A stretch of 38,733 nucleotides of DNA, taken from assembly GCA_002897935.1 (NCBI GenBank), contig BDTA01000071.1, forward strand, positions 1-38,733, in the 5' to 3' direction. The notes beneath the pieces were generated by a model that searched no databases, was not told where the DNA came from, and was given only the letters and a program-made list of their open reading frames with translations. Shown here in pieces: positions 1 to 38,733 of this stretch. The DNA is from a bacterium BMS3Abin08. Its GTDB lineage: Bacteria; Nitrospirota; Thermodesulfovibrionia; Thermodesulfovibrionales; JdFR-85. Position numbers and translations under genes: made by a program. Every line of letters begins with the position of its first letter. Position 1 is the first letter of the stretch.

Positions 1-947
1 TAAAGGAGGAAGACCGAAACAAGGGCCATTTCCCCTCTCAGGAGCGCAAAAAGTACATATATCAATGCATAATAGAGCCATCCGGACAGAATCATCGGCT
101 TTCTTCCGATCCTGTCGGAAAGCCTCCCACCCATCCAGGTTGACCCCATCTTGACTACATGGAATCCCGACCATAGGATTGCAATAGTTGAAGCGCCAAC
201 GCCTTCAATATTGAGCCTTAAAAGTATAAAGGCATCCGTTGAATTTCCGAGTGCAAAAATAAAGACTGAGACAATAAAGAGCCAGTATTGCCTTCCAAAA
301 TCTCTTACACCTGATCGGGGTTCTCCGTCCTCCGCTATCAGGCTGCCGCTGCCCTCAGGAACTTCAGTCCTTTCCCTGACAAAGAAGAGTATTATCAAAA
401 TCACAAACAGCCCGGGAACTATTGAAAGGAGGAATATCGTTTTCAGAGAAAGGCCCATCCCCTTAAGGAGGAATACCGCCACCAGTGGCCCGATCACGGC
501 GCCTGCATGGTCCATGGCCCTGTGAAACCCGTATGCGCGTCCGATGATGCTCCTGTCCGTAACATCCCCTATCAACGCATCTCTCGGTGAAGTCCTCACT
601 CCCTTTCCGACACGGTCCATAAACCTGAAAAAAAGCACCTGTGGCCACACCGCTGCAATACCTATAAGGGGTCTCATAAGGGACGAAAGTGTATATCCCG
701 CCAACACCATGGATTTGCGCTTCCCTGTTCTGTCGGTTATGTAGCCGGAGATAATCTTAAGCACAGAGGCCGTCATCTCAGCGACACCCTCGATCAACCC
801 TATGGCAAAAGCCCCTGCACCCAACACCGATGTGAGAAAAACCGGCAGGAGCGGATAGATCATCTCACTTGAAAGGTCTGTCAGAAGGCTCACGAACCCA
901 AGGGCGATAACCGCAGAGGGGATACCCTTTTTCTTGTTCGATTTCAT
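1..947 (-). CDS. MFS transporter, N-terminal part (runs off the window)
   Basis: I translated this frame by hand. It runs without a stop from an ATG at 947 to the window edge, about 315 residues. It begins MKSNKKKGIPSAVIAL and has the classic major-facilitator layout: hydrophobic helices separated by the loop 2-3 motif YITDRTGKRK, the segment RVGKGVRTSPRDALIGD after helix 4, and a second repeat of that loop motif (GGRLSDRIGRKP) after helix 8. It is therefore an inner-membrane secondary transporter. The substrate cannot be told from sequence; the RVGKGxRTxPRDALI signature is shared with a broad family of drug/metabolite exporters. A GGAG lies about 17 nt upstream of the ATG, which is farther than usual, so the start is only fairly secure. 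The 3' end is outside the window. Confidence 0.88.
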   Translation of the reverse strand, partial: MKSNKKKGIPSAVIALGFVSLLTDLSSEMIYPLLPVFLTSVLGAGAFAIGLIEGVAEMTASVLKIISGYITDRTGKRKSMVLAGYTLSSLMRPLIGIAAVWPQVLFFRFMDRVGKGVRTSPRDALIGDVTDRSIIGRAYGFHRAMDHAGAVIGPLVAVFLLKGMGLSLKTIFLLSIVPGLFVILIILFFVRERTEVPEGSGSLIAEDGEPRSGVRDFGRQYWLFIVSVFIFALGNSTDAFILLRLNIEGVGASTIAILWSGFHVVKMGSTWMGGRLSDRIGRKPMILSGWLYYALIYVLFALLRGEMALVSVFLL

Positions 948-1567
948 TTTTATTGTAGAGAGAACTCCTTTTATATCAATCTTTGTTAATTATAACTTGA
1001 TGGTTCCGTAAAAAGTCCGAAACAACACAATGTGTCATGCTGAATCCCGAATTAAAGTCTGTGTATAAATTGCGGTTACTTGTCATTCCCGCAAGCGAAG
1101 CGAGTCGGGAATCCTTCTCAAAGACAGATTCCGGACAAGCCGGAATGACTATTGTGCCGGAATGACATTGTGCGTTGTGTTTGATGTTGAGTTGAATTTC
1201 AAGCCTCTCTTCAACCAAAACACAAGGGAGCCTTCTTTTTTTGCATGAGAAAATGGGATAATAACTCTATATACGCTGATAAACTGAAATGAACGACCCT
1301 TATACTTGACAGAGGGATCAACTTATCCCTAAGGTGCACGCATACAGGATGTGAACCGTTTTGAGTTTCTCGTAAAACCCCCCCTGTCCGCATGCTGATA
1401 CGCACAGACAGGCATAGCAATGTAAGGTTTTGATATTTTATTTTTATATTTGCCTCCGGCACTTCTGTGCTTTCGGCAAGGTGCATTGTAATGAGTGAAA
1501 ACCCTGGGCAGTCGTACCTGACAATCGTTTAACAGCTCAATTCAGATATAAATCTATTGGAGGAACC
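948..1567. other. gene-free spacer with nested repeat fragments
   Basis: This 620-bp gap between the divergent MFS gene and pyrF has no convincing gene. It holds an R2 left end (TTCCGTAAAAAGTCC near 1006), directly followed by an R1 left end (AGTCTGTGTATAAA near 1056). A REP-like palindrome of the GATTCCGG/CCGGAATGAC type follows (about 1084-1165), and an R5 copy near 1452-1490. Neither R1 nor R2 has a recognisable right end here, so both copies look decayed or nested. Short minus-strand open frames in the gap run through the repeats and are not called. Confidence 0.7.
1452..1490 (+). repeat. R5 dispersed hairpin repeat
   Basis: A GC-rich hairpin-like segment is followed by CTTTCGGCAAGGTGCATTGTAA. 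The tail TTCGGCAAGGTGCAT recurs near 20,648 and 25,400, each time just after a short stem-loop. This copy is the most diverged in the stem. Confidence 0.6.
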
Positions 1568-2287
1568 GTGCCTTCTAAGGAAAAACTCATCCTCGCCCTC
1601 GATGTAAATGACCCTGAATACGCCCTTGAAATTATTGACTCTTTTAGTGACTGGGTGACAACATTCAAGGTCGGGATCGAACTCTTTACAACCGCAGGAC
1701 CGGATATCATCAGGAAGATCCACGACAGGGGGAAAAAGGTATTCCTTGATCTGAAGTTTCACGACATCCCCAACACCGTTTCAAGGGCAGCCCTGCAGGT
1801 AACAAGGCTGGGGGTCTCCATGTTTAATCTCCATGCCTCAGGCGGTTATGAGATGATGAAAAAAACCGCCGATGCCGTTGTCGAGACGTGTCTTAAAGAG
1901 GACATTCCAAAGCCGAGGATTATCGCCGTAACCGTTCTCACAAGCATCTCAGATGAGGAGTTCAGGAACGAGATGGGTTTCCAGCACACTATCAGGACAC
2001 ATGTTAAACACCTCGCCTCAATGGCACACCGCGCAGGGCTTGACGGTGTTGTTGCTTCAGGGCATGAACTCTCCGCCATCAGGAGAAACACCGGGAAGGA
2101 TTTTATTATAGTAACCCCCGGTATAAGACCCGCATGGTCACCACCGGATGATCAGAAAAGGACAATGACGCCGAGGGATGCCATAAGGAACGGAGCAGAT
2201 TATCTTGTGGTCGGAAGGGCGGTTCTTGCCCAGAAGGACCCTGTAGAGGCGATTGAGCTTATTTCCCTGGAGATACTCTCCTCCTGA
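1568..2287 (+). CDS. pyrF: Orotidine 5'-phosphate decarboxylase
   Basis: This enzyme decarboxylates OMP to UMP, the last step of pyrimidine synthesis, in the cytoplasm. The 239-residue product is full length for the bacterial family. Visible landmarks are the N-terminal strand LILALDV, Lys34 in FKVG, the catalytic DxKxxD motif (Asp61, Lys63, Asp66 in DLKFHDIPNT), a late TPGIRP phosphate-binding loop and a C-terminal GADYLVVGRA strand. It starts at GTG, preceded by GGAGG at a normal distance. The stop overlaps the next start by one base (TGATG), so translation of the following synthase gene is probably coupled and the two form an operon. Confidence 0.95.
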   Translation: MPSKEKLILALDVNDPEYALEIIDSFSDWVTTFKVGIELFTTAGPDIIRKIHDRGKKVFLDLKFHDIPNTVSRAALQVTRLGVSMFNLHASGGYEMMKKTADAVVETCLKEDIPKPRIIAVTVLTSISDEEFRNEMGFQHTIRTHVKHLASMAHRAGLDGVVASGHELSAIRRNTGKDFIIVTPGIRPAWSPPDDQKRTMTPRDAIRNGADYLVVGRAVLAQKDPVEAIELISLEILSS

Positions 2288-3885
2288 TGTTTGCCCTTCA
2301 GAACATGATAGTCCCGGCCAGGGAAGATTTCATTCCCCTTTGCAATCAGGGCGCCATACCACCCCTGTTTTCAGAGTTACCCTTTAAGGACCCCTTTACG
2401 GTTTTCGACTTCCTTTCACCGGAAAAGGGCATCCTCCTTGAGAGCATGAAGGGACCGGAGAAGATATCCCGCTATTCCTTTGCCGTCACTGAACCCCTCA
2501 TCGAGATAAGGATCAAGAATCATCATATAGAGTTGACCGGGGGGGACAATCTTTCACCGGACACCGGGAACTCCGGAAAAAAATCGCCTCTTTTCAGCCT
2601 TGACCTGAAAAAAACCGGTCTCAGACCCCTGGGCCTTCTCAGGAACTTAACGGTCTGTTACAGGCAAAAAAAGTCCAGCCGTCTCCCCCCTTTTCAGGGA
2701 GGGATGATCGGTCTCTTCAGTTATGACTTCGTCCGCTACCTGGAGGACCTTCCAAACACCGTAAGGGACGATCTCCTGATACCCGATGCCCATCTCCTCC
2801 TAACCGACAGGGTTTTTGCCTTTGATCATTCAGAGAACAGGGCATTTGCAGTTGTCTCACCCGGGGTCAGGCCTGTCCTTCTCAGGATTATACGAGGTTG
2901 GATCGGTGATGAATTTGCACCTCTCCCCGCACTATCGGAAACCCTGAATCCAGGCGAGATATACCGTCAGGCAGAAGAGGACCTCGGCATGATGATCTCC
3001 ATGTATAGAGAGATTCCGCCTTTAAGTGCCGACAACAAACTGCCCGTCAAGAGGAATCGCATAGAGATCGTGTATGAAAACTCCAAGAAGGAGTATATGG
3101 ACATGGTTAAACGGGCCAAGGAGTATATACATGCCGGCGATATATTCCAGGCAAACCTGTCCCAGAGACTTTCAGCCTCCATCCCGGAGACCGCCCCGTG
3201 GAATATATACAGGATTCTGAGGATTATAAACCCCGCACCCTTTTCCGCCTTTGCCGATTTCGGTGACTACCAGGTTGCCGGTTCATCCCCGGAAAGGCTG
3301 ATAAGGCTTACCGGCCGGGTTGCCGAGATACGTCCGATAGCGGGAACGAGACCAAGGGGTGGTAACGTTTCAGAGGATGAGAGGCTCAGGGATGATCTCC
3401 TGCTTAATGAAAAGGAAAGGGCCGAGCATATAATGCTCATTGACCTTGAAAGAAATGACCTGGGTAAGGTCTGCGGATATGGAACAGTGGAGGTTGACGA
3501 GCTGATGATAACCGAATTCTACTCCCATGTAATACACATAGTATCCAATGTAAAGGGGGTATTGTCAGGCGGCAGGGATGCCTACAGCCTCTTCCGGGCT
3601 GCATTCCCCGGCGGAACAATCACCGGCGTCCCAAAGGTGCGTTGCATGGAGATCATAGATGAACTTGAAACGGTTTCAAGGGGGCACTATACAGGGTCAA
3701 TAGGATACATCGGGTTCAACGGCGACATGGACCTGAATATCATAATAAGGACCTTCGTTATAAAGAAAGGCACAGCTTACGTCCAGGCCGGGGCAGGTAT
3801 CGTGGCGGATTCCGACCCCGAGAGGGAGTATTATGAAACGCTTAAGAAGGCTGAAGCCCTGCTCTCCACCCTTGAAAGGCTCTAA
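2287..3885 (+). CDS. Chorismate-using synthase component I (TrpE/PabB family)
   Basis: The 532-residue protein belongs to the anthranilate/aminodeoxychorismate synthase component I family, which adds ammonia to chorismate for tryptophan or folate synthesis. The N-terminal domain has an LLES segment (residues 50-53) followed by RYSF, like the tryptophan-sensing region of TrpE. The C-terminal catalytic domain has [16 protein letters not shown], the acidic [14 protein letters not shown] stretch, and [11 protein letters not shown]. The Ala in PIAGT is typical of TrpE, since classical PabB has Lys there. FPGGTITG, however, is closer to PabB (GGSITGAPK) than to TrpE (AGTVSGAPK). The choice is therefore open. 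No glutamine amidotransferase subunit lies next to it. The 3' end overlaps the convergent GTPase gene by 4 bp. Confidence 0.88.
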
Positions 3886-4835
3886 CGAAAGAAAAGCCAT
3901 CGCTTCCCGGTCTTCGCATTGCTGATAGCTTCCCTGATCTCCTTCAACAGATAAACTATCTCGTCCTGTTTACTTATCGAATCAGTCAGGTTTTTTGAGA
4001 GCTTCTCGACAGAGGCCTCAAAATGAAGGATGGTCTCCTTTAATCCCTTGTCGTGGTCAACCGACGACCTTATCACGCTTAGTTGTTTCACAATCTCCGT
4101 CAAGACATCATCGAGTCCGTTCCGGTCTCTTTCGGGCTGTTTCCCCCCTGTAACATTCCGGGATGCGGTCTCAACCGGCTTAGGGGCAGCCGTAGCAACA
4201 GCCGCTCTATCCACGGTATGCCCTTTACCGGATAACCTGAGATCTATCTTGTGTTTGGCGGATATATCTTTAAGGAGTATCCTTGTGATATTTTCAAAGG
4301 TTTCATTAACCCCCTTTCCTTCAACCGCAACGGCCTCGAAAAACGGGGAACCCCTGATGTTCAGTCTCTTATTGATCTCTTTTAGAGACATTATACCCGG
4401 GAGGTCTCTCTTGTTATACTGGAAAACAATGGGAATCTCGCCGGGGTCAAGGTTGTTTGCAATAAGGTTCTCTCTCATGTTGTTCAGGCTCTCGATATTT
4501 TCGTGAATCATCTGTTTCTGGGAGTCAGCAACAAAAACAACCGCATCGGCGCCCTTCAGCACCAGTCTCCTCGTTGCGTTATACCTCACCTGGCCAGGCA
4601 CGGTATAGAGCTGAAAACGGAAGGAAAAGTCCTTGATCTTGCCAAGCTCAACAGGCATGAAATCAAAAAAGAGCGTCCTGTCCGCCTCTGTTGAGAGCGA
4701 AAGGAGCTTGCCCCTCCTCTTGGGATCAAGCACGGAGTGAAGAAACTGGAGGTTGGTTGTCTTACCGCTTAGTCCCGGCCCGTAGTAAACGATCTTGAGG
4801 GTTATCTCTTTTGTCGCATAATTAAATAAAGCCAT
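3882..4835 (-). CDS. MglA-like small Ras-type GTPase with C-terminal extension
   Basis: The first 200 or so residues form a small GTPase domain of the bacterial MglA type: P-loop GPGLSGKT (residues 19-26), switch II TVPGQ, and the guanine-specifying NKRD. In the MglA family this GTPase sets cell polarity and motility with a Roadblock-type GAP (MglB); none is encoded here. Unlike the ~195-residue MglA, this protein continues to 317 residues with a low-complexity Ala/Pro/Thr linker and then a heptad-rich, probably coiled-coil tail ending [10 protein letters not shown]. The upstream side is an R2 element, so it probably has its own promoter. The GTPase call is firm; the polarity role is inference from the family. 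Confidence 0.87.
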   Translation of the reverse strand: MALFNYATKEITLKIVYYGPGLSGKTTNLQFLHSVLDPKRRGKLLSLSTEADRTLFFDFMPVELGKIKDFSFRFQLYTVPGQVRYNATRRLVLKGADAVVFVADSQKQMIHENIESLNNMRENLIANNLDPGEIPIVFQYNKRDLPGIMSLKEINKRLNIRGSPFFEAVAVEGKGVNETFENITRILLKDISAKHKIDLRLSGKGHTVDRAAVATAAPKPVETASRNVTGGKQPERDRNGLDDVLTEIVKQLSVIRSSVDHDKGLKETILHFEASVEKLSKNLTDSISKQDEIVYLLKEIREAISNAKTGKRWLFFR

Positions 4836-4987
4836 CTTGGTTTTTTGAAGACTGGACTGTTATGTTAACTGCCAAACAAGCAACCCCGGCTCTTAACGGA
4901 CCTTTGCACAAATAGAAAGATGACCTCACAGTCATTCCGAATTTATTCCAGGAGTGACAATTTACGGGTTAAACAACAGATGATGCA

Positions 4988-5135
4988 CTCGTAAAAAGTC
5001 CTGATTGTCACCCTGAACCATGTGCTGAACTTGTTTCAGTATTGTTTCAGGGTCTCATAACTTCTTGATATAGATTTCCCGAACTTGATTCGGGATTCAG
5101 AATGACGGAATAGGGTATTTCTGATTTTTTACGAG
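4988..5135 (+). repeat. R2 MITE-like element, complete copy
   Basis: An element of about 148 bp fills the gap between the GTPase and GGDEF genes. It is bounded by CTCGTAAAAAGTC at the left and the inverted GATTTTTTACGAG at the right (13-bp termini, one mismatch). The interior holds palindromic GTCACCCTGAACC... and CCGAACTTGATTCGG segments. It has no coding capacity. A second complete copy with the same ends and similar interior is at 38,029-38,158. Confidence 0.75.
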
Positions 5136-5150
5136 ACTGTCAACAGATGT

Positions 5151-6533
5151 TTAAATTATAGCATAAACTCCGTTTCTTGTGCGATATTTCACCTTATACA
5201 TAGCCTCATCAGCGAGTTTCAGCAGATCCTCTTTGGATTTGGCCCTGTCGGGATATGAGGCCACACCAAAACTCGCGGTTACCCTGATGTTAAACCCCTC
5301 TTCTTTAAGGAAGACGGATCCTGCAATGGTCTTCCTCAGCCTCTCCGCAATCTGCTTTGCATAGTGAGATGAAGTCTGAGGCAGGACAATAACAAACTCA
5401 TCACCTCCATACCTTGCAACAATATCAACGGAACGGAGCCTGCCCAGGAGCAACTGACCAAGCTCCACAAGGACCTTGCTTCCGACAAGATGGCCGTACT
5501 TATCATTGACATTCTTAAAAAAGTCTATGTCCATAAAGATAAGGGATAACGAAGTACCGTAACGGTTACAGCGCTCTATCTCAATCTCCAGGGTCCTCTG
5601 GAGATACCTCGTATTAAAGAGTTTGGTAAGATCATCCGTAATAGCAAGCTCCGCCATCTTCTGTTGAAGGATGATCTTTTCAATAGCTACCGAGAGAGGT
5701 TTAACTATCCTTGAAAGAAAGAGCAGATCATCCTCTGTAAAATACCTGCTCCCCTCCCTGTTGATAACCTCAAGAACTCCCAGCAGGGAATCCTTGCCCG
5801 GTATAGGCAATGCAATAAGAGAATGGGTTCCGAAATCCTTATGTAAAAAGGCCTCGGACTTGAACCTCTTGTCTTTCTTCACATCATCGACCGTTACAGA
5901 CCTGCCTTTCTGTGCGACCCAACCGGCTATCCCCTCACCAAAGGACAACCTGACATTCCTGAATGCCTTTCTTCTTCTCTGTGATGTGACACTCACGGTA
6001 AGTGCATCAAGCTCCGGGTCCTTCAACATTACCAGGAACCCATTGCTATCGAGAATACTTCTCACCTTCTTCATCACCGAGGTGAGGATTTCGGCAAGGT
6101 CATCCGTAATTGTGATCAGGTGGTTTATTTCCTCATAAACTTCGATCAGGAACTGCAGGGAGCTGGTCCTCTGGCTGAGAGAGCGGTTCTCCAAAAGTAT
6201 CCGTCTCATTGATTCGAGGAAATCCGCGGTCCTCTTGATCTCAGCGCAGCCGGGGCTGGCAAGCACCCGGGTAAGGAGGTGTTTTTTTCTGGACAGCCGG
6301 GGTCTCTTTTTGTCGGTCAGGACTATTATCGGAACGGTCGGATATGATTTCCGGAGTGGCGTGATAGAGTCGCTCCCGAACTCATCCCCCTTTAATACAA
6401 TGAGGTCAGGAGAAGAAGAAACATCGTTAAGGTCCCCGATTTCCCGAAAGGACCTGATCTCCTCAAACTTGCAGCGGTCAAGCCCTGAAACAACACTCTC
6501 AGGACTTGAGGATATGACAAAAACCTTAGACAT
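5151..6533 (-). CDS. GAF-GGDEF diguanylate cyclase
   Basis: The predicted cytoplasmic diguanylate cyclase makes c-di-GMP from two GTP. Start chosen: ATG at 6533 ([12 protein letters not shown]), which overlaps the secA stop by 8 bp; an in-frame extension to 6596 lies inside secA and is less likely. Layout: a degenerate receiver-like N-terminal domain of about 110 residues, a short coiled linker, a GAF domain (ending with [19 protein letters not shown]), then GGDEF. The active-site motif is intact (RYGGDEF), and an RxxD inhibitory site (RSVD) sits five residues before GGDEF, so product inhibition is expected. The N-terminal receiver lacks an obvious phospho-acceptor Asp context. Coupling to secA suggests co-expression with export genes. 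Confidence 0.9.
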
Positions 6534-9201
6534 TAACACCGCAGCATTTTTTGTATTTCTTGCCGCTTCCGCATGGACAGGGCTCGTTCCTGCCAATCTT
6601 TTTAGTCTTCTTCACGGGCTTTCTCGTCTCCCCGTCACCGCGGTTGAGAATGATAGGTGCGTTCCTCCTTTGGGTTACCTTTTCCGCATCATCTTCGCTC
6701 TTCACCTGTATTCTGTAAAGCCTCGTAAGGACCTCGTTTTTTATCCTTTCAGTCATATCGGCAAACATATCGAAGCCCTCCCTCTTGTATTCAACAAGCG
6801 GGTCTTTCTGGCCGTAACCCCTCAGGCCTATCCCCTCCTTGAGATGGTCCATTGCAAGGAGATGGTCCTTCCACTGTACATCGACGACCTGAAGCATAAA
6901 TATCCGTTCGAGGTAACGCATCAGGTCACTCCCTATTTCCTCCTCCTTCTTATCGTAAAACTCACGCAATTGCCTAAGAACATCCTCCTTCAGCGCCTCT
7001 ATGCCCATGATATCCGAAGTGCTCTCAAGCTTTACACCGAAGATGCCGTAAACCACGCTGTTCATCTCCTCGATGTCCCAGTATTCGGGATGTTTGTCTC
7101 CGGGACAATGAGTTTCGACGATGAAGGACACCACATCCCCGATCATCTCATCAATCCGGTCTCTTAGTGACTCGGCCTCAAGTATCTCCCTTCTGAACGA
7201 ATAAATCTCCATTCTCTGCTTGTTCATCACATCGTCATATTCAAGCAGGTGTTTTCTGATATCAAAGTTATGGGCCTCAACCTTTTTCTGGGCATTCTCT
7301 ATCGCCTTGGAAACCATCTTGTTCTCAATGGGCACATCCTCGTCCATTCCGAGTTTTCCCATCAGTCCCGATATCCGGTCGGACCCGAATATACGCATCA
7401 GATCATCCTCAAGGGAGAGAAAAAAGCGTGACGAACCGGGGTCACCCTGCCTGCCTGAACGTCCCCTCAACTGGTTATCTATTCTCCTGGCCTCGTGTCT
7501 TTCCGTTCCCAGTATATGAAGTCCCCCTGCCTGAACAACCCTTTCACGGTCCCTGCCGCAGCTCTCTTCCGCCTTCCTGTAGGCATCCTCCATGTCTTCG
7601 CTGGAAGGTTCTTTCTTGCCCTTGAGTAACCCCTCCGCAAGCCCCTTGGGGTTCCCGCCAAGCACTATGTCCGTTCCCCTGCCGGCCATGTTCGTTGCAA
7701 TCGTTACAGCCGCTGCCTGGCCGGCCTGTGTTATGATTTCCGCCTCCTTTTCATGATACTTGGCATTGAGGACGGCGTGGGCTATCTTCTTCCTCTTTAA
7801 CATCTTGCTGAGCACTTCCGACTTCTCGATGGAAATAGTGCCCACAAGGACAGGCTGGCCACGTTTATAGCAGTCCTCTATCTCATCTACAACCGCCTTG
7901 AACTTGGCCTTCTCAGTCTTATAAATCATATCTGGGTAGTCCATCCTGATCATGGGCTTGTTTGTAGGCACAACAACTACATCGAGATCATATATCCTGG
8001 CAAACTCCTCGGCCTCGGTATCCGCGGTACCGGTCATGCCTGAGAGTTTGTTGTACATCCTGAAATAGTTCTGGAAGGTTATCGTGGCAAGTGTCTGGTT
8101 TTCACTCTCAATCTTGACTCCCTCCTTGGCCTCAATGGCCTGATGCAGACCGTCCGACCATCTCCGTCCAGGCATCAACCTGCCTGTAAATTCATCAACA
8201 ATAAGCACCTGTCCATCCTTTACGACATAATCGACATCCCTCTTGAAGAGGTGGTGTGCCCTGAGCCCCTGCAGGACATGGTGAACAAGTTCAATATTCT
8301 CCGGATCAAAGAGATTATCCACACCAAGGAGCTTTTCGGCCTTGATACTGCCCTCCTCCGTCAGTATGGCGGTCTTTGCCTTCTCATCGACCGTAAAGTC
8401 CTCTTCCTCTCTCAGCTTGGGTATGATCTTGTCTATCTTGTAATATTTCCCCGTTGCCTCCTCGGATGGACCGGAGATTATAAGGGGAGTCCTTGCCTCG
8501 TCTATCAGGATACTGTCAACCTCATCCACAATCGCATAGTTGAGTTCTCGCTGGCAGTAATCATCAATCTCATACTTCATGTTGTCCCTCAGGTAATCGA
8601 ACCCGAACTCATTGTTCGTCCCATAGGTTACGTCTGCACCGTACGCCTCTTTCCTGGAACAGGGTTTCAGGCAGTCATAACTCTTGTCATCGGCCCGGAA
8701 TTCAGGATCGTAAAGAAATGAGGCATCATGCTGGATTATCCCAACCGTCAACCCGAGGTGATGATAAACCGGAGCCATCCACAGGGCATCCCTCTTTGCA
8801 AGATAGTCGTTAACCGTAACAATATGGGCGCCCCTGCCATCGAGGCCATTGAGATACACGGGAAGGGTTGCCACAAGGGTTTTACCCTCACCGGTCTTCA
8901 TCTCGGCTATCTTCCCCTCATGCAACACGACACCCCCCAGGAGCTGCACGTCGAAATGCCTCATATTAATAAGCCTCTTAGCTGTCTCCCTCACTGTGGC
9001 AAAGGCCTCGAAGAGGATATCGTCAAGGCTCTCCCCCCCTTCAAGCCTCTCCCTGAACTCATCTGTTTTCGCCCTTAACTGTTGATCGGTAAGGGGAGAA
9101 ATTTCCGGCTCAAAGGCGTTTATCCGCTCCACTATCGGACCGAGACGCTTTATTTCCCTCTCGTTCTTGGTCCCGAAAATCTTCTTGAAAATTGTAACCA
9201 T
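6526..9201 (-). CDS. secA: Protein translocase ATPase SecA
   Basis: SecA is the motor that pushes unfolded pre-proteins through SecYEG. The 891-residue length is typical. Seen in order: N-terminal helical start, Walker A GEGKT (residues 104-108), [15 protein letters not shown], the DEVD Walker B, the [12 protein letters not shown] segment, NMAGRGTDI and [11 protein letters not shown] helicase-type motifs, and a C-terminal SEC-C zinc motif with Cys875, Cys877, Cys886 and Cys887 ([13 protein letters not shown]). That tail in other bacteria binds zinc and SecB or the ribosome. The start ATG is followed by VTIFKKIFG, usual for SecA. It is divergent from the yajC-secDF operon, so both halves of the export machinery share one 220-bp control region. 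The diguanylate cyclase gene overlaps its stop. Confidence 0.98.
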
Positions 9202-9281
9202 ACTTTAATCTTAAATAAATCTCCGGGCTTTATGCAACAATTATGGCCTTTTCATTCTTAAATTACGTTAATCCCCGGTCA

Positions 9282-9311
9282 TTGCAAATTCAAGAACAAA
9301 CTGACTATAAT
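9282..9311 (+). promoter_or_regulatory. Probable sigma70 promoter of the yajC-secDF operon
   Basis: TTGCAA at 9282-9287 and TATAAT at 9306-9311 are separated by 18 bp, in the 220-bp spacer between divergent secA and yajC. Transcription would start near 9318, leaving a leader of about 105 nt before yajC. The -10 is a perfect consensus and the -35 matches at 5 of 6 positions. Confidence 0.55.
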
Positions 9312-9422
9312 ATTGAATTTGGTCCCTTATTCAGGACCTTGATAAAAAACCCCTAAAAGGTTACTATATCTTACCCCGGAGAGTGCATATGCGCTACCGG
9401 GATAAAAAAAGGGAGGTGAACC

Positions 9423-9752
9423 ATGTTTGAATCAATAGCTTGGGCTATGGGACCGACACAGGGTGGAGCACAGGGACCTCAGGCCTTACTCACAAGTTTC
9501 TTGCCGCTTATAATCATCTTTGCCATCTTTTATTTTCTCCTTATCCGGCCGCAGCAAAAGAAGGCTAAACAGCACAGGGAGATGCTTGAATCACTCAAAA
9601 AGGGTGATAAAATTGTCACTACAGGCGGAATCTATGGGCTGATAGAGGCTGTAGGAGAAAAAACAGTGACTCTGAAGATTGCCGAGAATGTGAAAATAAA
9701 AGTCGGGAAGGCTTACATTGCAACACTCAGGTCCAGTTCAGAAGAAGACTGA
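9423..9752 (+). CDS. yajC: Sec translocase accessory protein YajC
   Basis: The 109-residue inner-membrane protein has one N-terminal transmembrane helix (about residues 25-43) followed by the family signature LLIRPQQKKAKQHREML and a small basic cytoplasmic beta domain with GDKIVTTGGIYG. YajC joins SecD and SecF in the SecDF-YajC complex that aids the late steps of export. A strong ribosome-binding site (GGGAGGTG) precedes the ATG. The gene leads an operon with an HD-domain gene, secD and secF. Confidence 0.95.
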   Translation: MFESIAWAMGPTQGGAQGPQALLTSFLPLIIIFAIFYFLLIRPQQKKAKQHREMLESLKKGDKIVTTGGIYGLIEAVGEKTVTLKIAENVKIKVGKAYIATLRSSSEED

Positions 9753-10416
9753 GAATGTCCCTGATATCGATAAACTCTTAAATAATCCAAAGGCAAGACT
9801 CTATATTGAGGCCGCTGACCGGTATCTCGACTGTATAGGCTATACTGAACACGGGCTCAGACACTGTGGTGTTGTTTCAAAAACCGCATACAGAATATTA
9901 AAAAAGCTCGGCTACCCCGAAAAAACCGCCGTCCTTGCAGCGGCGGCCGGATTTCTGCATGACATCGGGAATATGCTTGGCAGAGATATGCACCACAAAA
10001 TGGGGGCGTTACTCTCTAAAGAGATTCTTGAGGAGACGGGATTTGAACTTCGGGATATCATAACGATCATGACTGCTGTAGTAATTCACGAAGAAATCGA
10101 GGGCTCAATACCCGACGAAGTATCTGCGTCGATGCTTATTGCAGACAAATCGGACGTGCACAGAAGCAGGGTCAGAAACCCCTCCATGGTAAGTCAGGAT
10201 ATCCACGACAGGGTCAACTACGCTGCAACGGAGTCGGATCTGTCAATTGATCCCCCGGCTAAACTCATAACCCTTTCCCTTGTGATAGATACAAGAATCT
10301 CCCAGGTGATCGAGTATTTTGAGATCTTCCTTTCGAGAATGTCGACATGCAGGCAGGCTGCAAGGACTCTCGGGGCGGAATTCAATCTGTATATAAACAA
10401 TACAAGAATGGCATAA
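9718..10416 (+). CDS. HD-domain phosphohydrolase
   Basis: The protein has about 232 residues with a metal-dependent HD domain: EHGLRHCG supplies the first His, GFLHDIGN the HD pair, and MHHKMG a further conserved position. The family hydrolyses phosphate esters or nucleotides; the substrate is unknown. The frame has no ATG near its 5' end. The best start is TTG at 9718 behind GGGAAGG, so the gene overlaps yajC by 35 bp. An ATG at 9755 is out of frame. It sits inside the yajC-secD-secF operon, 9 bp before secD, which suggests co-expression with the export complex but does not prove a role in export. Confidence 0.85.
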   Translation: MQHSGPVQKKTENVPDIDKLLNNPKARLYIEAADRYLDCIGYTEHGLRHCGVVSKTAYRILKKLGYPEKTAVLAAAAGFLHDIGNMLGRDMHHKMGALLSKEILEETGFELRDIITIMTAVVIHEEIEGSIPDEVSASMLIADKSDVHRSRVRNPSMVSQDIHDRVNYAATESDLSIDPPAKLITLSLVIDTRISQVIEYFEIFLSRMSTCRQAARTLGAEFNLYINNTRMA

Positions 10417-10425
10417 GGAGGATGG

Positions 10426-12045
10426 ATGAAGAAGGTTAAGTGGAGACTGACACTCATTATCGGCACCGTGATCCTTGCCTTAGTCTTTTTCCTGCCGAAT
10501 ACACCTGTTTTCAAACATATGCCCCAGTGGTGGAAGGACATCATGCCAAACAGGGGTATCGCTCTCGGACTGGATCTTCAGGGTGGTATCCATCTGGTTT
10601 TCGAGGTAGAGGGCGACAGGGCGGTTGAGATCACTACCGATCGGATTGCCCAGCGGCTGAAGGATGTCCTTGCAAAGAGAAAGCTGAACGTTGATATAAC
10701 GACCTCCGGTAGCGATATTACAGTCACACCGAATGAACCCGAAGTCAGACAGGCCATACTTGATGCCTATCCCAACCTTGAAACCGACACCCGGGGTGAC
10801 AAGCTTGTCCTGAGGCTACCTGCAAGTGAGGCCAACAAGATCAAGAATAACGCAACAGACCAGGCGCTCGAGACAATCCGCAACAGGGTTGACCAGTTTG
10901 GTGTCGCCGAACCTGTAATCCACAGACAGGGAGAAAACGAGATTGTCGTCCAGTTACCGGGTTACAAGGACCCCAAGAGGGCGATAGCGCTGATCGGCAA
11001 GACGGCACAGCTTGAGTTCAGACTTGTTGATGACGAGGCCCCTGTTGCTTCCGAGCTGCCCCCATCCATAAGACCGGGTGAAGAGGAAGAGCTCATCAAC
11101 AAGTTTAAAGATAAAATCCCCAAGGGAGATGAAATCCTCTTCCAGAGGGTTGTTAATAAAGATACCGGAGAGGTGACAAAGCGCCCCTTCCTGCTTAAGA
11201 AGGAGGTTCTTCTCACAGGCGACCTCCTGTCTGAAGCAAAGATTGCAATCGACCAGAGGTTTAATGAGCCTTACGTTTCTCTGACCTTTAACAGTGCCGG
11301 CGCAAAGCTCTTTGAGGAAATAACGGGCAAGTATGTCAAGAAACGGCTTGCAATCATACTCGACGGCAATGTTTACTCGGCGCCCGTAATAAGGGAACGG
11401 ATAGCCGGTGGCAGCGCCCAGATCTCGGGTTCCTTTAACATGGACGACGCAAAGGACCTTGCCATTGTCCTGAGGGCCGGCGCCCTTCCCGCCCCTGTCA
11501 AGCTCATCCAGAATGTAACGGTCGGACCGTCCCTCGGGAGGGACTCCATTAATGCCGGAAAGAAGGCCGGTATCATAGCCGTCCTGCTTGTTGTGGTATT
11601 CATGGTGCTTTACTACAAATTCTCCGGTCTGATTGCCGATTTTGCCATGCTGCTCAATGTAATACTGCTCCTTGGCGCAATGGCCTTTCTGAATGCCACC
11701 CTCACCCTCCCGGGCATTGCCGGCATCGTGCTTGCCATAGGTATGGCCGTGGACTCGAATGTCCTCATGTTCGAACGTATGAGGGAAGAACTTCGTGCCG
11801 GGAAGACACCCCGCGCAGCCGTCGACTCGGGGTACGACAAGGCATTCATAACCATAGTCGACTCTCATGTAACGACCTTAATAACGGCTGCCGTCCTCTT
11901 CCAGTTTGGAACAGGCCCCATCAAAGGGTTTGCTGTCACCCTTAGCCTTGGCGTAGCGATAAACCTCTTCACCGCCCTTATCGGCACCAAGACCGTGTTC
12001 GACATCATCAATCTAAGAAGGGAGGTCAAAAAGCTGAGTATATGA
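10426..12045 (+). CDS. secD: Protein translocase subunit SecD
   Basis: The 539-residue inner-membrane protein is an RND-like export factor that uses proton motive force to pull substrate out of the channel. Seen: an N-terminal transmembrane helix (about residues 7-25), the signature [14 protein letters not shown], a large periplasmic P1 region, [10 protein letters not shown] just before the second helix, and a five-helix C-terminal bundle including [15 protein letters not shown] and [11 protein letters not shown]. It starts at ATG after AAGGAGG. The stop overlaps the secF start in ATGA, the usual coupled arrangement. Confidence 0.97.
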
Positions 12046-12956
12046 TTGAAATCATTAAGAAGACAAACATCGACTTTATGGGTCTTAAGAAGTACACCTT
12101 CATCATTTCAGGAATACTGGTAATCTCCGGCATAATTGCAATTATACAGATTGTAACCGGTTCTGCAAATCTCGGGATAGACTTTGTCGGAGGGACTGCG
12201 GTACAGTTGAAGTTTGAAAAGCAGGTACCCATCCAGGATGTCAGGCACATGCTCGAGTCAGCCGGCATTAAGGATTTTGACCTCCAGGAGTTCCCTACCG
12301 TCAACAAGGTGCTTATACGGATTAAGCAGAAGGAGGAAACACTCGGCAAGTTCTCTCAGAAGATCATCTCAACCCTGAGGAATGGCTTCAAGGGCAACAA
12401 AATTACCGTCGATTCAACCATTGAGATCGGCCCGAAGGTCGGTGCAAAGCTGAGGCAGGACGCACTATGGGCAATCCTTGCTGCGACTCTGGGCATCCTT
12501 CTCTATATTGCATGGCGCTTTCAGTTCTCTTTCAGTATCGGTGCAACCGCAGCAACCGCACATGACGTCCTTGCCGTCCTCGGACTTTTCAATATCATGG
12601 GAATAGAGATCAACCTCATAGTGGTCAGCGCCCTTCTGACTATCGCCGGCTACTCGCTTACAGACACCGTCGTCGTCTTTGACAGGATAAGAGAAAACCT
12701 CAGATATGTAGCAAAAGAATCCATCGTAGGCGTTATTAACAGGAGCATAAACGAGGTGCTTTCCAGGACGATTGTAACATCCCTCACTACCCTGCTTGCC
12801 GCCATGGCGCTTTTCCTCTTCGGCGGTGAAGTGATACATTACTTTGCGCTTGCCATGATCCTCGGTATTAGTGTTGGCACATATTCCTCGGTTTTTGTGG
12901 CAAGCCCGATAGTCCTCTTATGGAAGGGGAAGAAACCCCTCTCCATTAAGAAGTGA
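12042..12956 (+). CDS. secF: Protein translocase subunit SecF
   Basis: The 304-residue partner of SecD has the N-terminal helix and the signature [14 protein letters not shown], a shorter periplasmic domain, and the conserved C-terminal bundle with [20 protein letters not shown] and the [13 protein letters not shown] helix. It ends SIKK. It overlaps secD by 4 bp and closes the export operon. A short GC hairpin (CCCCGC/GCGGGG, 12,961-12,981) lies just after the stop but lacks a clear T-run. Confidence 0.96.
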
Positions 12957-13154
12957 AGCTCCCCGCTTACTACATGCGGGGACAAGCCTAAGGACTGCCG
13001 GAATGACGGATTGAGAGACCGACTTTATACACAGACTCTATTTAGCTGTCGTTCATTCCCGCTCACGGAGCGGGGCATTCAGGCGGCATCCTCGTAACGC
13101 AACCGTTAGCAGCTTATAGAAAACAGTGTCTGTAACACAATAAAGAGGAGCCCT
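12957..13154. repeat. R1 right-end remnant between secF and recJ
   Basis: The 198-bp gap contains CTAAGGACTGCCGGAATGAC followed by a right R1 terminus (TTTATACACAGACTCTA, about 13,023-13,039). The same interior and end are seen in the copy ending at 21,014. No matching left terminus is present, so this is a truncated copy. A palindromic GCTCACGGAGCGGGGC segment follows. Confidence 0.65.
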
Positions 13155-14843
13155 ATGCCTCATAGAAGATGGTTTGTTCAGAAGACAAACCCGGAATACA
13201 TAGAGTACCTCGCAAAGAGCACCTCCACATCTCCCGCCTTTGCCCAGATATTGATCAACCGGGGCATCAAGACGCCCGCCGAGGTAAGGGTGTTTCTTGA
13301 TCCCTCCCTTTCAAGGCTTAATGATCCCCTCGAGCTTCAGGGTATAAAGGAGGCAACAGAGATCATTAAGAAGGCCGTCAGGGACAAAAAAAGAATCCTC
13401 GTACATGGCGATTACGATACGGACGGGATCACGGGTACTGCAATACTGTTCAGCACCCTGAAAAAAATGGGGGCCGACGTCCTGTATTTCATTCCCGACA
13501 GGAGGCTTCACGGTTACGGATTCAACCGGCCCGGTGTAGAGTTTGCCGCAGAGTCCGGTGTCCGGCTTATAATCACCGTCGACTGTGGCATAACATCCTT
13601 CAAGGCGGTTAAGGAGTCTTCCGACAGGGGAATCGGGGTTGTGATTACAGACCACCACGAGCCCGCAAAGGACGATTCAGGCAAAACCGTACTCCCCGGG
13701 GCAGCGGCACTCATAAATCCAAAGATCGACGATGCCCTCTCGATAATTTCCGGTTCAACAGTTGCATTCAAGCTTGCAGCCGCACTCATCGGCATGGACA
13801 ATGCCCTCGACATGATTGACCTTGCTTCCCTTGGAACAATTGCCGACGTTGTCCCACTTGTCGGTGAAAACAGGGTAATCGTTAAAGAGGGCTTAAGACT
13901 TATAAATGAATCTCCTCGAACGGGTATTTCTGCAATGAAAGACGTATCGGGACTCAATGGCAGGAAATTAACCGCCGGCCTCCTGTCCTTTTCTCTGATT
14001 CCCCGTCTGAACGCCTCGGGCAGGATAGACAACGCCAATGACGTGATCAAAATGCTTGTAACTGAAAACTACAATGAAGCCATAGCCCTTGCAAGGCGGC
14101 TGAACGACCTCAACAAAAAAAGGCAGCAAATTGAAGAAGAGATATACCAGGAGGCCCTTGCCATGCTCAAGGAAAAGGGCCATGATTTTTCGATAGTTCT
14201 TGCATCCGAAGGCTGGCACGAAGGTGTTGTGGGCATTGTGGCATCGAGGCTTGCAGATGCCTACTACAGACCGGCCTTCATCTTCGGCATCACGGATGGT
14301 ATTGCAAAGGGATCCGCCCGCAGTATCCCGCCCCTTGACCTCTATCATGGAATCTCTCTATGCAAGGATATCCTCTTATCCTTCGGTGGACACAGGCAGG
14401 CAGCCGGTCTTAAATTGCGGGCCGGGGATGTGGAACTCTTCGAGACAAGGATGAACCGGATAATACCGGACAGCCTGACCGATTCCGATCTTGTCCCTAC
14501 CTTGAAAATCGATGCATCCGTAGCCTTCCGGGAGGTCGGCTTTTCACTTGTAAGGGAGATCGACCTCATGGAACCACTGGGTTTCGGAAATTCCTCTCCC
14601 GTGTTAGGCACAAGAGGTCTTGAAGCTGTGGGACCAAAAATTGTGGGGAAGAAGCACCTGAAGATGAGACTTAAACACCGTTCATACATCCTTGATGCAA
14701 TCGGATTTGATATGGGGGACAAGGCGGATATACTTGACGGCACAAAGCTCATCGATGCCGTCTATACCCCTACCATAAATGTGTGGGAAAGAGGAAGGAC
14801 ACTCCAGCTCCGTCTCCTCTCCTTCAGGCAATCCCCCCTTTAA
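13155..14843 (+). CDS. recJ: Single-strand DNA exonuclease RecJ
   Basis: The 562-residue DHH-family nuclease degrades single-stranded DNA 5' to 3' in recombination and mismatch repair. Seen: the DHH motif I HGDYDTDG (residues 84-91, metal-binding Asp86, Asp88, Asp90), VDCGIT, the TDHHEP motif, LASLGTIADVVPL, and the DHHA1 domain with the FGGHRQAAGLKL motif. The length is normal for RecJ. Start ATG follows AAAGAGGAG. The last 20 bp overlap the 3' end of convergent ftsH, so the two transcripts must terminate within each other or be antisense at their ends. Confidence 0.95.
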   Translation: MPHRRWFVQKTNPEYIEYLAKSTSTSPAFAQILINRGIKTPAEVRVFLDPSLSRLNDPLELQGIKEATEIIKKAVRDKKRILVHGDYDTDGITGTAILFSTLKKMGADVLYFIPDRRLHGYGFNRPGVEFAAESGVRLIITVDCGITSFKAVKESSDRGIGVVITDHHEPAKDDSGKTVLPGAAALINPKIDDALSIISGSTVAFKLAAALIGMDNALDMIDLASLGTIADVVPLVGENRVIVKEGLRLINESPRTGISAMKDVSGLNGRKLTAGLLSFSLIPRLNASGRIDNANDVIKMLVTENYNEAIALARRLNDLNKKRQQIEEEIYQEALAMLKEKGHDFSIVLASEGWHEGVVGIVASRLADAYYRPAFIFGITDGIAKGSARSIPPLDLYHGISLCKDILLSFGGHRQAAGLKLRAGDVELFETRMNRIIPDSLTDSDLVPTLKIDASVAFREVGFSLVREIDLMEPLGFGNSSPVLGTRGLEAVGPKIVGKKHLKMRLKHRSYILDAIGFDMGDKADILDGTKLIDAVYTPTINVWERGRTLQLRLLSFRQSPL

Positions 14844-16710
14844 TTATCTCGTCTATCTGCTTCCTGTCAAGGACCTCCTCCTTAATCAACGCCTCCGCCA
14901 AACGATCAAGTGCGTCCCTGTTCTCTTTGAGTATTGCCTCTGCCCTGCCTTCGGCCTCTAAAATGAAGCGCCTTATCTCCTGATCCATAAGCCAGGCCAT
15001 GTCCTCACTGTAACGCTTCGGCTGGGCGAGTTCCATCCCGAGGAAGGGATGCTCCTCACCCCTTCCGAGGTTCAAGGGACCCACCTTGTCGCTCATCCCC
15101 CACTGAGCAACCATCTTTTCCGCAAGGGAGGTTGCCTCCTTGAGGTCGTTCTGTGCCCCGGTGCTCACATCATTAAAGACAATCTTCTCTGCCACCCTGC
15201 CGCCAAGGGCGACAGTGAGGCGGGTCATCAGGTATGATTTCGGATAGTAGTGCCTGTCCTCCTCGGGAAGCAACTGTGTCACCCCCATCGCCATCCCCCT
15301 CGGCAGAATGCTCACCTTGTGTATTGGATCGGCATCGGGCAGACTGTGGGCAACAAGGGCATGTCCCGCCTCATGGCAGGCGGTTATCTTCTTCTCAAGA
15401 TCACTGATGCTCTCTTCTCTTACGGCACCCATCAGCACCTTGTCCCGGGCCTCCTCAAAGTCCTCCATACCCGCCTTTTCCTTTCCCCTCCTTACGGCGA
15501 CCAGCACCGCCTCATTCACAAGGTTCTCCAGATCTGCACCGGTCATACCGGGCGTCCCTCTTGCCATTTTATCCAGGTCCACATCTTCCGAGAGCTTCTT
15601 GTCCCTGACGTGAACCTCAAGAATTGCCTTTCTGTCCTTCCAGCCCGGCCTCTCGATCACGATCTGCCGGTCAAACCTGCCCGGCCTCAACAACGCCGGG
15701 TCAAGCACATCCGGCCTGTTTGTTGCCGCAATCAGAATAACCTCCTCATGAGGTTCGAATCCATCCATCTCGCTTAAAAGCTGATTGAGTGTCTGCTCCC
15801 TCTCGTCGTGTCCGCCCCCGAGCCCTGCACCCCTTGTACGGCCAACCGCATCTATCTCGTCAATAAAAATAATACTTGGATGTGACACCCTTGCCTTCTT
15901 GAACATATCCCGGACCCGCGCCGCACCGACACCTACGAACATCTCTATAAACTCCGATGCACTTATGCTGAAAAAGGGAACCTCCGCCTCTCCTGCCACG
16001 GCACGTGCAAGAAGGGTCTTTCCAGTGCCGGGAGGGCCTATAAGAAGCACCCCCCTGGGAATCTTTGCCCCGATATCCCTGAACTTAGCCGGCTCCTTGA
16101 GGAACTGTATTGTTTCCCCCAACTCCTGCTTGGCATTCTCCATCCCTGCAACATCCTGGAAAGTCACCTTTGCTTTTTCGGTAAACTCGTATCTCCTGGC
16201 CTTGCTCGAGCTGAAGGAGAAAAGCCCCCCGGGCCCACCCTGAACCTGCTGTGCCCGCTTCATCAGGAAGACCCAGACACCTATAATAAGCAGCCACGGA
16301 AGCAGACCGGCCACCAACTGCCATAGAAAAGAACGTTGCTCGGACGGAACAACGTCAACGTCTACACCTTTGTCACTCAGAACCTTCAGGATGCCTTCCC
16401 CCTGGAAGGAGGGAAGATAGGTCAGAAAGCGCTTAACCTTCCTCTCCGTCTTTTCGCCGGGCGGCCTTATGGTTACGTCATTTATAAATTCACCGGAAAC
16501 CTGGAGCCCCTTTATTGTTACAGACGCGATGTTTTTCCCATTAATCTCCCTCATTAATTCGCTGTAACTTACAGTATAGCGCTCCTGCGGATTCGGCACA
16601 AAAAGACCCCTCCAGACAATGAGGAACACAAAGATAAGCACAAGTGCAATCACCATCCTCCACTGGGGGTTCTTGAGCTTCTCAATTATCCTGTCTTTTT
16701 CTATCTCCAT
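14824..16710 (-). CDS. ftsH: ATP-dependent zinc metalloprotease FtsH
   Basis: This inner-membrane AAA+ protease removes damaged or unassembled membrane proteins, including Sec components. The ATG at 16,710 (MEIEKDRI) is preferred over an in-frame TTG two codons upstream; neither has a strong ribosome-binding site. Numbering from the TTG: TM1 about 20-36, a periplasmic region with [10 protein letters not shown]2 about 132-151, Walker A GPPGTGKT 227-234, Walker B FIDEID 284-289, second region of homology RPGRFDR 344-350, and the zinc site HEAGH 448-452. The length of about 628 residues is typical. Confidence 0.97.
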
Positions 16711-16759
16711 ACGCAATCGAACATTCTATCAGAAATACCACCGGTTACTTATCGGCCAA

Positions 16760-16903
16760 TTAATTAGTGTCTGTGTATATTGTCGTTTTTCCGTCATTCC
16801 GGCTTGTCCGGAATCTGTCCTTAAAAAGGATTCCCGACTCCCGAATGCATTCGGGATTGCGGGAATGACAAATGATGTAATTTATACACAGACTCTAATT
16901 ATA
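16760..16903 (+). repeat. R1 MITE-like element, single complete copy
   Basis: An element of about 144 bp bounded by TAATTAGTGTCTGTGTATA and the inverted TTTATACACAGACTCTAATTA. The flanking TAATTA may be a target duplication or part of the terminus. The interior contains the REP-like palindrome ATTCCGGCTTGTCCGGAAT and an arm GATTCCCGACTCCC. It is non-coding. Confidence 0.8.
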
Positions 16904-16904
16904 G

Positions 16905-17040
16905 TAATAGTTCAGCGCCCCCTAACCCCCTCCCGCCAGGTGAGGGGGACTTTATAGTACGTTCCTCTTAGGCGAGGCAGTATTCCTTTGTCCCCTCCCC
17001 CTTGACGGGGGAGGGTTAGGGTAGGGGTGAACTATTATTA
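16905..17040 (+). repeat. R6 palindromic element with G-quadruplex motif
   Basis: TAATAGTTCAGCGCCCCCTA at the left is the inverse of TAGGGTAGGGGTGAACTATTA at the right, bounding about 136 bp. The right arm (17,007-17,027) reads GGGGG-A-GGG-TTA-GGG-TA-GGGG, which meets the four-tract G-quadruplex rule; the left arm is the C-rich complement. The terminal AATAGTTCA/TGAACTATT arms suggest a small mobile element rather than a simple terminator. Confidence 0.65.
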
Positions 17041-17084
17041 ATTATACAATTTTAAATCTGAAAAATACAGGGTCTATGTTAAAC

Positions 17085-17250
17085 CATCCGGGGTAAACTT
17101 TACCTGCAACACCGACGGGAAAGGGTGAAACCGATTGCTTACCCCGGAGGCATGCAGGAGGCCAGCCGGGAATGAGACGAAAAGCCGTTACCAATCCGCC
17201 CTCTATTTGACCCACGAGTCAAACGGCGAATCCGGGCTTGGGTGAATCAG
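17085..17250 (+). ncRNA. Possible structured 5' leader of the secreted-protein gene
   Basis: CCGGGGTAA (about 17,089) is exactly complementary to TTACCCCGG (about 17,139), enclosing a loop region with GGGAAAGGGTGAAACC. It is followed by GCCAGCCGGGAATGAGACG and a TTTGAC/GTCAAA hairpin at about 17,208-17,225. The block lies 70-235 nt upstream of a plus-strand gene, as a riboswitch or leader RNA would. I compared it by eye with cobalamin, c-di-GMP and c-di-AMP riboswitch cores and it fits none convincingly. Confidence 0.3.
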
Positions 17251-17321
17251 TTGACACGCACCGTGTTTTCTGATAATCTTATTAGGAGACTGCAACCTTT
17301 AGGACAGGGAGGTACTAAGGC

Positions 17322-17669
17322 ATGCAAGGGATCACCGCTGTATCCAGGCTATCAGTCACGGGCCTTTTCTTCGCAACTCTGCTCTTAACGCTCCTCTTTG
17401 TACTCCCCATCCGCTCTTATTCGATTGCCGGGGACTGGCACAATGAATTTGAAGAAATCTGCTCCAAGGTCCAGGACGGGGAATCACTGAGCATTGATGA
17501 ACTGACGGATCTTGCAGAAAGAGCGGAGAAGCTTATCAGGGTAATAAAGAACCTGGACGAACCATCCGGTAAGGTCTATATCTTCAGGCTGAAAAAGTGC
17601 AAGGCCTTCTTTGAATACATGATAGAACTCAAAAAAGCCGCTCAAAAACTGAACCGGCAACGTGAGTGA
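17322..17669 (+). CDS. Small secreted helical protein, unknown
   Basis: I do not recognise this 115-residue protein. The first 35 or so residues are a basic start and a long hydrophobic helix (GLFFATLLLTLLFVLPI), either a signal peptide or a membrane anchor. The rest is a charged helical domain of about 80 residues with LTDLAERAEKLIRVIKNL and a single internal Cys (KKCKAFFEYM). The composition suggests a periplasmic helical hairpin. GGGAGGT precedes the ATG. It sits 3 bp from the end of a convergent lipoprotein gene and behind a GC-rich, possibly folded leader. Confidence 0.7.
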   Translation: MQGITAVSRLSVTGLFFATLLLTLLFVLPIRSYSIAGDWHNEFEEICSKVQDGESLSIDELTDLAERAEKLIRVIKNLDEPSGKVYIFRLKKCKAFFEYMIELKKAAQKLNRQRE

Positions 17670-17672
17670 ACG

Positions 17673-18176
17673 TTACTGTTCAAATCTGAAGCTCTCTGCA
17701 AAGCTATAGAACACGTCTTCAGAATCAACAAACTTATCAGCATCAACAGTACATATAATGGTGTAAACGGTGCGTCCCTTCATGGTGTAATAATTCAAAG
17801 ACTTGAACCTCTTTCCCTCAACGGTCATCACCATGATGGACCAGTATGCAGCAGCTCCATCAATCAGCATCTTGCCGTCGTTGACCTTCCGGACACGCGA
17901 TGCTCCGACCTGGGAAGAGACCTTATCTCTGTACTTTTCGAGGGTCACCCCTTCAGGGAGTGTCTGGACAATGACATTGACCCTTGCGGTCTTCTCCGGG
18001 TTTATGAAACCCGCTACCGCCCCTGACACATTTGATTCCTTCCATCCCTCGGGGATCCCGATAGAAAACCCCCAGGACCTGTTGTAATATCTGTTTCCTT
18101 CAATGGTTCCCCCTCCCCTGCATCCTTCTGTCAGGATCAGGGCTATCAGGAAGAAAAATACAAGAGTCCTTTTCAT
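17673..18176 (-). CDS. Lipoprotein with PsbP/DcrB-like domain
   Basis: The start chosen is ATG at 18,176 (MKRTLVFFFLIALILTEGC), giving a lipoprotein signal peptide with the acylated Cys at about position 19; GGAGG lies 11 nt upstream. An extension to 18,251 adds 25 polar residues before the signal and is unlikely. The mature part of about 148 residues opens with YYNRSWGFSIGIPEGW, the pattern of the PsbP/DcrB-like fold, followed by alternating strands and a final SFAESFRFEQ. It is likely tethered in the periplasm. The exact role is unknown. It is convergent with the small secreted-protein gene, 3 bp apart. Confidence 0.78.
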   Translation of the reverse strand: MKRTLVFFFLIALILTEGCRGGGTIEGNRYYNRSWGFSIGIPEGWKESNVSGAVAGFINPEKTARVNVIVQTLPEGVTLEKYRDKVSSQVGASRVRKVNDGKMLIDGAAAYWSIMVMTVEGKRFKSLNYYTMKGRTVYTIICTVDADKFVDSEDVFYSFAESFRFEQ

Positions 18177-18267
18177 AAAATCACGATCCTCCAATATCTT
18201 CTTTGTTTTCAGGTCATTAGACAACCCATAATATTTTAACATAATTGACAACGGGGTTAGCAGGCCG

Positions 18268-18362
18268 GCCCTGAATTGCCGATAGGAATTCTATCAATCA
18301 ATGAAAAGGACAGGTGGATATGACCTTGAGCGCTTTTTAGACAATCGTTATGCTTCACCGGG
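18268..18362 (-). repeat. R4 dispersed repeat, inverted copy
   Basis: A segment of about 95 bp whose reverse complement starts TCCCGGTGAAGCATAACGAT and ends ATCGGCAATTCAGGG. It matches 26,139-26,233 on the plus strand at roughly 80% by eye. It lies just upstream of the lipoprotein gene, in a gene-free spacer. Confidence 0.7.
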
Positions 18363-18521
18363 ATTGCTTGCCTCGGAGGCGGGCAGGAGCCCTCTATCCT
18401 CTATCCTCTGCCTTCTGCCTTCTGCAGAGACTCCGTGGTATTGAAAACATAATAGGTATAGTATTTACATTATTAATTAAAGTTTTCTTGAACATGGCCG
18501 ATAATCCATATAAAGGTTTCC

Positions 18522-18672
18522 TGCCGGTGAAACCATAGTGTCGTTCAACCTTATAATGCCGGGGTGTTTGAATTGTCATTCCCGCTACGTCGGGAATCAT
18601 ACTCCTCTTGGATTCCGGACAAGCCGGAATGACAATTGCGAGTCGACGCGACACTGTCATGCCGGTGAAACC
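18522..18672 (+). repeat. Small inverted-repeat element flanked by 13-bp direct repeats
   Basis: TGCCGGTGAAACC occurs at 18,522-18,534 and again at 18,660-18,672. Inside, AGTGTCG (18,537-18,543) is inverted as CGACACT (18,649-18,655), and the core is a REP-type palindrome (GATTCCGGACAAGCCGGAAT). It lies 43 bp before the chemotaxis gene. The direct repeats could be a target duplication, although 13 bp is long. Confidence 0.5.
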
Positions 18673-18715
18673 GTTATGAGACGGATCAAAAAAATATAAG
18701 AACCGGGAGGCTATC

Positions 18716-20479
18716 ATGAAATGGAACAACTTGAAGGTCGGTAAAAAAATCATCCTTTCTTTTGCAGTCCCACTGGCATTAATGACCATAATCGCAGCCT
18801 GGACCTTTCTGATCAGCAAAGGAATATCAGAAAAAGCAAAGGTTATAAAAGAGGAAGACACACCCTTTTTAATCCTTGCCGAGGTTATGAGCAAGGAGGT
18901 GATCGGGATAAACCAGCACCTCTCAATGATATCAGCCACACGCGGACTCAATGGCCTCGACAAAGGATTTAAGGAAGCGGAGAAGAACTACCTCACCCTT
19001 CTCGACAGCATGGAGCGATTCAAGGACAAATACAGAAGAGAAAACAATGCCGCGGGCATCCGGAGGATAGACGGGCTGAGAAGCAGGACAGATGAGTTTT
19101 ACAAGATGGGCAGGAGGATGGCAGGATCCTACATTAAAGATGGAGCCGGAGCCGGGAACAAGCTGATGGCGGATTTTAACAGATCAGCAGGGGATCTTGA
19201 AAAAATTTTAAATCCCTTCGTGAATGATATGCGGGGTGACATGGAAAAGCAGTTGGGAAGGATTGTTCTTTCGGTAAACAAACTAAAGACCGTGATTTTG
19301 GTTATCACCCTGTTTTCACTTCTCTTCGTCATGGTAAGCGGTCTGTTCCTGATCCGCAGCATAAACAAACCATTGAATGAGACGGTCGGAATGGCCAATA
19401 AATTAGCCGAAGGAGAGCTGGGCATGGAACTATCGGATGTTCAACGAAAAGACGAATTCGGCCAGTTGCATAAGGCAATGCATCAACTCGTCGGAAACCT
19501 CAGATCGATTGTTAAACGGATTGCCGCTGCATCTTATACCGTTGCCTCCAACTCCGAGGAGGTATCGGCTTCAGTCTCTCAAATCGCCTCGGGGATAGAA
19601 GACCAGGTCCTGCAGATCGAACAGTCGGCCACTGCCTCTACGGAGATCTCCCAGACCATCGTGGATGTAGCAAGGAATGCCTCTGATGCATCATCGGCCG
19701 CAAAAGTCTCCGTTGAAGTTGCCAATGAAGGCCAAACAGTAGTCGAAAAGGCAATCTCCGGCCTCTTGGACATATCCCGGGCTGTTGAGACCTCCGCCGG
19801 TCAGATCGAACAACTGGGTGAAAGCAACAAGCAGATAGGAGACATAATCAATGTTATTAACGACATCGCCGACCAGACAAACCTCCTTGCCTTAAATGCA
19901 GCTATCGAGGCGGCAAGGGCGGGCGAACAGGGCAGGGGTTTTGCCGTTGTGGCTGATGAGGTGAGAAAGCTTGCAGAGAGGACGGCGAGGGCAACGGAGG
20001 AGATATCAGGGATGATCGGGAAGATTCAGAAGGAGACCGACATATCCGTTAAAGGTATGGAAGAAGGCAAGGTAAAGGCTGAGGAGGGGGTAAAGCTGGC
20101 TGAGAATGCAAGAGAGGTCCTCAAGAAAATAGTCCATGCCTCACAGCAGAGTCTCGATATGGTACAGTCCATTGCAACAGCAACAGAGGAGCAATCGGCA
20201 GCCATTGAACAGGTCTCCACAAACATGGAAAACATCTCCAACGTATCCCGGATATCAAAAGAAGGTGTCTCCCAGATCGACCTGGCAACCAACGATTTCA
20301 CAAAGCTGTCCGGTGAACTCACGACACTCATAGCATGGTTCAAGCTTGATGATAATCAAACCCATCCAACAGCGGCAACAGCGGCAAAAACGGCCGGTGC
20401 GCCCCGGACAACGGAATATGAAGACCACGAGGAATCCCTTGCTCCCGCTCCTGGAAATGGAGATGGCTATCATTCCTGA
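18716..20479 (+). CDS. Methyl-accepting chemotaxis protein
   Basis: The 587-residue transmembrane chemoreceptor has TM1 at about residues 12-31, an all-helical periplasmic sensor of about 160 residues (four-helix-bundle type), TM2 at about 192-212, a HAMP linker ([20 protein letters not shown]), and a long cytoplasmic coiled coil. The hairpin tip that binds CheA/CheW is intact: [19 protein letters not shown] with [18 protein letters not shown] (about 386-423). The last 50 residues are a low-complexity tail. No CheB/CheR-tethering pentapeptide is evident. No other chemotaxis gene is nearby, so it is an orphan receptor; the ligand is unknown. Confidence 0.94.
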
Positions 20480-20627
20480 AACCCACACACACAGGGAACT
20501 CGCACCTTACTCACAGATGCAGGTTTCCCTGCCAAAACATGGATCCTCCCTACACCGGAATGCACTAAAAACTTGGTTTCGTAAAAAGTCCATAGTACCG
20601 TTTTAGGATGGCTAAGTCAAGCTCTCC

Positions 20628-20665
20628 GACCAAAGGCCGGAGCTTTCGGCAAGGTGCATTGTAAA
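20628..20665 (+). repeat. R5 dispersed hairpin repeat
   Basis: AAGCTCTCCGACC-AAA-GGCCGGAGCTT forms a stem-loop, followed by TCGGCAAGGTGCATTGTAA. The same hairpin plus tail arrangement occurs at about 25,375-25,415. Confidence 0.6.
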
Positions 20666-20722
20666 AATTCGATATACTTTCGATATACTAAGGAGTAGTG
20701 GTGTCGCCCGAGCGGAGGCATA

Positions 20723-21014
20723 CTTAGAGTCTGTGTATATAAACTACAGTCATTAGTCATTCCCGCAAGTGAAGCGCGTCGGGAATCCTTCTTAAAGAAC
20801 GATTCCGGACAAGCCGGAATGACGGAATAACGACAACTGTTCGACTTTATACACAGACTCTAATTAGAGTCTGTGTATAAATTGCCGTTTTTTATTTCTG
20901 TCATACCCGAAGTCTGTAGTCGGGTATCCGGAACTTATTGAAAACACTTGATTCCGGCCTAAGGACTGCCGGAATGACAGATAGAGAGACTGACTTTATA
21001 CACAGGCGCTAATT
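20723..21014 (+). repeat. Tandem pair of R1 MITE-like elements
   Basis: The first unit runs from TTAGAGTCTGTGTATA at 20,723 to TTTATACACAGACTCTAATTA ending 20,866. The second starts at about 20,862 (sharing the AATTAGAG junction) and ends in TTTATACACAGGCGCTAATTA at 21,014. The interiors differ: unit 1 carries the ATTCCGGACAAGCCGGAAT palindrome, unit 2 carries CATACCCGAAGTCTGTAGTC and GATTCCGGCCTAAGGACTGC. Confidence 0.8.
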
Positions 21015-21136
21015 ATGGTATGTTGAGCATTGGGCGTACCCGCTACGACACAGGAGATCGATTTTTTACGACGCCGTCAAGCTTGACTTTCAGGCAATAT
21101 TTTATGGATCATATCTAAAACTCCGGGGGGTCGAAT

Positions 21137-22267
21137 ATGGGAAAAGACAATGTAATCTTTCTTGAGGTTCTTGAATGGTTTGACCTGACAGGGAAGGAGA
21201 TCGTCTTCAGGATCCCTCAAAAGGGTTCCGGAGAGATCAAGTTCGGGGCACAGCTTGTAGTCCGGGAAAGCCAGGCTGCCGTGCTCTTTTACCAGGGCAA
21301 GGCATTCGATGCATTCGAGCCCGGCAGACACACACTGACTACCGCAAACATACCCATTTTAACCAAAATACTTAGCATACCGTGGGGCATGACCAGTCCT
21401 TTGAGGGCGGAGGTATACTTTGTAAACATGAAGATATTCCCGAACCTCAAGTGGGGGACACGGGATCCCGTTGCCTTCAGGGACTCTGAACTTGGTCTTG
21501 TCCGCCTTCGTGCCTTCGGGGTATTCGATATAAGGGTTGTACAGCCCGTGCTGTTCATCAACCGCCTTGTCGGAACCCAGGGCATTTACACAACAAATGA
21601 TATAGAGGAATACCTCAACCGTGTTATCGTATCCCGGTTCAATGACCACCTCGGTGAAAAACTCGACACAATCCTGAACCTCCCCGGGACCTATGATGAA
21701 CTCTCTGACGGGCTCCTGAAGCGCCTTGAAGAGGACTTCAGTCATTTCGGGCTTGGCCTTGCGAAGCTCTACATCAATTCCGTAACACCGCCTCCGGAGG
21801 TCCAGAAGGCAATAGACGACAAGAGCAAACTCCACGTCTTCGATGATCTGGACCGCCTCTTCAAGATGAAGGCGGCCATGGCGATGGAGAAGGCGGCCGA
21901 AACACAGGGAGAGGCGGGTGCCGGCATGGGGATGGGCTTTGGTTTAATGATACCGGCCATGTTTGCCGAGATGATGAAGAATCAGAAATCTCCTGAACAG
22001 ACATCCTCTGAACCCGTGGAGACAAAATGTCCGGAGTGTCATCACCCTGTCTCAAAGGATGCAAGATTCTGCCCCCATTGCGGACACCAGATCCTCGTCT
22101 TACAGCAATGTCACAAGTGCGGGAAGAACCTGCCCGCCCATGCAAAATTCTGTTTGCGCTGCGGAGCAGCTGTTGAGGATATCCCTTCTGAAAAGAAATG
22201 CCCCCATTGTGGAGAGTTAAATCTTCCGGAGTCTGTTTACTGCAATCACTGTGGACAGAAACTCTGA
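21137..22267 (+). CDS. SPFH-domain protein with three C-terminal zinc ribbons
   Basis: The first 245 or so residues match the SPFH/virion-core-like family (YdjI type): an N-terminal IPQKGSGEIKFGAQLVVRESQAAVLFYQGK, a central PGTYDELSDGLLKRLEEDF helix, and YINSVTPPPEVQKAIDDKS. Then come a Gly/Met-rich stretch (GMGMGFGLMIP), a linker, and three double-CxxC zinc ribbons (from about residue 298 to the C-terminus): CPEC..CPHC, CHKC..CLRC, CPHC..CNHC. No transmembrane helix is obvious. In other bacteria such proteins sit with phage-shock or membrane-stress genes. Here the partner is the overlapping zinc-ribbon gene downstream. The family is clear; the role is inferred. Confidence 0.85.
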   Translation: MGKDNVIFLEVLEWFDLTGKEIVFRIPQKGSGEIKFGAQLVVRESQAAVLFYQGKAFDAFEPGRHTLTTANIPILTKILSIPWGMTSPLRAEVYFVNMKIFPNLKWGTRDPVAFRDSELGLVRLRAFGVFDIRVVQPVLFINRLVGTQGIYTTNDIEEYLNRVIVSRFNDHLGEKLDTILNLPGTYDELSDGLLKRLEEDFSHFGLGLAKLYINSVTPPPEVQKAIDDKSKLHVFDDLDRLFKMKAAMAMEKAAETQGEAGAGMGMGFGLMIPAMFAEMMKNQKSPEQTSSEPVETKCPECHHPVSKDARFCPHCGHQILVLQQCHKCGKNLPAHAKFCLRCGAAVEDIPSEKKCPHCGELNLPESVYCNHCGQKL

Positions 22268-23528
22268 AACATGGAGCATAGAACAACAGTGCCCTCAATG
22301 CGGGGGACCTGTCATCCTTGCAGATACAGACCGGATCCTCTCCTGTTCATACTGCCGCGTAAGGCTCTTTATCTCAACACGGGATTACTTCAAATACATC
22401 CTCCCCCCGGCAGATCAATCCCCGGAAGAACTCATCTTCACACCTTACTGGAGGTTCAAGGGCATAATCTTCTCAAGCAGTGTTGTAAAAACCGAACACA
22501 GGATAACTGATTCCACTATCTCCGCCTCTGAGCATTCCCTCTTTCCCATCTCCCTTGGAGTAAGGCCACAGGCGGTCAGGCTGAAGTTCCTCTCACCGGA
22601 GTTGAAACACCATTTTTTTCTTCCGGAGCGCCCCTTCAGGGAGGTGCTCCCGGACATGGAAAAGAGGCGCAATCACGCTGAAAGCCTGAGCTTAAAGCAG
22701 CAGGGATCTATTCTTAACACCGGTCAGGAAGCACCGCTGCATCGGGCCTTCATTGGAGAAACAACGAACCTGATCTATCTCCCTCTCTCAATTGACGGTG
22801 ACAGGTTCTATGACACCGTATCAAAAAGCCTCCTCTGTAAGATACCCGGGGATATGTCCCTCCGGTTTGTAAAGATGAAGGACTGGGGCGTGAAGTTCAT
22901 CCCCACCCTCTGCCCGGACTGCGGATGGGATATGACGGGGGAAACGGACAGCCTCGTTCTCCTCTGCAGAAACTGTGATTCAGCCTGGAAGGCCTCGTAT
23001 CATGGACTGGAGAAGGTTCGATACTCCGTCATACATACAAAGGATGCCGGTGCGCTCTATCTTCCCTTCTGGAGACTAAGCGCTGAAATAAAAGAGATAG
23101 GGCTTAACTCCTATGCAGATCTCGTAAGGTTTGCAAACCTCCCCAGGGTAATCCGGGATGAATGGGAAGAAAAAGACATCACCTTCTGGACGCCCGCCTT
23201 CAAGGTACAGCCGGGGCTCTTTCTCTCTGCCTCAATGAAGGCAACGGTCAGCCAGCTTGCCCCCGAGATGAGCGCCCCCCTTCCAGGGGGATTTGTGTTT
23301 TCCGTGAATCTCCCATTTGGTGAGGCGTTTGAAAGCCTGAAGACCATCCTCATCGAAATGGCTATCCCGAGGAAGAAATTCATAAGCATTATTGACGGTA
23401 TCTCCGTAACCCCCGTGGACAGAGAACTCGTACTTGTTCCCTTCATGGATACGGGACATGAACTGAACCAGCCGCAGATGCACCTGAGCATCAGCCGGAA
23501 CACGCTGAAATACGGAAGAAACCTGTAA
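22251..23528 (+). CDS. Two-zinc-ribbon protein paired with SPFH protein, unknown function
   Basis: I do not recognise a named family. The 425-residue protein opens with a zinc ribbon (CPQCGGPVILADTDRILSCSYC, cysteines at about 14, 17, 32, 35), followed by an alternating beta/alpha region with YILPPADQSPEELIFTPYWRFKG. A second zinc ribbon lies near residues 222-242 (CPDCGWDM...CRNC), followed by LYLPFWRLSAEIKEIG. The motif aromatic-P-aromatic/FW-R occurs after each ribbon (FTPYWRFKG; LYLPFWRLS), so the protein appears to be an internal duplication. GTG start at 22,251 lies inside the SPFH gene, a 17-bp overlap pointing to coupled translation. It has no signal peptide and no clear membrane helix. 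Confidence 0.75.
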   Translation: MDRNSETWSIEQQCPQCGGPVILADTDRILSCSYCRVRLFISTRDYFKYILPPADQSPEELIFTPYWRFKGIIFSSSVVKTEHRITDSTISASEHSLFPISLGVRPQAVRLKFLSPELKHHFFLPERPFREVLPDMEKRRNHAESLSLKQQGSILNTGQEAPLHRAFIGETTNLIYLPLSIDGDRFYDTVSKSLLCKIPGDMSLRFVKMKDWGVKFIPTLCPDCGWDMTGETDSLVLLCRNCDSAWKASYHGLEKVRYSVIHTKDAGALYLPFWRLSAEIKEIGLNSYADLVRFANLPRVIRDEWEEKDITFWTPAFKVQPGLFLSASMKATVSQLAPEMSAPLPGGFVFSVNLPFGEAFESLKTILIEMAIPRKKFISIIDGISVTPVDRELVLVPFMDTGHELNQPQMHLSISRNTLKYGRNL

Positions 23529-23574
23529 AGTTCTACAGGCTGGCAGGCTGGAGGCTTGCTTACCCCCAGCAGTA

Positions 23575-23695
23575 ATTGATATATAACTCAATCATGCTGA
23601 TATTGTCATTATAATTGATCTACGAATCAATTGGATAATTGACAAACAACTCAAATTAATCTATAATAAAGATAAAAATTGACAGAGGAGTTAAC
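23575..23695 (+). promoter_or_regulatory. hipBA-type promoter with repeated ATTGA-N8-TCAAT operators
   Basis: The promoter is TTGACA (23,639-23,644), 17 bp, TATAAT (23,662-23,667): perfect consensus in both boxes. The dyad ATTGA-N8-TCAAT occurs at 23,575-23,592 and 23,614-23,631 (both exact), and as ATTGA-N8-TCAAA at 23,638-23,655, overlapping the -35 box. A weaker half-site copy (ATTGA-N8-TTAAC, 23,678-23,695) covers the ribosome-binding site. The N8 spacing equals that known for E. coli HipB operators, although the arm sequence differs. Confidence 0.75.
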
Positions 23696-23698
23696 TAT

Positions 23699-23956
23699 AT
23701 GCAGGATGTGATTTCCGCCTTGCTTGATCAGATTATTCTTGAGGGGAAAAAGCAGGGCCTTGAACAGAAAGACATTGCCCGGAAGGCAGGGATATCACAG
23801 GAAACACTGTCCCGTGCAAAAAAGGCATCCGACATACAGCTTTCCACCCTTATCCGGCTGGCCAACGCCGTGGGGCTGAAAGTAGCCCTATCTCCAGCGG
23901 CCCCTGTTTTAGAGAAAATTCTCTCAGGAGATGTTCTCCGTGAAGACCGACCGTGA
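23699..23956 (+). CDS. HipB-like XRE-family antitoxin/repressor
   Basis: The 85-residue protein has a helix-turn-helix of the Cro/C1 type: GLEQKDIARKAGISQETLSRAKKASDIQLSTLIRLANAVGL, with the recognition helix around SQETLSRAKKA. Such proteins neutralise the HipA kinase and repress their own operon. GAGGAG lies 8 nt before the ATG. Upstream is an exceptionally good promoter with three or four copies of a dyad, as expected for autoregulation. The gene overlaps the kinase gene by 17-26 bp depending on the start chosen there. Confidence 0.88.
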   Translation: MQDVISALLDQIILEGKKQGLEQKDIARKAGISQETLSRAKKASDIQLSTLIRLANAVGLKVALSPAAPVLEKILSGDVLREDRP

Positions 23957-25298
23957 AGCGGTTGTCTGGACACGCATAGGGATGCGGCCGGTGAAGATGG
24001 GGCGCATCTATGTGACTGATTCCGGGTGTCGTTTTACATATAGCGAAGACTTCCTGAAGACCGGCCTGCCCGGTGTCGGGCTTCTGTATCCTCCGGAAAT
24101 CATTCAGCAGACGACTATAGTTCGTCCCCGAACTGAATTCTTTGATTTACCGCCCCCTATTCAATCGCTGATACCGCCAAAGGGCGAGAAGAATTTTCAA
24201 CGACAACTCATTCTTGCATACCTGGCCAAAAAAGGCATTGTCCCCTCGCGGGGCTTTGATGCGGATTGGGAGATCCTGATGATGGCGGGGCACGGTGGTA
24301 TAGGGCATCTGGATGTATTTAAAGACGATGAGAAGGCCATTGAGTGGTACTCTGTTCCAGCAAGGCACAGCCTTTTTGAGATTTCGGATAAGTTCGGCTT
24401 CTCCCTGAAGGAGTTCCTGTCCTGGTTTGACGGCGATGTCGAAGAATTTATTCAGATCATAGGGGCCACACCCACTGTGGGCGGCGCTATCCCGAAACTT
24501 CTGATGACGATCCCTGAGACCGGGTGGACCGGAGAGGTAGGGCTTCCAAGTAAAATCGGAGCCCACGGTGTTACGGATGTGATTTTGAAATTTGAGCAGA
24601 CAAGGAGCTACCCGGGCATTATCGAGCTGGAAGCCCAGGCCCTGGATATACACGAAGAAGCGGGTTTCGAGGTGCCGCGCAGGTGGAAAACCGTGATTAA
24701 TGATATCCCCACAATCGTGATCGAACGATTTGACCGTGACAGGAATTGCAATCCCGTGTTTACCGAGACATTATATTCCATATTCGCTTCAGGCGATCAG
24801 ACCATCACGACCCCTTACAGCACCACCTATGATGCAATCGGCCGTGCCATCGACCGTTCCCCCATTGATCTGGTTACGGACAAGAAGTCCGCCAAACAGC
24901 ATCTCCTGAAGCGGCTCCTGCTCGCCCTGACAACAGGCAACGGTGACATGCACCTTGAGAATCTCTCGATTATAAACAAGGAAAACACCCTTGCATTTTC
25001 GCCTGTCTACGACCCGACGCCCATGCGGGCTTACAGCATACACAACCTGTTGACCCCGATGCCGTTCGGACAATATGGAGAGGTCTTCCTTCCCGAAGCC
25101 CTTTTGCGGTTTACAAGAAACCTCGGTTTCAGGAAGAACTATCTGCTGGACCTGATAGATGAGGTCCTTACCGTTACAAAGGACTATGCGGATCGTATCC
25201 GGGCATTAAAAAATCTGCCGGATAAAAACAGGGAAAACCTGATCTCCATTGTAGAGTCGGTCAAGTCGGAACTCAGGGCCTGTTCAAAAATAACCTGA
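23931..25298 (+). CDS. HipA-like serine/threonine kinase toxin
   Basis: The protein has up to 455 residues with an N-terminal HipA domain (GRIYVTDSGCRFTYSEDFL) and a kinase C-lobe. The catalytic loop is GNGDMHLENLSI (about residues 336-347) and the metal-binding motif is SPVYDP. HipA proteins phosphorylate targets such as aminoacyl-tRNA synthetases and cause growth arrest. The loop aligned with the autophosphorylation site reads PTVGGAIPK, with Thr rather than the Ser of classical HipA. ATG 23,931 directly abuts AGGAG; GTG at 23,940 has better spacing and may be the true start. No truncation is seen, so the toxin is probably active. Confidence 0.87.
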   Translation: MFSVKTDREAVVWTRIGMRPVKMGRIYVTDSGCRFTYSEDFLKTGLPGVGLLYPPEIIQQTTIVRPRTEFFDLPPPIQSLIPPKGEKNFQRQLILAYLAKKGIVPSRGFDADWEILMMAGHGGIGHLDVFKDDEKAIEWYSVPARHSLFEISDKFGFSLKEFLSWFDGDVEEFIQIIGATPTVGGAIPKLLMTIPETGWTGEVGLPSKIGAHGVTDVILKFEQTRSYPGIIELEAQALDIHEEAGFEVPRRWKTVINDIPTIVIERFDRDRNCNPVFTETLYSIFASGDQTITTPYSTTYDAIGRAIDRSPIDLVTDKKSAKQHLLKRLLLALTTGNGDMHLENLSIINKENTLAFSPVYDPTPMRAYSIHNLLTPMPFGQYGEVFLPEALLRFTRNLGFRKNYLLDLIDEVLTVTKDYADRIRALKNLPDKNRENLISIVESVKSELRACSKIT

Positions 25299-25663
25299 CC
25301 TTTTTTGCCGGCTGCTCAATACCGGCAATCAATTGACAAAGGCAGAGGTATTTTGGTACAAACAGTAAGGATGCCAAGCCCTCCGACCAAAGATCGGGGC
25401 CTTCGGCAAGGTGCATAGATTAGGGATGTTTCAGCAGGATATAATAACCGGAGAGATACTGCCTGAAAGATAAGCAGTACGGCGCTTCTGATATATTTAA
25501 TTGAGCCGAGGTCTTAAAACTCTGCGCCTTCGGGATAGAGATAAACCTCTGGGGGCGGTGTTTGAGAAAGAGATGGAAGATTCCGGTAAAGAAGAATGAA
25601 AAATTATGCAACTCCTTGAAAACCCCTGGGTAGCAAAAAAATCGACAGGAAGAGAGGTTCGCT
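25299..25663. other. gene-free spacer after hipA
   Basis: A perfect 7-bp hairpin TTGCCGG/CCGGCAA lies at about 25,307-25,330, just after the hipA stop, with its T-run upstream, so it is not a canonical terminator for hipA. TTGACA with TACAAA 18 bp later (25,334-25,363) is a weak promoter candidate. An R5 copy follows at 25,375-25,415. The remaining ~245 bp show no gene. Confidence 0.5.
25375..25415 (+). repeat. R5 dispersed hairpin repeat
   Basis: AAGCCCTCCGACC-AAA-GATCGGGGCCTT folds as a stem-loop and is followed by TCGGCAAGGTGCAT. This is the third copy of the family in the window. Confidence 0.6.
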
Positions 25664-26103
25664 ATGAGTAAGAAGGCAATAAAGTTCCCGGAGAGAGCAG
25701 AGAAGACCATCGAGGTGGTTCTTGCAGAGTTTCTTGCGGAACAGAGGAAGCGCCTGAAACCAGGGACGGCATGGAAGAAGGGGCTGATGCAGCAAGGAAC
25801 CTGCCCCGGGCGGTACGTGCTGCAGAGATACTTTACTGGGCAGCCGAAGATTCCGGTATCGATCCAAATGATCTTGATGATGAGGATTATATGGAGTTTG
25901 ACCACTATAACATTTCAAGAGTAGAACCCGGAAAACTCTGGATCGAGATATACGAAAAAGGCAAAAGAGGCACACTGGGGCCTATCCTCGTCCCAAAAAG
26001 CGCAACCTCTTTGCTCGGAGAGGGCTGGGACATCAGTTGCGCCCTTGCCAGAGTGAAGGGGAAATGGCGGATAATCGAGGTCGCAAATGTTTATCCGCTG
26101 TAG
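25664..26103 (+). pseudogene. Broken gene: N- and C-terminal parts in different frames
   Basis: The 5' part (from ATG 25,664) encodes MSKKAIKFPERAEKTIEVV and then a helix FLAEQRKRLKPGTAWK. The reading frame then runs into unlikely sequence and stops at 25,924. In another frame, from about 25,771, a good protein continues: GADAARNLPRAVRAAEILYW, an acidic linker, ISRVEPGKLWIEIYEKG, and a beta-rich end GWDISCALARVKGKWR...NVYPL. The join at GTAWK/EEGADAAR looks like an out-of-frame internal deletion. From memory, the two ends belong to one longer hypothetical family whose N-terminus resembles a phage-integrase arm domain; I cannot confirm this. The 110-residue C-terminal frame might still be translated. 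Confidence 0.55.
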
Positions 26104-26138
26104 ACCTGATTTAGGGTTTGGCTGGAGAGGGAACCCAC

Positions 26139-26233
26139 TCCCGGTGAAGCATAACGATTGTTTGGAAACCGTTCAAAGCCGATAGCCACCACCCTTTTCA
26201 TGGATTGATGGAATCTCTATCGGCAATTCAGGG
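26139..26233 (+). repeat. R4 dispersed repeat, direct copy
   Basis: Begins TCCCGGTGAAGCATAACGAT and ends ATCGGCAATTCAGGGG; matches the inverted copy at 18,268-18,362. It lies between the broken gene and the VapB-like remnant. Confidence 0.7.
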
Positions 26234-26247
26234 GTTCTAAACAGCTA

Positions 26248-26276
26248 TTGACCATAATCCATTTATTTAGTATTAT
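26248..26276 (+). promoter_or_regulatory. Promoter of the VapB-like remnant
   Basis: TTGACC at 26,248-26,253, 17-bp spacer, TATTAT at 26,271-26,276. The ATG of the antitoxin remnant is at 26,283, only 6 nt after the -10 box, so the original transcript would have been leaderless. Confidence 0.6.
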
Positions 26277-26282
26277 AGAATC

Positions 26283-26480
26283 ATGAAGACCACAATTGAT
26301 ATTCCGGAGAAGAGTTAAAAAAAACCATAAAAATACACTGGAGCAAAAACCAAACGTGAAGCTGTGGTGTATGCAATCAAGGACTTTAACAGAAGACAAC
26401 GGCTTGCAGAACTTGCAAAGATCCTGGGCACGTTCGAAGACTTCAGAACTTTAGGTCGACCTTCAACTCTATCCTCCCTC
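26283..26480 (+). pseudogene. VapB-type antitoxin remnant with two frameshifts
   Basis: The frame opens MKTTIDIPEK, hits a stop, then resumes in the same frame after about 20 bp as YTGAKTKREAVVYAIKD, followed by RRQRLAELAKILGTF. This is the ribbon-helix-helix VapB pattern (short beta strand, then TGAKTKREAV). The region between reads EELKKTIK in a shifted frame, so two small indels within an A-rich run broke the gene. The usual PIN toxin partner is absent downstream: about 70 bp later an R3 repeat begins. It is a dead module. Confidence 0.75.
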
Positions 26481-26549
26481 CGCAGCGTCAGATTTATTCC
26501 CCCTTTACCTGAGATTACAGAACTCATATTTCAATAATTTATGCCAAAC

Positions 26550-26625
26550 CCCTCTGAAGATGGGATTTGCAGGCACTCCATGCCGGATATAGACGGTAGA
26601 TTGAATATTTTCCTTTTGTAAATCG
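26550..26625 (+). repeat. R3 cassette-boundary repeat, copy a
   Basis: CTGAAGATGGGATTTGCAGG, CACTCCATGCCGG, then TATAGACGGTAGATTG and a T-rich stretch. The core TATAGACGGTA is shared with copies near 28,070, 29,081 and 29,514; copy b (27,510) has TATGGACGGTA. It lies just before the antitoxin/PIN pair. Confidence 0.65.
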
Positions 26626-26695
26626 GCCGGCGTGCTCCAATATTCTGAGGGAGGCTCCGGCGAAAGTTCTGCCGGGACTTGTCAAACTTTCTTTA

Positions 26696-26704
26696 TGGTA
26701 TACT
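26696..26704 (+). promoter_or_regulatory. Extended -10 promoter of the antitoxin/PIN operon
   Basis: TGGTATACT gives an extended -10 (TGn plus TATACT at 26,699-26,704), with TTGTCA 14 bp upstream as a poorly spaced -35. The string GGTATACT.TAAAA.GACAGG recurs at 27,588-27,610, before a truncated gene. Confidence 0.5.
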
Positions 26705-26736
26705 AATAAAACGACAGGGTAGAGGAGGTGACAGCC

Positions 26737-26964
26737 ATGAGCAATCCAACAATCGAGCTAAGCAAGAAACAGGTAATAAATGTACTGGCTCAGTTTCCTC
26801 CCGAGGAATTGAAAGAAATCATTGACACGTTGCTTAAGCAAAAAGCCTTTGTACCACCATCACTTGAAGAAATCACGGAAGAGGCAAGTAGGATTGTACA
26901 ACGTGAAAGACTTGAGCCGGAAATTGTCGATGAAGCCATAAAATGGGCAAGGTCAAAAAAGTAG
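26737..26964 (+). CDS. Antitoxin of a PIN-type toxin-antitoxin pair
   Basis: The 75-residue protein from ATG 26,737 (MSNPTIELSKKQVINVL) follows GGAGG by 8 nt; a GTG nine bases earlier is inside the ribosome-binding site and is rejected. It is almost all helical and acidic, with LAQFPPEELKEIIDTLL and an end EAIKWARSKK. It has no classical ribbon-helix-helix or HTH motif that I can see, but the position just before and overlapping (22 bp) a PIN toxin gene is that of an antitoxin. It is probably autoregulated through the extended -10 promoter. Confidence 0.78.
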   Translation: MSNPTIELSKKQVINVLAQFPPEELKEIIDTLLKQKAFVPPSLEEITEEASRIVQRERLEPEIVDEAIKWARSKK

Positions 26965-27368
26965 TTATTGACACCAATGTCTTCATTTCAGGATTCGGTT
27001 GGGGCGGAAAACCGGATGCCTTATTAACACTTCTAAAAAACAATCAAATAGTCTGTTACTTCAGTCCTGAAATATTTGAAGAGTTGAAGCGAGTAGTATC
27101 TTATCCAAAGCTGAAGTTTACTGAGTCTTTACAAAACAAAATCCTTGAATTTGTATTCTTTAATTGCAAGCTTGTTGAACCGAAGGAACATATCACAGTT
27201 ATAGTGGACGACCCTGATGATAACAGGTTTTTAGAGTGTGCAGTAGAGGCAAATGCTGAATTTGTAATATCCGGCGATCCACATCTTCTCAGGATTGGAA
27301 AATACAAAACTGTCGAGATAGTAGATGTTGATAAATTCTTAGATATTTTTTCTATAGAAGGAGATTGA
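26943..27368 (+). CDS. PIN-domain toxin (COG1569-like)
   Basis: The 141-residue PIN-domain ribonuclease has the N-terminal acidic motif VIDTNVFISGF (Asp10), a second acid in FEELKRV, and the C-terminal cluster DDPDDNRFLECA plus VISGDPHLL, so the metal site appears complete. In this family such toxins cut RNA and are held in check by the gene upstream. The 22-bp overlap with the antitoxin gene implies coupled translation with the antitoxin made first. The product is full length and probably functional. The AT-rich gene has codon use unlike the housekeeping block, consistent with transfer. Confidence 0.88.
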   Translation: MGKVKKVVIDTNVFISGFGWGGKPDALLTLLKNNQIVCYFSPEIFEELKRVVSYPKLKFTESLQNKILEFVFFNCKLVEPKEHITVIVDDPDDNRFLECAVEANAEFVISGDPHLLRIGKYKTVEIVDVDKFLDIFSIEGD

Positions 27369-27813
27369 TTTATCTTAGGTCTAAACTGTGCACAATAAGC
27401 ACGTTCATGTAATGTTTCAGCATATCTCCACAAAACATCCACAGAAGGCTCTCGACATAAAGCAAACCGGAAAAATTGTCTGAGGACAGATTTACAGGCA
27501 AATCCAACCAGCTATGGACGGTAGCTTTTTCATTGACTGAAGTGGTAGGATCCTGACAAGTTTTGCCTCTCCCCAAACCTGCACTATGGTATACTATAAA
27601 ATGACAGGACGATCTAAATAGAGTCTGTCCATAAATAAACTACAGTGTCACCCCTGAAATGAATTCATGGCAGGCTTGGAGATGCTATGGATTTTATTGA
27701 GTGGGCTTCTCTTTATCAGATGTGTATTGCTATAGATTTTTAGTGAGAGATTTTGCAAAATCTAAGAATCCTTTAAAGTTCAGGATCAAGAAGATTGAGG
27801 AAAACAGGGAAAA
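27369..27813. other. gene-free spacer with R3 copy b, an orphan promoter and a cut R1 end
   Basis: This 445-bp gap has R3 at 27,429-27,540, an extended -10 (TGGTATACT, 27,587-27,595), and a left R1 terminus (TAGAGTCTGTCCATAAA, about 27,618) with no right end. The remaining ~150 bp show no reliable gene. Confidence 0.6.
27429..27540 (+). repeat. R3 cassette-boundary repeat, copy b (long form)
   Basis: Starts ACAAAACATCCACAGAAGGC, continues CTCGACATAAAGCAAACC, then the core GATTTACAGGCAAATCC and TATGGACGGTA, and ends TTTTTCATTGACTG. It aligns over its whole length with copy e at 29,431. Confidence 0.75.
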
Positions 27814-28011
27814 ATGAGAAAGGAAAGGTTTGGCAGGATCTGTAAAAACTACGGGATACTGGAGGCCTATATCTTCGGCTCCATGGCGGAGGAGGGTGCT
27901 GCCTTCCTCGAAGGCAAAGAATACGAAAAGACAAAAGACCCTCTTGCTGACATGGATCTGGGCGTCGTGTTCCTTGAAAGACCGTTAAGTCCACAAGAAT
28001 TCGACAAATAA
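27814..28011 (+). pseudogene. Truncated nucleotidyltransferase
   Basis: The 65-residue frame carries the minimal nucleotidyltransferase start: a helix ending NYGILEAYIFGSMAEEGAA and the metal motif DPLADMDLGVVF (GS...DxD). The family normally continues for 60-80 residues past this point. Here it stops 25 bp before R3 copy c, so the C-terminal half is missing. The intact family acts as the antitoxin (MntA type, with a HEPN toxin) or in other transferases. No HEPN partner follows. Likely inactive. Confidence 0.65.
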
Positions 28012-28025
28012 ATATTATCGCAGAA

Positions 28026-28117
28026 AAAAGCTGTCTGAAGCTGGGATTTACAGGCACTCCATGCCAGCTATAGACGGTGTATTTTCATTGACAAAAATGG
28101 TACTATTCTGGTGTAAT
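28026..28117 (+). repeat. R3 cassette-boundary repeat, copy c, with promoter
   Basis: GTCTGAAGCTGGGATTTACA, then GGCACTCCATGCCAGC, TATAGACGGTGTATTTTC, and TTGACA (28,088-28,093) with TGTAAT at 28,112-28,117 after 18 bp. The repeat thus supplies a good promoter for the small protein/nucleotidyltransferase pair that begins at 28,150. Confidence 0.7.
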
Positions 28118-28149
28118 CTGGAGAAAAGAAAGTAGACAGGATTTACAGA

Positions 28150-28344
28150 ATGGAAACGAAAATTGAGAAACCCGGGCCTGCCATCATGGACATGATCGAA
28201 GAAGAGGTTTTAGATTGGTACAGGATGTCTCCGGTAGAACGTTTTATAGAATCCCAGAAACTATGGGAAGTCTTTGTGCTATTTGGAGGAGATTATGATC
28301 CGGAGCCCGATACCCAGAGCCCTTTCTATATTTCTGAAGCATAG
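28150..28344 (+). CDS. Small protein paired with nucleotidyltransferase
   Basis: The 64-residue acidic helical protein has MSPVERFIESQKLWEVFVLF and a C-terminal DPEPDTQSPFY motif. I recall this pattern from short proteins encoded just upstream of nucleotidyltransferases in varied bacteria, but have no name for it. It is driven by the promoter within R3 copy c. Its last 50 bp overlap the start of the nucleotidyltransferase, so the two are surely co-translated. It may be a partner or regulator of that enzyme. Confidence 0.72.
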   Translation: METKIEKPGPAIMDMIEEEVLDWYRMSPVERFIESQKLWEVFVLFGGDYDPEPDTQSPFYISEA

Positions 28345-29044
28345 GGTTAAGGCTCTGCTGATTGGAGGGCAGGCCTGTATCCTTTATGGAGCTGCAGAGT
28401 TCAGTCGTGATATTGATCTGGCGGTTATGGTCTCTTCTGAAAACCTCGAGAACCTAAGATCAGCTTTAAATGAGCTTGAGGCTGAAAAAATTTTCTTCCC
28501 TGATCTTTCAGAGGATGTACTATTAAGAGGTCATGCATGCCATTTCAGATGTCACATGCAAGATGTTAACGGTTTGAGGATTGATGTAATAGGGATAATG
28601 CGGGGGGTAGACTCTTTTACCTTGTTATGGGAACGTCGTGAAGAGGTCGATTTGCCCGGAATCGGAAAAGTAGCTGTAATGGGTCTTTCTGACCTTGTCA
28701 GGTCAAAGAAGACCCAGAGTGATAAAGACTGGCCAATGATCAGGCGTTTGATTGATGCAGATATCTACAATACAGCCGACAACCCCTCAGAAGATAAGAT
28801 ACGCTTCTGGTTTGCTGAATGCAGGACCCCGGAGTTGCTTATTTCGTTGGCAGCCAAATATCCGGAAATTGCATCCCTGATGGCCGCAAACCGCCCACTT
28901 CTCCGGTCTGCAATTCATGGCAATCAAGAGGAGCTTCAAAGTCTTCTGAGGGATGAAGAAGATAGAGAAAGGAACCTCGACCGGCAGTACTGGAAGCCTT
29001 TGAGAGAGGAACTCGAGACATGGCGCCGTAGAAAGACCCATTAG
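28295..29044 (+). CDS. Nucleotidyltransferase (AbiEii/NTP_transf-like)
   Basis: ATG at 28,295 has GGAGGA 5 nt before it; an in-frame TTG at 28,274 is less likely. The 249-residue product has the polymerase-beta-type nucleotidyltransferase core: LLIGGQACILYG, then the metal motif RDIDLAV (the GG...DxD pattern), a third acidic strand GLRIDVIG, and GLSDLVRSKKTQSDKDWPMIRRL, typical of this group, where the Lys helix binds NTP. The C-terminus is helical and acidic. Members include toxins of type IV or other TA systems and tRNA-modifying transferases. With the overlapping 64-residue gene it forms a tight two-gene cassette of unknown role. Confidence 0.82.
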   Translation: MIRSPIPRALSIFLKHRVKALLIGGQACILYGAAEFSRDIDLAVMVSSENLENLRSALNELEAEKIFFPDLSEDVLLRGHACHFRCHMQDVNGLRIDVIGIMRGVDSFTLLWERREEVDLPGIGKVAVMGLSDLVRSKKTQSDKDWPMIRRLIDADIYNTADNPSEDKIRFWFAECRTPELLISLAAKYPEIASLMAANRPLLRSAIHGNQEELQSLLRDEEDRERNLDRQYWKPLREELETWRRRKTH

Positions 29045-29078
29045 TTCAGAACCTACGCCTCCGGGGTTAGGTAGAGGG

Positions 29079-29122
29079 TCAGCTATAGACGGTAGATTGT
29101 ATATTTTCTCTTTGGATAAATC
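29079..29122 (+). repeat. R3 cassette-boundary repeat, copy d (short form)
   Basis: CAGCTATAGACGGTAGATTG is followed by a T-rich stretch and GATAAATCG. It resembles the downstream half of copy a rather than copies b, c and e. Confidence 0.55.
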
Positions 29123-29298
29123 GAATAGAAAAGAGATTACAAAGCGGTTGTGAACTGCTCTCCGAAGAAGAACTTTTCGAGTTCCTGCGGCGGTTGAGGT
29201 ATTCCCTGGAGTCGTTTGACCTGCCTGTTGCAGACAGGGGCGTATACCATCCTGCTGCCGACGAGTATAACCACGCTCTCGACATGACTATCTTGTAG
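29090..29298 (+). pseudogene. C-terminal gene fragment, unknown
   Basis: An open frame without a start codon encodes RIEKRLQSGCELLSEEEL, followed by FEFLRRLRYSLESFDLPVAD and RGVYHPAADEYNHALDMTIL, then a stop. The composition is protein-like. Its 5' end is fused to R3 copy d, so an upstream portion is missing. I do not recognise the family. Confidence 0.4.
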
Positions 29299-29482
29299 CC
29301 CTGCCTTTAAAAGGAATCATTCATGAAATTTATACTGCCGATGACCATTTCCAGCATAATGACTTCAAAGAGATAGCTGCTGTAACAAATCCTCTTATTC
29401 CTTGGATATTAAGAGAGGGAAGAATCCCATACAAAACATCCACTGAAGGCTCTCGACATAAAGCAAACCAAGAAGCAGTCTG
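29299..29482 (+). pseudogene. Second gene fragment, possible nucleotidyltransferase tail
   Basis: In the same frame right after the stop at 29,298, the sequence reads VALPLKGIIHEIYTADDHF, then FKEIAAVTNPLIPWILREGR before running into R3 copy e. The ending NPLI..ILREGRI.Y resembles C-termini of minimal nucleotidyltransferases (usually REGxxLYE). There is no start codon of its own. The tail appears replaced by the repeat. Confidence 0.35.
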
Positions 29483-29563
29483 AAGACGGGATTTGCAGGC
29501 ACTCCATACCAGCTATAGACGGTATATTTTTCATTGACAGAAATGGTAATATTCTGCCATAGA
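29431..29563 (+). repeat. R3 cassette-boundary repeat, copy e (long form)
   Basis: Starts ACAAAACATCCACTGAAGGC, then CTCGACATAAAGCAAACC, CTGAAGACGGGATTTGCAGG, CACTCCATACCAGC, TATAGACGGTATAT and TTGACA (29,534-29,539). The expected -10 (CATAGA after 18 bp) is weak, and no gene follows, so this copy seems orphaned. Confidence 0.75.
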
Positions 29564-30038
29564 ATTTTAGGCTTCTGAAAGAGTACGGGGGCATAGTATA
29601 CTGGCGTCAAAAGATGAAGAATAGTATCCTTTCAGTCTTCTCTAAAATTTCACAACCTATCATAAGTGTCCAGAAGAAACTAAGGTGTTGTTTCCTTGTA
29701 TTTACCCACAATGCAATAGTATAATCGGATTATTAACCCGGCAAATAAATACAGAGTTTTAAACTGGTTAAGAATTTGTTGCACAAACAGAAAAAACGAT
29801 ATTTGTCATTCTGAATCCTGTGCTGAACTTGTTTCAGTATTATTTCAGAATCTCTAAAAAACAATATGTTATGAGACCCTGAAACAAGTTCAGGGTGACA
29901 AACCAAGGGTTTACGCAACAAGTTCTTAAGTGGTTGATTTTGACGAATATGTCTCTCTGAATAGTTGCCGGGTTAATAATAGAAATTTTTTATACCCCTC
30001 TTGACAGAACAGACAGGGGTTAATCTATCCTATCTGTG
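29564..30038. other. gene-free spacer with R7 element and M23-gene promoter
   Basis: This 475-bp gap after R3 copy e contains the R7 element (29,729-29,980). TTGTAT/TATAAT with 18-bp spacing (29,696-29,725) is a chance-level promoter candidate just before R7. TTGACA at 30,001-30,006 with TCTATC 17 bp later probably drives the peptidase gene. No gene is seen. Confidence 0.55.
29729..29980 (+). repeat. R7 MITE-like element with 16-bp perfect termini
   Basis: ATTATTAACCCGGCAA (29,729-29,744) is perfectly inverted at 29,965-29,980, bounding 252 bp. Inside, a second nested inverted pair (TTAAGAATTTGTTGC and GCAACAAGTTCTTAA) encloses CTGAACTTGTTTCAG and CCTGAAACAAGTTCAGGG palindromic arms like those inside R2. 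It is non-coding. It is seen once in the window. Confidence 0.75.
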
Positions 30039-30899
30039 ATGCTTAAATACCTGGACAGCGTCTTTTTAGTGGTATTCATTCTCTTCTGCTCCCTTGTCTC
30101 TGCAGAGGCAGCTGAGGTGTCCGTCATTCCGGATGAAGTTTACCCCGGAGATGCATTCATGATCGTTGTACGTTCTGAAGAATACCCCTGGGGGAGATTC
30201 ATGGACCGTGCAATAACCTTTTATCCCGTTAAAGGAAATACTTACATCTCCCTCTGCTCCGTACCCTATGATACCAAACCGGGGACGGAAAAAGTGATGG
30301 TAAGGGCAGGGGGAACCCTCGTTAAAGATCTGAGGGTAAGGAAGGCATCCCCGGTGGTAATCCCGATAACACTCCCGGAAGAGAAGGTCGCTCTGAGCCC
30401 GGAGGACCTTGAGAGGGTAAAGAAGGAAAACCTCAGGCTCTCCGGAATCTGGTCCGGGATAGGTGCTCCTCTCTGGGAAGGCAGCTTTAAAAGACCCCTC
30501 AACTCCGGGATTTCAACAAGATTCGGGACTATAAGGGTAATTAACGGCAAAAGGAGGAGTCTTCACAAGGGCACCGACTACAGGGGCAGAAAGGGAATCC
30601 CTGTAGGCGCAATAGGTTCCGGCAAGGTATCCCTTACAGACAATCTCTTCTTTGGGGGAAACACCGTTATAATAGATCACGGTGGAGGGATGTACTCCAT
30701 TTATATGCATCTTTCCGGATTCAACGTCCACAAAGGACAGACGGTCAAAAGGGATGAAATTATAGGGTTTGTCGGCTCAACAGGCAGGGCAACAGGCCCC
30801 CACCTTCACTTAAGTGTAAAGATCAGGGGGTTGAGTGTAAATCCCGAGTCTCTCTTCCGCCTGCCGCTTGATGAAATCCGGCAAGGCCGGAATCCCTAA
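30039..30899 (+). CDS. M23-family murein peptidase, secreted
   Basis: ATG at 30,039 is preferred over a GTG one codon earlier. An N-terminal signal peptide (YLDSVFLVVFILFCSLVSAEA) directs export. A beta-rich domain of about 110 residues comes next, then the LytM/M23 domain: STRFGTIRVING, the zinc motif HKGTDYRG (about residue 174), VIIDHGGGMYSIYMHL, and GPHLHL. All zinc ligands (His, Asp, His) are present, so it is an active endopeptidase of peptidoglycan cross-links rather than a degenerate regulator. It overlaps the 3' end of the convergent purC-like gene by 4 bp. Confidence 0.93.
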   Translation: MLKYLDSVFLVVFILFCSLVSAEAAEVSVIPDEVYPGDAFMIVVRSEEYPWGRFMDRAITFYPVKGNTYISLCSVPYDTKPGTEKVMVRAGGTLVKDLRVRKASPVVIPITLPEEKVALSPEDLERVKKENLRLSGIWSGIGAPLWEGSFKRPLNSGISTRFGTIRVINGKRRSLHKGTDYRGRKGIPVGAIGSGKVSLTDNLFFGGNTVIIDHGGGMYSIYMHLSGFNVHKGQTVKRDEIIGFVGSTGRATGPHLHLSVKIRGLSVNPESLFRLPLDEIRQGRNP

Positions 30900-31921
30900 C
30901 CAATAAACTCCCTGATACCCGCCAGTATCTCCCTTGTATCAGGAACTCCCGGGAACCAATCCCGCCCGGTAATCTCATTTGTACACGAAGCGTAAACCTT
31001 TGAGATCAAATCCCTGAGCCTGCCCGGAAGGGGTTCAGGCCCTGCCTTAACCAGTTCCTTCCATCGCATCCTGTCGGTCCTCTTTGCACGTTCAACCTCT
31101 TCGTGCCAGCTTGAGCCCCTGTAATATATCCTCGCAATCTCCTTGCTTACAGGAATGCCCTCAAAGGTAAACCGGCATTCATCGAGGGTCCCCAGAACAT
31201 CAACCACCATAAGGGACCTCTCGGGGGAAAAGCCGAGTTCTATTTTGCCGTCTTCATTGACAAGCCCTATCCTGTCAAACTCATCTGTTATTAATTTATT
31301 CACCTTAGAGGTTATTTCCCTGATCCCTTCTATCTCAACCTCTGAAAGATTGGCCATCTCCCCGGCCTCATCCCATGAGATATAGCGGTCGGTGATCTCC
31401 AGTTTGGTCGAGACGTCAATTGCAGGTTCCCTGAGCCGTTCCCCCGGAGACGGCATCTCCGCAAGCCCAAGATCCCCAGGCGTCAGTTCACCCTTCTCCA
31501 GTCTTTTGAAGACACTGCTGCCCACGGGCAGGGAGTTGCGGTAGATTATCTCAAGAGGTATAAGGAAGTTACCGGCTGCATCCCTGTAGCAGCCGTAGTC
31601 ATATATACCGTCTTTCTCAACGGGCTTAAGAACCCTCAGCAGGGTGATCTCCATTATCCTTGAAGGGGCACTCAGTCCGGAAAGCCGCTTTCTTTTTCCA
31701 TTCTCAACAAGGCCAAGATAATGGGTCTTTATCCCCATATCTTCAAGTCTTTCAAAGAAATATGCACTAAGCACGGAGATGGCCGCCCCCTTGTTCTGTA
31801 TGTGATCAGGCATCTCTCCCCAGTCAAAGACTGAGTAACGATCGGAGAAATGGAATCTACCTATCCCTGTATCGTTATCTGATGGCGACTTTATAACCTC
31901 GAGGTCCTTTACACTACCCAC
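30896..31921 (-). CDS. purC: Phosphoribosylaminoimidazole-succinocarboxamide synthase
   Basis: PurC makes SAICAR from CAIR, aspartate and ATP in purine synthesis. The product of about 341 residues is longer than the ~240-residue E. coli type, like the long form found in some bacteria and archaea. Seen: GSVKDLEVI (P-loop-like start), FHFSDRYSVFDWGEMPD (the usual FTDRISAFD region), MEITLLRVLKP, PLEIIYRNSLPVGSSV and KIELGFSPERSLMVVDVLGT (Asp-rich site). GTG at 31,921 is chosen because GGGAGG lies 6 nt before it; an upstream ATG at 31,948 is inside purE with no ribosome-binding site. It overlaps purE by 8 bp. Confidence 0.87.
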   Translation of the reverse strand: MGSVKDLEVIKSPSDNDTGIGRFHFSDRYSVFDWGEMPDHIQNKGAAISVLSAYFFERLEDMGIKTHYLGLVENGKRKRLSGLSAPSRIMEITLLRVLKPVEKDGIYDYGCYRDAAGNFLIPLEIIYRNSLPVGSSVFKRLEKGELTPGDLGLAEMPSPGERLREPAIDVSTKLEITDRYISWDEAGEMANLSEVEIEGIREITSKVNKLITDEFDRIGLVNEDGKIELGFSPERSLMVVDVLGTLDECRFTFEGIPVSKEIARIYYRGSSWHEEVERAKRTDRMRWKELVKAGPEPLPGRLRDLISKVYASCTNEITGRDWFPGVPDTREILAGIREFIG

Positions 31922-32387
31922 CTGAGACCTCCCTGTCATCACGCTCAATCCTCTCTTTTGAGGCCCTTTGATACTCAGCTACACCCTGCTTCAGTGACTC
32001 TTCCCTTATACCCAGGATCTTTGCAGCGGCAATGGCTGCCCCCTCGGGCTCGAGAATCACAAGGGGAGCAACGGATGAGGGCATCCTGAGGCTTGAATAT
32101 ATATCGGTCCCTCCAAAACTGTCACTGTATGGTGGACACGTTATCACGGGGCAATCGGTCTGGGCATCAACAAACCCTCCGAGGGCATTGCTCCTGCCTG
32201 CAACGGCTATGAATACCACACCTTCTCCTTCATATTCCCTGATTATCTCAATACATCTCAGGGGTGTCTTATGGGCTGAAGAGACCCGCTTAATCACCTC
32301 CACTCCAAGTTCTTTTAGTACCCCTTCTATCATTTCCGACCACTCGAGGTCCGCCTTTGACCCCATGATAATTACGACCCTGCCCAC
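31914..32387 (-). CDS. purE: Class II AIR carboxylase PurE
   Basis: The 157-residue PurE converts AIR to CAIR. The family has two classes: class I moves carboxylate from N5-CAIR, class II fixes CO2 directly on AIR (the animal type). Here the signature AVAGRSNALGGFVDAQTDCP and PPYSDSFGG, with GSKADLEWSEMI and SAHKTP, looks like class II. Class I has GGAAHLPGMVA in that place. No purK is in view, as expected for class II. The GTG start lies 6 nt after AGGAGG. It leads a purE-purC operon and is 64 bp downstream of the M48 protease gene on the same strand. Confidence 0.88.
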   Translation of the reverse strand: MGRVVIIMGSKADLEWSEMIEGVLKELGVEVIKRVSSAHKTPLRCIEIIREYEGEGVVFIAVAGRSNALGGFVDAQTDCPVITCPPYSDSFGGTDIYSSLRMPSSVAPLVILEPEGAAIAAAKILGIREESLKQGVAEYQRASKERIERDDREVSGG

Positions 32388-32451
32388 AAAAGACCTCCTT
32401 AGTTTTTGGTCAGATATTATACATCAAAACCCTGCCCTCCTGAAAGCCCGG

Positions 32452-33702
32452 TCAGCCTGCAGCCTTTAATTCATTATCCTGAAGGCCCTTCAGCCTCTCC
32501 AGCACAGGCGGATGAGAGTAATGAAGGGCGGCATAAAGGGGATGGGGATAGAGGTTGGAAAGATTATCCCTCACCAGCTTTATGAGGGCATTCTTCAAGT
32601 AACCGGCCCCTCCCGTTATCTCCACTGCATAACGGTCGGCCTCCACCTCATGTCTCCTTGAAAGATAGTTAAAGAGGGGCGAAAGAGGGTATAAAACAAC
32701 GCTTCCTATAAACATAATCAGAACGGCCTTTGCATAGAAGGTGTTTTCATGGATAGCGAAGGCCTCAGTCAGCAGGTCTGAACTCATCAATGAGTGAGAA
32801 AGATAAAGCCCCAGCAGGGCAACCGCCTCGGTAACGGCTATCATCTTCAGTATATGATGCTTCTTCCAGTGCCCTGCCTCATGGGCAAGGACGGAGATTA
32901 CTTCATCCCTCCCAAGTCTGTCAAGGAGGGTGTCAAAAAGGACAATCCTCTTCACCCTCCCAATACCCGTAAAGTAGGCATTGGTATGTCCCGTCCTCCG
33001 AGAAGCATCCATCCGGAATACCTGGCTTACATTTATTCCCGCCTTCTTCATCATCTCCCTGATCCCTTCTACAAGGCCCTCATCATTGACGGTCGTGTAT
33101 TTATTAAACAGCGGTTCAATAATATAGGGCGAGATATACATCAGGAAAATGCTGAAGGCAAGGAATAAACACCATACCCAGAACCACCAGAGTTCAGGGC
33201 TCATCTCTACAACAAAGAGGGCAGCCGATACGAGGATTGTCATAAGAATAAGGGTGAGGGCAAGTGATTTTACAAAATCCTTTATCCATAACCCAAAGGT
33301 CATCCTGTTGAAGCCGAACCTCCTCTCTATCCTGAAGGTGCTATACAGACTGAAGGGGACTGAAACTACCGTGCCTGCCACAGTTAATAACAGGAAAAAG
33401 ACGATTCCCGATGGAACAAAGGAGAGCTTCAGTGAGACAACCCATGAATTAAAGACATCGAGAAGTCCCCCATAGATAAAAGATAACACAACGATTGCAT
33501 TGAAAATACCGGCAAACACCCCGAACCTGGCCTTCTCCTCTGTATAGGCCGAAATCCTCCGGAGGGTTTCCACATCCACCTCGCCCCTCAGAATCTCCGG
33601 GACCTTATCCCCGTTTCTCCTCATATATGCAAGGTTTAAGGACTCCACAACGAAGTCAAATGCGTTAACGAATATAAACAGAAAGAAAAAAAATATCTTC
33701 AT
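32452..33702 (-). CDS. M48-family membrane metalloprotease (Ste24/CAAX protease-like)
   Basis: ATG at 33,702 (MKIFFFFLFIFVN) follows GGAGAG by 9 nt. A longer open frame to 33,765 begins with codons inside an R1 terminus and is rejected. The 416-residue protein has about seven membrane helices, the zinc motif HEAGH (about residue 274) within a helix, and a downstream third ligand in SRRHEVEADRYAVE. The FRMDASRRTGHTNAYFTGIG stretch is typical of Ste24p-like proteases. Bacterial members cleave misfolded or clogged membrane and exported proteins. It probably sits in one transcript with purE and purC, but a functional link is not evident. Confidence 0.9.
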   Translation of the reverse strand: MKIFFFFLFIFVNAFDFVVESLNLAYMRRNGDKVPEILRGEVDVETLRRISAYTEEKARFGVFAGIFNAIVVLSFIYGGLLDVFNSWVVSLKLSFVPSGIVFFLLLTVAGTVVSVPFSLYSTFRIERRFGFNRMTFGLWIKDFVKSLALTLILMTILVSAALFVVEMSPELWWFWVWCLFLAFSIFLMYISPYIIEPLFNKYTTVNDEGLVEGIREMMKKAGINVSQVFRMDASRRTGHTNAYFTGIGRVKRIVLFDTLLDRLGRDEVISVLAHEAGHWKKHHILKMIAVTEAVALLGLYLSHSLMSSDLLTEAFAIHENTFYAKAVLIMFIGSVVLYPLSPLFNYLSRRHEVEADRYAVEITGGAGYLKNALIKLVRDNLSNLYPHPLYAALHYSHPPVLERLKGLQDNELKAAG

Positions 33703-33741
33703 ATCGAAAAACTCTCCAATACCGGTAACCGGCAAACTAAA

Positions 33742-34168
33742 TAGTGTCTGTGTATAAATTACCATTTTTTATTTTTGTCATACCCGAAGTCTGTAGTCGG
33801 GTATCCAGAACTTATTGAAAAGAATAGATTCCGGCTTAAAGACTGCCGGAATGACAGATAGAGCGACTGAGTTTCTACACAGACTCTATTTAGTGTCTGT
33901 CCATAAACTCATCTATTCCGTCATTCCGCACTTGATGCGGAATCCGGAACCGCTTGATTTTACCGGATTCCCGTTTTCACGGGAATGACAACAACACAGT
34001 TTATACACAGACTCTAAATAGTATCTGTGTATAAAGTCAAACAGTTGTCGTTTTTCCGTCATTCCGGCTTGTCCGGAATCTGTCTTTAAGAAGGATTCCC
34101 GACTCCCGAATGCGTTTGGGATTGTGGGAATGACAAATGACCGTAGTTTACACACAGACTCTAAATAT
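33742..34168 (+). repeat. Three tandem R1 MITE-like elements
   Basis: Unit A about 33,742-33,892, unit B 33,891-34,021, unit C 34,018-34,168. Each starts TAGTGTCTGT.. or TATCTGTGTATAAA and ends with a version of CACAGACTCTAAATA. Neighbouring units share the junction bases CTATTTAG or CTAAATAG. The interiors differ: A has the CATACCCGAAG/GATTCCGGCTTAAAG type, B has TTCCGCACTTGATGCGGAAT, C has ATTCCGGCTTGTCCGGAAT. The array fills the 500-bp gap between the M48 gene and the STAS-like gene. Confidence 0.8.
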
Positions 34169-34206
34169 CAATAGTCAACCGGCTGACTCCTTTCCGCGGG
34201 ATCCAC

Positions 34207-34776
34207 CTACAAATGTTCATAAACCCAGACCCTTCCACCCTCCCTTGTCTCTTCCGTCCTTTTTACAAGGCGTTTCTTGTAAAGATTCAAAAGCCTCATG
34301 CCGCTCGTGTTGGCCTCAAGATTCAACGCTTCAGAGAGTTCTCCGCCAGTGAGCCTGCCTCTTTTAATAATCAGGTTCAGGGTCTCTTTGAGATAGTTAT
34401 TTAGGCTCCCTAAAAGGATTTTCTCTCCATCCCTCATCTCTGCCATAACAGCGAGGTTTTTTCTCTCAAGGGCTACCTCGATATTTTCCTTCTGGTTTTC
34501 ATTGAGCCCGGTCAGGACGATGTATCTGTTGCCGTACTCACCACCTGTGAGCCTCGATACGAGCTTTGCCGCTATCTCATCAGCACAGGAGTAGTCAATA
34601 ACACCTATCTTTGAAAAATCAAGGGCTATTATCGCTCCGTCCTCCTCTTTTAAAATATCCCTCTCAATACGGTCCCTTATCACCTGCCCCGACGGCCTGG
34701 TGACAAGATCGCTCGATCCGTTTTTGAGTTCTTCTTTAAGGAGTTTATAGAGGTTGTAAATCTTCATTATTTGCAT
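34207..34776 (-). CDS. STAS-like/winged-helix protein (DUF4325-like)
   Basis: The 189-residue protein has two parts. Residues about 28-100 look like a STAS-type (anti-anti-sigma-like) alpha/beta domain: IIALDFSKIGVIDYSCADEIAAKLV is the typical strand-loop-helix, with Ser and Cys near the phosphorylation site position. Residues 130-189 look like a winged helix (GRLTGGELSEALNLEANTSGMRLLNLYKKRLVKR with a basic wing). Such STAS-like/DUF4325 proteins are common in accessory islands. It starts 3 bp after the stop of the upstream fragment and is probably co-transcribed with the SNF2 gene. The function is not known. Confidence 0.68.
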   Translation of the reverse strand: MQIMKIYNLYKLLKEELKNGSSDLVTRPSGQVIRDRIERDILKEEDGAIIALDFSKIGVIDYSCADEIAAKLVSRLTGGEYGNRYIVLTGLNENQKENIEVALERKNLAVMAEMRDGEKILLGSLNNYLKETLNLIIKRGRLTGGELSEALNLEANTSGMRLLNLYKKRLVKRTEETREGGRVWVYEHL

Positions 34777-34779
34777 TTT

Positions 34780-35244
34780 CTAAAGGCCCTTTATCTCATC
34801 CATCAGGGCATATCTCCTTTTGTATTTCGTCCTGATGTGGTTTATATATCTGCTGAATCTATCCACACTATCCGGAATCTCCTTCATGAGTTTCAAAGAG
34901 TATGCCACCTGCCGGTATGCATTCCGGCCCTTTGTTGTCTCAAGAAAGGCGTTTATCTTCTTTTTATAAAGGTCAAAACACTTCCCGGGAAATATCTTCC
35001 GAAGCTCTTTTACTACAAGGTGAAAAATGTCATATCTCGTATTTTCTTTTGCCAACTTCAGTAACCTTTCATGTTCATCCTCTATCCTGTAAATATCAAA
35101 CAGTAATTTCGAGTTATACTTTAAGACCCCGTCTATCCGGTCCAGTATTGCGGTCTTTCCCCTATCTGTCTTAAGGTATTTTCTTAATTTTTTGTAATAG
35201 CAGATACCAGAATCATATCCGTATTTTCTTACCCATTGTTGTTC
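34780..35244 (-). pseudogene. 5'-truncated fragment, probably C-terminus of a SWIM zinc-finger protein
   Basis: The open frame runs from just after a stop at 35,245 to 34,780 without any good start codon; the only candidate is TTG at 35,055. It encodes YGYDSGICYYKKLRKYLKT, a helical middle (LLFDIYRIEDEHERLLKLAK), GRNAYRQVAYSLKLMKEIPD and an end HIRTKYKRRYALMDEIKGL. The helical, Arg-rich ending with RR.ALMDE is like the C-terminus of SWIM-domain proteins encoded beside SNF2 helicases. The first ~16 bp overlap the SNF2 gene's end in another frame, so an N-terminal part was probably lost by deletion. Confidence 0.5.
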
Positions 35245-37730
35245 TTATGTATCGTATTTGAGAGGAATTTCCCCAGGGCTGAAAATATATTATTCATAAC
35301 CTCTGTTTCAGGAAGCGGTATTTTCAGATATGCCTTTCCTGTTTGTGTATCCCTGTCAATCCTGATATCCAAATATTTCTCAGCCTGGTGTTCAGGCTTC
35401 GAGAGGGTTTTGCTGAGATTTGTCAGGAACTGGGCGCCGCTGATGAGCAGGTTATTCAGGGTGTCCAGTCCATTTCCGTTACACTCAGTTGTCGATTCAG
35501 CACATTTCACCGTGGTGATTTCCTCCATGTCGACTGCTTTGGCAGCTTGCTCTGATTCTCTTTGCTGCTGCCTCTCAAGCTCGGGGTCCGGTTTTTCCAG
35601 ATTTTCCGTCATTGTTTCTACTGATTGCATAAATTTCTTGAGTTGTGACTCTCCGACCATGACGATATCTTTACCGTCCTTGTCAAGCGCGCCTGCAAAC
35701 AATGATTTCTTGAATTTCAAAAGCTCTAAAATCCTCTCCTCAATTGACGATTTGGTAATAAAATTTATGGCACGGACATTTTTATGTTGGCCGAGCCTGT
35801 GTACGCGGCCGATGCGTTGTTCAAGAACTGCGGGGTTCCAGGGGATATCCATATTGATTACAACTGATCCGCTTTGCAGATTCAGTCCGACCCCACCTGC
35901 ATCTGTGGACAGGAACACCTTGCACTCCGGGTCTTCCCTGAAGCGCGACATCAGCCCCTTTCTCTGTTTTGAAGGCACACTGCCGTTTAAATGGACATAT
36001 CCGATGCTATTCCTCTTGAGGACTTGCTCCACTAATTCCGCCATTCTGAGCCACTGGCTGAAGATGACTACCTTTTCTCCTCCCTCGATGACTATCTCCT
36101 TCAGGATTACTTCCAGCTCATCGATCTTGGGCCCGTGAACCGTTTTCTTATCAACGAGGTAAGTGTTATCTGCAGCCATCCTCATATAATTCAGGGCAAT
36201 TTGCAGCCGCCGCTGGTCTGCCTCGCACAGGAATTTATAGCGCCGCCACTTGGCAACCAGTTTCGCTACAATTTCGTAATTTTCATCATGTATAATCCTC
36301 TGCTCATGTGTCATGGGGACAAAAAAGTTTTTGTCTATCCGCTCAGGAAGCTGCCTAAGCACCTCTTCTTTCTTCCTCCGTATCATGACATTCTTAAGGG
36401 AACCCCTTATGGACTGCAGGTCCCGGTACCCGATAATCTTTCCGCCTTCATCCATAATTCTGTGAAAGTGTACAAACCGGTATAATGGGCCAAAATGGCG
36501 TCTGTCGATAAATTCCATGATCGAGTGCAGTTCTTCGATCCTGTTTTCTATGGGGGTCCCTGTCAGTACGATGGCAAATGTTGATTCCAGTTGTTTCACA
36601 TATTGTGCCGTCCGGGTTTTCCAGTTTTTGATCCTCTGAGCCTCATCGAGGATGATCAGGTCGGGAGCCCACTCCCTTATCCTGTCAATGTCCCTGAAGA
36701 CCAGCTCGTAGTTGATGAGCTTATAAAAAGACCCTCGCCGGTATAGTTGTTTCCTTTGGTGGTTAAGGCCTTCGATCACCTCAACCGGTCTGCCGCTGAA
36801 CTTGTCTATTTCCGTCTTCCACTGGTATTTCAGGGAGGTAGGGGAGACAATCAACACCTTCTGTATATTAAATAGTTTTGCCATCAGCTCTGCAGCCGCA
36901 AGGGCCTGGACTGTTTTCCCCAACCCCATATCATCACCTATAAGACATCGCCCTGCATTCAGCGCAAACAATGCACCTTGCCGCTGATAGGTATACAATC
37001 CGGTTTTTAGGATGTTTTCAAAAATCGGGCTATTGATCCCGGTTTTGATTTTAGCCTTGATGATTTTACGCCGGTGTTCGGCATCCTGGTTTTCGGCAAT
37101 ATAGGCCATTACATCATCGTAACATCGCACTTCATGTCCGTTGTTTTGCGGTATGCTGTTGAAGAATTGATGGAAATCAAGGATACGATTCTCTTTGAGG
37201 ATTCCGTCTGAGTTGAAATATCTCTTCACAAGTGAAAGCAGCTTACGTGGAGCATCCTTACCCGCCTTAAACCTGATCTCCCTCTTAAGGCCATAGCTTA
37301 AATAGACCTCTGAATACTGTAGAACACAACCCTCCTTGAACGCCTTTTTTGCTCCCCTCTTTTTCATCAGCCTGGACAGGGTAAACTCGATGTGCTTGCA
37401 TGTTCCAAGATTATTAATGCTGTAATCGGGACAGGAGCAGTAATTATCTCCGGGAGTATCTCCACGAATGGCTATTTTGTATGTCTTTCCCGATTCTGGA
37501 TTGGTAAGTGAAAATTCCGAGAAGATAGGATGGTCACCAATATTTTCGATTTTAAAATTTTGCTGCACGCCGTATTGCTTCCTGAGCATCCGCTGCCACT
37601 CCTCCAGATCGAGTTCTTCAGGTTTGTGCGTTCTTGGTAACCGCAGTTTGCTTGGATTCCTTTTTTTAGCTTTTGAATTCTTCGTAACTCTGTTATTGCT
37701 GCCTGATTTTCTCTTTACCGCAGATCCCAT
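35229..37730 (-). CDS. SNF2-family helicase with N-terminal SWIM zinc finger
   Basis: The 833-residue protein has an N-terminal SWIM zinc finger (Cys98, Cys100, Cys111, His113), then a SNF2 ATPase: Walker A GDDMGLGKT (about residue 265), VSPTSLKYQW, DEAQ box LIILDEAQRIKN (about 360), LTGTPIENR, and the helicase C-terminal half with VFLSTDAGGVGLNLQ and QRIGRVHRLGQ. It translocates on double-stranded DNA, remodelling protein-DNA complexes. A C-terminal helical extension of about 130 residues has no recognised domain. GGAGG lies 10 nt upstream of the ATG. It may form an operon with the fragment and STAS-like gene downstream, and may relate to the methyltransferase on the same strand. Confidence 0.92.
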   Translation of the reverse strand: MGSAVKRKSGSNNRVTKNSKAKKRNPSKLRLPRTHKPEELDLEEWQRMLRKQYGVQQNFKIENIGDHPIFSEFSLTNPESGKTYKIAIRGDTPGDNYCSCPDYSINNLGTCKHIEFTLSRLMKKRGAKKAFKEGCVLQYSEVYLSYGLKREIRFKAGKDAPRKLLSLVKRYFNSDGILKENRILDFHQFFNSIPQNNGHEVRCYDDVMAYIAENQDAEHRRKIIKAKIKTGINSPIFENILKTGLYTYQRQGALFALNAGRCLIGDDMGLGKTVQALAAAELMAKLFNIQKVLIVSPTSLKYQWKTEIDKFSGRPVEVIEGLNHQRKQLYRRGSFYKLINYELVFRDIDRIREWAPDLIILDEAQRIKNWKTRTAQYVKQLESTFAIVLTGTPIENRIEELHSIMEFIDRRHFGPLYRFVHFHRIMDEGGKIIGYRDLQSIRGSLKNVMIRRKKEEVLRQLPERIDKNFFVPMTHEQRIIHDENYEIVAKLVAKWRRYKFLCEADQRRLQIALNYMRMAADNTYLVDKKTVHGPKIDELEVILKEIVIEGGEKVVIFSQWLRMAELVEQVLKRNSIGYVHLNGSVPSKQRKGLMSRFREDPECKVFLSTDAGGVGLNLQSGSVVINMDIPWNPAVLEQRIGRVHRLGQHKNVRAINFITKSSIEERILELLKFKKSLFAGALDKDGKDIVMVGESQLKKFMQSVETMTENLEKPDPELERQQQRESEQAAKAVDMEEITTVKCAESTTECNGNGLDTLNNLLISGAQFLTNLSKTLSKPEHQAEKYLDIRIDRDTQTGKAYLKIPLPETEVMNNIFSALGKFLSNTIHKNNNG

Positions 37731-37790
37731 TTTCTCACTACCTCCTTCTTCAAGATATCTGTTTTTATTCGCAGATTTTTCTCTGACAGT

Positions 37791-37826
37791 ATTAACATGA
37801 TTAACATGATTAACATGATTAACAGG
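37791..37826 (+). repeat. 9-bp tandem repeat, four units
   Basis: ATTAACATG occurs three times, followed by ATTAACAGG. Only 36 bp, in the non-coding leader of the SNF2 gene. The unit length differs from any CRISPR repeat. Confidence 0.75.
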
Positions 37827-38028
37827 ATTTCTACCTTCTTTATTTTATCTTGTCCATCCCGTCTTTGTTTTCCTCTATTTGACCGTATTCGCCTCTTGTG
37901 AAGACAAAAGTCGCAACATAGAGCTTCTGTCATTTGAAGTTATTGCACTTTTATCACACATAATACCCTTCCATATTTGTTCTATTTCTCTACCGGTCAT
38001 TTTTTATTTTATTCTCAATATAGACAAA

Positions 38029-38158
38029 CTCGTAAAAAGTCCCTGATTGTCACCCTGAACTTGTTTCAGGGTCTCATAACTTCTTGATTTATATAGATTT
38101 TCCGAACTTAATTCGGAATTCAGAATGACAGAATACGGTATTTCTGATTTTTTACGAG
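38029..38158 (+). repeat. R2 MITE-like element, complete copy
   Basis: CTCGTAAAAAGTCC at 38,029 and GATTTTTTACGAG ending 38,158, enclosing palindromic arms CACCCTGAACTTG/TTTCAGGGTC and CCGAACTTAATTCGG. It aligns closely with the copy at 4,988-5,135 and ends 18 bp from the methyltransferase stop. Confidence 0.75.
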
Positions 38159-38176
38159 ACTGTCAATATAAACTTA

Positions 38177-38733
38177 CTATAAAAACAAGGAGGGCTGATT
38201 TATTTCTCCTCGAAGTTGCATTTGTTCCTTTTGTCCACGAAATACATTCCATGTATTTTCTCCTACATTAGATAGCATTGTTTCATCCAATGACTTGATT
38301 TGATCAATAATCTCATGATAGGTCATATGATCAGCAACCTTATCTACACTGAGCCTCATTAAAACATCTTTTGTGTAGGGACGTTTTGCATCTAAAAAAG
38401 TCAGTGAAGCAAGCAATTTTTGAATATGTTCACTATTAAGAATAGCCCAGACAAAAATAGCCTCTGAAAGGCCTTCAAATCCTAAAAAATAACAGGTATC
38501 ATCCAACATCACCGGCTTCCCATTTTCAGGTAATATCAGGGAAAAAGTAGAACGTTTGTAAAGACCGGAAATTGCAACTTTATAAGGTTTAAAAGAATAA
38601 TCTCCAATGCCGAATATTGAGAACGGCGGTTTATTTTTATAAATATTAGACTTTCGTTGCTCAAAATAATACTTATTTTCTGTTAGATATTGGTAAAGTT
38701 TTGGAAATTTATTTAATAAATATGCTGTAGATC
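38177..38733 (-). CDS. N6-adenine DNA methyltransferase, C-terminal part
   Basis: The open frame enters from the window edge (upstream portion outside) and continues to 38,177, at least 185 residues. It contains PPFSIFGIGDYSFKPYKVAI, ISGLYKRSTFSLILP, GKPVMLDDTCYFLGF, and VWAILNSEHIQKLL with LTFLDAKRPYTKDVLMRL. This is the C-terminal target-recognition-like region common in type II N6-adenine methyltransferases (Eco57I/TaqI relatives), where MLDDTCYF is characteristic. The catalytic NPPY motif would be upstream. A restriction partner cannot be seen. It is AT-rich compared with the housekeeping block, suggesting transfer. Confidence 0.8.
   Translation of the reverse strand, partial: STAYLLNKFPKLYQYLTENKYYFEQRKSNIYKNKPPFSIFGIGDYSFKPYKVAISGLYKRSTFSLILPENGKPVMLDDTCYFLGFEGLSEAIFVWAILNSEHIQKLLASLTFLDAKRPYTKDVLMRLSVDKVADHMTYHEIIDQIKSLDETMLSNVGENTWNVFRGQKEQMQLRGEINQPSLFL

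Follow-up and report, generated by a model that had tools for sequence, protein, structure and literature searches.

The overlapping genes p1 and p2 encode an SPFH-domain protein that bears three zinc ribbons and, as its partner, a protein composed of two ribbon-bearing modules, and we propose, with middling confidence, that this conserved pair would form a PspA-independent, YdjI/YdjG-like SPFH scaffold with p2 as its soluble adaptor. The pair lies in a window of 38,733 nucleotides (the whole stretch of DNA that was analysed; contig BDTA01000071.1 of bacterium BMS3Abin08), and all features described below are on its forward (+) strand. Zinc-ribbon-bearing SPFH proteins are widespread and, as far as the accessible open-licence literature goes, a bench study was found only for the PspA-coupled version. 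A minimal version of two genes, in genomes in which PspA was not found, would allow the role of the SPFH/ribbon core itself to be asked, and p2, previously a protein with no Pfam or NCBIfam match above cut-off, now represents a delimited family that has a conserved partner and a confident model.

The first gene, p1 (21137..22267; 376 aa, ATG start), and the second, p2 (22251..23528; 425 aa, GTG start), share 17 bp (22251..22267), as claimed in an earlier, sequence-only reading of the window. The GTG of p2 sits within the codons of the final ribbon of p1 and is the sole in-frame ATG, GTG or TTG upstream of the first ribbon of p2; co-translation of the two proteins would be a fair inference from the overlap. 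Of the 74 loci with a paired p1 in a set of 80 (the best 80 among 202 confirmed stretches), 31 show overlaps of 4–28 bp. The placed p1–p2 gaps across these 74 loci reach up to 629 bp, with five starts not placeable and three gaps (−128, −92 and −68) that look like start-choice artefacts.

The SPFH domain of p1 (residues 23–233, 21203..21835, located with hmmscan) matches Band_7_1 (PF13421) with an E-value of 1.2e-64 and 218.3 bits, the curated cut-off being 24. Zn_Ribbon_1 matches three stretches of the protein, and its C4 ribbons are located at 22028..22081 (CPEC/CPHC), 22109..22162 (CHKC/CLRC) and 22199..22252 (CPHC/CNHC), with CxxC pairs at residues 298/312, 325/339 and 355/369; all 12 ribbon cysteines are invariant in 19/19 aligned p1 proteins. 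The description of p1 as an SPFH protein with zinc ribbons is right. Between the domain and the ribbons lies a Gly/Met-rich, mildly hydrophobic linker (residues 262–285, 21920..21991), in which G267, G269, M271 and P273 are conserved (19 aligned relatives) and which exceeds the hydropathy cut-off (1.6) in only 1/19 relatives; it is a possible membrane-contact segment. No clear transmembrane helix was found in p1 (the window protein is below the cut-off, as are 18/19 p1 proteins), and no N-terminal hydrophobic segment above the cut-off, such as a flotillin-type membrane anchor, was detected. Flotillin also has a long C-terminal coiled coil, whereas p1 has ribbons in that region.

Two further C4 ribbons are present in p2, at 22290..22355 (C14, C17, C32 and C35) and 22911..22976 (C221, C224, C239 and C242), with CxxC pairs at residues 14/32 and 221/239; their eight cysteines are all invariant in 16/16 p2 proteins, and the total of five ribbons across the two proteins agrees with the earlier count. 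Each p2 ribbon is followed by an aromatic-x-P-(Y/F)-W-R motif, FTPYWRF (residues 63–69, 22437..22457) and YLPFWRL (residues 270–276, 23058..23078), which begin long strands spanning residues 62–76 and 269–281, respectively. Each module also contains a second long strand, comprising residues 164–182 (22740..22796; LIYLPLS, with P178 invariant) in the first and residues 385–400 (23403..23450; LVLVPF, with P397 conserved) in the second. In an alignment of 74 rows (A3; 65 of the 69 p2 frames of the 80-locus set, after a length filter, and 9 others) the motif residues P65, Y66, R68 and P272 are invariant, and W67, F273 and W274 are conserved at 90% or more. The invariant positions of this alignment are P, Y, R, G, W, F, Cys and a single Asp (D188), with no His or Glu. 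No transmembrane helix is predicted in p2 (71/74 p2 proteins are below the hydropathy cut-off).

Searches of Pfam and NCBIfam with p2 gave no match above cut-off. The structure model of p2 is confident (pLDDT 91.5; 77.5 for an earlier model), and Foldseek searches with both models returned no match at E ≤0.001; a further fold comparison reached Z ≤3.7, which does not show the fold to be new. At the sequence level, a PDB search with p2 found chance antibody chains and sub-threshold, ribbon-sized matches only, and one with the p1 profile found two matches only, both in the ribbon region (E 0.003–0.004).

The sequence-only reading had described p2 as two copies of a ribbon followed by aromatic-P-(Y/F)WR. 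For the single sequence, the evidence is weak (Smith-Waterman score of the two halves 45, with 21/2000 shuffles as high), and profiles of the halves were therefore compared, giving E 2.3e-7 over 60 columns (profiles of 16 sequences) and E 8.7e-7 over 169 columns (profiles of 83 sequences). Halves freed of their ribbons still scored 31.5, against a maximum of 27.0 and a mean of 13.5 in 200 column shuffles and 15.3 for the reversed profile. As a control, the p1 ribbons were compared with the N half (36.0, 34 columns) and the C half (26.5, 24 columns) of p2; both scores are below the 49.8 obtained for half versus half in the same comparison, so the ribbons account for part of the similarity of the halves, not all. 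A similarity due to ribbons only is rejected on the ribbon-free score and this control; the duplication is statistically supported and extends past the ribbons, and the description of p2 as two such copies stands.

In genomes with a convincing p2, p1 adjoins it in 27/27 cases, i.e. in 19/19 p2 genomes from the relatives search and 8/8 further ones from a phylum sample, the tally of the latter setting aside 4 of 23 genomes with a ribbon-only match (G065, G074, G083 and G208). Among the 80 loci (11 of which are already within the 27-genome set, so that the two sets overlap), p1 is located upstream of p2 on the same strand in 74; both frames were called in 69 loci, and p1 directly precedes p2 in 63 of these. 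Of the six loci without an adjacent p1, four have a full-length p1 elsewhere and a fifth has a contig-end fragment. Among the 74 paired loci, the p1 match of locus L114 covers residues 273–376 only, at a contig end. The strong Band_7_1 matches of the relatives search (E 1e-66 to 3e-63) are exactly those of the 19 p2 genomes, and the other genomes with strong matches, G039 and G057, each have a different partner. Neither of the outcomes set beforehand as refuting the sequence-only reading (dissimilar halves of p2, or a lack of conserved pairing with SPFH genes) occurred, and the pairing is kept.

In the family of the window's genome, the pair is present in 16/17 genomes; in G015, of the same family (80% complete), p2 was not found and p1 is a remnant, which indicates that the pair may be dispensable. 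Within the 80-locus set the pair occurs across Nitrospirota and Desulfobacterota-type genomes, which are mostly anaerobic groups, and the p2 family has members in two complete genomes, those of Desulfosarcina alkanivorans and D. widdelii. In a tree of SPFH proteins, which included 28 of the 80 loci and in which the long branches L195, L202 and L200 are unsure, the 50 p2-associated rows all fall on one side of a branch with support of 89/99, and two rows with a long form of p2 adjoin this group (84/90). The distances of p1 and p2 are correlated (r 0.83, 62 pairs), which is largely expected from shared descent.

The closest described counterpart of p1 is, in our proposal, YdjI of the Bacillus subtilis pspA-ydjGHI operon, which requires YdjG/H to localise at the membrane and recruits PspA (PMC8581546). 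Both are Band_7-type SPFH proteins with a low-complexity linker, a C-terminal zinc finger and no transmembrane helix (PMC8581546), the comparison being with YdjI as described, outside the tree; p1 differs in having three ribbons and in the lack of a pspA gene in its operon. Partners of the YdjG type carry two zinc ribbons, a YpeB-like domain and a transmembrane segment, according to PMC11237479. They are represented here by an alignment (A4) of plasmid-borne proteins of Vibrio, Paracoccus, Pseudorhodobacter, Comamonas, Tsukamurella and Enterococcus, called YdjG-like from the Enterococcus gene order (YdjI/YdjG/YdjH-like) and from the ribbons, not from comparison with YdjG. All are encoded beside SPFH genes and 5/6 exceed the hydropathy cut-off, the sixth sequence stopping short of its end.

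The N half of p2 matches the profile of these partners with E 2.1e-10 over 60 columns covering the ribbon and the motif (hhalign), and the ribbon-free C part scores 35.5, the maximum of 100 shuffles being 23.1. Away from the ribbon and its P-(Y/F)-W strand, the match is weak (16–46 columns); the N-part match aligns the second long strand of p2 to the first of the partners, and long-form p2 aligns weakly with their C-terminal YpeB/NTF2-like region (E 0.027), for which the fold comparisons gave no decisive match. Like these SPFH-adjacent partners, p2 has a ribbon followed by a long strand with aromatic-x-P-(Y/F)-W, and it is distantly related, via the ribbon and P-Y-W, to membrane-anchored ribbon partners. 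It differs from them in that the ribbon/strand module alternates twice, in place of two ribbons followed by one module, and in lacking the C-terminal transmembrane helix. A plasmid search with long-form p2 found nothing, and the accessible open-licence PMC literature yielded no description of an SPFH protein paired with a soluble partner built of two ribbon modules.

A similar arrangement, in which an SPFH gene adjoins one for a ribbon-bearing ZnR-DUF4178 partner, occurs in the same gene order in G039, G057 and G208, and also in G065 and Gemmatirosa; the ribbon and domain are doubled in G039 and G057. PF13785 matches these partners with E 1.2e-32 (G057), 1.6e-33 (G039) and 7e-23 to 2.4e-21 (others), and of the six DUF4178 labels of the tree, assigned by eye, five were later confirmed with Pfam, the label of L093 being by eye only. 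The SPFH protein of G057 ends in GYF_2, whereas p1 ends in ribbons. Assignment of p2 itself to DUF4178 was rejected, PF13785 not being among its matches up to E 5. SPFH and a zinc ribbon also meet in one protein in the archaeal Meth_adaptin SPFH protein, likened to p1 by description only, which has a coiled coil and a ribbon, is encoded in adaptin/ESCRT loci and is discussed in terms of ESCRT-type membrane work (PMC10936438).

PspA (PF04012) was detected neither in the window's genome nor in 60 relatives (9/14 controls were positive); of these 61 genomes, 19 carry the pair. Among 24 other pair-bearing genomes, chosen from the 80 loci, 9 have PspA. PspC was not found in the family of the window's genome. 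Identification of the pair as a PspA system was rejected on these PspA counts. The membrane-stress or large-assembly scaffold role suggested from the sequence remains plausible by kinship with YdjI/YdjG, but the membrane-stress role characterised for that family runs through PspA; as no PspA was found in an assembly that is 96% complete, the PspA-linked version seems unavailable to this organism. In G039 and G057, PspA was not found either.

We propose that p1 and p2 would constitute a two-protein module acting like the YdjI/YdjG part of pspA-ydjGHI, with neither PspA nor a membrane-spanning partner involved. In this module, p1 would oligomerise via its SPFH domain into a scaffold on the inner membrane or close to it, exposing its zinc ribbons, and p2 would bind p1 as a dedicated adaptor that presents or recruits client proteins. 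We infer the oligomerisation, the binding, the adaptor role and the membrane location; against the last speaks that p2 has no transmembrane helix and p1 no clear one. A bolder version, possible but rather doubtful, is an SPFH machine that works on its own, independently of PspA. In it the duplicated soluble p2 would replace the membrane-anchored YdjG/H receptor and sit on an SPFH ring as its lid or adaptor, and the machine would provide Nitrospirota and Desulfobacterota with membrane surveillance without the ESCRT-III-like PspA.

The lack of transmembrane helices in both proteins would also suit a soluble, chaperone-like scaffold for the assembly or quality control of large enzyme complexes in the cytosol, never located at the membrane. 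The occurrence of the pair in largely anaerobic groups is in line with such a role, as are the invariant positions of p2, which do not resemble an active site. Band-7 proteins have been discussed as chaperone-like (PMC11237479), but membranes are the general site of action of SPFH proteins, and YdjI, too, is without a helix, yet membrane-associated (PMC8581546), and we consider this reading unlikely.

Less probable again is that the pair belongs to a larger YdjI/G/H-like complex with its other members unlinked, e.g. a TPM protein serving as a membrane receptor in trans. A TPM (PF04536) protein is present in 15/17 genomes of the family, the only match in the window's genome being on a contig other than that of the pair, and a plasmid of Enterococcus gallinarum carries genes for an SPFH protein, a ribbon partner and a TPM protein consecutively. 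However, TPM proteins are also found in 8/14 control genomes, the family yielded neither PspA nor PspC, and no close relative of the window's TPM protein was found in the 80 loci and 19 family stretches, in a search that divergent ones, such as the Enterococcus TPM protein, escape.

It is very improbable that p2 is a nucleic-acid-binding regulator with a TFIIB-like ribbon and p1 merely its tether. The p2 ribbons do give weak, sub-threshold matches to TFIIB and S27a-type ribbons (25 of 58 families being among the matches listed for 16 p2 members), and the YdjG ribbon is described as of a DNA-binding type (PMC9239133); p2, however, matches nothing above any cut-off, many of its conserved residues sit in the long-strand motifs, and zinc ribbons bind proteins too (PMC3581485). 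A phage-defence or conflict system is hardly credible, as the two PADLOC profiles that match p2 (E 0.0025 and 0.0044) cover the first ribbon only, p1 has no such match and the pair is regular in its family, although a TIR-domain gene lies near the Vibrio relative.

As regards the surroundings of the proposed YdjI/YdjG-like module, a search of the p1 upstream regions of 91 loci (some genomes being covered twice) found no stress-type promoter clearly enriched: sigma-54 sites numbered 2 (shuffle mean 0.44, maximum 2), sigma-32 sites 0 (shuffle mean 0.2) and CIRCE elements 0; sigma-70-like sites numbered 8 (shuffle mean 2.0, maximum 6). Flanking genes vary from locus to locus, with any other gene cluster recurring in at most 10 of the 80 loci, as counted over called frames; the sequence extends over 1 kb beyond p1 on its upstream side in 57/69 loci and over 1 kb downstream of p2 in 67/78. 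A GAF/HD-domain gene lies close upstream of p1, in the same orientation, at 10 of the 80 loci, and the unit may therefore exceed two genes in some lineages.

The gene p1 (window 21137-22267, forward strand) encodes a 376-aa protein with a Band_7_1/SPFH domain (PF13421, 218 bits) and three C-terminal zinc ribbons, and the neighbouring gene p2 (window 22251-23528, forward strand, GTG start) encodes a protein of 425 aa. They have 17 bp in common, and the p2 start sits within the codons of the last p1 ribbon. In the p2 protein, C4 ribbons span residues 14-35 and 221-242, and after each of the two comes an aromatic-x-P-(Y/F)-W-R motif. None of the Pfam and NCBIfam models searched with the window's p2 scored over its cut-off. 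For 16 p2 relatives, the best E-values among the families listed (25 of 58) were 4.5e-5 or worse, and the listed families placeable by name were mostly small ribbon/finger models. A simple hydropathy scan predicted no transmembrane helices in either protein.

Within a set of 61 genomes (the window's genome and 60 relatives), p2 is present in 19, including 16 of the 17 closely related genomes of the window's family, and p1 adjoins it in all 19. In a phylum sample, p2 matches were found in 23 of 295 genomes, four of them ribbon-only; 11 of the remaining 19 genomes had already been counted, and in all eight new ones p1 adjoins p2. The best 80 of 202 named p2 loci derive from Nitrospirota, Desulfobacterota-type and other 'Deltaproteobacteria' MAGs and two complete Desulfosarcina genomes. 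In 74 of these loci p1 lies upstream of p2 on the same strand, and in 31 of the 74 the genes overlap by 4-28 bp. Of the 69 loci with both frames called, 63 have p1 as the frame directly before p2. Of the six remaining loci, four come from genomes that encode a full-length p1 at another site; for a fifth, part of p1 lies at the end of a contig, and for the sixth the only match is ribbon-like. Third gene families are each shared by at most 10 of the 80 loci, and some loci have short flanks. In the window's family the neighbouring genes vary between genomes and the pair is constant; therefore, the core is a two-gene unit of p1 and p2. The pairing of an SPFH gene with a ribbon partner, which the sequence-only reading had pointed out, is real and conserved among related genomes.

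Apparently, the pair can be lost. One genome of the window's family (G015, 80% complete) retains p1 only as residues 6-16 and 25-71 (locus L203, G015:C65:6900-8696), and p2 was not found in it; either the pair has decayed there or the assembly is faulty. In genome G013, a second p2 stretch (L023-L025, G013:C86:10720-11564), broken by stops and located on a different contig from p1, may be a pseudogene, a duplicate or an assembly error.

When the halves of p2 were compared as single sequences, their likeness was marginal (21 of 2000 shuffles were as good). Profiles of the halves aligned over 60 columns (E 2.3e-7), and over 169 columns with 83 sequences (E 8.7e-7). Profiles freed of the ribbons still scored 31.5, against a maximum of 27.0 in 200 column shuffles and 15.3 for the reversed profile. 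The earlier proposal of two copies of a ribbon and aromatic-P-(Y/F)WR unit holds. In an AlphaFold model (74 sequences; pLDDT 91.5, pTM 0.90), both halves have the order ribbon, long strand, helices, long strand, the long strands being residues 62-76 and 164-182 in module 1, and 269-281 and 385-400 in module 2. Each of the four strands bears one conserved proline (P65, P178 and P272 invariant in 74 rows, P397 at no less than 90%). Given this shared order and the proline in every strand, p2 appears to have arisen by tandem duplication of a module with one ribbon and two long strands.

A comparable gene order, SPFH and then a gene for a 350-430-aa ribbon protein, was found on plasmids of Vibrio coralliilyticus, Paracoccus ferrooxidans, Tsukamurella, Comamonas and Enterococcus gallinarum and, by reading frames, in Pseudorhodobacter. 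In these YdjG-like partners two ribbons precede a Y-L-P-Y-W strand, and a hydrophobic helix lies at the C-terminus. The N half of p2 aligned with them over the ribbon and P-Y-W (E 2.1e-10), and whole-protein profiles matched with an E-value of 5e-7. Without ribbons, the C part of p2 scored 35.4-35.5 and the N part 28.6-29.4 against shuffle maxima of 22.5-23.4 (100 each), in matches covering just 16-46 columns; in the N part, the second strand of p2 pairs with the first strand of the plasmid class. Judged by eye, the long p2 forms of G019, G052, G080, G159 and G279 are intermediate in appearance. On the basis of these profile comparisons we conclude that the p2 module is a distant homologue of the plasmid YdjG-like module. 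Unlike that class, p2 has no C-terminal hydrophobic helix, and it was not assigned as YdjG, the likeness having been measured to the plasmid proteins.

On the E. gallinarum plasmid NZ_CP116511.1 (L202), genes for an SPFH, a ribbon and a TPM-domain protein lie in series, and pspA is absent among the six genes of this stretch. These are the same parts as described for YdjI (SPFH), YdjG (ribbon) and YdjH (TPM-domain) in PMC11237479. On the V. coralliilyticus plasmid NZ_CP048695.1 (63-6124, L196), the SPFH and ribbon-partner genes lie near a TIR-domain gene and two genes for unknown proteins, surroundings that resemble a defence context. A TPM-domain protein occurs in 15 of the 17 genomes of the window's family; in the window's genome its gene (L204, G000:C108:17761-18120) is unlinked to the pair, and the product is a candidate YdjH-like receptor in trans.

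In Bacillus subtilis, PspA is brought to the membrane by YdjI and YdjG/H, according to PMC8581546. No PspA was found in the 61 genomes, 19 of which hold the pair, and PspC was not found in any of the 17 genomes of the window's family; among 24 other pair-holding genomes, chosen from the 80 named loci, nine have PspA. Operons with a band-7 protein in PspA's place have been reported before (PMC11237479), so PspA independence has precedent; added here are near relatives with no PspA found anywhere in the genome. The pair is of a known sort, an SPFH protein with a ribbon partner, and it differs from known systems in that the partner is duplicated and predicted to be soluble and that PspA was not found in close relatives of the window's genome. 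Its function we infer from family knowledge: most likely, p1 would oligomerise through its SPFH domain and possibly contact the membrane via a Gly/Met-rich linker, and p2 would act as a soluble adaptor dedicated to p1.

In a tree of 65 SPFH domains, which has several very long branches, a single branch (89/99; 88% of bootstrap trees) sets the 50 p2-associated domains apart from the others, with two rows from long p2 forms next to them. Partner type follows SPFH descent: its labels change 5 times on the tree, against a shuffled mean of 14.7. The YdjG-like rows are scattered over the tree (4 changes). Three genomes of the same order as the window's (G039, G057 and G208) have an SPFH gene with a different partner, carrying DUF4178 domains. 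At these loci (L074, L075 and L096, respectively) the gene beside that for a ZnR-DUF4178 protein encodes a different SPFH type, which in L075 ends in GYF_2. G039 and G057 also have an adjacent gene that was named spermidine-synthase-like by eye. PspA was not found in the G039 and G057 genomes, and their loci correspond to the polyamine/DUF4178 neighbourhood reported in PMC11237479, in a PspA-less form.

Ten of the 80 loci (L146:635-2329, L117:1822-3699 and eight others) share the most regular neighbour of the pair, a gene with GAF and HD_5 domains directly upstream of p1 in the same orientation. Pfam matches of two members suggest a cyclic-di-GMP-type signalling protein, presumably resembling HD-GYP, and the gene may be co-transcribed with p1 in those loci. 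The region upstream of p1 showed no clear signature of a stress promoter. Downstream of p2 (window 23699-25298), a small HTH_3 gene overlaps a HipA_C gene (E 1.9e-23), a predicted hipBA-type toxin-antitoxin pair. A second overlap, at window 26728-27368, between a gene for 78 aa with no Pfam match and a PIN_3 gene (E 4.9e-22), probably marks another such pair.

Follow-up and report, generated by a model that had tools for sequence, protein, structure and literature searches.

HipBA is a classic model of bacterial persistence. To our knowledge, the HipB operators are known for few members only. E. coli K-12 hipBA carries the operators O1–O4, four dyads of an N8 spacer over the promoter upstream of hipB-hipA (PMC3376134). 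The initial annotation of the locus described here had named TATCC-N8-GGATA as the E. coli arms, and both the K-12 sequence and the published operators agree (PMC3376134). In Legionella pneumophila HipBST, HipB likewise binds several conserved inverted repeats that are upstream of the operon and overlap the promoter (PMC10653801), and C. crescentus has three sites before each of hipBA1 and hipBA2 (PMC8545095). That arms and layouts differ between HipB operators is already known from these E. coli, Legionella and C. crescentus systems.

The window here is the whole stretch of DNA that we analyzed, the 38,733-nt BMS3Abin08 contig BDTA01000071.1 on its forward strand. Its hipB gene (23699..23956, + strand) encodes an 85-aa Cro/C1-type HTH protein as the putative antitoxin and repressor (HTH_3 E 6e-8), and its hipA gene (23931..25298, + strand) encodes a 455-aa HipA-like Ser/Thr kinase as the putative toxin (HipA_C E 1.9e-23). 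The HTH gene is directly upstream of the kinase gene in one operon and overlaps it by 26 nt.

The AlphaFold model of HipB (mean pLDDT 84) has its recognition helix at residues 34–43, and the nearest solved folds are HipB of S. oneidensis, Legionella and E. coli, several with operator DNA, at best E-values of about 4e-3 for this small domain. The HipA model (pLDDT 81) matches the full-length HipA including the N-terminal subdomain over >460 columns (E 6e-14). Its top fold match is S. oneidensis HipA (4pu5), and the known HipA structures give TM of about 0.65–0.7 at about 15% identity. The kinase motifs GNGDxHxEN (Asp339, Asn344) and YDP (Asp361) and the residue Lys220 are invariant in 14 aligned sequences.

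Because the HTH protein has the HipB fold, the kinase has the HipA motifs and the full-length HipA fold, and their genes overlap, the pair is a hipBA unit and belongs to neither hipBST nor HipH/YjjJ. Palindromic candidate HipB operators sit in the promoter, as hipBA membership requires, judged by the sites and their conservation. A sequence search ranks HipT structures first for the window HipA. The hipBST class was rejected on gene content, as there are two genes, a HipA of 455 aa with the N-terminal part fused and no separate hipS. HipH/YjjJ was rejected too, with hipB being separate and the YjjJ model matching 33 residues only, far under its cut-off.

No second hip system was found in the genome, where the HipA_C profile gives one match only. 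Neither a plasmid nor a phage origin was retained, since the plasmid matches are merely 30–35% and partial and phages are without a near match. About 1.4 kb downstream of hipA, the window holds a second probable toxin-antitoxin pair (26728-27368) of a 78-aa protein and a PIN_3-domain protein (PIN_3 E 5e-22).

Four dyads are arrayed before hipB. Dyad 1, the distal one (ATTGATATATAACTCAAT, 23575..23592), and dyad 2 (ATTGATCTACGAATCAAT, 23614..23631) are exact ATTGA-N8-TCAAT copies and the only exact ones in the window. Dyad 3 (ATTGACAAACAACTCAAA, 23638..23655) has one mismatch, with the −35 box as its left arm. Dyad 4 (ATTGACAGAGGAGTTAAC, 23678..23695) has two mismatches and contains within its spacer the Shine-Dalgarno AGGAG (23686-23690), 8 nt before the hipB ATG at 23699. 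Their start-to-start spacings are 39, 24 and 40 bp. The promoter has an exact consensus −35 box TTGACA (23639..23644, + strand) and an exact consensus −10 box TATAAT (23662..23667, + strand) with a 17-bp spacer between them.

The initial annotation had described two exact dyads, one single-mismatch dyad on the −35 box, spacings of 24 and 39/40 bp and a fully consensus TTGACA-17-TATAAT promoter flanked by the dyads, and all of these are present as described. It had also called the fourth copy degraded. This copy over the ribosome-binding site does carry two mismatches, but it is a genuine site, intact in relatives such as L022 (TTGACAAAGGAGTCAA) and better preserved in L022, L006, L007, L008 and others than in the window.

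We consider the four dyads to be, with a probability of about 0.88, the autoregulatory operator predicted for the window hipBA operon. We searched 220 bp around the start of hipB de novo for repeated dyads, allowing any 5-letter arm and a 4–12 spacer. ATTGA-N8-TCAAT came out for the window, and its score was reached in none of 60 dinucleotide shuffles. The four-site array occurs once in its 2.6-Mb genome. Seven further exact dyads are scattered there, each single and mostly within ORFs, so a HipB regulon was rejected. A lone exact dyad outside the listed ORFs, at 1935 of L070 (G000:C87:10900-13237), lies 3′ of a PIN-like gene pair at a distance of about 70 bp and is probably there by chance.

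The array is conserved well beyond this genome. The HipA protein was searched in public genomes to collect 77 distinct loci, and a hipB is recognizable in 74 of these. The nearest kin of the window are Nitrospirota-type metagenome genomes of the same family or order and then gammaproteobacteria. Across the Nitrospirota loci, and in many of those from gammaproteobacteria, dyads 1 to 4 are at about −124, −85, −61 and −21 relative to the hipB start, making a grid of 39–40, 24–26 and 39–40 bp. The third dyad falls on the best −35 box in most four-dyad loci, and the fourth-dyad spacer contains the Shine-Dalgarno in the Nitrospirota group. Recurrence of the dyad in related hipBA loci was the check suggested in the initial annotation, and both do recur, the grid as well as the dyad, which is still present at about 36% HipA identity.

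The grid is kept with other arms as well, in L043 (TTACC), L095 and L100 (TTATC), and L094 (TTAGC). More distant loci usually have one dyad pair about 50–51 bp apart, the second dyad extending as far as the hipB start codon or entering it. In L013 and L015, the second dyad enters the start codon (TCAATG), so the operator and the start codon share letters. The array is weak in L047, L061 and L063, and no clear one is left in L009, where it is broken by an insertion. This L009 insertion of about 190 bp (L009:2037-2330) carries inverted-repeat stretches between dyad 3 and hipB, and a dyad-4-like site (TTAACATAGGAGTCAA) is on its hipB side.

The array may be viewed as two 39–40 bp pairs set 24–26 bp apart. 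Such strict spacing makes protein-protein contact across the sites likely, and from the site layout the cooperativity between the sites is likely, too. The same strictly spaced pairs would also suit genuine HipB operators that regulate through DNA looping between distant pairs, in line with the cooperative looping that the initial annotation had proposed, but we hold this to be improbable. The distances of 24 and 39–40 bp are short for DNA looping and far under those usual for loops, so looping in its usual sense is unlikely. Moreover, solved structures of the E. coli neighboring operators at 28 and 39 bp have HipB(A) complexes next to each other, according to the PDB titles for HipB-O1-O2 and HipA-HipB-O2-O3.

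The 39–40 bp pairs of the window match in distance the 39-bp O2-O3 pair that the HipA-HipB-O2-O3 structure contains by its title (5k98). The geometry thus fits bridging of neighboring HipB/HipA complexes better than looping. The 39–40 bp pairs are kept while the letters change, and this points to a conserved higher-order repressor assembly. Inter-operator spacings in the different HipB families cluster at 28–29, 39–40 and 50–51 bp, about one helical turn apart. Helical phasing is an idea only, because the spacings of 24–26, 31 and 34–35 bp do not fit.

The arm letters vary together with the HipB recognition helix. We called a general half-site TTxyz, 6 bp from its own reverse complement, from the DNA alone with no use of the protein. 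Mutual information was then taken between the letters x-y and 78 HipB alignment columns over 74 relatives, with down-weighting at 70% identity. The top-ranked columns are residues 35, 36 and 34 (corrected 1.22, 0.67 and 0.58 bits), which are the first of the predicted recognition helix. Shared ancestry affects all columns, so this ranking of helix residues ahead of nearly every other column is not expected from it alone. Gln34-Glu35-Thr36 are hence the predicted specificity residues of the window HipB.

Glu35 comes with GA, or TTGA/TCAA arms, in all 35 callable loci, and none of the 32 with non-Glu residues has GA. The Val35 helices (EVG, EVA and AVT) have mostly TTATC or TTAAA arms and Ser35 (DSS) mostly TTGTC arms, while Thr35 (PTR) goes with TTTCC and Gly35 or Asp35 (TGT, PDA) with TTGCG. 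The initial annotation had suggested a HipB with new arm specificity, and relative to E. coli this is supported by the comparison of sequences, as the arm letters track the recognition helix. One genome, G1138, holds two hipBA units, L101 with an NNK helix and TACCG arms and L108 with a DSS helix and TTGTC arms, which is what insulation of the two systems from cross-talk would predict.

The requirement for the outer TT miscalls L101 and L092 (TACCG arms) and L060. In a rerun without it, residue 35 is still first for letters 3–4 at two weighting thresholds and in the near and distant halves, and residues 36 and 34 drop to the third and sixth. With this freer operator call, residue 35 ranks first in all subsets tried, also among the loci of <50% HipA identity alone. 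Placed on a HipA tree with 74 rows, Glu35 and GA need a minimum of 6 changes each, the number on the best tree, and they change in the same direction in the independent pairs tested. Well-supported branches carry only 3 of the 6 coincident changes, so significance is out of reach for a tree-based sign test.

Many regulators can use inverted repeats that lie upstream of genes, and HipB binding to these dyads is a prediction from sequence, which leaves a slim chance that the dyads serve another, unlinked host regulator and HipB binds elsewhere. Against this, the arms recur upstream of hipBA in different phyla and vary with the recognition helix of the HipB encoded next to them. The genome carries the array at this one place only, and such uniqueness disfavors a global regulator. 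Slimmer still is the chance that the repeats act in mRNA, where dyad 4 would form a hairpin that has the Shine-Dalgarno as part of its loop and controls hipB translation. AGGAG is indeed flanked by the 5-bp arms, both in the window and in its nearest relatives, and 3 of 4 loci tested have this hairpin as their minimum-free-energy fold. We rejected it, as its −2.4 to −3.6 kcal/mol does not improve on that of shuffles (z +0.7 to +1.0), dyads 1 and 2 are upstream of the promoter and outside this transcript, and all sites change alike where the arms change.

In the autoregulatory operator, a HipB dimer, alone or with HipA, would occupy each 16–18 bp dyad, and the start of its recognition helix (Gln34-Glu35-Thr36) would read TTGA/TCAA in the major groove. 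At dyad 3, superimposed on the −35 box, it would block sigma70 region 4. At dyad 4, shortly after the transcription start, it would cover the DNA of the ribosome-binding site, and the upstream dyads 1 and 2 may stabilize the complex. By analogy, we infer HipB binding, repression and a HipA co-repressor role at the window operator from those of E. coli HipB and HipA (PMC3376134).

The −35 overlap suggests a further likeness. Sigma70 region 4.2 is likewise an HTH with a recognition-helix Glu and reads TTGACA, its Glu585 contacting the cytosine in the −33 G:C pair (PMC2613000; PMC10911233). Sigma70 is a sigma factor, whereas the window HipB is a predicted dimeric repressor. The pairwise HipB-RpoD alignment did not align their HTHs, and Pfam profile coordinates were used instead. 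Positions 18–42 of the Sigma70_r4 profile match HipB residues 18–42, weakly at E 0.019, and positions 5–50 match RpoD 551–600. By these two alignments, Glu35 and Glu585 are both at profile position 35, an equivalence that assumes the four extra RpoD residues to lie before the HTH.

Glu35 of HipB may then read the G:C of TTGA as sigma70 Glu585 does in the −35 box, and HipB and sigma would compete for the same letters at dyad 3. At its widest, a simple HipB recognition code can be proposed, and we see its chances as evenly balanced. The antitoxin would read the −35 hexamer (TTGAC) via a Glu585-like glutamate and so compete with sigma by the same chemistry, and lineages with another helix residue would have taken up different arms while keeping the grid, losing the −35 consensus.

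With about 70 loci where the operator letters and the three helix residues change together, HipB specificity becomes predictable and a single amino-acid swap suffices as the test. The covariation set also allows finding operators in new genomes and gives an indication of which hip systems within one genome can cross-talk. In the literature, which we covered partially, no paper joining HipB with recognition-helix specificity was found.

Compared with the known systems, the S. oneidensis HipBA-operator complex (4pu3, 4pu4) has the closest solved fold to the window HipB. The E. coli hipBA shares with the window the number of dyads, the N8 spacer and, at O2-O3, one spacing of 39 bp. However, the E. 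coli arms are TATCC/GGATA at 28/39/28 and those of the window are ATTGA/TCAAT at 39/24/40, E. coli HipB has Ala at the Glu35 position, and E. coli HipA is about 15% identical by structure alignment. The E. coli-type hipBA subgroup was rejected by the arms and spacings, and also by the HipB C-terminal W88, as the window HipB ends in LREDRP. Where E. coli has the C-terminal Trp, the family of the window HipB shares a C-terminal G-x-x-[FL], which may touch HipA.

Legionella HipBST has three sites of six-letter arms with 53-bp gaps and a separate hipS gene (PMC10653801), unlike the window. Beside these systems, what appears new is the TTGA/TCAA class with the 39/24/40 grid, its spread and the covariation between the HipB residues and the operator letters.
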